DNA of 43,011 bases, from positions 1 through 43,011 of the forward strand of contig NZ_AULM01000032.1 in assembly GCF_000422285.1 (NCBI RefSeq). The letters are read 5' to 3'. The translations under genes and the position numbers were made by a program. Origin of the DNA: Desulfatiglans anilini DSM 4660. Lineage in GTDB: Bacteria; Desulfobacterota; DSM-4660; Desulfatiglandales; Desulfatiglandaceae. The notes beneath the pieces are model-generated. The model had not been told where the DNA came from, did not search any database, and saw only the letters and a program-made list of their open reading frames with translations. Below, piece after piece: positions 1 to 43,011 of this stretch. Each line of letters opens with the position of its first letter. The first letter of the stretch is position 1.

Positions 1-9
1 AAAAATCGC

Positions 10-38
10 GACCGTAAAATGAGTAGTGACCATAAAAT
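10..38. repeat. short direct repeat at window edge
   Basis: The 11-mer GACCGTAAAAT (10-20) recurs as GACCATAAAAT (28-38), a period of 18 bases, in an AT-rich stretch upstream of the first gene. It could be a protein-binding site or the end of a repeat cut by the window edge. Nothing else is recognisable in 1-212 apart from a poor sigma70-like pair (TTGACT at 114-119, TATAGC at 135-140, only 15 bases apart). Confidence 0.25.
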
Positions 39-212
39 CGACTAACATACTGAAATATCAGCTTTCGGTAAAAAAAATGGCAAACTTGGGTTAAGCAGAA
101 AATGCTTTTTAACTTGACTTGACCCCTTTTCTGCTATAGCGTCCATTTTGCAAACCTCAGCCTAAGACTCTCCTTTTTGGGCAATTTTGTATCAACGCAG
201 GGGGGAAGTGAC

Positions 213-794
213 ATGAAGCGACTCGTTTTTTTTCTTGTTCTTTTCTTCATGATGTGCACTTGGGCCCAAACCTCGGCCAATGCTTCCACCACCATAAAAG
301 CATATATCGATGGTCAAAGCCAAATCATCCTCCAAGGCAACAGCGCTCAGTGGTATCACATATTGCATGATGCTCCTGGACGGAACGGTGGCAACACCTA
401 TCCGACTACTATTAATGGAAGTGATTGGTACCCGATCTGGTCTGACATTCCGGATGCCCGCAACAATAGTTGTAATTGTTATTCTAATGTCTATAACTCA
501 GTCAGCCCACCTATCCCCTCTTCATCCACAAAATTCTGTTTAAAGGTGATATCTGCTCGTGAATCTGTAGAAATAAAGGAACAACCCACATCCCAAAACA
601 AGTATAAATTGATTATCGAGTTCAATGATAATTCAATGAGTGGCGCTGATTGGTATGAGATCGAGGTCTACCCCTGTCAAACGGCTTCTCCCGCCCCTGT
701 ACCCACAATCAACCAATGGGGCATGATCGTTCTCTCTATCTGCTTTGTGATTTTGACACTCGTTGTATTGAAGCGCAAAAGGAACATGATTTAA
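213..794 (+). CDS. secreted protein with IPTL-CTERM-like C-terminal anchor
   Basis: A 193-residue protein of unknown function. The ATG at 213 is chosen because a GGGGGAAG ribosome binding site precedes it and an obvious signal peptide follows (KR, then a long hydrophobic run, cleavage probably near ASA). The mature part has no recognised domain and carries a few Cys (NSCNCYS). The C-terminus has a tripartite sorting signal: a short PTINQWG motif, one transmembrane helix and a basic KRKR tail. This is the IPTL-CTERM pattern, a PEP-CTERM relative thought to direct processing at the cell envelope. The gene is more AT-rich than the operon downstream and has its own terminator, so it is probably a stand-alone, possibly acquired unit. 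A second IPTL-CTERM-like protein is encoded at 28849-34566. No processing enzyme is visible in the window. Confidence 0.8.
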   Translation: MKRLVFFLVLFFMMCTWAQTSANASTTIKAYIDGQSQIILQGNSAQWYHILHDAPGRNGGNTYPTTINGSDWYPIWSDIPDARNNSCNCYSNVYNSVSPPIPSSSTKFCLKVISARESVEIKEQPTSQNKYKLIIEFNDNSMSGADWYEIEVYPCQTASPAPVPTINQWGMIVLSICFVILTLVVLKRKRNMI

Positions 795-812
795 TCCTAT
801 CCAGGGATGTTC

Positions 813-855
813 TTCGCATTTCGCTTTTCCGGAGACAGGGAACGTGAAATGCGAA
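813..855. repeat. long inverted repeat downstream of the IPTL-CTERM gene
   Basis: TTCGCATTTC (813-822) pairs perfectly with GAAATGCGAA (846-855). One C-G and one G-U pair continue the stem inwards, and an inner TTCC/GGAA pairing is possible. No T-run follows, so it is unlikely to be a Rho-independent terminator by itself. It may protect the mRNA 3' end or be a regulatory palindrome. The region 795-1189 holds no supported gene. Confidence 0.5.
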
Positions 856-890
856 GGACGCCCATCATCGATTGGGGCATATCGTAGCAG

Positions 891-913
891 ACGGGGCATA
901 ATGCCCCGTTTTC
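891..913 (+). terminator. Rho-independent terminator
   Basis: A 7-bp GC-rich stem, ACGGGGC (891-897) with GCCCCGT (903-909), has loop ATAAT and a short T-run. It ends transcription of the small secreted-protein gene at 213-794 before the C1 cluster begins. Confidence 0.7.
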
Positions 914-1189
914 ATAAACCCTGTCATGTCAATATCTTAGAAATCAGCACCCCACTTAGCGCTACAAATTGCCCCATCCAGTCCGCCCTATCCCCTCCCC
1001 CTCCCTCGCGTGAACGGTTCTTTATCTTGTAATATCCATTACTAAGCCATTCTGGCACCATTGTTGCTCATTACTCGGGCGCATCCGGGGATCCGACGCT
1101 TGGTTCACGGGATCCCCTCTCAGAGATGCAGGCCCCGGAGAGAAGGGCTGAACGGTGGACAGCAAGACAACCTGAAAAGGTCACACCTT

Positions 1190-1567
1190 ATGGATGCATC
1201 GCGCAAGACCGTTCTCATCGCCGAACCGCAAAGCGTCATGGCCCCGGAGCTGCGGCCTTTCATGGATGACAACGGACTCGAGGGGGTGCATGCCGCCACC
1301 CTCAAGGAGACCCTCCTGACCATCCAGAACCAGCGCGTGGACGCCCTGGTCCTCGACTCGTCTCTGCTCGAGGAAGACTGCACCTTCATCTCCATCATCA
1401 AGGGCATGGCCGAGGATCTTCCGATCATCATCTGCGCCGAGACCAACACGCCGGAGTTCGAGAGCAAGGTGCGCCAGCAGCGAATCTTTTTTTACCACAT
1501 CAAGTCGTTTGGCATTCAGGACCTCGAAATGGCGATCGCCAACGCCATGAACAGGCCGCCACATTAA
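1190..1567 (+). CDS. degenerate response-regulator receiver-like protein
   Basis: A 125-residue protein with the length and alternating hydrophobic strand pattern of a CheY-like receiver domain and no output domain. The start is the ATG at 1190, preceded by AAAAGG. Asp56 in VLDSS sits where the phospho-acceptor would be, but the usual N-terminal acidic pair is replaced by AE (residues 11-12), and a lysine lies in HIKSFG near the end. Mg2+ binding and phosphorylation may therefore be weakened or lost. Only 15 bases separate it from the MetF-like gene, so it is probably the first gene of the C1 operon. A canonical single-domain receiver (9590-9970) lies at the other end. The fold assignment rests on pattern rather than on strong motifs. 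Confidence 0.6.
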   Translation: MDASRKTVLIAEPQSVMAPELRPFMDDNGLEGVHAATLKETLLTIQNQRVDALVLDSSLLEEDCTFISIIKGMAEDLPIIICAETNTPEFESKVRQQRIFFYHIKSFGIQDLEMAIANAMNRPPH

Positions 1568-1582
1568 TTCCTGGGAGGAATC

Positions 1583-2467
1583 ATGAGCATGAAACTGGAG
1601 GCAAAAATCAAAGCCGGTGATTTTATCGTCCTGGGCGAACTGGAGCCGCCCAAGGGGGCGGATTTCTCGATACTGCTGAAAAACGCCAACCTGGTCAAGG
1701 GCCGCGTGGACGCGCTGGTAATCCCCGAGATGGCCAACGCCGTCATGAAGGCGAGTTCGCTTGCGGGCTGCGCCTTCCTCCAGGGGCACGGGCTCGATAC
1801 GATCGTGCAGGCCTGCTGCCGCGACCGCAACCGCCTCGCGCTCCAGGCCGACCTGCTCGGGGCCGCCGCCCTCGGGATCCCATCCGTCATGGCCGTCCAG
1901 GGGGAGGACATCACCTTCGGCGACCACCACCAGGCCCGCGCGGTCAACGATCTCGATCTGCTCGAACTCCTTGGCATGCTCCAGACCCTCGGCCGGGGCA
2001 AGGACATGGCCGGCATCGAACTGCAGGGCGCCGCGCCGGACTTCCTGGTGGGTAGCACCTTCAACGCCGGGGCGGCAGGCGGCGCCCTGGAAGTGGAACT
2101 GGCCGAACTGCAAAAAAAGGCCGACCTCGGCGTGCGCTACATCGTCACCACCCCGATCTTCGAGCCCGACCGGCTGAAGGCCGTCCTGAAGCGGATCGAC
2201 ACCTCGCGCGTCGCCGTCATCCCGACCGTCCTCCTGCTCAAATCCGCCGGCATGGCGCGTTACATCGACCGCAACATCCGCCACATCTCCATTCCGCCCG
2301 ACACCATCCAGTCGATCCAGAAGGCCGGCGACAAGGCCTACCAGTGCACGAAGATCGCCGGTGAACTCGTGGCCGCCTTCAGGGAGATGGGGCTTGCCGG
2401 AACCTTGATTTCAACCATCGGGTGGGAGGACAAGCTCCCCCAGGTCCTGGACATCGCCAGGCTCTAA
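1583..2467 (+). CDS. methylenetetrahydrofolate reductase family protein (MetF paralogue)
   Basis: A 294-residue protein of the MTHFR TIM-barrel family. It starts at an ATG preceded by GGGAGGAA. The family reduces 5,10-methylene-THF to 5-methyl-THF, the last folate step of the methyl branch of the Wood-Ljungdahl pathway. Recognisable features are the N-terminal GELEPP strand carrying the family's acidic residue, [16 protein letters not shown] (cofactor/folate region), [13 protein letters not shown], and [10 protein letters not shown] near the C-terminus, all mirrored in the second MetF at 8454-9398 (RDRNRIALQSDILGA, MKSAGMAKY). It is somewhat shorter and clearly divergent from that copy. It precedes the HdrA gene by 17 bases and so is probably co-translated with it. 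Whether it is a true reductase or a folate-binding or other C1 accessory subunit cannot be decided here. Confidence 0.85.
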
Positions 2468-2484
2468 GAAAGGAAACCAGCATC

Positions 2485-5400
2485 ATGACGGAGAATCAGG
2501 CAAAAAAGGTATCGGGATCGGTCATGGTGGTGGGGGGCGGCATCGCCGGGATGCAGTCCGCCCTCGACCTCGCCAACTCGGGGTACTACGTCTACCTGGT
2601 GGAGAAATCGTCCGCCATCGGCGGGCTCATGTCCCAGCTGGACAAGACCTTCCCCACCAACGACTGTGCCATGTGAGTGATCTCACCGAAACTGGTCGAG
2701 GTCGGCCGGCACCTGAACATCGAGTTGTTGACGAACGCTGAACTGATGGACCTCGAAGGGGACGAGGGTCTGTTCCAGGCCCGCGTGAAGCTGGAGCCCC
2801 GTTACGTGGACCTCTCGAAGTGCACGAGCTGCGGCGAGTGCACCAAGGTCTGCCCGATCGAACTCGACGACGAGTACAACCTCGGGCTCAGCAAACGCAA
2901 AGCCACCTACAAGAAATACCCCCAGGCCATCCCGGGCGGCTATGCCATCAGCAAACGCGGCACCGCGCCCTGCAAGGCCACCTGCCCGGCACACGTCAGC
3001 ATCCAGGGCTACATCGCCCTCATCAACCAGGGGAAATACCGCGAGGCGCTCGAGCTCTTCATGGAGGCGCACCCCTTCCCCGCGGTCTGCGGGCGCGTTT
3101 GCCACCATCCCTGCGAGGGGATCTGTACGCGGGGGGACGTGGACGAACCGATCTCCATCCAGTACCTTCACCGGTTCCTCGCCGATGTCGACCGGAGCGG
3201 CGATGAGCCGTATGTGCCGGCGGTCCCCGAGGAGAAGCGGGACGAAAAGGTGGCGGTCATCGGAGCCGGCCCGGCCGGCCTGGCGGCGGCCTATTTCCTG
3301 GCGCTGAAGGGGTACACCGTCACGGTCTTCGAAAAGCTCCCGGTGGCGGGCGGCATGATGGCCGTCGGCATCCCGGCCTACCGGCTGCCGCGCGACATCC
3401 TGGCGCGGGAGATTGGCATCGTCGAGGCCATGGGGGTCGAGATCCGGACCGGGGTCACCTTCGGCGAGGACGTCACGCTCGAAGGGCTCAAGGCCGACGG
3501 GTACAAGGCCGTTTTCATCGGAACGGGCCTGCACCTGAGCCGCGGGCTGAACGTGCCCGGCGAGGACCTCCCCGGTGTACTGAAAGGCGTCGACTTCCTG
3601 CGTGACGCGGCGCTCGAACGGCCGGTCGCGGTGGGCGAGCGCGTCGTCGTGGTCGGGGGCGGCAACGTGGCCGTGGACGTGGCCCTGACGGCCCTCCGCG
3701 AGGGCGGGAAGGATGTCACGCTCGTCTGCCTCGAGAAGCGCGAGGAGATGCCCGCCTGGGACTACGAGATCGAAGAGGCGCTCGAGGAGGGGATCAAGAT
3801 CGTCAACAGCCTCGGACCCCGCGCCTTCATCGAGAAGGACGGGCGGCTCGCCGGGCTCGAGTTCAAGCGCTGCACCGCCGTCTTCGACGAAAAGGGCGCC
3901 TTCCGGCCGCAGTACGACGAAGCGGATCTGACCACCTTCGAGGCCGACACGGTCATCGTGGCCATCGGCCAGGCGGCGGACCTCTCCTACGCCGAGAAGG
4001 AAGGGATCACGGTCGGCGCGCGCGGGGGCCTCACCGCCGACCCGGTGACGCTTCAGACGCCGACCCCGTGGGTCTTTGCCGGCGGCGACGTCTTCTACGG
4101 CCCGAAATCCGTCGTCGAGGCGGTCGAGTGCGGCAAAACCGCGGCCGAGAGCATCGACCGGTATCTGAACAACGTCGACCTCCGCGAGGGGCGCGAAAAG
4201 GACTGGTCCTACGAGAAGCCCGATGCCAAGGGGGAACCCTTCCGCCCGCGGGTCGAGATGCGCCACCTGCCCGTCCAAGAGCGGCGCGGGAACTTCCAGG
4301 AGACCAACCTCGGCTTCAGCGAGGAGGAGGTCCGGGAGGAGGCCCAGCGCTGCCTCAAGTGCGGGATCTGCAGCGAGTGCTACCAGTGCGTGAAGGCGTG
4401 CCTCGCCCAGGCGATCGACCACGAGCAGAAGGCCCTCGAGCGGGAGATCACCGTCGGCTCCGTGATCCTCTGCCCCGGCAACGACATGTTCGACCCCTCC
4501 CCTTACGAAGAGCTCTACCACTACCAATCGCACCCGAACATCCTCACGAGCGGCGAGTTCGAGCGGATCCTGAGCGCCTCCGGACCGACAATGGGCCACC
4601 TCCAGCGGCCGTCGGACCAGAAGGAGCCCCGGAAGATCGCCTGGCTCCAGTGCGTGGGCTCGCGCGACCCGCACACCTGCGGGAACGGCTACTGCTCGGC
4701 CGTCTGCTGCATGTACGCCATCAAGGAGGCCGTGATCGCCAAGGACCACAGCAAGGAAGAACTCGACACGGCGATCTTCTTCATGGACATGCGCACCTAC
4801 GGGAAGGACTACGAGAAGTACTACAACCGGGCGGAGCATGAGCATGGCGTCCGGTTCGTGCGCTCCCGCGTCCACAGCATCAGCCCGATCCCGGAGAGCG
4901 ATGACCTCCAGCTCGAGTACTCGGACGAAAACGGCGTCATCCAAGGAGAAGCCTTCGACATGGTTGTCCTGTCGGTCGGCCTCCAGATCAACGCCGAGAC
5001 CGTGCGCCTGGCCGAGCGGGTCGGGGTCGACCTCGACCGCTACCACTTCGCCGCCACCGAGCCCTTCAGGCCCGTCAGCACCTCGCGGCCGGGGGTCTAT
5101 GCCTGCGGCATCTTCCAGGGCCCCAAGGACATCCCCACCTCGGTCGTCGAGGCGAGCGCGGCGGCCTGCGCGGCCGGTTCCAAGCTCGATGCCGCGCGGT
5201 GGCTCGAGACGAAGGTCTTGGAGATCCCGGACGAGATCGACGTGGCCGGACAGGAGCCGCGCATCGGCGTCTTCGTCTGCAACTGCGGGATCAACATCGC
5301 CGGCGTGGTGGACGTGCCGGCGGTGACCGAGTACGCGGCGGGGCTTCCGCACGTGGCCTTTGCCGACAACAATCTCTTCACCTGCTCCCAGGACACCCAG

Positions 5401-6924
5401 GACAAGATCAAGGAGGTCATCAAGGAGCACAACCTGAACCGCGTCGTGGTCGCCTCCTGTTCGCCGAGGACCCACGAGCCGCTCTTCCAGGAAACCCTCC
5501 AGGCCTGCGGCCTCAACAAGTACCTCTTCGAGATGGCCAACATCCGCGACCAGGACTCCTGGGTGCACGCGGGCGACCATGAGGGCGCAACCGTCAAGGC
5601 CAAGGACCTCGTCCGCATGGCGGTCGCCCGCGCCGGGTTCCTGCACCCGCTCCACGAAAAGCGGATCCCGGTCAACAAACGCGCCCTCATCGTCGGCGGT
5701 GGCGTGGCCGGCATGAACGCGGCCCTCGGCCTGGCCGACCAGGGCTTCGAGACGGTGATCGTCGAAAAGGAGCCGGAGCTGGGCGGCCTCTCACGGCAGC
5801 TCACCACCACCATCGAAGGCGCCGACATCCACGCCTACATCGAGAAGCTGATCGAGCGGGTGAACCAGAACGCGAAGATCCAGGTCCTGACCAACAGCCT
5901 GGTGGTCAACTTCGGCGGGTTCAAGGGGAACTTCACGACGGAGGTCCTGGTCGGTCCCGGCATGTACGAGCGGAAGATCGACCACGGCGTGGTGATCCTC
6001 GCCACGGGCGCCACGGAGTACGTGCCGAAGGAGTTCCTCTACGGGGAGAACGAGGGCGTGCTCACGCAGATCGAACTCGGCCGGCGGCTCGAAGAAAAGG
6101 GCCTCGACGGCGTCGAGCGCGTGGTCATGATCCAGTGCGTCGGGTCCCGCAACGAGGAGAACCCCAACTGCTCCAGGATCTGCTGCCAGAGCGCGGTCAA
6201 AAACGCGATCCACATCAAGGAGATGAACCCCGCGGCCGATGTCTTCATCCTCTACCGCGACATGCGGATGTACGGGCTCCTCGAGGACTACTACCGCAAG
6301 GCCCGCGAGATGGGCGTGATCTTCGCCCGCTTCGAGCCGGAGAACCCGCCCCGGGTGGAATCCTCGGGCGGCGGGCTCTCGGTCACCTTCACCGACCACG
6401 TCCTGCAGCGCGACATCCAGGTCGCCGCCGACCTCGTGGCCCTCAGTTCGGGGATGCGCGCCCAGGACACCGAGGAACTCGCGACGATCATGAAGGTGCC
6501 GCGCAACGCCGAAGGGTACTTCCTGGAGGCGCACGTGAAGCTCCGCCCGGTCGAAATGGCGAGCGACGGGGTCTTCGTCTGCGGGACCGCGCACAGCCCG
6601 AAGCTCGTCTCGGAGACCATCGCACAGGCCCTGGCGGCCGCTTCGCGCGCCACCACCTTCCTCTCCCAGACCGAGATCACCCTCTCGGCGGTGACGGCCC
6701 GTGTGGATCAGGACAAGTGCGCCTCCTGCCTCATCTGCGTGCGCTCCTGCCCATACGGCGTGCCGCGCATCAACGAGCTCGGGGCGAGCGAGATCGACGA
6801 GGCCCTCTGCCACGGCTGCGGAATCTGCGCGGCCGAGTGCCCGGCCAAGGCGATCGAACTCAACTGGTACGAGGACGAACAGCTCATCAGCAAGGTGGAC
6901 GCCCTGCTGGAGGGGGTGCTGTAG
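2485..6924 (+). CDS. hdrA: selenocysteine-containing HdrA with GltD-like insertion (double HdrA fusion)
   Basis: This gene encodes a 1479-residue soluble iron-sulfur flavoprotein, read through an in-frame TGA at 2674-2676 as Sec64. The start is the ATG at 2485 behind AGAAAGGA. Order of domains: FAD fold with GGGIAGM (about residues 13-25); the [10 protein letters not shown] motif, where HdrA normally has a cluster-ligand Cys in place of U; a CxxCxxCxxxC ferredoxin motif (113-123); a GltD/dihydropyrimidine-dehydrogenase-like insertion (about 165-590) with its Cys-rich entry, [12 protein letters not shown] for FAD and [10 protein letters not shown] for NAD(P)[14 protein letters not shown] (623 on); a second, complete HdrA module beginning [12 protein letters not shown] (about 930) with GGGVAGM near 1068 but no DCAMC equivalent; and two C-terminal 4Fe-4S motifs (about 1412 and 1443). 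HdrA is the FAD subunit of electron-bifurcating complexes. The insertion offers an NAD(P)H site. Its CLEKREEMP segment lacks the Arg pair usual for NADPH, so NADH is possible. Neighbouring MetF, MvhD and MetV suggest electron delivery to methylene-THF reduction. HdrB/C are absent. Confidence 0.9.
2692..2709 (+). promoter_or_regulatory. candidate bacterial SECIS hairpin for HdrA Sec64
   Basis: Fifteen bases after the TGA a stem CTGGTC (2692-2697) pairs with GGCCGG-type sequence (2704-2709), with two G-U pairs, around the six-base loop GAGGTC. The loop contains GGUC, as does the Escherichia coli fdhF SECIS loop recognised by SelB, and lies 22-27 bases after the UGA, within the usual bacterial range. 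The structure was folded by eye only. Confidence 0.6.
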
Positions 6925-7106
6925 CCGGTGCACAGCCAAGGCCGGGATGCCCCCCTGCAAAGCGGGGGAGCGGAAACCGGCACACACCCTGTGAACAGCG
7001 CCGGGCGCCACGTTGCAACGGAAAGACGGATGCCGTGCAGCTTAAGGGGCCGGCTCAACCAAACAGTTCGGCGGAGCGGAGGCTTTGCCGCAGAGGGGAC
7101 ATCACC

Positions 7107-7532
7107 ATGGAACAGTTCGAACCGATCATCGTCGCATTCGCCTGCAACTTCTGAGGGTACACCGCCGCGGACCTGGCAGGTTCGATGAGGCTTCAGTACC
7201 CTGGGACGATCCGCATCATCCGGGTCCCCTGCACCGGCAAGGTGGACATCATCCACATGCTGCACGCCTTCGAGAAGGGCGCCGACGGCGTTTACATCGT
7301 CGGGTGCATGGAGGGGGACTGCCGTTTCATCCGCGGGAACCTTCGGGCCCGGCGGCGGGTGGAGGCGGCGCAGAAGATCCTGGACGCCGTCGGGATCGGC
7401 GGAGAGAGGCTGCAGATGTACAACCTGTCTTCCGGTGAGGGGCCCCGCTTCGCGGAGATCGCCACCGAGATGACGGAAAAGATCAAGGCCATCGGCCCCA
7501 ATCCTATCAAGCTCGCCAAAAAGGCCGCCTGA
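7107..7532 (+). CDS. mvhD: selenocysteine-containing MvhD/FlpD-type electron-transfer subunit
   Basis: This is a 141-residue iron-sulfur protein of the MvhD/FlpD/FrhD family, which passes electrons between a donor enzyme and HdrA. The ATG at 7107 follows GAGGGG. An in-frame TGA at 7152-7154 is read as Sec16 in CNFUGYTAADLAG; family members have CNxCxYxGAD there, so U replaces a cluster-ligand Cys. The same frame continues uninterrupted with the other conserved cysteines: C42 (RVPCTGKVD), C67 and C72 (VGCMEGDC). Without recoding, translation would give a 15-residue peptide. It lies 182 bases after hdrA and 256 bases before metV, all on the same strand. A functional HdrA-MvhD-MetVF complex is the likely context. 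The assignment is firm; the Sec reading is supported by the C-to-U position and by the Sec in the adjacent HdrA. Confidence 0.9.
7171..7181 (+). promoter_or_regulatory. candidate SECIS hairpin for MvhD Sec16
   Basis: ACCT (7171-7174) pairs with AGGT (7178-7181) around a GGC loop about 20 bases after the TGA, with a possible G-U extension. An alternative fold pairs GCC with GGC around a GCGGACCU loop. The loop position is right for a bacterial SECIS, but the small loop is not typical and the exact fold is uncertain. Confidence 0.4.
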
Positions 7533-7788
7533 TGGAGCGCCGTGGCTGAATCCAGAATGCTCGAATCCAGTCGACGGCACCCGGTTGTTTGTGCTGTTTT
7601 GGATTGCATAAATTTTGAAATGCCACTATGAAAGCATCAAGCGTTTTGACGAACCAGTGCCCGTTCCGGGGCCTTTCACGGCCTGCCGCGCGCGGCTGAA
7701 AAACGCCTCCCGGAGAGCGTGGCACGTTTCCCTTCCTTGAGACGGGAAGCCGACCAACCCAGCGCGATTGATTGAGAGGGAGCAAGAC

Positions 7789-8457
7789 ATGATTGTTGCC
7801 GAAAGAAAACCGATCGAAGAGATCATCGACTACGTGAAGGACAAGCAGACCATTCTCGTAGCGGGCTGCAACGAGTGCGTCACCGTCTGCGAAGCGGGCG
7901 GGAAGAAGGAGGTCGGGGTCCTCGCCTCCGCCCTGCGCATGTACTTCATGAACCAGGGCAAGGACGTCAAGATCGACGAGGTCACCCTCGAACGCCAGTG
8001 CGACCACGAGTACCTCGAGGAGATCCGGAACGTGATCGACAAGTACGATGCCGTCGTCTCCATCGCCTGCGGTGTGGGCGTGCAGTTCATGGCGGAGAAG
8101 TACTTCTCGACCCCGGTCTACCCGGGCGTCAACACCTGCTTCATGGGCGTGACGGAGGAGCGCGGCGTCTGGAGCGAACGCTGCCAGGGATGCGGCCAGT
8201 GCATCCTCGGCCGCACCGCCGGGATCTGCCCCATCTCCCGCTGCGCCAAGCGGCTCTTGAACGGCCCCTGCGGAGGATCGTCCAAGGGCAAATGCGAGAT
8301 CAGCAAGGACGTCCCCTGCGCCTGGCAGCTGATCATCGACCGCCTGAAGGAGCTCGGACGCCTCGACGACTACGAGATTCTTGCGCCCATCAAGGATTGG
8401 TCGACCGACCGGGCCGGCGGCCCCAGAACCGTGGTGAGGGAGGATGTGAGACTATGA
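7789..8457 (+). CDS. metV: MetV, iron-sulfur partner subunit of methylenetetrahydrofolate reductase
   Basis: A 222-residue protein of the MetV (MTHFR C-terminal, zinc/Fe-S) family, the partner needed by acetogen-type MetF. The ATG at 7789 is chosen over a TTG at 7768 because GAGAGGG lies just upstream. Cysteines are arranged as VAGCNECVTVCEAG near the N-terminus, ERQCDHEY and SIACGVGVQ in the middle, and a C-terminal cluster CQGCGQCILG, CPISRCAK, NGPCGG and KCEI, consistent with binding two or more metal clusters. Its stop codon overlaps the start of metF (ATGA), indicating translational coupling. In known systems MetV links MetF to electron-donating subunits, which fits the HdrA and MvhD genes upstream. 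Confidence 0.9.
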   Translation: MIVAERKPIEEIIDYVKDKQTILVAGCNECVTVCEAGGKKEVGVLASALRMYFMNQGKDVKIDEVTLERQCDHEYLEEIRNVIDKYDAVVSIACGVGVQFMAEKYFSTPVYPGVNTCFMGVTEERGVWSERCQGCGQCILGRTAGICPISRCAKRLLNGPCGGSSKGKCEISKDVPCAWQLIIDRLKELGRLDDYEILAPIKDWSTDRAGGPRTVVREDVRL

Positions 8458-9398
8458 GCGCAATGGCTACCCTGAAGACCCCCAGCAAGTTGGAAAAGAT
8501 CCTGGCAGCCGGGCATCTTGCGGTCACATCCGAATGCGGCCCCCCGCGCGGGAGCGATCCCGAGGCGATCACCCGGAAGGCCGAGATGATCAAGGACCAT
8601 GTCGACGCCATCAACATCACCGACAACCAGACGTCGGTCACGCGGCTGTGCAGCCTGGCTTCCTGCATTCACATCAAGCTCATGGGCCTCGAGCCCATCC
8701 TGCAGATGGTCGTGCGTGACCGCAACCGAATCGCGCTCCAGAGCGATATCCTGGGAGCCGCTTCTTTCGACATCTTCAACATGCTCTGCCTCTCGGGGGA
8801 CCATCAGAGCTTCGGAGACTGCCCGGCCGGCCAGAACGTCTTCGACATCGACTCGATGCAGCTCCTCCAGACCGTGCGCCGCATGCGCGACGAAGGCAAG
8901 TTCCTCGGCGGCGACGAGATCAAGCGCCCGCCCCGCATGTTCGTGGGGGCCGCGGCGAACCCCTTCGCCGACCCCTTCGAGATCCGTGTACCGCGCCTCG
9001 CCAAGAAGGTCGCGGCCGGCGCCGAGTTCATCCAGACACAGTGCATCTACAACCTCGACAAGTTCGAGAAGTGGATGCAGGGCGTCCGGGACCGGGGCCT
9101 TCACGAAAAGGTCCACATCCTGGCGGGCCTGACCCCCATGAAATCGGCCGGCATGGCCAAATACATGAAGAACCGGGTGCCGGGCATGGACGTGCCCGAC
9201 GAGGTCATCAAGCGCATGAGCGGCGTCCCGAAGGAGCAGCAGCCCCAGGAGGGGCTCGACATCTGCGTCGAGGCCATCCAGCGCCTCAAGGAAGTGGAGG
9301 GCGTGCACGGATTCCACATCATGGCCATCGAATGGGAAGACAAGGTCCCGGAACTGGTCGAAAGGGGTGGACTCTATCCCAGACCGCAGGTAGATTAG
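8454..9398 (+). CDS. metF: methylenetetrahydrofolate reductase catalytic subunit (MetF)
   Basis: A 314-residue MTHFR TIM-barrel protein that reduces 5,10-methylene-THF to 5-methyl-THF on FMN/FAD. Visible family features are SECGPPRGSDP near residue 25 with the conserved Glu, AINITDNQTSVTRLCS, RDRNRIALQSDILGA, MLCLSGDHQSFGD, the GAEFIQTQ strand, and GLTPMKSAGMAKYM. The start codon overlaps the metV stop (ATGA), with GGGAGG upstream. Coupling to metV marks this copy, rather than the one at 1583-2467, as the classical MetF of a MetVF complex. It is followed after 191 bases by a receiver-domain gene. In an anaerobe the enzyme can run in the reductive direction (acetogenesis, carbon fixation) or in reverse (acetate oxidation); the sequence does not tell which. 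Confidence 0.93.
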   Translation: MSAMATLKTPSKLEKILAAGHLAVTSECGPPRGSDPEAITRKAEMIKDHVDAINITDNQTSVTRLCSLASCIHIKLMGLEPILQMVVRDRNRIALQSDILGAASFDIFNMLCLSGDHQSFGDCPAGQNVFDIDSMQLLQTVRRMRDEGKFLGGDEIKRPPRMFVGAAANPFADPFEIRVPRLAKKVAAGAEFIQTQCIYNLDKFEKWMQGVRDRGLHEKVHILAGLTPMKSAGMAKYMKNRVPGMDVPDEVIKRMSGVPKEQQPQEGLDICVEAIQRLKEVEGVHGFHIMAIEWEDKVPELVERGGLYPRPQVD

Positions 9399-9589
9399 AA
9401 CTGGAAACCGATTCGCGGCGGATAGCGCCTGGATGGGCACCCGGTTCGTTCTCGTTCATTGGTGTCCATCCGGAAGTGACATCCCGGCAGAACCCCGCTT
9501 CATATGATTGAATGTATTCAAGACCATTTTTGTCTCGACTCGCGTGGAGCATTTCGAAATAGGGAACTCACAATTCAGGAGGAATCGAT

Positions 9590-9970
9590 ATGGCAAAACA
9601 TTACATTCTGGTGGTTGACGATGATCCCGATCTGGTGGAGACCGTCGCGATGATGCTGGAGAGCAAGGGATGCGAAGTGGGCCGCGCCTATGACGGCGTG
9701 GAAGGCGAGGAGTCCATCAAGCAGCGCCGCCCCGACCTCGTCATCCTGGATGTCATGATGCCGCGGAAGGACGGCTACGTCCTGTGCGCCGAACTCAAAT
9801 CGAAGGACGAGACGAAGGACATCCCGGTGGTGCTTCTGACCGCCGTGGGCGAGGCCGTCCCGACGACGACCTACACGCACCGGGACGGCATGTCCACGGA
9901 GGCGGACGACTACATTCCGAAACCCATCGACACCGAAGGGCTCTGGAAAGTGGTCAGCGGTCTTCTCTAG
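9590..9970 (+). CDS. single-domain response regulator receiver (CheY/DivK type)
   Basis: A 126-residue stand-alone receiver domain with all canonical residues: acidic pocket D10-D12 (VVDDDPD), phospho-acceptor D54 (VILDVMMP), T84 and K111 (YIPKP). It has no output domain. The start is an ATG behind GGAGGAA. The loop after T84 is longer than usual (VGEAVPTTTYTHRDGMSTEAD), a variant often seen in receivers of this kind. A role in phosphorelay or in controlling a partner protein is likely. It is 28 bases upstream of an ACT-like protein gene and downstream of metF. The degenerate receiver at 1190-1567 opens the same gene cluster. Confidence 0.9.
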   Translation: MAKHYILVVDDDPDLVETVAMMLESKGCEVGRAYDGVEGEESIKQRRPDLVILDVMMPRKDGYVLCAELKSKDETKDIPVVLLTAVGEAVPTTTYTHRDGMSTEADDYIPKPIDTEGLWKVVSGLL

Positions 9971-9998
9971 GGATCTTCAACCGGCGGCGGGGAATGGC

Positions 9999-11027
9999 AT
10001 GGGGACCTGCGCCCCCCTATCTCTGGGCGGTTTCAAGATTCTCGACCAGGTCCTGTGGACCCCCTTGGCCGAGAACGGCCTGGATGGATCTCCGGGGCGG
10101 GAGTTCTGCAGCCTGCTCTCGACCCGTGAGGTCAACCTGCCTTTCCTGACCCTGGAACGCTCCGGTCCTCAGACCTGCTGGAACATCGTCTTCGGCTCCC
10201 AGGACGCCTCCCACGCCGGCGCGATCTTCCCCGATCACATCCTCTGCGAAGGGGGGGCCCCCATGCCGGGGGCCGTCCTCTCGCTCTTTCCGCACCGCAA
10301 CGACCCCATCGTCGCCGGAAGGCTCATCCAGGCCTTCGCCCGCGCCGGCATCTGGCCCTATGTGCTGGCGTATTCCCCCTCGGCCCTCTCCGTGGTCGTC
10401 CCGGCAGCAGCCGTTGCGCAGGCGACCGAGGCCATCTTCGGCCCCTTCTGCTTCGGGACCTTCCACACGCCGGTGGACTGGCGCCTCGCCCAGCAGGGGA
10501 AGGAGGCCCTCTTCAAGGAGGTCGTCGCCTCCTTCAGCGAAAAGAGGCCCAAGGTCTACGGCCTGCGCTGGTCCGACAACCTGCGCCTTTTCATCCTGGA
10601 CCTCGAAAAGGCGACCATGCCGCTCGCCGGCCGAATCCTCGAAGCCCTCGCCCCCAGCGGCGGGCCGCTGCATTTTCTCATGTCGAGCCTGTCAGACCCG
10701 GCCTCCCGGACCCGGCTCCTCATCGCCGTCCCGGAGGAGGCCCGGTTCGCATGCTCGGCGGCGATCGGCCGCGGGGCGGATCAGGGGTTTTCGGCGACCA
10801 GCCGCCCCGCCGCCCTGTTCACCATGAACGGCCCACACTTCGGGGACCGCTTCGGGATTACCTCCATCCTGCTTCAGGGGTTCGAGGAGGCCGGCCTCCA
10901 CTTGATTGCCCTCAACTGCTCGGTCGCCTCCATTACGGGGCTCGTTGCCCCCGAAGAGGCCGACCGGGCCGTCTCCGCCATCACTCACTGCTTCGAGGTC
11001 CCCGCGGTCATCAAACTCTCCGCATGA
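9999..11027 (+). CDS. multi-ACT-like regulatory protein, function unknown
   Basis: A 342-residue soluble protein with no catalytic motif recognised. The ATG at 9999 is preceded by GGCGGGGAA. The chain seems to be built of repeated ACT-like units: around residues 88-150 (GAVLSLFPHRNDPIVAGRL, then VVVPAAAVAQATEAIFGPF), around 185-250, and clearest at 270-335 (ALFTMNGPHFGDRFGITSI, then IALNCSVASITGLVAPEEAD). This last unit resembles the ACT pairs of aspartokinases. ACT domains usually bind amino acids or other small ligands and control enzymes allosterically. Being only 28 bases after the receiver gene, it may be co-expressed and work with it. The ACT call is by pattern only. Confidence 0.65.
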   Translation: MGTCAPLSLGGFKILDQVLWTPLAENGLDGSPGREFCSLLSTREVNLPFLTLERSGPQTCWNIVFGSQDASHAGAIFPDHILCEGGAPMPGAVLSLFPHRNDPIVAGRLIQAFARAGIWPYVLAYSPSALSVVVPAAAVAQATEAIFGPFCFGTFHTPVDWRLAQQGKEALFKEVVASFSEKRPKVYGLRWSDNLRLFILDLEKATMPLAGRILEALAPSGGPLHFLMSSLSDPASRTRLLIAVPEEARFACSAAIGRGADQGFSATSRPAALFTMNGPHFGDRFGITSILLQGFEEAGLHLIALNCSVASITGLVAPEEADRAVSAITHCFEVPAVIKLSA

Positions 11028-11156
11028 TGCGTCCTAATAAAATCATTCATTTCTAAATATTACGTTACATTATTTACAAATAACTTTAAGCTAGAGACGT
11101 TCGTTTTCCCCCTCCGGATCATTTCTTCCCCTCGAACCTACCGCGCATCGATCGAT

Positions 11157-11251
11157 GCAGCCTCAACCTCCTCCAGGTACGAATCTTTTCGTGCTGCATC
11201 ATCGCGCCGAGCGCTGCAGCGGCCTCAGCCTCCTCCGGGGGCGGATCCCTT
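11157..11251. repeat. imperfect short direct repeat in intergenic region
   Basis: GCAGCCTCAACCTCCTCC (11157-11174) is echoed about 60 bases later by GCAGCGGCCTCAGCCTCCTCC (from 11216), and each is followed by a similar GGxxCGxATCxxTTC segment. The stretch 11028-11313 begins very AT-rich after the plus-strand operon and separates it from the convergent minus-strand genes. No gene is supported in it. Confidence 0.3.
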
Positions 11252-11313
11252 CAAATACCGCACAGAAATGACCCCACAAAAGCCCGCTCCCGCAGGGCCG
11301 GATCTTTGGCGGA

Positions 11314-12549
11314 CTACTCCTCGACAAAGAGGCACGCGAAGACCTTCGCGTCCGAGAGGATGTCCGGGATCGGGCAGGATTCGTTCGGCTGGTGGGCGGT
11401 GTGCGGCGCTGTGGACCAGACCGCGGCCGGGTAGCCCGCCCGGCGGAAGAAGGCGGCGAAGGTCCCCCCGCCGATCCCCATGGGCCTCGCTTCGCGCCCC
11501 GTAACCCGCAGGACGGCCCGTTCGAGGGCTTTGACCACCGGCGCGTCGACGGGGGTGGCCTCGGTCGCGTCCTGGCGCTGAACCACCTGGATGTCCACCT
11601 TCAGATCCAATTCCTGCGCCACCTTCGCCGCAAGGTCCCCGATCGCCCCGATGACCGTTTCAACCTCGTACACAGGTAGAATACGGCAGTCCATGTAGAA
11701 GACCTGTCTTCCCGGAACGGTATTCACGTTGGGAACGTTGGCCTCGATCTTGGTGCATTCGAAGGTGGATACGGGGGGGCTGAAGAGCTGGTCCTTCTTG
11801 CCGAAACGGGATTTGATCTTGTCGAATGCCGTGATCAGCCGCGCCGCGCCGTACAGGCTGTTGTTGCCCCGATGCGGCGTACTCGCGTGGGTCTGTTTGC
11901 CCGTCACCGTCAACTTCAGCCATAGCATGCTCTTCTCGGCCACCTCGATCATGGTCCCGGTCTCGTTGCCGGCATCCGGTACAACGATCCAGTCCGATTT
12001 CTTGAACAGATCCGAACGTTGGGCCAGGAGCGGAACGAGCCCATACTCGCTTCCAGTCTCTTCGTCCGCCACGATGGCCAACCCCACCTGCCGTGCCAGG
12101 GGTGTGTCCGCCTCGAGGACGGCCTTCAACGCCAGATAAGAGCTGACGATCCCGTGCTGATTGTCTTCGACCCCACGCCCGATTACCCGGTCCTCCTCGA
12201 TCACCACCTTGTAGGGGTCACTCTGCCACAGGTTCGGATCCCCCGGTGGAACGATGTCCGCGTGGCTGAGGATCCAGACGGCGGGAGCCTCCGAGGCCTC
12301 GCCCCAGCGGGCGACGAGATTGGGGCGGTACCCCGCCGGCACCCGGGAGTCGATGGCATGGAACTCCTCGATCACCGTCGGGTTCAACTCCTTCAGCAGG
12401 GTCTTCACATAGGCGATCTTTTCGTGCTCGCCAGTGCCGCCGTTTTCGGGTCCGAGCGCCACCCGGGCCGTCAGCTCGGTCTGGAGCTGGATGACGTCCA
12501 GCGTGCAGGCATCGATGCGGGCGAAGATCTGGTCCAAATGGTTCATCAT
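11314..12549 (-). CDS. M20 family metallopeptidase (ArgE/DapE-like)
   Basis: A 411-residue cytosolic zinc hydrolase of the M20 (DapE/ArgE/CPG2) clan, acting on amide or peptide bonds of small substrates. The metal site is visible: ILSHADIVPPGD (His and the following Asp), GRGVEDNQ (bridging Asp), VADEETGSE (catalytic and metal Glu), VPDAGNE (Asp) and a C-terminal APHTAHQPNE His. The ATG at 12549 is preceded by a purine-rich GGAGGAGG with a ten-base spacing. It is the last gene of a minus-strand run with glmS and the acyltransferase, 25 bases after the latter. The exact substrate cannot be inferred. Confidence 0.88.
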   Translation of the reverse strand: MMNHLDQIFARIDACTLDVIQLQTELTARVALGPENGGTGEHEKIAYVKTLLKELNPTVIEEFHAIDSRVPAGYRPNLVARWGEASEAPAVWILSHADIVPPGDPNLWQSDPYKVVIEEDRVIGRGVEDNQHGIVSSYLALKAVLEADTPLARQVGLAIVADEETGSEYGLVPLLAQRSDLFKKSDWIVVPDAGNETGTMIEVAEKSMLWLKLTVTGKQTHASTPHRGNNSLYGAARLITAFDKIKSRFGKKDQLFSPPVSTFECTKIEANVPNVNTVPGRQVFYMDCRILPVYEVETVIGAIGDLAAKVAQELDLKVDIQVVQRQDATEATPVDAPVVKALERAVLRVTGREARPMGIGGGTFAAFFRRAGYPAAVWSTAPHTAHQPNESCPIPDILSDAKVFACLFVEE

Positions 12550-12574
12550 TCCTTTCTTTCCTCCTCCTTGCATT

Positions 12575-13288
12575 TCAGGGATGGGGCGCAGGCGGGGCGT
12601 CGAGGCCCGAGAGCAGCGCGATGCGATGCATGATCTCCTGCATGAGGGAATCGATGGCGGGGAAAGGCGGCTGCAGCGGAGGTCCGAAACGAACCGCCAC
12701 GCGGGTTCGCCGCCCCGTCGGGGTGTACTCGAAGCCGGCCGGCACGATGGGCACCTCCAGCCGGCCCAGCACGAGGCGCACCATGCCGCTCAGGCCCGGC
12801 CCCATGCACTGCGGATAGTAGGTCCCTTCCGGAAAGACCACCACCCCCTCGCCGCTCTGAAGAAATCCGACCAGGCGCTTCAGATAGCGGCGGCTCTCCA
12901 GCGGGCGCTGCCGGTTGAGCGGCACGCCCCCGAGGGAACGCAGCACCCAGCTCCCGACCGGGTGCGAAAAGAGCTCGACCTTGGCGACATAGTAAAGCGC
13001 CTTGGGCGTGCTCAGGCCGAGCAGCGGGATGTCCTCCCAGCGCTGGTGCTTGGCCAGGAGCAGAAACGGCCCCTCCCCCGGCACATGGTGCGTTCCCTCG
13101 ACCTCGAGGTCGAAAAAAGGACGGAGGCTCAGCGCGGCAAACGCACGGGCAAACCGGCAAAACCCCTCCCTCCGACGGCAGAGGATCTCTCTCTCGGCTT
13201 TGCGGCGAAGCTCGACGGCATCGCCGCACCCCGCCGGCCCGGAGCGGTCGCTCCCCCGCCCGGCAAGGCTCTTGCGCCGCTCATTCAA
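12575..13288 (-). CDS. plsC: 1-acyl-sn-glycerol-3-phosphate acyltransferase family protein
   Basis: A 237-residue acyltransferase of the PlsC/LPLAT family, which transfers an acyl chain to lysophosphatidate at the membrane. All four family blocks are present: KHQRWED (catalytic H-x4-D), GGVPLNRQ, VFPEGTYYP and VPIVPAGFEYT. The probable start is the TTG at 13288, which overlaps the end of glmS by 8 bases. No in-frame ATG occurs before the conserved blocks, and an ATG seen one base out of phase does not encode the family. The overlap implies coupling to glmS. The exact acyl acceptor is unproven, and close relatives act on other lysophospholipids. Confidence 0.85.
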   Translation of the reverse strand: MNERRKSLAGRGSDRSGPAGCGDAVELRRKAEREILCRRREGFCRFARAFAALSLRPFFDLEVEGTHHVPGEGPFLLLAKHQRWEDIPLLGLSTPKALYYVAKVELFSHPVGSWVLRSLGGVPLNRQRPLESRRYLKRLVGFLQSGEGVVVFPEGTYYPQCMGPGLSGMVRLVLGRLEVPIVPAGFEYTPTGRRTRVAVRFGPPLQPPFPAIDSLMQEIMHRIALLSGLDAPPAPHP

Positions 13289-15107
13289 CCGTCACGCTCT
13301 TGGCCAGGTTCCGCGGCTGATCGATGTCCCGGTTCAGGAACTTCGCGCAGTAATAGGCAAGCAACTGACAGGGGATGACCGTCAGGAGGGGGTTCAGGAA
13401 AGAGAGCGTCGGCGGGACCTCGATCACCTCGTCGACCAGTTCACGGATCTTCGCATCGCCTTGCGTCGCGATGGCGATGACGGGGCCTCTGCGGCTCTTC
13501 ACCTCCTGGATGTTGCTGATCATCTTCTCGTACATGTCGTCCTGGGGGACGATCGCCACCGTCGGCATCTCGGGGTTCACCAGGGCAATCGGCCCGTGCT
13601 TCATTTCCCCTGCCGGATACCCCTCGGCATGGATGTAGGAAATCTCCTTCAGCTTGAGCGCCCCTTCCATCGCGATCGGGTAGTTGTACTTCCGGCCGAG
13701 GAAAAGCCAGTTCGAGCAGTGATAGTAGTTCTCGGCAATGGCCTCGATATGGTTCGCCTGGGCGAAGATCGCCTTGATCTGTTCCGGCACCTGCTTGAGA
13801 GCCCGAATCGCCTCCACGCCGTCGGTAAGCGAAAGATTCTGATGACGCCCCAGCAGCAGCGCCAGGAGGGTCAGGATCGTCAACTGCGAAGTGAAGATCT
13901 TCGTCGACGCCACCCCGATCTCCGGGCCGGCGTGATTGTAAACGCCGGCGTCGGTCTCGCGGGCGATGGAACTCCCCACGACGTTGACGATCCCGAGGAG
14001 CGAGGCGCCTTTGCGCTTGGCCTCCTTGATGGCGGCCAGGGTGTCGGCCGTTTCGCCGGACTGGCTCAAGGCCAGGATGAAGGTGTTGTGCGGGAAGTTC
14101 AGCTTACGGTAGCGGAACTCGGAGGCGAGTTCCACCTGCACGTCGATCTCCGTGAGCTTCTCGAAGACATAGCGTCCTACGCAGCCGGCGTAAAAGGAGG
14201 TGCCGCAGGCCACGATCACCAGATGCCGGCAGTCCTTCAGGCGGTCCCACACAGGCATGATGCCGCCCAGCTTGGGCACCCCTTCGGCCGGCTCGAGCCT
14301 GCCGCGCATGGCGTTTTCGATGGTGTTGGGCTGTTCGTAGATCTCCTTTAGCATGAAGTGCGGAAAGCCGCTCAACTCGATGTCTTCGCCCCGCCACTCC
14401 ACCGTCTCGACATCCCTTTTGACGCTGACCGCCTGCGCCGTGGAGATCGACACGTCGTCCTTGGTGAGGACCGCCAGCTCGTTGTCCTGCAGGTGGATGA
14501 CCTGGTTGGTGTAGCGCACCATGGCGGAGACATCGGAGGCCGCGAAACGACTCCCGTCGCTGAGGCCGATGATCAGCGGGCTCCCGCGCCTCGCGACGAC
14601 GACTCTCCCCGGCTCGTTGCGGTGGATCACTGCAATCCCGAAGGTTCCCTCCACCTGCCCCATCGTCTTGCGGACCGCCTCGCTCAGGCTGCCGTCGTAA
14701 TAATGCGCAATCAGGTGCGCGAGCACCTCGGTGTCGGTCTCCGACCGGAAATGCACGCCCTCCTGCTGGAGCCTTTTGCGCAGGGTGTGATAGTTCTCGA
14801 TGATCCCGTTGTGGATGACGAAGACATTCTCTTTCTCGTCCCGGTGCGGATGGGCGTTTTCCTCCGTCGGCGCCCCGTGGGTGGCCCAGCGCGTGTGCGC
14901 GATGCCGCTCTCACCGGTGATGTCGAGTCCGGCGAGCTTCTTCTCCAACTCCACGATCTTCCCCACCGCCCGGTGGCAGGCGATCTGGTTGCCGTGCTGC
15001 ACCGCAATCCCGGCCGAGTCGTACCCGCGGTACTCCAACTGCTTCAGCCCCTCGATCAGGACCGACTTCGTGTCCCGCGGCCCGACATAACAGACGATTC
15101 CACACAT
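13281..15107 (-). CDS. glmS: glutamine-fructose-6-phosphate aminotransferase (isomerizing)
   Basis: A 608-residue enzyme making glucosamine-6-phosphate from fructose-6-phosphate and glutamine, the entry step to UDP-GlcNAc for peptidoglycan and LPS. The N-terminal glutaminase domain begins MCGIVCYVG with nucleophile Cys2, followed by EYRGYDSAGIAV and HTRWATHG. Two SIS isomerase domains follow (ACGTSFYAG, LSQSGETADT, EGYPAGEMKHGPIALV), and the protein ends LAKSVTVE. The length is that of the family. The start follows AAGAGGAAC. Its end overlaps the PlsC-like gene. No glmS ribozyme was recognised upstream. Confidence 0.97.
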   Translation of the reverse strand: MCGIVCYVGPRDTKSVLIEGLKQLEYRGYDSAGIAVQHGNQIACHRAVGKIVELEKKLAGLDITGESGIAHTRWATHGAPTEENAHPHRDEKENVFVIHNGIIENYHTLRKRLQQEGVHFRSETDTEVLAHLIAHYYDGSLSEAVRKTMGQVEGTFGIAVIHRNEPGRVVVARRGSPLIIGLSDGSRFAASDVSAMVRYTNQVIHLQDNELAVLTKDDVSISTAQAVSVKRDVETVEWRGEDIELSGFPHFMLKEIYEQPNTIENAMRGRLEPAEGVPKLGGIMPVWDRLKDCRHLVIVACGTSFYAGCVGRYVFEKLTEIDVQVELASEFRYRKLNFPHNTFILALSQSGETADTLAAIKEAKRKGASLLGIVNVVGSSIARETDAGVYNHAGPEIGVASTKIFTSQLTILTLLALLLGRHQNLSLTDGVEAIRALKQVPEQIKAIFAQANHIEAIAENYYHCSNWLFLGRKYNYPIAMEGALKLKEISYIHAEGYPAGEMKHGPIALVNPEMPTVAIVPQDDMYEKMISNIQEVKSRRGPVIAIATQGDAKIRELVDEVIEVPPTLSFLNPLLTVIPCQLLAYYCAKFLNRDIDQPRNLAKSVTVE

Positions 15108-15259
15108 AGTTCCTCTTTTGAATTCAACGTTTTACGCTTCAGATTTCAGGCCTCGATGCTCACCGCCGCGGTTCGCAGACGGTCGCACGCACAAGGGAGC
15201 GGCCCTGTTTCAGGAACCGAAACCAGATGGCATTCAGATTATTGAAGCGAAGAGCTCAA

Positions 15260-15283
15260 CCCTCGGCGCATCGAATCCGAGGG
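15260..15283 (-). terminator. possible terminator hairpin after the serS-PBP genes
   Basis: CCCTCGG (15260-15266) pairs with CCGAGGG (15277-15283) around a ten-base loop, in the gap between the PBP gene and glmS. On the minus strand only a weak T-rich segment follows, so a terminator role for the serS-PBP unit is tentative. Confidence 0.3.
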
Positions 15284-15399
15284 CTCAACACCGCCGCTTT
15301 CACTCAAGCCTTTCGCGATGCGGGACGGATCCCGGCGACGTCACCCAGTTCATCCGGTAACTTCGCCGAATCATTCCAGCCAGGCCCTCCGTCCTGCAT

Positions 15400-16749
15400 T
15401 CAAAAGACACAATCATCCAGGATCAACCGGCCCAGTTCGGGGGCGCGGATGCCGAGCCTTTCCCCGTGCATCCCCATCACGGCCACGCAGACCCCCTCTT
15501 TCCGGTCCGGATCGATGACATAAGCACTCAGCCAGTCGATCTTGTGGGTGTTCGTCGGGTCGTTGATGGTCCCGGTTTTGGCCCCGATCTCCATCGTGTC
15601 GAAGGGTTTTTTCCGTGTGAGGCGTTTGAGCGTCCTCCGGCAGGTCCCGCCCTTGACCGTTTCCTGCATCATGACCCGCAGCTTCCGGGCAGTCGCGGCC
15701 CCTACTGGCCTGGCCATCACGGCGGGCTCGGCCTTGTAGAGGGTGCGGCCGGAGTCGTCCTTCACCTCCTCCACCAGCCAAGGCACCATCATGACCCCGC
15801 CGTTGGCGACGGCCGAGGAAAAAAGCGCTCCGTGAAGCGGTGATATCAGCGTCCGCTTGTTGAATCCGGATGCGATCTCCGCCAGGCCGAACGCCGTCTG
15901 CGGCACCTCGATCCGGCTCTCCTCCAGCGGCAGATCGAACGGGATCGGATGGTTGAACATGAAGCGTGCGGCAAAGTCCTGCAGCAGGTCCTGCCCCAGG
16001 GTGAAGCTCCCGAGCTTTCCGAAGACCGGGTTGATCGATAGTCCGAAGGCCTCCTTCAGCGCCACCTGGTGCGTGTAACGGGTCCGCTTGTCGTTCAACT
16101 GGCTTTTGTAGAGGGTGTAGCGCCCGCCGTTGTAATAGAGAGGACTGTCGGGCGACAAGCCCGCCCCCTCGACCGCGGCGGCGGCGGCAACGATCTTGAA
16201 CAGGCTCGCGGCCGGAAAGTCCGCCTGCAGGCAGACTTCGTTCCCTTTGCCGTTCTGGTCGTACCCCGCGAGGGCGAGGATGCGCCCGCTGAACGGGTCC
16301 ATGACCACCGCCGCCGACCGGATGGTCTGGGACCGTTGGAGGAGCCCCGCAACGGCCGACTGAATCGTCGCGTCGATGCCAGTCTTCACCGTCAGGGGCT
16401 TTCCCGCGTAATGAACGACGCGGCCGCTTTCACCCGCGTAGAGCAGGGGGTCGAAGTCCTTCAGGATCGGCCACAGATCCTCCCGCGTCCGGATGATCCC
16501 TTCCCAGGCCGTCTTGAACGGCTTCGGAGCGGGCGCCCGCTTCTGATCGGCCTCTTTCGGCTCCGAGCGCCATTCCGAAATCATCGACCCGACGAGCAGT
16601 GCGACCGCCAGCAGAGCAAACACCCCGCCGGCGCAGACGAAAAGAATCGACAGACGGTCCGGGGCCAGGACCCGCCATTTTTCTCTGCGCAGGCCGCGCT
16701 GGTAGTCCCGCCACCATTCACCTTTGAATCGATTCGACATGGCCTTCAT
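15400..16749 (-). CDS. compact penicillin-binding transpeptidase-like protein
   Basis: A protein of up to 449 residues with one N-terminal transmembrane helix (about residues 33-55) and a periplasmic penicillin-binding transpeptidase domain that cross-links peptidoglycan. The three active-site motifs are present and in order: SLFK (SxxK, in PAASLFKIV), SIN (SxN, in [10 protein letters not shown]) and KTG (in GAKTGTIND). The chain is shorter than PBP2 or FtsI because the usual N-terminal dimerisation domain is reduced to roughly 100 residues. The start overlaps the end of serS by about 30 bases; ATGs at 16749 and 16740 both lack a well-placed ribosome binding site, so translation may be coupled to serS. 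It could equally be a specialised or regulatory PBP. Confidence 0.85.
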
Positions 16750-18022
16750 CGGCTGAGAGATGGCTGCGTCCTCCCATATAAGATTTCAAGACATCGGGGA
16801 TCCGCACCGTCCCGTCAGCCTGCTGGTGGTTTTCCAGGATGGCGACGAAGGTCCTCCCCACGGCCAGGCCGGACCCGTTGAGGGTGTGCACCAGGGTCGT
16901 CCCCTTCTGCCCCCTGGTCTTGAAGCGGATATTGGCCCGCCGGGCCTGAAAATCCGTAAACGTGCTGCAGGAAGAGATCTCCCGGTAGAGGCCCTGCCCG
17001 GGCAGCCAGACCTCGATATCGTAGGTCTTGGCCGCGGAGAACCCGAGATCGCCCGTGCACAGCGTCACCACCCGGTAGGGAAGCTCCAGCCGCTGCAGGA
17101 TGTCTTCGGCATCCCGGGTCAACCGCTCGAGCTCCTCCTCCGATTCCTCGGGGCGGGTGAACTTCACGAGCTCCACCTTGTTGAACTGATGCTGCCGGAT
17201 CAGTCCACGGGTATCCTTGCCGTGGGAGCCCGCCTCCGAGCGGAAACACGGCGTGTAGGCAACGTAGCGGCGCGGCAGCTCCTCCGCGTCCAGGATCTCC
17301 TCCCGGTGGATATTGGTCACCGGCACCTCGGCGGTCGGGATCAGGTACAGGTCCCAGTCCTGGATCCGGAACAGATCCTCCGCGAACTTCGGGAGCTGCC
17401 CCGTCCCCGTCATGGAGGCGCTGTTCACGAGGAACGGCGGCAGGATCTCCGTATAGCCATGCTCCTGCGTGTGGACATCCAGCATGAAGTTGATGAGCGC
17501 CCGCTCGAGCCGGGCGCCTGCACCGCGGTAGAGCGCGAAGCGTGAACCCGAAATCTTGGCCGCGCAAGGGAGATCCAGGATGCCCAGGGCCTCGCCGATA
17601 TCCCAGTGCGCTTTGGGCTCGAAGGCCGTCCCCCCGGCCTCACCCCACGTCCTCACAACGGGGTTGTCGCGCTCATCGCGTCCGACCGGAACGCTCGGCA
17701 GCGGCATGTTGGGGATGACCATCAACAGGCGGTCCAAATCCTCCATGATCGAGGTGAGCGCCTTCTCCTTCTCCTTGATCCGCGTAGAGACCTCCCGCAT
17801 CTGCTCTATCCGATCGGTGGCATCCTCGCGCCGCTTCTTCATCGCCGCGATCTCTTCGCTCACCTGATTGCGCCGGCAGCGCAGGTCTTCGAGCAGGGTG
17901 AGGCCCTCCCGGCGCTCCTGATCCAGCCGTTCGAACATATCCAGATCGAGATCGTTGTGCCTCTTCTGAAGCATCTCCCGAACGCCGTCGAAATTGGCCC
18001 GTACAAATTTTAGATCCAACAT
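16718..18022 (-). CDS. serS: serine-tRNA ligase
   Basis: A 434-residue class II aminoacyl-tRNA synthetase charging tRNA-Ser, and tRNA-Sec as the first step of selenocysteine formation. The N-terminal antiparallel coiled coil (about residues 30-100, rich in Glu, Arg and Lys) binds the long variable arm. The catalytic core includes [31 protein letters not shown] (motif 2), [11 protein letters not shown] and [11 protein letters not shown] (motif 3). The start follows GGAGGAA. The 3' end overlaps the PBP-like gene. Given at least two selenoproteins in the window, the enzyme also feeds the Sec pathway, although selA/B/C/D are not here. Confidence 0.97.
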
Positions 18023-18178
18023 GATTCATTCCTCCGGGGACCCCCCCTGAACAAAAGCGCAGCACCGGTTCTCACCACCGGGAGGCCGCGCCCCTTCATC
18101 CATCATGGCTTGCCGGGCGCTCCCCTTCCCAGACCCGCCGGTCCTCGCCGGCCCGCGCCGCCCGCCGACGAGGACCCG

Positions 18179-18958
18179 TTACACCGTTTCTTCCCAATCC
18201 AGTTCGACACAGTAAGGGAAGTGATCCGAGGGATAAGACCCGTTGCCGGACCGGTCCCTCAGGATGCGGGCGTGTGAAGCGTGAAGCGGCTTCCCCACCA
18301 GGATCCAGTCGATTCTTCCAACCTGCGGAACGCCCGTGAAACCATGGTGCGTGAAGCTCTTTTCGCCCCCGTCCAGGCCGAGATCCTCCCAGCTGTCGCT
18401 GAGCCCGGTGGTGGGGGCGGTCAGGATCCGGTGCACATCGGACCCGGGGGCGTCGTTGAAATCCCCCAGGAGCACCACGGGCGGTGTCTGTCCGCCGACC
18501 CACTCGGCGAGGATGCGGGCCTGCCGGCTGCGCGCCTCGGTGCCGATGTGGTCCAGGTGGGTCACCGCTGCCGTGAGTGAACGGTCGTCTTGACGCACCC
18601 TGAGCCTCGCCCAGCTCATCATTCGGGGGAAAGCGCTGTCCCAGTCCTTGCTCCGATGCACCGCCGGCGTCTTCGAGAGCCAGAATTCCCCGCCGCCGAG
18701 GAGATCGAAGGCATCCAACCGGTAGAACAGCGTGGGATACTGGCAGGTGTCATCCCAGAAGCGGCCGGGGGCGTGCAGCCGATATCCGGAGAGACCCTCT
18801 TCCAGGAATCGCAACTGCGAGGGCAGCCCCTCCTGCGTGCCAAGCAGATGGGGGCGATACCGTTGGATCAGCGCCGCCACCTCGGAACGCCGGTTTGCCC
18901 AAGCATTCAGGCCGTCCCTGTGGTTTTCGAAGCGCAGGTTGAACGTCATGACGTGCAA
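18179..18958 (-). CDS. endonuclease/exonuclease/phosphatase (EEP) family protein
   Basis: A hydrolase of about 259 residues with the DNase I-like EEP fold, which cleaves phosphodiester or phosphomonoester bonds with Mg2+. Diagnostic motifs are TFNLRFEN at the N-terminus, GTQEG (metal Glu), LGDFNDAPGS (catalytic Asp/Asn), GRIDWILVG and PSDHFPY (catalytic His). The probable start is the TTG at 18958, eleven bases after GGGAGG; the ATG at 18949 is the alternative. The protein appears cytosolic. Sequence similarity alone cannot say whether the substrate is a nucleic acid, a sugar phosphate or a lipid. It is transcribed toward serS with a 156-base gap. Confidence 0.85.
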   Translation of the reverse strand: MHVMTFNLRFENHRDGLNAWANRRSEVAALIQRYRPHLLGTQEGLPSQLRFLEEGLSGYRLHAPGRFWDDTCQYPTLFYRLDAFDLLGGGEFWLSKTPAVHRSKDWDSAFPRMMSWARLRVRQDDRSLTAAVTHLDHIGTEARSRQARILAEWVGGQTPPVVLLGDFNDAPGSDVHRILTAPTTGLSDSWEDLGLDGGEKSFTHHGFTGVPQVGRIDWILVGKPLHASHARILRDRSGNGSYPSDHFPYCVELDWEETV

Positions 18959-19199
18959 TGCAGCGTGTACCTCCCATTCGATCGCCGCGACGAGCGGACG
19001 CACCCCGCCACCAGCCGAAATGCGCGCCGGCGTGCGCCATCTTTCGGACTGGAACAGAATCTGGGTATCATTGCAGATTGCTGATGACTTGGCAATGCTT
19101 CAGATAACAGATTTTACGCCAGCCGGACAAGCCGATCAACGCGGCGGAGCCACCGGCCGGAGCGGGGCAGACCAGCCTCCGGGCGCAGGCCGGCCGGCG

Positions 19200-19385
19200 T
19201 TAGAGGATGTCGAACGGAGAACGCCAATCGGAACGGTCGGGCATGGGTCTGGCGGGCACCCACCAGCGCGAATCGTCGTACGTACGGCTGCGGTCCGTGG
19301 TTCCACAGCCGCTCACACAAGCCCCAAAAAACGCACAAATCAGCAGTACGGCAGCAATCTCGAGAATGCGCTTCACCTTGCCCAT
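19200..19385 (-). CDS. small predicted lipoprotein
   Basis: A 61-residue protein starting at an ATG with GAGGG upstream. It has a basic N-terminus (MGKVKR), a hydrophobic run, and a Cys-rich boundary (GACVSGC) that can serve as a lipobox. The remainder is short, polar and Trp-rich (SRWW, SDWRSPFDIL). It resembles small outer-envelope lipoproteins of unknown function. It lies between the EEP gene and a MITE-like repeat. The coding call relies on the signal sequence and ribosome binding site, with no family recognised. Confidence 0.6.
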   Translation of the reverse strand: MGKVKRILEIAAVLLICAFFGACVSGCGTTDRSRTYDDSRWWVPARPMPDRSDWRSPFDIL

Positions 19386-19448
19386 GTAATCCCTCAGTCC
19401 CCTTCCTCTTGGAGTTTTGCGGCCCTCACCCGGAGCAGGCAACTTCGT

Positions 19449-19618
19449 TTCCAGCCGGAAATGGTCTTTTGGCCAATCTCAGCGTCAATCTGCACGTTTG
19501 TTTGTGCGGCGGCCTGCAGGACGCCTCCACGCAAACTCTTGATTTTCTTGATATTGGCCAAAAATTCTCATTTCCGGACTGGAAACCGGGTTCCACCGGG
19601 AAATCATTTCGCATGGAT
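19449..19618. mobile_element. MITE-like repeat, copy 1 (internally deleted)
   Basis: A member of a dispersed family in this window. It begins TTCCAGCCGGAAAT and ends near ATTTCGCATGGA, imperfect inverted ends matching the perfect ends of copy 2. The shared interior includes GGCCAATCTC, GGCGGCCTGCAGGACGCC (a hairpin) and TTGATATTGGCC. It is about 170 bp because the middle, present in copies 2 and 3, is missing. It has no coding capacity of its own. Confidence 0.6.
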
Positions 19619-19830
19619 ACAACTTGGCCGCGGGCGCCGCGTTGGATGCACCGGCCCCACATTTACCGAAAATCAGGCGGAATGGCAAGGTTATTCTAGA
19701 CAGGGGCGGCTTCGCGAAGAAAAGCGATTATTCATCCCATTTTCCTAATTTTTTCCGTGAACGTGTTGTATAGTACCGGCGTTTATGCAACGATCGAAGA
19801 TCTAGAGTTCTTGGCCCGGCGTGTTTTGGT

Positions 19831-20105
19831 TTCCATCCGGAAATCGTCTTTTTGGCCAATCTCGGCGTCAATCTTTACGTTTGTTCGTGCGGCGGCCTGC
19901 AGGACGCCTCCGCGCAAGCGCAGGATTTCCTTGATATTGGCCGGACCGGGACCCGCTGCGAAGCGGTGGGACGGGGCATTCGGAGGATGTGAAAAAACCG
20001 GGATCGGCCCGAAGGGCTGGGACTGAGCACGCGCATGGTGAGAAGAAAAAGCCTCATTTCCGTATTGGAAACGGGGTTCTACAGGGAGATCATTTCCGGA
20101 TGGAA
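19831..20105. mobile_element. MITE-like repeat, copy 2 (intact ends)
   Basis: A 275-bp non-coding element whose ends are a perfect 14-bp inverted repeat: TTCCATCCGGAAAT (19831-19844) and ATTTCCGGATGGAA (20092-20105). The interior holds the GGCGGCCTGCAGGACGCC hairpin (19891-19908) and several palindromic GC-rich segments. Copy 3 at 34732-35006 has the same length. It lies in the gap between the lipoprotein and the sensor kinase. No transposase for it is visible, so it would have been moved in trans. Confidence 0.65.
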
Positions 20106-20211
20106 GCGTTTTAGATCTCCCTCTGACTCATCCCCACGGGAGAGGGCTCGAAATCGACCGGTTACACCCTCTAGGAGGCCCTGTTCAGCTTCCGGGAAAG
20201 GATTTTTTTGA

Positions 20212-22242
20212 ATGTCCATCTCAGACGAGCGCTTTCCTCCCCCCGCTTTTGAAGCCACATGCGCTGGGTTCAAGAAGATCATCGACTCCATCCCGATCGC
20301 GATCACTGTTTTCGATGAAAATGAAGAGGTCGCCTATGCCAATGAACTCTCCGAAAAACTTTTCGCCAACAGCTTCGAGGCGAAGGCGCCCGGGCTCCGA
20401 TGCGGGGATTTCATCGGATGCACGAACCGCCATCGTCACCCGCGCGGATGCGGTTACTCACCTGACTGCCCCAATTGCCCTTTTTTAAGGGCGATACGCT
20501 CAGCACTCTCCGGAGAGAGCGCCGACTTTATCCAGGCCGGTGAGGCGCTGCTCGCCAGAGACCGCGCGCGTGAACCGATCTGGATCAGATACAAGGTCCG
20601 CCCCGTGCAGGTCGGCGGCGGACAGATCGCCGTATTGGCCACCGAAGACATCACGGAGGAAAAACGGACGGCTGCAGCCCTCAGACAGCAGGAGGCATTC
20701 CAGCAGGCTATCTTCGCGGCCTCTCCCGTGGCCCTTTATTCGATCGACCTCCTAGGAAATGTCCTTGCCTGGAACGCCTCCGCCGAACGGGTCTTCGGCT
20801 GGAGCGCCGAGGAAGTGCTCGGCAAACCGCTGCCTTTGGTTCCCGAGGAGAAACAGGACGAATTCCGGAGGCTTCGCGACCGTGTCCAAGCAGGCGAGAC
20901 ACTCACGGGTCTAGAACTCGTCCGCCGAAGAAAGGACGGCTCCACGATTCAATGCAGCCTTTCCACCGCGCCCATCGTCGACGAAACCGGGGCGGTCGTC
21001 GGAATCACTGGGGCCATGCAGGACATCACCGAGCGCAAACAGATGGAAGGGGCGGTGCGCGCCAGCGAGGGCCACTACCGTTCGCTCTTCGAGCACTCCC
21101 ACGACGGCATCATGCTGACAGCGCCGGACGGATCCATCTTGGACGCCAACCCGGCCGCCTGCAGGATGCTCGGCAGAAGCGTCGGGGAACTGAGGCGGAT
21201 CGGACGCAACGGGGTCGTGAATCTCGCCGATCCCCGGCTCCAAAGCGCTCTCGAGACCCGTGCCCGCCTGGGACGCTACCAGACAGAGCTGACGTTTATA
21301 CGTGCCGATGGAACGATTTTCCCGGTCGACGTCTCGTCGACTATCTATCACGACCAGGACGGTCTGCAGAAGACGAGCCTGCTCGTACGGGATATCAGCG
21401 AACGGAAGCAGGCCGAAGCCGATGCGGAAAGACTGCGCGACCGGCTCACCCAGAGCCAGAGGATCGAATCGGTCGGGCGACTGGCCGGCGGGGTGGCGCA
21501 CGAGTTCAACAACAAACTCATGGTCATCCTCGGGTACATCGAACTCGCCCTGAATCAGGTCGACCCGGCAGATCCCCTGAAGGAGGATCTCAGCATAGTC
21601 CAGGAAGCGGCCTTGAAATCTGCGGAGCTGGTCAAGCAGTTGCTGGCCTTCGCTCAGAAGCAGATGATCCAGCCCATGGCCCTGGAGCTGAACCGAAAGA
21701 TTTCGGACATACTGACCATGGTGGAGGTTCTGGTCGGCGAACGCATCACGCTCATCTGGAGCCCATCGGCCGACCTTTGGCCGGTGCGGATCGACCCCTC
21801 ACAGATCGACCAGGTTCTGGTCAATCTGGCGCTCAACGCACGCGATGCGATCTCGGGAACCGGTACGCTCACCATCGAAACCGAGAATATTTCGGAACGT
21901 GAATTCGATCCCGGCGAACTGGAGAACGCAGCGCCCGGCGATTATGTGCGACTCGCCGTGAGGGACGACGGCTGCGGCATGACCCCTGAAGTCCAAAAGG
22001 CCCTCTTCGAACCTTTTTTCACAACCAAACCGTTTGGACAGAGCACGGGGCTCGGCCTGCCGGCCGTCCACGGCATCGTTTCACAGAACGGCGGTTTTAT
22101 CCGCGTCACGAGCTCCCCCGGGCAGGGCGCACCCTTCAGAATCTATCTGCCGCGCGCCGAAGCCGCGTCCGGCAGATCCCGGAACTCCTTCTCCGGCTCC
22201 CCGCCCCTCCTCGGAAAACGCGAAAACAGGCTTCCATCTTGA
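20212..22242 (+). CDS. PAS-domain sensor histidine kinase
   Basis: A 676-residue soluble hybrid-less sensor kinase with no transmembrane segment. The ATG at 20212 follows GGAAAGGA. Domains: PAS-1 (about residues 20-150) containing a cysteine/histidine cluster (CGDFIGC, then CGYSPDCPNC); PAS-2 (about 160-285) ending DITERK; PAS-3 (about 290-410) ending DISERK; a HisKA dimerisation helix with phospho-acceptor His430 in GGVAHEFNN; and an HATPase domain with NLALNARDA (N box), DDGCGM (G1), FEPFFTTK and GQSTGLGLPAVHG (G2). The Cys cluster in PAS-1 suggests a metal or redox input. No cognate regulator is adjacent. The RND efflux genes start 154 bases downstream and might be part of the same regulon, but this is only positional. 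Confidence 0.92.
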   Translation: MSISDERFPPPAFEATCAGFKKIIDSIPIAITVFDENEEVAYANELSEKLFANSFEAKAPGLRCGDFIGCTNRHRHPRGCGYSPDCPNCPFLRAIRSALSGESADFIQAGEALLARDRAREPIWIRYKVRPVQVGGGQIAVLATEDITEEKRTAAALRQQEAFQQAIFAASPVALYSIDLLGNVLAWNASAERVFGWSAEEVLGKPLPLVPEEKQDEFRRLRDRVQAGETLTGLELVRRRKDGSTIQCSLSTAPIVDETGAVVGITGAMQDITERKQMEGAVRASEGHYRSLFEHSHDGIMLTAPDGSILDANPAACRMLGRSVGELRRIGRNGVVNLADPRLQSALETRARLGRYQTELTFIRADGTIFPVDVSSTIYHDQDGLQKTSLLVRDISERKQAEADAERLRDRLTQSQRIESVGRLAGGVAHEFNNKLMVILGYIELALNQVDPADPLKEDLSIVQEAALKSAELVKQLLAFAQKQMIQPMALELNRKISDILTMVEVLVGERITLIWSPSADLWPVRIDPSQIDQVLVNLALNARDAISGTGTLTIETENISEREFDPGELENAAPGDYVRLAVRDDGCGMTPEVQKALFEPFFTTKPFGQSTGLGLPAVHGIVSQNGGFIRVTSSPGQGAPFRIYLPRAEAASGRSRNSFSGSPPLLGKRENRLPS

Positions 22243-22278
22243 AGCCGGCAAGCGTCTAACGCACTTTTTTCTTGACCT

Positions 22279-22309
22279 TCGGACCATTTTTGTTCCTAAA
22301 TCGGTCCGA
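22279..22309. promoter_or_regulatory. inverted repeat upstream of RND efflux genes
   Basis: TCGGACC (22279-22285) and GGTCCGA (22303-22309) form a perfect 7-bp inverted repeat around an AT-rich 17-base centre, about 90 bases upstream of the adaptor gene. This is a plausible dimeric-regulator operator for the efflux operon. No adjacent TetR/MarR-type gene supports this. Confidence 0.4.
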
Positions 22310-22395
22310 TGAAAATCTACGTGGTTATCCAAAGCTTTTCTTATTAGACCGCCTGCCTTCCCGAAGACATTGCAACGGGCCCCCCACAACGGAGG

Positions 22396-23643
22396 ATGAT
22401 GGTGGAAAACGCATCCCGCTTCGAAGTTTCCCCCGTTTCCTGCAGGAAAGGGAGGACACCGCTTTTTCGTTCCGCTTTGGTCCCGCTCCTGATCCTATGG
22501 ATGCTGTGGGGCTGCAACAAACCTGAGCCTGGAGGCGCCCAGACCACCGAACAGCCGGTGAACGTCGTGGCAACGACGGTGAAGACGCAGGATGTCCCCA
22601 TCGTCTTCGAATTCATCGCCCAGGTGGAAAGCTCCCGCGAGGTGAACATCCAGGCGCGGGTGAGCGGCTTTCTGGAGAAGCGGGTCTACATCGAAGGGGC
22701 CGTCGTCCAGGAGGGGGAAACCCTCTTTCTGATGGATCAGAGGCCCTTCAAGGCGCAGCTTGTGCAGGCCGAGGCCGCCCTCGCCCGCCAGCAGGCCGCC
22801 TACGAGGTGGCGCGCCGGAATCTCGCGCGCGTCAAGCCGCTCGCCGCGGCCGACGCCCTTTCTCAGAAGGACCTGGATGACGCGACGGGCCAATACCAGT
22901 CTACGGCCGCAGCCGTCGAACAGGCCAAGGCCACCGTCGAGCAGGCCCGGCTCGACCTTTCCTACACCGTTATCACCTCGCCGGTCACCGGCATCACAGG
23001 TTCAGCCGAACAGGCCGACGGCACCTATCTCAGCTTCAACAACAGTCAGCTGACCACGGTCACGGTGCTCTCGCCGATCTATGTGAACTTCAGCGTCTCC
23101 GAAAACGACTGGCTGCGCTCGCGCGACCAGATCGCCAAGGGGAGGCTCATCCAGCCCGAAGGCGAAGCCTACACCGCGGAGATCATCCTGGCCGACGGCT
23201 CGCTCTATCCGCTTACCGGCAGGCTGACCTTCGCCGATCCTTCCTTCAACCCCGAGACGGGGACCTTCCTGATCCGCGCCACCTTCGACAACCCCGACGG
23301 CGAGCTCCACCCGAACCAGTACGTCCGCATCCGCCTGAAAGGGGCCATCCGGCCCAATGCGGTCCTCGTCCCCCAGCGCGCGGTTCAACAGTCATCCAAG
23401 GGGCACTTCGTGTGGATTCAAGGCAAGGATGACAGGGCCGAGACACGCCCCGTCCTCGTCGGTGAGTGGCACGGGGATCAGTGGGTCATCTCCGAAGGAC
23501 TGCACCCTGGAGACCGGGTCATCGTGGACGGGATGCTCGCCCTCAGGCCGGGCGCCCTGTTGAAGGTCAACCACCCGATCGATCAGGAGGGCACAGAAAA
23601 ACCGGCCGTTGACCACAACGACCCACCGGAAAGCGGCCGCTGA
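22396..23643 (+). CDS. RND efflux periplasmic adaptor subunit (AcrA/MexA type)
   Basis: A lipoprotein-type membrane fusion protein of about 415 residues bridging the inner-membrane pump and outer-membrane channel. The N-terminal hydrophobic helix ends at a lipobox (LWGC, about residue 37). Then come the barrel-sandwich domain (EFIAQVESSREVNIQARVSG), a helical hairpin (about residues 120-190, Ala/Gln/Glu rich), the second half of the lipoyl domain (VITSPVTGITG), a beta-barrel and the C-terminal VLVPQRAVQ region. The start lies at a cluster ATG-ATG-GTG directly after GGAGG; the second ATG or the GTG may be the true initiation codon. It is followed after 16 bases by the pump gene. Confidence 0.93.
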   Translation: MMVENASRFEVSPVSCRKGRTPLFRSALVPLLILWMLWGCNKPEPGGAQTTEQPVNVVATTVKTQDVPIVFEFIAQVESSREVNIQARVSGFLEKRVYIEGAVVQEGETLFLMDQRPFKAQLVQAEAALARQQAAYEVARRNLARVKPLAAADALSQKDLDDATGQYQSTAAAVEQAKATVEQARLDLSYTVITSPVTGITGSAEQADGTYLSFNNSQLTTVTVLSPIYVNFSVSENDWLRSRDQIAKGRLIQPEGEAYTAEIILADGSLYPLTGRLTFADPSFNPETGTFLIRATFDNPDGELHPNQYVRIRLKGAIRPNAVLVPQRAVQQSSKGHFVWIQGKDDRAETRPVLVGEWHGDQWVISEGLHPGDRVIVDGMLALRPGALLKVNHPIDQEGTEKPAVDHNDPPESGR

Positions 23644-23659
23644 GCGGAGAGGGGCACCC

Positions 23660-26600
23660 ATGTTCTCTAGATTCTTCATCGAAAGACCCATCTTCGCGAC
23701 CGTCGTCTCCCTCATCATCGTGATCGCCGGGCTGGTGGCCATGAGCGCCCTGCCGGTCTCCCAGTATCCGAGCATCACCCCGGTCCAGATCCAGGTGACC
23801 ACCACCTACCCCGGTGCCGACAGCAAAACGGTCGGCGACTCGGTGGCGGCCCCCATCGAAGCCCAGATCAACGGGGTCGACAACATGCTCTACATGACCT
23901 CGACCAGCTCCAGCACGGGCCAGATGACCATCACCGTCTATTTCACCCTCGACACCGACCCGGACATGGCCGAAGTGCAGGTCCAGAACCGGGTGAACCT
24001 CGCCATGCCCCAGCTGCCCGAGGCCGTCGTGCAGTACGGCGTATCGGTGCAGAAGAAATCCTCCAGCATGCTGATGATCGTCGCGGTCACCGACGACGAG
24101 GGCCGCTACAGCCCGGAGTATGTCACCAACTACGCCAACGTCTACATCCTCGATGCCATCAAGCGGGTCAACGGCGCCGGGCAGGCCCAGATCTTCGGCG
24201 TCCCGGACCAGGCCATGCGCATCTGGATGAACCCGGACCGGATGGCCTCCCTCGGGATCACCACCTCCGACATCCAGAACGCAGTGGCCAAACAAAATGC
24301 CCTTTTCGGGGCAGGCCAGGTAGGCCAGCAGCCCACGGACGGACCGGTGCAGTTGACCTTCCCGGTGGTGACCGAGGCCCCCTTCGTGACCCCTGCCGAA
24401 TACGAGAACATCATCCTGCGCGCGGGGCAGGAGGGCAGCGCGATCGTGCGCCTCAAGGACGTCGCCCGTGCGGAGGTCGGGCGCAGACTCTATATCGATG
24501 ACAACCGCTTGAACGGGAAGCCCGCGACCTTCATCGCCGTCTACCAACAGCCGGGAGCCAACGGACTCGAGGTCTCCAAGGCCGTCCGCAAGACGCTCCA
24601 GGACATGAAGCGCACGCTCCCTGAGGGCATCGACTACCTGATCGCGCTCGATACGACCGATTTCGTGCGCCTGTCCATCAAGGAGGTCATCCACACCCTC
24701 TTCGAGGCGATTTTCCTGGTCGTCCTGGTCGTCTACCTCTTCCTCCAGAGCTTCCGCGCCACGATCATCTGCACCGTGGCGATCTTCGTGGCGCTCATCG
24801 GCACCTTTCCCGGGATGCTCGCCCTGGGTTTTTCGATCAATCTCCTGACGCTCTTCGGCATCGTCCTCGCCATCGGGATGGTCGTCGACGACGCCATCGT
24901 CGTCGTCGAAAACGTCGAGCGGAATATGACCAAGAACAACCTGGCGCCCAAGGAGGCGACCATCCGGGCCATGGAAGAGATCGGCACCTCCCTCATCGCC
25001 GTGGTGCTGGTGATGGCCTCCGTCTTCATCCCGGCCGCGTTCCTGCCCGGCACCACCGGGCAGCTCTACAAGCAGTTCGCCATCACCATCGTGATCTCGG
25101 TGGCCCTCTCCGGGTTCGTCGCCCTCACGCTCACGCCGGCGATGTGCGGGCTCATGCTCAAGCACTCGTCGCCGCCCCGCCGCGGCCCCTTCGCCTGGTT
25201 CAACCGCCTCTTCGACCGGTTCACCCTGGCCTTCGGCGACGCGGTGGTCCTCATGATCAAACGCATGACCGTCGCCTTCATCCTGCTCGCCGTGTTCATG
25301 GGCGTGCTCGTGCACCTCTTCCGAACTACGCCAACGAGCTTCGTCCCCAACGAGGACCAGGGCTACCTGATGGGCCTGGTGATGATGCCCGATGCCGCCA
25401 GCCTCGAGCGGACCGTCGAGACCTCCAGCCGGATCGATGCGATCTTCAGCAAGGACCCGGCCGTCGCCGTCCGCAGCGCCATCAACGGCTACAGCCTGAT
25501 CGACGGCCAGTACAAGCCCAATGCGGCCACCTTTTTCGTGTCCCTGGAGGACTTCGAGGAGCGGTACTCGTCGATCGACCGCGCGCGCAAGGAGAACGCC
25601 CGCGCGGTCCTCCAATCCGCCTACGCCCAGGCGCAGGCAATCGACACCGGCCGGTTCATCCCCATCCCGCCGCCGGCCATCCCCGGCATCGGCACCACGG
25701 GCGGGTTCGAGTTCTGGGTACAGGACAAGGGGTCGGGCGATCCGGCCCGGCTCTACCAGATCACCCAGGACTTCCTGGCCAAGGCGCGCCAGCGGCCGGA
25801 GCTCTCCGGGCTGAACACCACCTTCCGCGCCGCCTCCCAGCAGTTGAAGGCCGAGGTCGACCGGGAGAAGTCGATGCTGCTCGGTCTGCCGGTGGAGGAT
25901 GTGTACAGCGCCCTCCAGGCCCAGTTCGGCTCCATCACCGTCAGCCAGTTCAACCAGTACAGCCGGGTCTGGAACGTCGTGCTCCAATCCGACGCCCCTT
26001 TCCGGCGCGAGCCCGCGGACATCACCCGGATCTACACGCGCTCCCACAACGGCGAGATGATCCCGCTCTCGGCCGTCGTGACGGCCCGCTACGTGAGCGG
26101 GCCTGACATGGTGCCTCATTTCAACGGCTTCCCGGCCGCCCAGGTCACGGGGTCGGCGGCACCAGGGTACAGCTCCGGAGATGCGATCGCCGCCATGGAG
26201 CAGGTCGCGGCGGAGGTCCTTCCGGAAGGGTACAACTACGCCTGGTCGGGCATGGCTTACGAAGAGAAACAATCCGGCGGGACGTCGACGGCCGCCTTCG
26301 CCTTCGGCCTGATCATCGTTTTCCTGGTCCTCGCCGCGCAATTCGAGTCCTGGACCCTCCCCGGTTCGGTCATGACGGCCGTCCCCTTCGGCGTCCTCGG
26401 GGCCCTGGCGTTCAACTGGATGCGCGGGCTCGAGAACAACGTCTATTTCCAGATCGGGCTGCTGGTGCTGATCGGGCTGGGCGCAAAGAACGCAGTCCTG
26501 CGGGTCACCTTCGCCGTGGAGCTGCGCAGGCAGGGGCTGTCGGTCATGGAGGCCACCATCAAGGCGGGCGAGGAGCGGCTGCGGCCGATCATCATGACCT

Positions 26601-26848
26601 CCCTCGCCTTCATCTTCGGGGTGCTCCCCCTGGCGGTCGCCACAGGCGCCGGGGCCAACGCCCGGCACTCGATCGGCACCGGCATCATGGGCGGCATGAT
26701 CGGAGAGGCCACTTTGGCGATGCTCTATGTACCGCTCTTCTTCTACCTGTTCGACCGCTGGAGCGAACGCTCCAAAGGAAAACACACCCCCCCGCCGCCC
26801 CCGGCCGCGCCTGCTGCGCCCGAGGACCGGCACCCGGAGGTGAACTGA
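23660..26848 (+). CDS. RND multidrug efflux permease (AcrB/MexB, HAE1 type)
   Basis: A 1062-residue inner-membrane proton/drug antiporter that works as a trimer. The ATG at 23660 (MFSRFFIERPIFA) follows GAGAGGGG and matches the family N-terminus; an upstream in-frame start would only lengthen it into the adaptor gene. The twelve-helix architecture is visible, with two large periplasmic loops. The proton-relay pair lies in GMVVDDAIVVVEN (TM4) and the family Lys in GLGAKNAVL (TM10). The C-terminus is short and proline-rich. It forms a tight operon with the adaptor and the outer-membrane factor (one base apart). The substrate range cannot be read from the sequence. Confidence 0.95.
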   Translation: MFSRFFIERPIFATVVSLIIVIAGLVAMSALPVSQYPSITPVQIQVTTTYPGADSKTVGDSVAAPIEAQINGVDNMLYMTSTSSSTGQMTITVYFTLDTDPDMAEVQVQNRVNLAMPQLPEAVVQYGVSVQKKSSSMLMIVAVTDDEGRYSPEYVTNYANVYILDAIKRVNGAGQAQIFGVPDQAMRIWMNPDRMASLGITTSDIQNAVAKQNALFGAGQVGQQPTDGPVQLTFPVVTEAPFVTPAEYENIILRAGQEGSAIVRLKDVARAEVGRRLYIDDNRLNGKPATFIAVYQQPGANGLEVSKAVRKTLQDMKRTLPEGIDYLIALDTTDFVRLSIKEVIHTLFEAIFLVVLVVYLFLQSFRATIICTVAIFVALIGTFPGMLALGFSINLLTLFGIVLAIGMVVDDAIVVVENVERNMTKNNLAPKEATIRAMEEIGTSLIAVVLVMASVFIPAAFLPGTTGQLYKQFAITIVISVALSGFVALTLTPAMCGLMLKHSSPPRRGPFAWFNRLFDRFTLAFGDAVVLMIKRMTVAFILLAVFMGVLVHLFRTTPTSFVPNEDQGYLMGLVMMPDAASLERTVETSSRIDAIFSKDPAVAVRSAINGYSLIDGQYKPNAATFFVSLEDFEERYSSIDRARKENARAVLQSAYAQAQAIDTGRFIPIPPPAIPGIGTTGGFEFWVQDKGSGDPARLYQITQDFLAKARQRPELSGLNTTFRAASQQLKAEVDREKSMLLGLPVEDVYSALQAQFGSITVSQFNQYSRVWNVVLQSDAPFRREPADITRIYTRSHNGEMIPLSAVVTARYVSGPDMVPHFNGFPAAQVTGSAAPGYSSGDAIAAMEQVAAEVLPEGYNYAWSGMAYEEKQSGGTSTAAFAFGLIIVFLVLAAQFESWTLPGSVMTAVPFGVLGALAFNWMRGLENNVYFQIGLLVLIGLGAKNAVLRVTFAVELRRQGLSVMEATIKAGEERLRPIIMTSLAFIFGVLPLAVATGAGANARHSIGTGIMGGMIGEATLAMLYVPLFFYLFDRWSERSKGKHTPPPPPAAPAAPEDRHPEVN

Positions 26849-26849
26849 C

Positions 26850-28328
26850 ATGCGCCGCCTCGCTCTTCTCTTCCTTCTGCTCCTCCTGGCCGGCTGCATG
26901 ACCGGCCCCGATTACCATCGCCCGGAACTGGACGTCCCGCCGTCCTTCCGCTACGCAGAGGCCGATGCGAAGCAGACCGCCGATACCGAATGGTGGAAGA
27001 GCTTCGAGGACCCGGTTCTGACAGCCCTGATCGGCGAGGCCCTCACAAACAACCACACCCTCAAGGCCGCGGCGGCCAACATCGAGCAGGCGGCCGCGGT
27101 GCTCATGCAGGTCCGCTCCCCGCTCTTCCCGCAGGCCGACTACGGCGCCGCCGCCGGCCGCGCACGGACGAGCGGATTCGGCACGAGCCCCCTCTCCTCC
27201 CTCATCGAAAACCCCAGCGATTCGTTCCAGGTCTTCGCCGGCGCCTCTTGGGAGATCGACCTCTGGGGGCGCATCCGCCGCCTGTCGGAGGCCGCGCGGG
27301 CCGATCTGTTCGCCTCGGAAGAAGCCTATCGAGGCGTGATCCTCTCGCTCGTGTCGGCCGTCGCCGAAAGCTACATCCAGCTCCGCGGCCTCGATGAGCA
27401 GCTCGCCATCGCCCGCCGCACCCTAGAGGCCTACGGGGAGTCCGTCGAACTCTTCGAACTGCAGCACCGTCACGGGCAGGTCTCCAGGCTGATCGTCGAA
27501 CAGGCCCGCTCGCAGTACCAGACGGCCGCGGCCGCCATCCCCCAGATCGAATCACAGGTCGCACAGACGGAAAACGCCCTGTCGATCCTCCTAGGGCGGA
27601 ACCCCGGGGGCATCGACCGGGGGCGCTCCATCCTGGAAATGGCCCTGCCCGCCGTCCCCGCCGGACTCCCCTCCGAGCTGCTCGAACGCCGTCCGGACCT
27701 GGCCCAGGCCGAACAGAACCTGATCGCCGCCAACGCCCGCATCGGCGCCGCCAAGGCCCTCTATTTCCCGACCATCTCGCTCACCGGCGCATTCGGCTTC
27801 GAGAGCTCGGAGCTTTCGGACCTCTTCCAGGGTTCCTCCAAAACCTGGAGCTACTCGGGCTCCGTCACCGGCCCGATCTTCACCGCGGGCGCCATCAAAG
27901 GCCAGGTCAAGCAGGCCGAAGCGGCCCGTCTCGCCTCGCTCGAGACCTACCGCGACACCATCCTGAACGCCTTCAAGGACACCGAAAACGCCCTCGTCTC
28001 GCGCCGCAAGCTCTCCAACGAACTCCAGGCCCGCGAGTCCCTCGCCGCCGCCCTCCGCGAATACGCCCGTCTCGCCCGCATGCAGTACGACGGCGGCTAC
28101 ACCCCCTATCTCACCGTCCTCGACGCCGAATCCCAGCTCTTCCCCGCCGAGCTCAACGTCGCCCAAACCCGCGCCCTCCTCCTCACCTCCTACATCACCC
28201 TCTACAAATCCCTAGGCGGTGGTGCGGTGGGGTCGGACCAAGATAAGTATTTACAATTAAAAGATAAAGACGCTAAAATCGGTCCTTTTTGGGCCTTAAA
28301 ACCCCCTTTTTGGGGTCAAAATCAGTAG
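26850..28328 (+). CDS. RND outer-membrane factor lipoprotein (OprM/NodT) with repeat-derived C-terminal tail
   Basis: A 492-residue TolC-superfamily outer-membrane channel that completes the efflux operon. The signal peptide ends in a lipobox (LLAGCMTGPDY). Two OEP repeats follow, with the typical SWEIDLWGR and LLERRPDLAQAEQNLIAANARIG segments. Family members normally end close to LYKSLGGG, reached here at 28220. The frame then runs into copy A of the 94-bp repeat, and the last 32 residues (from GSDQDKY to FWGQNQ) and the stop codon are encoded at least partly by repeat DNA. The tail is basic and aromatic and not part of the family. The channel itself looks complete, so function is probably retained. 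Confidence 0.93.
   Translation: MRRLALLFLLLLLAGCMTGPDYHRPELDVPPSFRYAEADAKQTADTEWWKSFEDPVLTALIGEALTNNHTLKAAAANIEQAAAVLMQVRSPLFPQADYGAAAGRARTSGFGTSPLSSLIENPSDSFQVFAGASWEIDLWGRIRRLSEAARADLFASEEAYRGVILSLVSAVAESYIQLRGLDEQLAIARRTLEAYGESVELFELQHRHGQVSRLIVEQARSQYQTAAAAIPQIESQVAQTENALSILLGRNPGGIDRGRSILEMALPAVPAGLPSELLERRPDLAQAEQNLIAANARIGAAKALYFPTISLTGAFGFESSELSDLFQGSSKTWSYSGSVTGPIFTAGAIKGQVKQAEAARLASLETYRDTILNAFKDTENALVSRRKLSNELQARESLAAALREYARLARMQYDGGYTPYLTVLDAESQLFPAELNVAQTRALLLTSYITLYKSLGGGAVGSDQDKYLQLKDKDAKIGPFWALKPPFWGQNQ
28229..28322 (+). repeat. 94-bp dispersed repeat, copy A
   Basis: It begins GGGGTCGGACCAAGATAA and ends CCTTTTTGGGGTCAAAAT. It has the same length as, and is alignable without gaps to, copies at 28349, 34590 and 41919, with conserved ends and a divergent middle. 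It lies inside the 3' end of the outer-membrane factor gene in sense orientation. Confidence 0.8.
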
Positions 28329-28348
28329 TAGTGGGATCGGTTGAAATT

Positions 28349-28442
28349 GGGGTCGGACCAAGCCAAGCAGCTGAAAGCAATCAATAAGCCCTATAAAAAT
28401 TCGCCTTTCTACAGCTTAAACGCACCTTTTTAGGGTCAAAAT
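28349..28442 (+). repeat. 94-bp dispersed repeat, copy B
   Basis: It begins GGGGTCGGACCAAGCCAA and ends CCTTTTTAGGGTCAAAAT. It lies 26 bases after copy A in the same orientation. The rest of 28443-28791 contains no supported gene; an open frame there has no family features and no convincing ribosome binding site. Confidence 0.8.
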
Positions 28443-28791
28443 GGAAAATCCAATCAGATCCAGCCGGTTTTGAGGTTCCATGCATGGCGTCATGCGCATC
28501 GTCATCTTCCCATATGCCAGTCAGCGCGGTGCGGCCACCGATTAGCCGTTATCCATCCAGAAGCAATCATCGGGTGCGCCCCTGTTTGCAATCCCCGTTT
28601 GCAAATACACGCTGCTTGACGCTCCATCACCCCGGAAATCTTCCGTTTCTCCCTCGGAAATCACTCCATGCCTCCGCCACCGCTCGTCTTCCTCGGGAAA
28701 AAGCCGATCCTAGGCCGTCACCTCGCCCTTCGCTTTTCGAACCGATGCGTGCTTGAGAGGAATAAAAACGACGGCCGTATTTCTTGAGAGC

Positions 28792-28829
28792 AAAAAAAAA
28801 CGACAGCTGGATTTCGAGACCAGCCGTCG
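28792..28829 (-). terminator. Rho-independent terminator of the DUF11 protein gene
   Basis: Read on the minus strand, a stem CGACGGCTGG / CCAGCTGTCG (28801-28829, with one G-U) closes a nine-base loop and is followed by nine T residues (28800-28792). It lies 20 bases after the stop codon of the large secreted protein. Confidence 0.85.
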
Positions 28830-28848
28830 CTTTTCCCTCAAGAACACG

Positions 28849-31800
28849 CTAAAAGGAGAATCCGTGCTGCTCCCGTTTCCGCCTCCGCAAAGCGAGGAAG
28901 CCCATCACCCCCGTCAGGAAAACCGCCAACACCATACCCAACTCCGACAACACGGGAACCGGCTTGACAGCCTCAAAAATCGTAACGCTGTATTCTTGGA
29001 TGATCGAGCACCCTGCGCCGTCCTGAAACCCTTCATCTTTCGCGATGATCGCAAAGCTCCAGGTGCCCGCAGCAGCCGGGATCCCTGACAGGATGATTTT
29101 CCCCGGTTGGATATCGATAGCGAGCCCATCCGGCACCTCTCCGCCGGCAAACTCAATATCGTAAGGTCCCACTCCACCGGCGGCGGTAATCGTTTGGCTA
29201 TAGTGCTGATCTACTCTCCCGCTCTTCAGACTGTTCGAAGAGGGAGCGAAGACAACGTCAGGACAGAGGTAAACTCTTGTCCCGGCTTGAGCCGTTGCGG
29301 GACCGAATGCTTGTCCTTCCTCGTTTTTCCAACCGGCGCTCGCTGTATCGATGAGCAGGGCGCTGTCCGAGACATCTAAGTCTACGGTCGCCCTCAGCGT
29401 GATTGTCCTGCTGCCGCCCGCCTCGATGGTCCCCAGATCAAAGGTCACCAGCCCTGCAGCATGACTCCCCGCCGGATTGGAATCCAAATAGGTCAGACCG
29501 CTGGGCAGGCTGTCCGACACCAGGACATCTACAGCAGGAGTTCCGCCCTGATTGGTGACCTCGATCGTGTACGCGACGATCTGCCCGGTGTAAGCGACCG
29601 CCGGTCCGCTCTTCTGGATGCTGAGGGAGGGAAAGGTCTGCAGGAGGGTGTCGCTGCCCCCGCTTACCGGACCGTAGTCGTTCTCGTCCGGATCCTGCCA
29701 ACTAGCCAGCACCAGGTTGGTGTAGGTTCCGTCGGTGGCGTCCTCCTTCGCCAAGACGGTGATGGAAATCGTCTCGCATTGGCCTGGCTCGATGGCCCCC
29801 AGGTCCCAAAGCACGGTTCCGTTCTGAACTGCACCCTCAGGGGAAGAGCTCTGGTAAGTGAAGCACGCGGGCATGGAATCCACGACTTCAACCCCTTCTG
29901 CCCTCACACCTCCGACATTGCAAACCTCGATCCCGAAGGCGAGCTCTTCGCCTGGGTAGGCCTGCCCTGCACCTGTCTTGGAAACAGAGAGCTGCGGCCG
30001 TGTGAAGATCCTGGTGTCAGCACTCGCGGTAACCGGCCCAAAATGTTCGCCGGCTGCATTCTTCCAGGCAGCGCTGGCCGTATCCCTCAGTTGGGTGTTG
30101 TTTTGCGCGTCATCGGCCACCTTCACCGTTACGACGACGGTACGGTCCCCTCCAGGCTCGATAGCCCCCAACTGCCAGGTCACAAAGCCGCCCGAATGGC
30201 TGCCCTCGGGGTTCGAGCCCTGGTAGATCAACCCCGAAGGCAGACTATCCATGACCACGACCTCATTGGCAGCCGTACCGCCGATATTGGTCACCGTTAT
30301 TGTATATTCGATGTTTTGCCCTGGATAGGCCTGGGCCGGACCAGTCTTGTCGATCCCCAGAAGCGGGTGGGTGTAAACGGTGGTCTCAGCCGTCGCCGTC
30401 GCTTCGGGTATCGGATTGCCCAGGGGATCCTGACCTGTTGCGGAGAACACATCGGTCAGAACGGATGCGTTGGCCAGATCGCCTGCAATGCGCACCGTCA
30501 GCCAGCCCGGCAGGCTCACCCCAGCGCCGATGTCGCCCAGATTCCAGGTCACCGTGTTTGCCACCGCATCATACAGGGCGTTCTGGCTCGAACTGACGAA
30601 GCTCACTCCTGGGGGCAGCTGATCGACGAGAACGACGTTTTTCGCCACTGTCCCTCCGATATTGGCGAGCACCCCGGTGTAGGTGATCAAGGAATTCACT
30701 TCCGCCTCGGCAGGGCCCGACTTGGTGATTTGAAGCCTGGAAAGCGTGTAGACGACTGTGTCCGCAGTTCCGGCGACTGGCCCGAAACCCTGCTCAGCCG
30801 CGTTCTTCCAAACAACGCTGGCCGTGTCTTTGAGCGGCGTGTTGTTCTCGATGTCATCCGCAACCTTCACGGTTACAACGACGATACGCTCCCCTCCGGG
30901 CTCGATGGTCTCCAGCTGCCAAATCACCAGACCGTCCGAATGACTGCCCCCGGGGTTCGAGCTTTGGTAGATCAACTCCGCAGGCAGGCTGTCCATAAGG
31001 ATGACATCATAGGCAGCCGTACCGCCGATGTTGCTCACCTTGATCGTGTAGCTGATGTTTTGCCCTGGGTAGGCCTGCGCCGGACCGGTCTTGTCGACTG
31101 CCAGGAATGGGTGTGTGTAGACCGTGGTATCCGTGGAGGCCGTCGCCTCCGGGATGTCGTTTTCCGCGGCGTCTTTGCCCGAGACGGTGAAGGTGTTCGT
31201 CAGGAGCGTGGCATTGACCAGCTGATCGGAGATTTTTACGGTCAGCCATCCCTGGATGGAGGTTCCCGCAGGGACTGTGCCGATCTCCCAGGTCACCGTG
31301 TTGCTCTCCACATTGTAAACGGCGTTCTGACTGGAACTGACAAAAGTCATCCCCGCAGGGAGCTGATCCACCAGGCGCACGTTGAATGCGTCGCTGCCGC
31401 CCACATTGACGAGAATCCCCGTAAAGGTGATCAGGTCTCCCACCACCGCCTCGGCCGGGCCTGATTTCGTGATGGTGAGGATAGGCGCCGTATAAACGAT
31501 CGTCTCCGCCGTGTCTCCGACAGGGCCGTAGGAATTTTCAAGGCCGTCCTTCCAGCTTGCATTCACCGTATCCCTCAGAGCCGTGCCATTAGGAACATCA
31601 TCATCGACGGCGACAGTCACGACCACGGTCTTGACACCGCTTGCCTGCATGCCGCCCAGGTCGGTCCAGACGACCTTGCCCGGGGGACCGGCCGTAAAGT
31701 TTCCTGCAGGACTCGAACCTACATAAGAAAGCCCTGCCGGGAGCGTATCCTCCAGGGAGACCTGGAAGGCAGGGGAATCCCCGATGTTGCGGATCGTGAT

Positions 31801-34566
31801 GGTGTAGCTGAACTGCTCATCGTGAATCGCCGTCGCCGGGCCTGCCTTCTCGATTGTCAACTGCGGGTGGGTATAGACCATCGTTTCCGCCTCCGCCGAG
31901 GCAGGGCCCAGCGGATCCCCGTCGAAGTCCTCCCACCTGACCTCGAAGCGATTTCGCAGCAGGGTTTCATTCAAAACGCCCGGAGCCACCTTCACATCGA
32001 GCCAACCCGGTATGGAGGCACCCGGCCCAAGCGTCCCAAGATTCCAAGTAACCGTATTCGCGACGGAATCATACACAGCGCTGTGGCTCGAAGTGACAAA
32101 GCTCACACCGTCTGGAAGCGTATCGACCAGGACGACATTGTGGGCCGGGGTCTGTGTGGTATTGGTCAAGGTGCCGGTGTATTGAATAATCGTTCCCGTT
32201 CCGGACGGATCGACAACCACCTCCGCCGGTGCCGACTTGGTGATCGTAAGCACCGGCGGCGGAATAACCACAGGGGTCGTTGCCGAAAAACCCTCGGAAA
32301 TGCCGCCCCCTGCCGTGACCTTTCCGCTGTTTACGACCTCATCGAACCCTTCGATGCCAGACACGGCGACCACGAACCAAATCTCGACGGTCGCTCCGGG
32401 CACCAGGTCGCCAATCGAGACATCTACTTCCTCATCTCCCGCCGTGTTTCCTTTGTTCACTGTGCAACTCGGGCATTGGGAAACAGCCACCGAGCCGGTC
32501 ACCAGGGAGGTGTCGCTGTCAAGCGCATCATCTGTAATCACCACATCGGCCGCAGCGCTCTGGCCCGTATTGCCCACCCTGATGACATAGCGCAGAAGGT
32601 CCCCTGGATTGACCTCGCCGTCGTTGTTCAGATCATGATACAGGCTCCAGGTCTTTTCAGCGGTGATGACAGCCGGACCCAACGCCGTAACATCCACAAA
32701 GGCGTCATCATCGGCCGTCAGCGTTGCATCGAGGGCCGTCCCCGTCGCAGTGGCTACATTCCGGTTGGGGTTGGTGGTATCCGCTGCTGAGGTTGCCTTT
32801 CCTCGAAATGTGAAGGTCTCGGATCCCCCCGGCTCAATCGTCCAGTCCACGAACCACTTGAGCGTGTAACCTGTCGTTATATTTCCACTTATATCGTCGG
32901 GCTCCCCGATATTTGCGCTGCAGCTGCCCACCACACACTTCCAACCCGGCGGTAGGACATCCTCGACTTGCTCCAATACAACATCCGACCCTGCATCCCA
33001 GGGAACGGAGATGATCACGGTGAATGTCGATTCCCCGTCGACGGCAATCGAACTGGGTGAAGCGCTCTTCTGCACCTCCAGGGCCACGTCGATCCATTCG
33101 ACGGGCAGCGGCAAAGTCGTGTAGCCCATATCCAAATACGGATTGCCTGTGGCAGCCCTGTCCGGACTTTCCCCCCAGGCAATGGAGACGGGTTTGTTGC
33201 TGACGATGTGCATGCCCGTATTGTCGTTGTTGAAAGGCGCGGCGGCCGGCGCGAAGACCTGGTACACTTGAAGCTTGTCAAGGTTGAAGATCAGGTCGAA
33301 AACGCCGTCATTGGGTCCGAAATCCACGAAGACCCGGGTGTTGTCTTCGAGGGCGCTGACAAAAACCGGTGATCCGTTGCCCGAGAGGTTGGACGTCCCG
33401 GGGGCCCAACTCACATAGTTGTCCGTCCCCAGAAAATTCTCAGGGATGAGGCTGCACCCCCAATCCCACGTGGCGGAGCCGGTGTCGGCCGAGACGATTC
33501 CCCAGAAGGTACCGCTGCTGGAACGTAGATGCACCCCCGAGTTTTGCGGCACCAGGCGTCCGGCACCGCTCCTGTAGCTCCGTGTTTCCCCTGCCGGGAT
33601 TTCGAAGGAACCGGTTCCGGTCCGATCCTCATAATCCACGGTGATAGAAGAGGAGTCACTGGGGTTATAGAGGAAAATATCGGTGTCACCGCTTCGCCAA
33701 CTGGGGACCGGCGACCAGTAATAGCTCGAACTCCAGAAGGAACTGGGCATCATCGTAAAGCCGCGCATCTCCCACCCGCTGGTGTCGCGGCGTCCTGTCA
33801 TGAGTTGCACCTGAACCGGCTGGGTGCCACTGACTATCGTGCCGGCGGTCAACACCTGGTGGATGTAAGTCCTGCCCCGGTCGAGCGTGAAATTCGCCAG
33901 GAGTGAGCCTGCGGAGTTCCTGATTTCAATGTCGTTGCTGTCGCTTGCCGACATGATCAGGGCGTAGACATAGGTGAAATCCCGATAGCTCTTCGGCGCG
34001 GCGGCAAGATCCTGTCCCACCGGGATGACATAGTCCCTTTCCCAGGCTTGCAGGGGATAAATCTCCCAGGCATCGGTAAAAACAGTGCCCTCATCCATGG
34101 TCCAGGTGGAAACGACCAGTTGCAGGAGGCTGCCGGAAACGAAGATACGGTCTCCCCCGTCGTAATATTGGTTTGTCCCCCGCGGCACGGGGATGTTGCT
34201 GTTTTGAAAATAATGAACATCCCCCTTGTTCAACTGCACTTTTTCATCGTAGTCGGTCCCGGTGCCGAGCCCGTTCTCCCAGTGGTCGTAATAAACCGTC
34301 GTGTTGTCGGCACTGGCCGTGACCCCCACCACGTAATGCATGCCGCGGCTGGCCGCGATGGGCGGTTCGATCGCATTGAAAATGGAGTAGGTTCCATTGA
34401 AAGGAGGACTGCTACGGTTATCCCCTGTAGGCAGGGGCAGGTAAAACTCCTGGAAACCGGCCGGCAAGGCATAGGCCGCCGCTTGATACCCCATGATGAG
34501 GACAATCGGAAGCAGTATCAGCAAAAACCCCTTGAACTTCATACCCTTGCAGCATTTCCAGCCCAT
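28849..34566 (-). CDS. giant secreted DUF11-repeat protein with IPTL-CTERM-like anchor
   Basis: A 1905-residue exported protein. The ATG at 34566 is preceded by AGGAGGAA and followed by a signal peptide ending near AAAYALP. Residues about 40-510 form an IgGFc-binding-protein-like N-terminal region (NGLGTGTDYDEKVQL, then NKPVSIAWGESPD). Then come two diverged and eight regular DUF11 beta-sandwich repeats of about 120 residues, each opening with KSGPAEA- or KTGPAQAYPGQ-type motifs. They alternate as two subtypes, with a recent doubling of a 248-residue pair. Next is a putative Ig domain (about 1765-1860, SGIPAAAGTWSF), then the sorting tail PVLSELGMV, one transmembrane helix and RRRKRE. The role is probably a surface or extracellular structural/adhesive protein. 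It is monocistronic with its own terminator. It shares the IPTL-CTERM-like tail with the protein at 213-794. Confidence 0.9.
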   Translation of the reverse strand: MGWKCCKGMKFKGFLLILLPIVLIMGYQAAAYALPAGFQEFYLPLPTGDNRSSPPFNGTYSIFNAIEPPIAASRGMHYVVGVTASADNTTVYYDHWENGLGTGTDYDEKVQLNKGDVHYFQNSNIPVPRGTNQYYDGGDRIFVSGSLLQLVVSTWTMDEGTVFTDAWEIYPLQAWERDYVIPVGQDLAAAPKSYRDFTYVYALIMSASDSNDIEIRNSAGSLLANFTLDRGRTYIHQVLTAGTIVSGTQPVQVQLMTGRRDTSGWEMRGFTMMPSSFWSSSYYWSPVPSWRSGDTDIFLYNPSDSSSITVDYEDRTGTGSFEIPAGETRSYRSGAGRLVPQNSGVHLRSSSGTFWGIVSADTGSATWDWGCSLIPENFLGTDNYVSWAPGTSNLSGNGSPVFVSALEDNTRVFVDFGPNDGVFDLIFNLDKLQVYQVFAPAAAPFNNDNTGMHIVSNKPVSIAWGESPDRAATGNPYLDMGYTTLPLPVEWIDVALEVQKSASPSSIAVDGESTFTVIISVPWDAGSDVVLEQVEDVLPPGWKCVVGSCSANIGEPDDISGNITTGYTLKWFVDWTIEPGGSETFTFRGKATSAADTTNPNRNVATATGTALDATLTADDDAFVDVTALGPAVITAEKTWSLYHDLNNDGEVNPGDLLRYVIRVGNTGQSAAADVVITDDALDSDTSLVTGSVAVSQCPSCTVNKGNTAGDEEVDVSIGDLVPGATVEIWFVVAVSGIEGFDEVVNSGKVTAGGGISEGFSATTPVVIPPPVLTITKSAPAEVVVDPSGTGTIIQYTGTLTNTTQTPAHNVVLVDTLPDGVSFVTSSHSAVYDSVANTVTWNLGTLGPGASIPGWLDVKVAPGVLNETLLRNRFEVRWEDFDGDPLGPASAEAETMVYTHPQLTIEKAGPATAIHDEQFSYTITIRNIGDSPAFQVSLEDTLPAGLSYVGSSPAGNFTAGPPGKVVWTDLGGMQASGVKTVVVTVAVDDDVPNGTALRDTVNASWKDGLENSYGPVGDTAETIVYTAPILTITKSGPAEAVVGDLITFTGILVNVGGSDAFNVRLVDQLPAGMTFVSSSQNAVYNVESNTVTWEIGTVPAGTSIQGWLTVKISDQLVNATLLTNTFTVSGKDAAENDIPEATASTDTTVYTHPFLAVDKTGPAQAYPGQNISYTIKVSNIGGTAAYDVILMDSLPAELIYQSSNPGGSHSDGLVIWQLETIEPGGERIVVVTVKVADDIENNTPLKDTASVVWKNAAEQGFGPVAGTADTVVYTLSRLQITKSGPAEAEVNSLITYTGVLANIGGTVAKNVVLVDQLPPGVSFVSSSQNALYDAVANTVTWNLGDIGAGVSLPGWLTVRIAGDLANASVLTDVFSATGQDPLGNPIPEATATAETTVYTHPLLGIDKTGPAQAYPGQNIEYTITVTNIGGTAANEVVVMDSLPSGLIYQGSNPEGSHSGGFVTWQLGAIEPGGDRTVVVTVKVADDAQNNTQLRDTASAAWKNAAGEHFGPVTASADTRIFTRPQLSVSKTGAGQAYPGEELAFGIEVCNVGGVRAEGVEVVDSMPACFTYQSSSPEGAVQNGTVLWDLGAIEPGQCETISITVLAKEDATDGTYTNLVLASWQDPDENDYGPVSGGSDTLLQTFPSLSIQKSGPAVAYTGQIVAYTIEVTNQGGTPAVDVLVSDSLPSGLTYLDSNPAGSHAAGLVTFDLGTIEAGGSRTITLRATVDLDVSDSALLIDTASAGWKNEEGQAFGPATAQAGTRVYLCPDVVFAPSSNSLKSGRVDQHYSQTITAAGGVGPYDIEFAGGEVPDGLAIDIQPGKIILSGIPAAAGTWSFAIIAKDEGFQDGAGCSIIQEYSVTIFEAVKPVPVLSELGMVLAVFLTGVMGFLALRRRKREQHGFSF

Positions 34567-34589
34567 ATCGTTCCTCCTGTGTGTCAATG

Positions 34590-34683
34590 CGGGTCGGACC
34601 AAGCTAACAATCTGCAATTACGCGATAAACGTCATAAAAAAGCCCTTTCCAGGTGCTTAAATGCACCTTTTGGGGCTTAAAAC
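34590..34683 (+). repeat. 94-bp dispersed repeat, copy C
   Basis: It begins CGGGTCGGACCAAGCTAA, directly upstream of the minus-strand DUF11 gene start. Its 3' part contains a strong hairpin AGGTGC (34651-34656) / GCACCT (34663-34668) followed by T residues, which would act as a terminator on the plus strand. Confidence 0.8.
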
Positions 34684-34731
34684 AGATCCAAAAGCATGTA
34701 GCTGAGCAAAGACGGCGGGGTCGGAGCCAGT

Positions 34732-35006
34732 TACCATCCGGAAAGGTCCTCTCCTGGCAATCTCGGCGTCAATGGGCACGATGGCTCGTGTGGCGACCTA
34801 CAGGTCGCTTCATCGCAAACAATTGATTTCCCTAAAATTGGAAAAACCGGACCTTGCCGCCCAGCGGGCGCTCTGGGAACGCGCAGCGTGTGAAGAAATC
34901 CGAGGCCGCCACGCGGCGCTGGGACGCAGCGCCCGAAGGGTGTGAAGAAAAAGTCCTCTTTTCCCGATTGGAAAATGGATTGCATCCGGAAATCATTGCC
35001 GGACAA
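34732..35006. mobile_element. MITE-like repeat, copy 3
   Basis: A copy of about 275 bp starting near TACCATCCGGAAA and ending near ATTGCCGGA, with diverged ends. Its interior keeps CAATCTCGGCGTCAAT and a hairpin GCGACCT/AGGTCGC at the place where copies 1 and 2 have GGCGGCCTGCAGGACGCC. The centre holds two related segments ending GTGTGAAGAAA. A short GGGGTCGGAGCCAG piece resembling the start of the 94-bp repeat adjoins it on the left. The whole stretch 34684-35143 is otherwise gene-free. Confidence 0.55.
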
Positions 35007-35143
35007 GCACCAGATAAGGGGTTCTGTCAAAAAATGATGCACGCGAAAAGAGGATTTTCATTCGCTCAGCATCAGGCCATGACAACAACAAACCGAGCAG
35101 AAGCGCTCACGTGCGCAGCGGGTGCCCCCAACCTCCCAACTTC

Positions 35144-36094
35144 TCAGGCGACATACCCAGAAAGGCGCCTGATCTCGTCTTCGGCCTCCGCCATGATCTC
35201 ATCAAGCAGTTCCGCAATCGGACGTATACGCTTGACCAGTCCGGCGACCTGCCCCATCATCACCGATCCCCACTCCATATCGCCCGAAACCGCGGCCTTC
35301 CGGAGGGACCCAATGGTGAAGCCGTCGATCTCGTGCTTGTCCTTCCCCTCCATCTCCATCTGAAGGACCCTTTGCACCAACTGGTTCTTGAGGACCCGGA
35401 ACTGGAGCCCCGTGGTCCTGCCCGTGACCGCCGTATCCGAATCGACAGCCTGGCACACGGCCTGCTTGTAGTTCTTGTGGAGGGTGGCCTCCCGGGTCGC
35501 CAGAAACCGGGTTCCCATCTGTATCCCTTCGGCCCCGAGGGCCAGCGCTGCAACCAGTCCCCTCCCGTCGGCGATCCCCCCCGCCGCGACCAGGGGCAAG
35601 TCGGTTGCCTGGGCCGCTTCGCGGACCAGCACCAACGTGGAGATCTCGGAAGGGCTGATGTTTCCGCCCCCTTCCATGCCCATGGCGATGATGCCGTCCA
35701 CCCCGGCCTCGTTGCACCGTTTGATCATCTCGAGGGTGAACGCGACCTGGAATATCCTGATTCCGGCAGCCTTGAAACGCTCCGTGTACTGGACAGGATC
35801 CCCGGCCGAAGAGACGACGACCGGGACCCGCTCTTCGATCGCAATTTCGACCGCCTTCTTGGAAGACGGAAGCCTCAACGGAATGTTCACTGCAAAGGGG
35901 AGTACAGTGGCCTCTCTGATCTTCCGTATGTGATCGACCAGTTCCTCGGGTTCCATGGTAGCGGCGGCGATCGTCCCCAATCCGCCGGCCTTCGAAACAG
36001 CGGCAGCCATTTCCCAACCCGTAATCCACGCCATCCCTCCCTGCAGGATGGGATAGCGAATTCCCAAAACATCACTCACTCTCGTCTTCAACAT
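35144..36094 (-). CDS. nitronate monooxygenase / FabK-type flavoprotein
   Basis: A 316-residue FMN-dependent TIM-barrel enzyme of the nitronate monooxygenase / 2-nitropropane dioxygenase family, which includes FabK enoyl-ACP reductases. Signature segments are YPILQGGMAWI near the N-terminus, GGLGTIAAATM, MGMEGGGN (the family GxExGGH-like active-site block, with Asn replacing the usual His), VAAGGIADGRG and GAEGIQMGTRF (FMN phosphate binding). In NMO proper the block carries a catalytic His, so the His-to-Asn change suggests a non-classical activity. The start at 36094 is chosen by family alignment; the frame stays open upstream to 36208 without family homology. It is monocistronic. Confidence 0.85.
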   Translation of the reverse strand: MLKTRVSDVLGIRYPILQGGMAWITGWEMAAAVSKAGGLGTIAAATMEPEELVDHIRKIREATVLPFAVNIPLRLPSSKKAVEIAIEERVPVVVSSAGDPVQYTERFKAAGIRIFQVAFTLEMIKRCNEAGVDGIIAMGMEGGGNISPSEISTLVLVREAAQATDLPLVAAGGIADGRGLVAALALGAEGIQMGTRFLATREATLHKNYKQAVCQAVDSDTAVTGRTTGLQFRVLKNQLVQRVLQMEMEGKDKHEIDGFTIGSLRKAAVSGDMEWGSVMMGQVAGLVKRIRPIAELLDEIMAEAEDEIRRLSGYVA

Positions 36095-36653
36095 GCCTGC
36101 TAAAAACCCCGTTTCCTCTCTCTTGCGACACGAAACTGCAACCGGATTCCAGAAATCACAAAGGCTCAGCCCTTTCTTTTCCGATTCGGCCTCCCTCGTC
36201 AAGAACAAAACATCCGTGCCGCTCCTGCAGAGATCCGCACCCGGCGACTCCCAAAATCACATGCGTGTCCATGAATCATCGACGCTCATTAAGACAAACG
36301 ACCTTGAGTGGTTACCTTGCCAAGACAAAGTTCTCACCAACTTGCGGCGTCATCCCGCCCGCTGGCCTGCATGCAGACGGTCAACGCGGCATCATCAAAT
36401 CTTTTTCGTGGATACCTATAAACAATTCACCTCCAAATTGCCAAACAAATAGATGCATCCTTCCAAAAAATCAACCCTGAATACCCTGGAATCGAGAAGC
36501 AATCTGCATCCTCTGTCTTTCATTCGCGAGGTGCAGCAACTCTTCACCCACAAAGTCACCCCTCCGATCATTCACTCCGGCGTTGCCGAGGCGCCGCCGT
36601 TTTGCCAGAACTCGAAATCCGGCCGCCGGTGGGGATGAATGCAGATTTTTTAT
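36095..36653. other. gene-free, AT-enriched spacer
   Basis: This gap of about 560 bases separates the nitronate monooxygenase-like gene from the arsenic operon. It is lower in GC than the flanking genes. Short open frames in it have no family features or good ribosome binding sites. No repeat of either dispersed family was found here. Confidence 0.5.
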
Positions 36654-36682
36654 TTGACACGCTCCAGCTCAAAGACTATATT
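36654..36682 (+). promoter_or_regulatory. sigma70 promoter of the arsR operon
   Basis: A perfect -35 box TTGACA (36654-36659), a 17-base spacer and a strong -10 box TATATT (36677-36682) lie 24 bases before the ArsR start codon. This is the best promoter seen in the window. Confidence 0.85.
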
Positions 36683-36692
36683 CTAAATTAAC

Positions 36693-36706
36693 GATATGGA
36701 GATATC
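36693..36706 (+). promoter_or_regulatory. palindrome over the arsR ribosome binding site, candidate ArsR operator
   Basis: GATAT (36693-36697) and ATATC (36702-36706) form a perfect palindrome around GGAG, the ribosome binding site itself. ArsR/SmtB repressors bind AT-rich imperfect palindromes near the -10 box, so autoregulation is likely. Confidence 0.55.
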
Positions 36707-37051
36707 ATGAAGACATTGATCAAGGTGATGAAAGCCCTATCCGACCCGAACCGGGTCAAGATCGTCAAGCTTTTGCAGCACCGGGTCATGTGCGTATGCG
36801 AACTTCGGGTCGCGCTGAACCTGGCGCAGTCGACTGTCAGCAAACACTTGCGGATCCTGGAGGAGGCGGACTTGGTCACATGGAGCAAGGACGGGCTGTG
36901 GGTCAATTACCGTCTGCTCGATGAAACACCGAACCCCTTTGCAAGCCGCATGCTCCGGAATCTCGAACAGTGGCTGGAAGAAGATCCTGAAATCACGGAG
37001 TTGATTACGCGGCTGCCGGAAATCCGCAGGGAAAACATCTGCGGCGTGTGA
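36707..37051 (+). CDS. arsR: ArsR/SmtB family metalloregulator
   Basis: A 114-residue winged-helix repressor. ALSDPNRVKIVKLL opens the domain. Cys29 and Cys31 in the MCVCEL motif match the classical ELCVCDL arsenic-sensing site of helix alpha-3, and AQSTVSKHLRILEEADLV is the recognition helix. A further Cys lies near the C-terminus (ENICGV) and could be a third ligand. The protein should repress the operon until trivalent arsenic (or antimony, or organoarsenic) binds. It is the first gene of the operon, 116 bases before the permease. Confidence 0.93.
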   Translation: MKTLIKVMKALSDPNRVKIVKLLQHRVMCVCELRVALNLAQSTVSKHLRILEEADLVTWSKDGLWVNYRLLDETPNPFASRMLRNLEQWLEEDPEITELITRLPEIRRENICGV

Positions 37052-37166
37052 TTTTTTTTGAACTTTCCACATCGTTAGATGGCGAACCAGCGATTAAGTT
37101 ATGTTCACTGGAAAACCACGAATCCACCGACAGCCGCCTTTACTATAGCATCGAGGACGTTGACCG

Positions 37167-38339
37167 ATGAAAGAGCGCACCAAGTTCCTGTTGATCATCA
37201 GCACTTTCCTGGCCGCCTATTACGTGCCATGGGGGCATCCCATCATCCGGCAATCCGGGCTCGAGGCGTTCATGATGCTGCAGGAGTATGCCCGCGAGCA
37301 TGTCCTCACCTGCCTCATTCCAGCCTTCTTCATTGCCGGGGCCATCGCGGTCTTCGTCTCGCAGGCCTCCGTGCTCAAATATTTCGGCGCACAGGCCAGC
37401 AAGATCCTCTCCTACTCCGTAGCCTCCGTGTCGGGGACCATCCTGGCCGTCTGCTCCTGCACGGTCCTGCCGCTTTTCGCCGGTATCTACACGCGGGGCG
37501 CAGGCATCGGCCCGGCCACCGCCTTTCTCTATTCCGGGCCCGCTATCAACGTCCTCGCCATTACGCTGACCGCAAAGATCCTGGGCTGGCAGCTCGGGCT
37601 GGCCCGGGCCATAGGTGCTGTGCTCTTCGCGGTAATCACCGGGCTGCTGATGGCCCTCATCTTCCGGAAAGATGATGCCGCCCGCGCCACCGGGCAGATC
37701 TTCCTCCCTGACCCCGAAGCGAAGGAACGGACCCTGCTCCAGGATGCGCTCTACATCGGGACCATGGTGCTGATCCTCGTTTTCGCGGCCTTTGCCAGGC
37801 CGGCCCCCGGATCGACAGGGCTTTGGCCCGCCCTCTTCGCCGCCAAATGGACCATCACGATCGGGCTGCTCGTCGTCCTCGGCCTCATGCTGAAGTTCTG
37901 GTTCACGCGCGCCGAGTGCAGGAACTGGGTGGAAGCCACCTGGGGCTTCATGAAGCAGATCTTCCCCCTGCTCGCCGGCGGAGTCCTCGTCGCGGGCTTT
38001 ATGCTGGGACGGCCCGGCCACCCCGCACTCATCCCTGAACAGTGGATCCAGACGCTCCTCGGCGGCAACTCGATCTCGGCCAATCTCATCGCCTCGGTCG
38101 CAGGGGCCCTCATGTACTTTGCGACCCTCACGGAGGTGCCGATCCTCCAAGGGCTCCTCGGGGCCGGGATGGGCAAAGGCCCCGCACTGGCGCTGCTCCT
38201 GGCCGGACCGGCGCTCTCCCTCCCCAACATGCTGGTCATCGGCAGCGTGATGGGCGTGCGAAAAACGGCCGTCTTTTGCCTTATCATTGTGGTCATGTCG
38301 ACCATCGCCGGCCTGCTCTTCGGCACGCTGGCCGGATGA
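37167..38339 (+). CDS. arsP: ArsP-type permease (DUF318)
   Basis: A 390-residue inner-membrane protein with about nine to ten transmembrane helices. It belongs to the permease family that includes ArsP, an exporter of trivalent organoarsenicals. The family motif AVCSCTVLPLFAGIYTRGAG with two Cys, followed by FLYSGPAINVLAI, is present and repeated in diverged form in the second half (TLTEVPILQGLLGAGMGKG, LLAGPALSLPNML). A polar loop (about residues 170-195) separates the halves. The ATG at 37167 has GAGGAC upstream. Placement after an arsenic-type ArsR supports an arsenic-related substrate, though the family also contains permeases of other or unknown substrate. Confidence 0.87.
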   Translation: MKERTKFLLIISTFLAAYYVPWGHPIIRQSGLEAFMMLQEYAREHVLTCLIPAFFIAGAIAVFVSQASVLKYFGAQASKILSYSVASVSGTILAVCSCTVLPLFAGIYTRGAGIGPATAFLYSGPAINVLAITLTAKILGWQLGLARAIGAVLFAVITGLLMALIFRKDDAARATGQIFLPDPEAKERTLLQDALYIGTMVLILVFAAFARPAPGSTGLWPALFAAKWTITIGLLVVLGLMLKFWFTRAECRNWVEATWGFMKQIFPLLAGGVLVAGFMLGRPGHPALIPEQWIQTLLGGNSISANLIASVAGALMYFATLTEVPILQGLLGAGMGKGPALALLLAGPALSLPNMLVIGSVMGVRKTAVFCLIIVVMSTIAGLLFGTLAG

Positions 38340-38364
38340 CCCGTTTGGATAGGAGGACCCTGTC

Positions 38365-38757
38365 ATGAAGCGCCTCGACATCGAGTGGCGCCATCTCCTG
38401 AAAGGCGGCAGGACGTGCGAGCGCTGCTCCGACACCGGGGAGGCGGTCCACGCCGCCTACCGTGCGCTCGCCGCTGAACTGGAGCCCCGCGGATGGTGCG
38501 TGACACTGCGCGAAACCCCCCTGACGGAGGAGGACATCGCCGAGTCCAACACCATCCTTCTGAACGGCCAGCCGCTCGAACTGCTGCTGCCGGGCGCACA
38601 CAGCGCCTCGAACTGCTGCACATCCTGCGGCGACCTGCTGGGGATGCCCGCCATGTGCAGGACCATCGTGCACGGCGGCCGGATTTACGAAGCGATCCCC
38701 GGAGCCCTGATCATCGAAGCAGCGCATCGAATCGTTCAACAGACCCTTGCAGATTGA
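38365..38757 (+). CDS. DUF2703 domain protein
   Basis: A 130-residue cytosolic protein of the DUF2703 family, whose biochemical role is not established. The ATG follows AGGAGG. Cysteine pairs are Cys18 and Cys21 (GGRTCERCSDTG) and a later cluster (SNCCTSCGD, then MCRTIV), compatible with metal, arsenic or redox-disulfide chemistry. The middle resembles a thioredoxin-like strand pattern (NTILLNGQPLE). It lies 25 bases after the permease gene and about 20 bases before the thioredoxin gene. Members of this family tend to be found next to ArsP-type permeases and small thioredoxins, which I recall rather than have checked. Confidence 0.8.
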   Translation: MKRLDIEWRHLLKGGRTCERCSDTGEAVHAAYRALAAELEPRGWCVTLRETPLTEEDIAESNTILLNGQPLELLLPGAHSASNCCTSCGDLLGMPAMCRTIVHGGRIYEAIPGALIIEAAHRIVQQTLAD

Positions 38758-38776
38758 AAAAAAGGAGGATTCCCAG

Positions 38777-39010
38777 ATGGAAATCAAAGTCCTGGGCCCA
38801 GGCTGCCCGAAATGCCGCCAGACGGAAGAAATCGTCCAACAGGCGATTGAGGAAGCCGGCGTCCCCGCTCAAATCGAAAAGGTCACCGACGCCATGAAGA
38901 TCGCCCGCTACGGCGTCTTTGTCACACCGGCTGTCGTCGTGGACGGTGAAGTGAAATCGGTCGGCAAGATCCCCAGCAAAGAGGACGTCAAGTCCTGGAT
39001 CAAAAAATGA
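38777..39010 (+). CDS. small thioredoxin-like protein (CPKC)
   Basis: A 77-residue protein of the small thioredoxin/glutaredoxin-like family (redox-active disulfide protein type). The active site CPKC spans residues 10-13 (GPGCPKC), and the cis-Pro segment is FVTPAVVVDGEV. The ATG at 38777 is strongly marked by AAGGAGG. In this operon it could reduce the DUF2703 protein, the permease cysteines, or the adjacent candidate selenoprotein. It is complete, and all redox residues are Cys rather than Sec. Confidence 0.92.
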   Translation: MEIKVLGPGCPKCRQTEEIVQQAIEEAGVPAQIEKVTDAMKIARYGVFVTPAVVVDGEVKSVGKIPSKEDVKSWIKK

Positions 39011-39029
39011 ATCGGAAAGAGGTGTGATC

Positions 39030-39389
39030 ATGGGTCGACAAGATGATTTTCCGCAGAACAAGGATATCCTGCCGACGCAGAATACGACGTCTGCCTCACA
39101 TCATGATGAGAATGGCTGAGGGGACGGGTGAATCGTTCCCCAACCGGCAGTTGGCCGGCGCATCCTCAAGTTCCCCGATGACACCCAGGTCGGCGTCGTG
39201 GGCCTGGACGCGATCATGGCCGACCTCCTTGCGCAAGGATTCGAGCCCAGCGAGCGGGTCGCCGAGCAGATCATGGAAAGGCTCGAAAAGGAAAAGAACT
39301 ACATCCCCACCGCCGAACGCGCGCGCAGGGACTACGCCTACGCCCTGCTGAAGGAATACCGAAAATATGTCAAGGACCGCAAAGGCTGA
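39030..39389 (+). CDS. candidate double-selenocysteine small protein (UxxxU)
   Basis: A continuous frame of 119 residues when two in-frame TGA codons (39117-39119 and 39129-39131) are read as Sec30 and Sec34 (NGUGDGUIV). The ATG at 39030 has GAGG seven bases upstream, only 19 bases after the thioredoxin stop. Residues 1-29 are polar and Asn/Asp/His-rich. After the UGAs comes a well-formed domain (RRILKFPDDTQVGVVGLDA, IMADLLAQGFEPSERVAEQI), ending in a helical Lys/Arg/Tyr-rich tail. No frameshift is needed, and hairpins follow the UGAs. Alternatives are a pseudogene with two nonsense mutations, or translation from GTG 39198, which lacks a ribosome binding site and would remove half the domain. 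Sec use by the organism (HdrA, MvhD) makes recoding plausible. The family is not recognised; a Cys-rich CxxxC segment in relatives would settle it. Confidence 0.65.
39120..39158 (+). promoter_or_regulatory. tandem candidate SECIS hairpins after the double UGA
   Basis: Hairpin 1 pairs 39120-39127 with 39133-39141 (GGGGA against TTCCCC, with one bulged U) and encloses the second UGA. Hairpin 2 is a perfect stem CCGGC (39144-39148) / GCCGG (39154-39158) with loop AGTTG; the loop lies 17 bases after the second UGA and 29 after the first. Both distances fit bacterial SECIS elements, so hairpin 2 could serve both codons. Folded by eye. Confidence 0.5.
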
Positions 39390-39465
39390 ACGAATCTATC
39401 CGCATCCTTCACATCCAGTCAACCGCATAACCTTTATTCGAAGGGGCTGTCCATGGAGTTATCAT

Positions 39466-39645
39466 TTGAGTGAAATCCGGAAGGAAGACAGGGGCCTGAT
39501 GGCGCCCTGCGGCATCATCTGCTCGGGATGCGACATGCAGCCGGGCGAAAGCCTCGAGGCCGGCGGATTTCTTCTCAGCGCAACCCCGTGTAGAAGCGTT
39601 GCAGCCTCTGGACCGGCACACCGGCCAGAAAGCCCGCGATCATGA
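39466..39645 (+). pseudogene. truncated DUF3795-type protein, 5' fragment
   Basis: A frame from TTG 39466, preceded by GGAG with good spacing, encodes SEIRKEDRGLMAPCGIICSG and then CDMQPGE. This resembles the N-terminus of DUF3795 proteins (APCGxxCxxCP). After about 35 residues the family-like sequence ends, and the frame enters the 3' end of the oppositely oriented glycosyltransferase gene (stop at 39575), closing at 39645. I read it as the start of a Cys-rich zinc-finger-like gene whose rest was lost at a junction around 39550-39575. The fragment is short, so the family call is tentative. Confidence 0.5.
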
Positions 39646-40900
39646 GCTGGTTGACGAGGGTCGTGCGCAGGACGCCGAGGGTCTTCCAGCGCCGCGCCGA
39701 CGTGAGCGCCGCCTCACGGAGCGTTACGATCCTGCCTCGCCTGCGGAGGCGCCGAACCAGTTCGAAATCCTCCATGATCGGCATGGGCCTGAAGCCCCCA
39801 ACCTCCTCGAAGACCCGCTTCTCCATGAAGATCCCCTGGTCGCCGTAAGGCATCTGCAAAAGCGCGGACCGGATGTGCGTCACCCGTTCCACCAGGCGCA
39901 TCACGGCCCTCGGATCGTCGGTCTTGAAACGGAAGGCCCCTGCCACCGTCGCCGGGCGATCCAGGGCGGCGCATATCGCCTCGGCGCACCCGCCAGGCGG
40001 GACGGTGTCGGCATGGAGAAAGAGCAGGAATCTTCCACGGGCAAAAGCAGCCCCGCCGTTCAACTGCAAAGCCCGCCCTCCGGACACCGTCAACACGTGC
40101 GCCCCCTCCCGCGCGGCTATCTCGCGGGTCCGGTCGCGGCTCCCGCCGTCGACCACGATGCGTTCGATCCCCACCCCCGCTCGTGCGAGCCATTCGAGGA
40201 GGCGCCGGATCGCACCGGATTCCTCCAAGGTTGGAATCACGACGGAGACCAGCGATTTTCCCGAAAAGACATCCGAGAAACGAGGATCGTGTCGAACCAC
40301 ATCCAAGTCCTCGGGCCGATCCACATCCCGCAGCGGCAGCAACTCTGCCACACTCAACCCGAGGCGTCGGATCTTTTCGCTCGTTTGGGCATAGACCCGG
40401 CCCGTTCCCCAGTCGATGCCCTCAAAGAGCGGGGTATGCATCGACTTCATCCCGATAAGGTAGTACCCGCCGTCAGCGGCACGGCCCACTGCCGTATCGT
40501 TCCATCGCAGACCCTCGACAGCCTGTTCGAGGATCTCGGAGGTCAGGCCCGGGATATCGGAACCGACGCCGATCACCGCCCCGGCTCCACTCTGAAAGGC
40601 CGCTTCGAAGGCGCCGAGCATGCGGGCGCCGAGATCGCAATCCCCTGAGGCCTGCTCCGCGAAACCGACATCGGTCCCGAGCCAGGCCCGGAAATCCCTC
40701 CGCCTTGCGCCGGTATACCAAACGGTGACCGGCATTTCCCCACGGGAGGCAGCCCGCGCCATTTTCACGACGGCCTCGGTCATCCGGCGGTGAAGCCTGG
40801 CGGCCGTCTGCGGCGTCAGCGCCGGAATCAGGCGGGTCTTGACCCTGCCCGGTTCAGGGTATCGCGCAAAGATCAAAAGATGAAGAGCACCTTGCTTCAT
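39575..40900 (-). CDS. fused DUF2064 nucleotidyltransferase-like / family-2 glycosyltransferase
   Basis: A 441-residue two-domain protein. Residues 1-205 are the DUF2064 (CofC/GT-A-like) domain: LLIFARYPEPGRVKTRL, then VGSDIPGLT and ADGGYYLIGM. Residues 215-441 are a GT2 domain: SVVIPTLEESGAIRRLLEW, VVDGGSRDRT, LFLHADTVPP and PIMEDFELVRRLRRRG. These correspond to the two proteins annotated in TIGRFAMs as transferase 1 and transferase 2, rSAM/selenodomain-associated, usually encoded as separate or fused neighbours of arsenosugar-type radical SAM genes. Here they are fused and sit beside an arsenic operon, although no radical SAM gene is in the window. The start at 40900 lacks a strong ribosome binding site. 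Sugar donor and acceptor are unknown. Confidence 0.88.
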   Translation of the reverse strand: MKQGALHLLIFARYPEPGRVKTRLIPALTPQTAARLHRRMTEAVVKMARAASRGEMPVTVWYTGARRRDFRAWLGTDVGFAEQASGDCDLGARMLGAFEAAFQSGAGAVIGVGSDIPGLTSEILEQAVEGLRWNDTAVGRAADGGYYLIGMKSMHTPLFEGIDWGTGRVYAQTSEKIRRLGLSVAELLPLRDVDRPEDLDVVRHDPRFSDVFSGKSLVSVVIPTLEESGAIRRLLEWLARAGVGIERIVVDGGSRDRTREIAAREGAHVLTVSGGRALQLNGGAAFARGRFLLFLHADTVPPGGCAEAICAALDRPATVAGAFRFKTDDPRAVMRLVERVTHIRSALLQMPYGDQGIFMEKRVFEEVGGFRPMPIMEDFELVRRLRRRGRIVTLREAALTSARRWKTLGVLRTTLVNQLMIAGFLAGVPVQRLQRFYTGLR

Positions 40901-41080
40901 GCCAGATAACCCTTACAATGGATCAACTGAGGCTCATGAAAAAGGACCGCGCTTCGATACGGCATAGCAGCTGACTCGAATATGCGCTCGTTTTGGTTGA
41001 CCTCATTTGATATAAAGGCCTGCAGAGCTGGTTTTTTTGGACCCCTGACCCGCACGCGGTATCAGCAAGGAGCCGAACAA

Positions 41081-41932
41081 ATGACCGAATTCATAACCGC
41101 CCATGAACCCGTCATCCGAATGGCCTTTTTCGCCGGGATCTTTTCGACTGTGGCCCTGGCGGAACTGCTCGCACCTCGGCGCACCCTGACCACCTCCAAG
41201 ACATCCCGCTGGATCGGAAACATCGGCATCGTCTTCATCAGCACCGCCTTGTTGAGGGTCGTTTTCCCCGCCGGGGCGGTCGGAATCTCTATATGGGTCG
41301 GACTCCAGGGCTGGGGGATCTTCCATTATCTCCAGTGGCCCTTCTGGCTGGAGGTGGTGCTGACCATCATCGTTCTGGACTTCGTCATCTACCTGCAGCA
41401 CGTCATGTTTCACGCGGTCCCGGTCCTTTGGCGCCTGCACATGATGCACCACGCGGACATGGACTACGATCTGACCACCGGCAACCGCTTTCATCCCATC
41501 GAGATACTCATTTCCCTAGGGATCAAGGCGGGGGCCATCGTCATTCTCGGGGCCCCTCCGGTGGGGGTCATCATCTTCGAGATCATCCTCAACGGGATGG
41601 CCATGTTCAACCATGCCAATCTTTTCATCCCGCTCGGGGTCGACCGTGTGCTACGGCTTCTGGTGGTCACCCCGGATATGCACCGCGTCCACCACTCGGT
41701 CTTCCCCAATGAAACCAACGCCAACTTCGGCTTCAACCTTCCGTGGTGGGACCGCCTTTGTGGAACGTACAAACCCCAGCCCACGAAAGGCCACGAACAG
41801 ATGACCATCGGCCTGAACCAGTTCCGCGACCCGTCCCGCCTCACGCTTCCCTGGATGCTCGTCCTGCCCTTCGTCGGAAAGGGCGGCGCCTACGCCATCG
41901 GCAGGCGAGGGTCTACTTCGGGTCGGACCTAG
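41081..41932 (+). CDS. membrane di-iron fatty acid hydroxylase / sterol desaturase family protein
   Basis: A 283-residue integral membrane protein with about four to five transmembrane helices and the complete histidine signature of the family: HVMFH (HxxxH), HMMHH (HxxHH) and HRVHH (HxxHH), plus NHAN. The ATG at 41081 is preceded by AAGGAG. Members hydroxylate or desaturate lipids using O2, notable in an otherwise anaerobic setting. The last four residues and the TAG stop come from copy D of the 94-bp repeat, which starts at 41919; the gene may have lost its native end. Confidence 0.9.
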   Translation: MTEFITAHEPVIRMAFFAGIFSTVALAELLAPRRTLTTSKTSRWIGNIGIVFISTALLRVVFPAGAVGISIWVGLQGWGIFHYLQWPFWLEVVLTIIVLDFVIYLQHVMFHAVPVLWRLHMMHHADMDYDLTTGNRFHPIEILISLGIKAGAIVILGAPPVGVIIFEIILNGMAMFNHANLFIPLGVDRVLRLLVVTPDMHRVHHSVFPNETNANFGFNLPWWDRLCGTYKPQPTKGHEQMTIGLNQFRDPSRLTLPWMLVLPFVGKGGAYAIGRRGSTSGRT

Positions 41933-42012
41933 ATAACCCATTGAACAACATACGAAAGATTCCAAAAAAAGGCACTTTTAGAACCTTAAAAGCACTTTTT
42001 TGGCCTTAAAAA
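41919..42012 (+). repeat. 94-bp dispersed repeat, copy D
   Basis: It begins CGGGTCGGACCTAGATAA; the A-to-T change relative to the other copies creates the TAG that ends the desaturase-family gene. Its 3' part has a hairpin CTTTTA (41975-41980) / TAAAAG (41987-41992) followed by six T residues, a plausible terminator. Confidence 0.8.
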
Positions 42013-42316
42013 GCGATGTCTAAACATTCCTCTCCCCTTTTGAGAATACCAACCGGTGATTTACAAGCCCCTTTCACGGCTTCTTCCCACAGCTCCCTCC
42101 TTCTATTGTTGCATGACTTTCAGGGAAAGGAAAAACCTGGAATCTGCCTGATCATCTATTTCTGATGATCCTAAATCGAATGAGGAACAAGCGAATAGTC
42201 TTTGCAGGAGAGGGATGAGACCTGTTCGATTTGCCTGGTGAAGTTCCCGAGACGGCAGCGATACCGGAAAGTCCCGATATTTTTTTGCCCTTCAAGAAAC
42301 GATTCCGCACAAACGG
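42013..42316. other. gene-free stretch
   Basis: No supported gene was found. The only structure noted is a small perfect palindrome GATCATC (42150-42156) / GATGATC (42164-42170) in AT-rich DNA. The region separates the desaturase-family gene from the truncated ABC ATPase gene. Confidence 0.4.
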
Positions 42317-42892
42317 CTAACCCCGAAGCGCCTCGTGCAGCCTTCGACTGAGGCCTGCGAAGGCCGCGCCTTCTCTCTCCCGCGGCCGCGGCAGACTCAC
42401 CGAGATCTCTTCGCGGATTCGACCGGGATTCTTGCTCATGAGGAGGATCCTGTCCGCCAGCATCACCGCCTCGCCGACATCGTGCGTTACAAAAAGGATC
42501 GTGTGGCCCAGTTCCTGCCACAGCATCAAGAGGAGGCACTGCATCTCTTCCCGGCTTTGGGCGTCCAAAGCGGCGAACGGCTCGTCCATCAGCAGCACTT
42601 CAGGCCTCAGGATAAGCACCCTGGCCAGTGCCACCCTTTGTTTCATGCCGCCGGAGATCTCGTGGGGGAGATAATCCCTGAACTCGTTCAACCCGACCAG
42701 ATTCAGGAAACGGCTCATCTCTTCAGCCCTGGCCTTACGGGACTGCTTCCGCCCTTTCAGACCGAAGGCGATGTTCTCTCCCACCGTCAACCAGGGAAAC
42801 AAGGCATCCTCCTGGAAGATGACACAACGATCCGGGCCAGGCCCCTTGTTGGTTGGCAGAATATGCTGTCGGGAAGGGGCCGTATTTTTCAC
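42317..42892 (-). pseudogene. 5'-truncated NitT/TauT-type ABC transporter ATPase
   Basis: Homology to SsuB/TauB/NrtD-type ATPases starts abruptly at GPGPDRCVIFQEDALFPW (Q-loop) and runs to the C-terminus: ISGGMKQRVALARVLI (signature), VLLMDEPFAALDA (Walker B), VTHD (H-loop). The first 60-70 residues with the Walker A motif, needed for nucleotide binding, are missing. The residual frame has a GTG at 42892 but no transporter sequence beyond about 42880, so the protein could not be functional. The break lies next to a GGGGGTCGGA tract resembling the start of the 94-bp repeat. Confidence 0.8.
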
Positions 42893-42971
42893 AAACGCTT
42901 GACTAGAGGGGGTCGGATGTCGAATTATTCTGGCTTTGGGAATAGGGCGGAAGCGGTCATAGAAAACAATT

Positions 42972-43003
42972 GGGGTAAAGGATGTAGCAGCACCCTTTAC
43001 CCC
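42972..43003. repeat. perfect inverted repeat at the right edge
   Basis: GGGGTAAAGG (42972-42981) pairs with CCTTTACCCC (42994-43003) around a 12-base loop. There is no T-run on either strand of the visible sequence. It may be a terminator cut by the edge, an operator or an end of a mobile element. Confidence 0.45.
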
Positions 43004-43011
43004 GAAAAACA

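Follow-up and report, generated by a model that had tools for sequence, protein, structure and literature searches.

A putative two-selenocysteine protein family with ties to arsenic gene clusters in Desulfatiglans anilini and related bacteria

Introduction

A 43,011-nucleotide stretch of the Desulfatiglans anilini DSM 4660 genome, here called the window, contains a short gene with two in-frame TGA codons, four codons apart, near its start. The question raised by this locus is whether these codons are stops or are read as selenocysteine (Sec), and, if the latter, what a small protein with a Sec pair might do. The initial annotation, made from the sequence alone, reported an ATG at 39030, preceded by a ribosome-binding site, as the start of a 119-codon frame interrupted by TGA at codons 30 and 34, and took the product for a candidate two-Sec selenoprotein of no recognized family. 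Such a gene is easily missed. Discovery of bacterial selenoproteins mostly relies on Cys homologues (PMC12013277, PMC13188914); therefore, families that exist only in the Sec form are invisible to these methods.

Results

A frame with two UGA codons is conserved in 44 homologues

The start, ribosome-binding site, frame, and both TGA positions were confirmed. The features are as follows:

39016..39024 (+), ribosome-binding site AAAGAGGTG, 5 nt ahead of the ATG at 39030
39030..39389 (+), predicted double-selenoprotein gene, 119 amino acids, with its TGA stop at 39387-39389; it has homologues (profile match 9.2e-47)
39117..39119 (+), in-frame TGA, UGA codon 30 (UGA1), the putative first Sec, preceded by a conserved Gly
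39129..39131 (+), in-frame TGA, UGA codon 34 (UGA2), the putative second Sec

The 119-residue translation, with U for Sec, reads MGRQDDFPQNKDILPTQNTTSASHHDENGUGDGUIVPQPAVGRRILKFPDDTQVGVVGLDAIMADLLAQGFEPSERVAEQIMERLEKEKNYIPTAERARRDYAYALLKEYRKYVKDRKG. From UGA2 to the folded domain the gene has no ATG, GTG, or TTG; the earliest is a GTG at 39198, which starts an open reading frame downstream of both UGAs. The gene was overlooked by gene finders because its two putative Sec residues are encoded by "stop" codons. Right after it, at 39495-39600 (+), a frame (LMAPCGIICSGCDMQPGESLEAGG) resembles the start of a Cys-rich protein and is truncated.

Searching the translated protein against 197 related genomes and a species-level contig collection, we found full-length relatives with in-frame TGAs. 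A profile (A1) built from the first 23 members and run on 395 genomes of the phylum identified two-TGA members in 32 of them, meaning that about 8% of the phylum's sampled genomes carry the family. After duplicate removal there are 44 distinct two-TGA proteins, drawn from database MAGs as well as from about ten family-level groups within one phylum, and relatives share 32-87% identity with the window protein. All carry both TGAs in the same N-terminal tail, where the spacing is UxxU in 24 members, UxxxU in 17, and UxxxxU in 3; with a single exception, the residue before the first U is Gly. Within the genus, both TGAs are retained at 86% identity, and in a 45th member (L076/L090) only the second site is TGA, the first being TTA (Leu). 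One occurrence (L035, from a record labelled Nitrospiraceae) stands alone in its phylum, where 245 genomes were searched with no match beyond its own genome, and may therefore reflect transfer or a binning error. Plasmid records and viral contigs gave no relatives at the sensitivities used. In one genome, a family-domain fragment and the tRNA-Sec gene lie less than 1 kb apart (L091; G396 C128:34912-35097 and 35888-35979).

Codon usage at the two sites differs from that at real stops. All 88 in-frame sites of the 44 members are TGA, with no TAA or TAG, whereas the same genes end in TAA (19), TGA (17, including the window gene), or TAG (7), one member running off its contig. The start codon is ATG in all 44, mostly with a purine-rich, Shine-Dalgarno-like stretch upstream, and 28 of the 44 lack any start codon from UGA2 to the domain. 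Between close pairs, differences at codon positions 1, 2, and 3 number 21, 11, and 50 before UGA1; 3, 7, and 41 in the UGA region; and 122, 96, and 316 after it. Changes are mainly at third positions in all three segments, and the entire frame is therefore under protein selection. The membership test of an in-frame UGA conserved across homologues in an otherwise intact frame is met, and the outcome that would have refuted the initial annotation, homologues aligning only after position 39150, did not occur.

A SECIS-like hairpin lies within reach of both UGA codons

Two hairpins at SECIS-like distances had been proposed downstream of the UGA codons, and this held in part:

39144..39158 (+), bacterial SECIS-like hairpin CCGGC-AGUUG-GCCGG, whose apical loop begins 17 nt past UGA2 and 29 nt past UGA1
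39120..39140 (+), second predicted hairpin of 8 bp with UGA2 in its loop

The first is the conserved SECIS-like element. The second is a folding prediction made here and in some relatives but not kept in all members; it begins right after UGA1 and carries UGA2 in its loop only 8 nt after UGA1.

The bacterial SECIS (bSECIS) model calls for a stem of 4-16 bp and a loop of 3-9 nt that lies 16-37 nt after the UGA and has a G within its first two positions (PMC13188914), a distance also given in PMC10778597; the membership test used here further requires an MFE of at most -7.5. With its 5-bp stem, AGUUG loop, distances of 17 and 29 nt, and an MFE of -9.2 to -10.5 kcal/mol over the UGA2 stretch, the window hairpin meets these criteria. 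Since the loop stands at a permitted distance with a permitted G, a single hairpin fits the model's distance and loop requirements for UGA1 and UGA2 alike. Throughout the family the apical loop has five nucleotides, nearly always AGUU[A/G], and begins 17, 20, or 23 nt from UGA2 (26, 17, and 1 members) and 26, 29, or 32 nt from UGA1 (6, 34, and 4 members). A strict perfect-stem version of the bSECIS test is passed for UGA2 by 36 of 44 members and for UGA1 by 35 of 44, compared with 11% of background TGAs. A strict motif, defined by a stem of at least four pairs and an AGUU[A/G] loop placed 17 or 20 nt downstream of a TGA, was applied to 28,856 TGAs of the loci and picked out family members only and no other TGA.

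The stem also covaries. In an ungapped alignment of the 44 sequences, 84.7% of cells pair, and the covariation score is 0.216 versus 0.129 for shuffled alignments (0 of 500 as high) and at most 0.116 in slid registers. The pair adjoining the innermost one is A-U in 19 members and G-C in 16, and in the protein these A-U/G-C changes couple Thr/Ser to Ala/Gly. The loop's Val is encoded by GTT in 39 of 41 members, compared with 83 of the 251 other Val codons of the same genes (33%). Three members (L034, L048, and L110) have GGT or GGC in place of the loop GTT, exchanging Val for Gly and giving a G-G loop that the bSECIS model permits; at this position the amino acid seems to follow the RNA. Free-energy z-scores against codon-preserving shuffles are modest (means of -0.9 and -1.2), and an Rfam scan with E values up to 10 returned nothing of the SECIS type. 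The SECIS argument thus rests on the constant register, the loop sequence, and covariation, and folding energies lend it little.

Sec decoding is expected in the genome

The window's own genome encodes a tRNA-Sec (71.7 bits, C5:146192-146285) and SelB (387.5 bits), so the test for Sec machinery is met. A tRNA-Sec scoring 66-81 bits is present in 34 of 38 carrier genomes, a strong match being absent from four carrier MAGs (G012, G130, G372, and G379). SelB occurs in nearly every sampled genome, and its co-occurrence with the family therefore does not discriminate; it shows only that a requirement is fulfilled. The initial annotation's statement that TGA replaces conserved Cys in HdrA and MvhD elsewhere in the window held: an in-frame TGA at 2674-2676 (+) lies in the CxxU context CAMU of an HdrA-like protein, and another at 7152-7154 (+) in the CxxU context CNFU of MvhD, where the Pfam FlpD match (3.2e-48) reads across the TGA. 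Both belong to known selenoprotein families and serve as positive controls showing that this genome uses Sec.

The two-Sec selenoprotein without a recognized family is thus well supported by TGAs in 44 members, a covarying hairpin, tRNA-Sec with SelB, and the absence of a library match. There is no protein-level proof, and Sec in the protein is inferred; even so, Sec decoding at the window locus is very likely. We are somewhat less sure of the inference that both UGA sites are decoded equally.

No Cys/Cys homologue in the genomes searched and no match to a described selenoprotein

The check proposed at the outset, a search for CxxxC homologues, had a different outcome. No homologue with Cys at both sites was detected by sequence or profile in roughly 700 genomes, to which any "Sec only" claim is confined. 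What turned up instead were seven diverged, TGA-free relatives (L055, L087, L065, L066, L097, L092, and L106) with a vicinal CC or CPC in the tail, e.g., MSAQIKQGMGPCCTPLIKGYRLLTFPDG, some of them near a two-Sec gene (on the same contig in G301, G232, and G179). We regard them as an undescribed group of Cys paralogues. The lack of a Cys/Cys homologue counts against the Sec reading, as the usual support is missing. According to the deep-Sep paper, every known selenoprotein seems to have Cys homologues, and selenoproteins without them may escape its method (PMC12013277); this would explain why the family has been overlooked so far.

A Pfam and NCBIfam 20.0 scan of all 44 members gave no credible match. 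None of the 119 prokaryotic selenoprotein families in a 2026 inventory has this domain or a UxxxU motif, its UxxU entries being unrelated (PMC13188914), and we found no paper on a UxxxU motif in the literature searched. Closest in kind are the predicted UxxU proteins of that inventory, namely, the metal-binding (seleno)protein NF041115, the Prx-like thiol:disulfide oxidoreductase PF00578, and the FmdB-type regulator TIGR02605, which likewise have two close Sec residues from in-frame UGAs and for some of which a metal-binding or redox role is proposed (PMC13188914). They differ in having another domain and no significant sequence match to the family, whose spacing varies from 2 to 4. The NF041115 cutoff was not reached: one of the 44 members matched at E = 0.035, likely through the motif itself, and the window protein did not match. 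MbdU (NF045648), Sao, Tso, and ArsM-fusion selenoproteins are similar as multi-Sec or metal/arsenic-cluster selenoproteins (PMC13188914), but no NCBIfam model credibly matches the family. Selenoproteins as such are known; this family is a new one, not described before.

Arsenic genes and thioredoxin fusions accompany the family

The gene comes after four others on the same strand, in the order ArsR, ArsP_1, DUF2703, thioredoxin, selenoprotein, with the thioredoxin gene ending 19 nt upstream of it:

36707..37051 (+), ArsR-family metalloregulator
37167..38339 (+), ArsP_1-type permease (PF03773, 1.2e-76)
38365..38757 (+), DUF2703 protein of the same gene cluster (PF10865, 2e-36)
38777..39010 (+), MTH895/ArsE-type thioredoxin with CPKC (PF13192, 2.1e-29; TIGR00412, 105 bits)
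39153..39386 (+), C-terminal domain of the selenoprotein, about residues 42-119, predicted to form a beta hairpin with three helices and present also in fusions with ArsE-type thioredoxins

Across the window and the 43 other loci, we counted ACR3 arsenite efflux genes at 23 (one example matching TIGR00832 at 458 bits), ArsP_1 at 12, an ArsR-type regulator at 12, ArsM at 5, and ArsC at 5. At least 29 of the 44 loci have ACR3, ArsP, ArsC, or ArsM nearby, counting the window's own ArsP, and about a third have no arsenic gene in the examined stretch, some of these being cut by contig ends. The earlier assignment to a thioredoxin-containing arsenic operon holds in this sense only: the link to arsenic is one of neighborhood.

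In the structure model, residues 1-33 are disordered (pLDDT mostly under 50), and this tail holds both Sec residues or their edge; the confident part, about residues 42-118, is a beta hairpin and three helices. This disordered Sec tail and domain, without a close PDB match, were also what a check for a thioredoxin fold returned. Foldseek found no close chain in the PDB (best E = 1.0, TbiB1, a lasso-peptide leader-binding protein), and VIA-align found no close structure (best Z of 4.4). Neither match was counted toward a known fold.

A homologous domain forms the N-terminal part of ArsE-type thioredoxin fusions, which occur in several of the same arsenic clusters. These MTH895/ArsE-type fusions differ from the family in carrying a CxxC thioredoxin and no Sec tail, and their N-terminal domain has no NCBIfam name. 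The fusions are L002 (in the window's own genome, on C37), L014, L022-L032, L040-L044, L051, and L052. A structure model of a fusion matched only thioredoxins, with MTH895 near the top; its overall pTM of 0.51 is low, and the domain orientation was therefore left uninterpreted. Because the homologous domain is fused elsewhere to an ArsE-type thioredoxin, the free form of which is encoded just upstream of the selenoprotein gene, the domain probably docks to this thioredoxin. Docking is inferred, and we hold it to be likely.

Discussion

Five things are established at the sequence level: the conserved two-UGA frame, the SECIS-like hairpin, the Sec machinery, the arsenic operon setting, and the domain shared with thioredoxin fusions. 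The mechanism proposed from here on is inferred. SelB and tRNA-Sec would decode both UGA codons with the help of a single hairpin just past UGA2. That one SECIS can serve both follows from its loop lying within 16-37 nt of each, and the sharing itself is an inference. The product would be small, probably cytosolic, and would bear two Sec residues (U-x2-4-U) on a flexible N-terminal tail ahead of a compact C-terminal domain. Most likely, the Sec pair would either form a diselenolate that binds As(III) or a comparable soft metalloid, or go through a diselenide cycle in which the thioredoxin is the reductant, and arsenic would be handed on to efflux (ACR3, ArsP) or methylation (ArsM).

Our confidence differs among the parts of this proposal. 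Its core, the double selenoprotein taken apart from the arsenic chemistry, is likely correct, with Sec in the protein still inferred. Its most likely role, again by inference, is that of a two-Sec arsenic-handling or redox partner of the ArsE-type thioredoxin. Whether metalloid binding is the main role could go either way, since this is inferred only from neighborhood and motif. The variable spacing, disordered tail, and vicinal-Cys paralogues favor a chelating pair, the thioredoxin link favors redox exchange, and both may be true. ArsD, a small arsenic-operon metallochaperone that offers paired chalcogen ligands to As(III), is a likeness of this kind; it has a thioredoxin-like fold, whereas the family protein has another predicted fold and no ArsD match in Pfam or NCBIfam. 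A bolder reading is that the family is essentially two-Sec only, with both Sec residues all but obligatory, no known Cys/Cys ortholog, the second floating in a tail of near-constant length, and one SECIS driving two insertions, and that it is a dedicated selenium-based As(III) chelator or metallochaperone with a diselenolate ligand. We lean slightly against this reading as a whole.

Among the alternatives, a redox relay survives best and remains possible. Here a diselenide or seleno-disulfide would move electrons from the thioredoxin to an arsenic- or peroxide-reducing step and hold no metalloid. Sec pairs typify redox centers, the thioredoxin gene lies directly upstream, and the homologous domain is fused to ArsE-type thioredoxins. 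Against it, the disordered tail, the Sec spacing of 2 to 4, and the CC/CPC paralogues resemble a chelating pair more closely than a site of fixed CxxC type. The diselenide-type redox center suggested at the outset is possible, as an inference from sequence alone.

A second alternative is that only UGA2 is efficiently decoded and that UGA1 is a leaky regulatory stop, a short peptide being dominant unless selenium is plentiful. The hairpin is close to UGA2 (17 or 20 nt in nearly all members) and farther from UGA1 (26-32 nt), and one homologue has the sense codon TTA at the first site. However, UGA1 is kept in all 44 two-TGA members, with Gly before it in all but one; of the two UGAs it keeps the steadier distance to the hairpin (29 nt in 34 of 44); and UAA or UAG would do as well if the codon were only a regulatory stop. 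We consider this unlikely.

Even less credible is that the TGAs are true stops, separating a leader peptide from a small protein with its own start and no Sec. TGA does terminate 17 members, including the window gene, and a GTG open reading frame exists at 39198. This very unlikely reading is countered by the lack of a start between UGA2 and the domain in 28 of 44 members, the third-position bias across the UGA region, TGA at 88 of 88 sites, and the covarying SECIS-like hairpin downstream. In principle, two in-frame stops in a small gene may be an artifact, but a sequencing error or decaying pseudogene in one assembly has no result to support it here and is all but ruled out by the same TGA pair in 44 distinct genes from independent assemblies, including a same-genus genome that consists of one contig. 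A chance frame was rejected in view of the 44 distinct members with TGAs at the corresponding place.

Returning to the preferred reading, a double selenoprotein that probably partners with an ArsE-type thioredoxin, the family ties selenium to arsenic detoxification gene clusters in anaerobes. It is also a natural system in which to study how two Sec insertions, 9-15 nt apart, can be directed by one SECIS, and its small protein lends itself to testing whether a Sec pair acts as an As(III) ligand.
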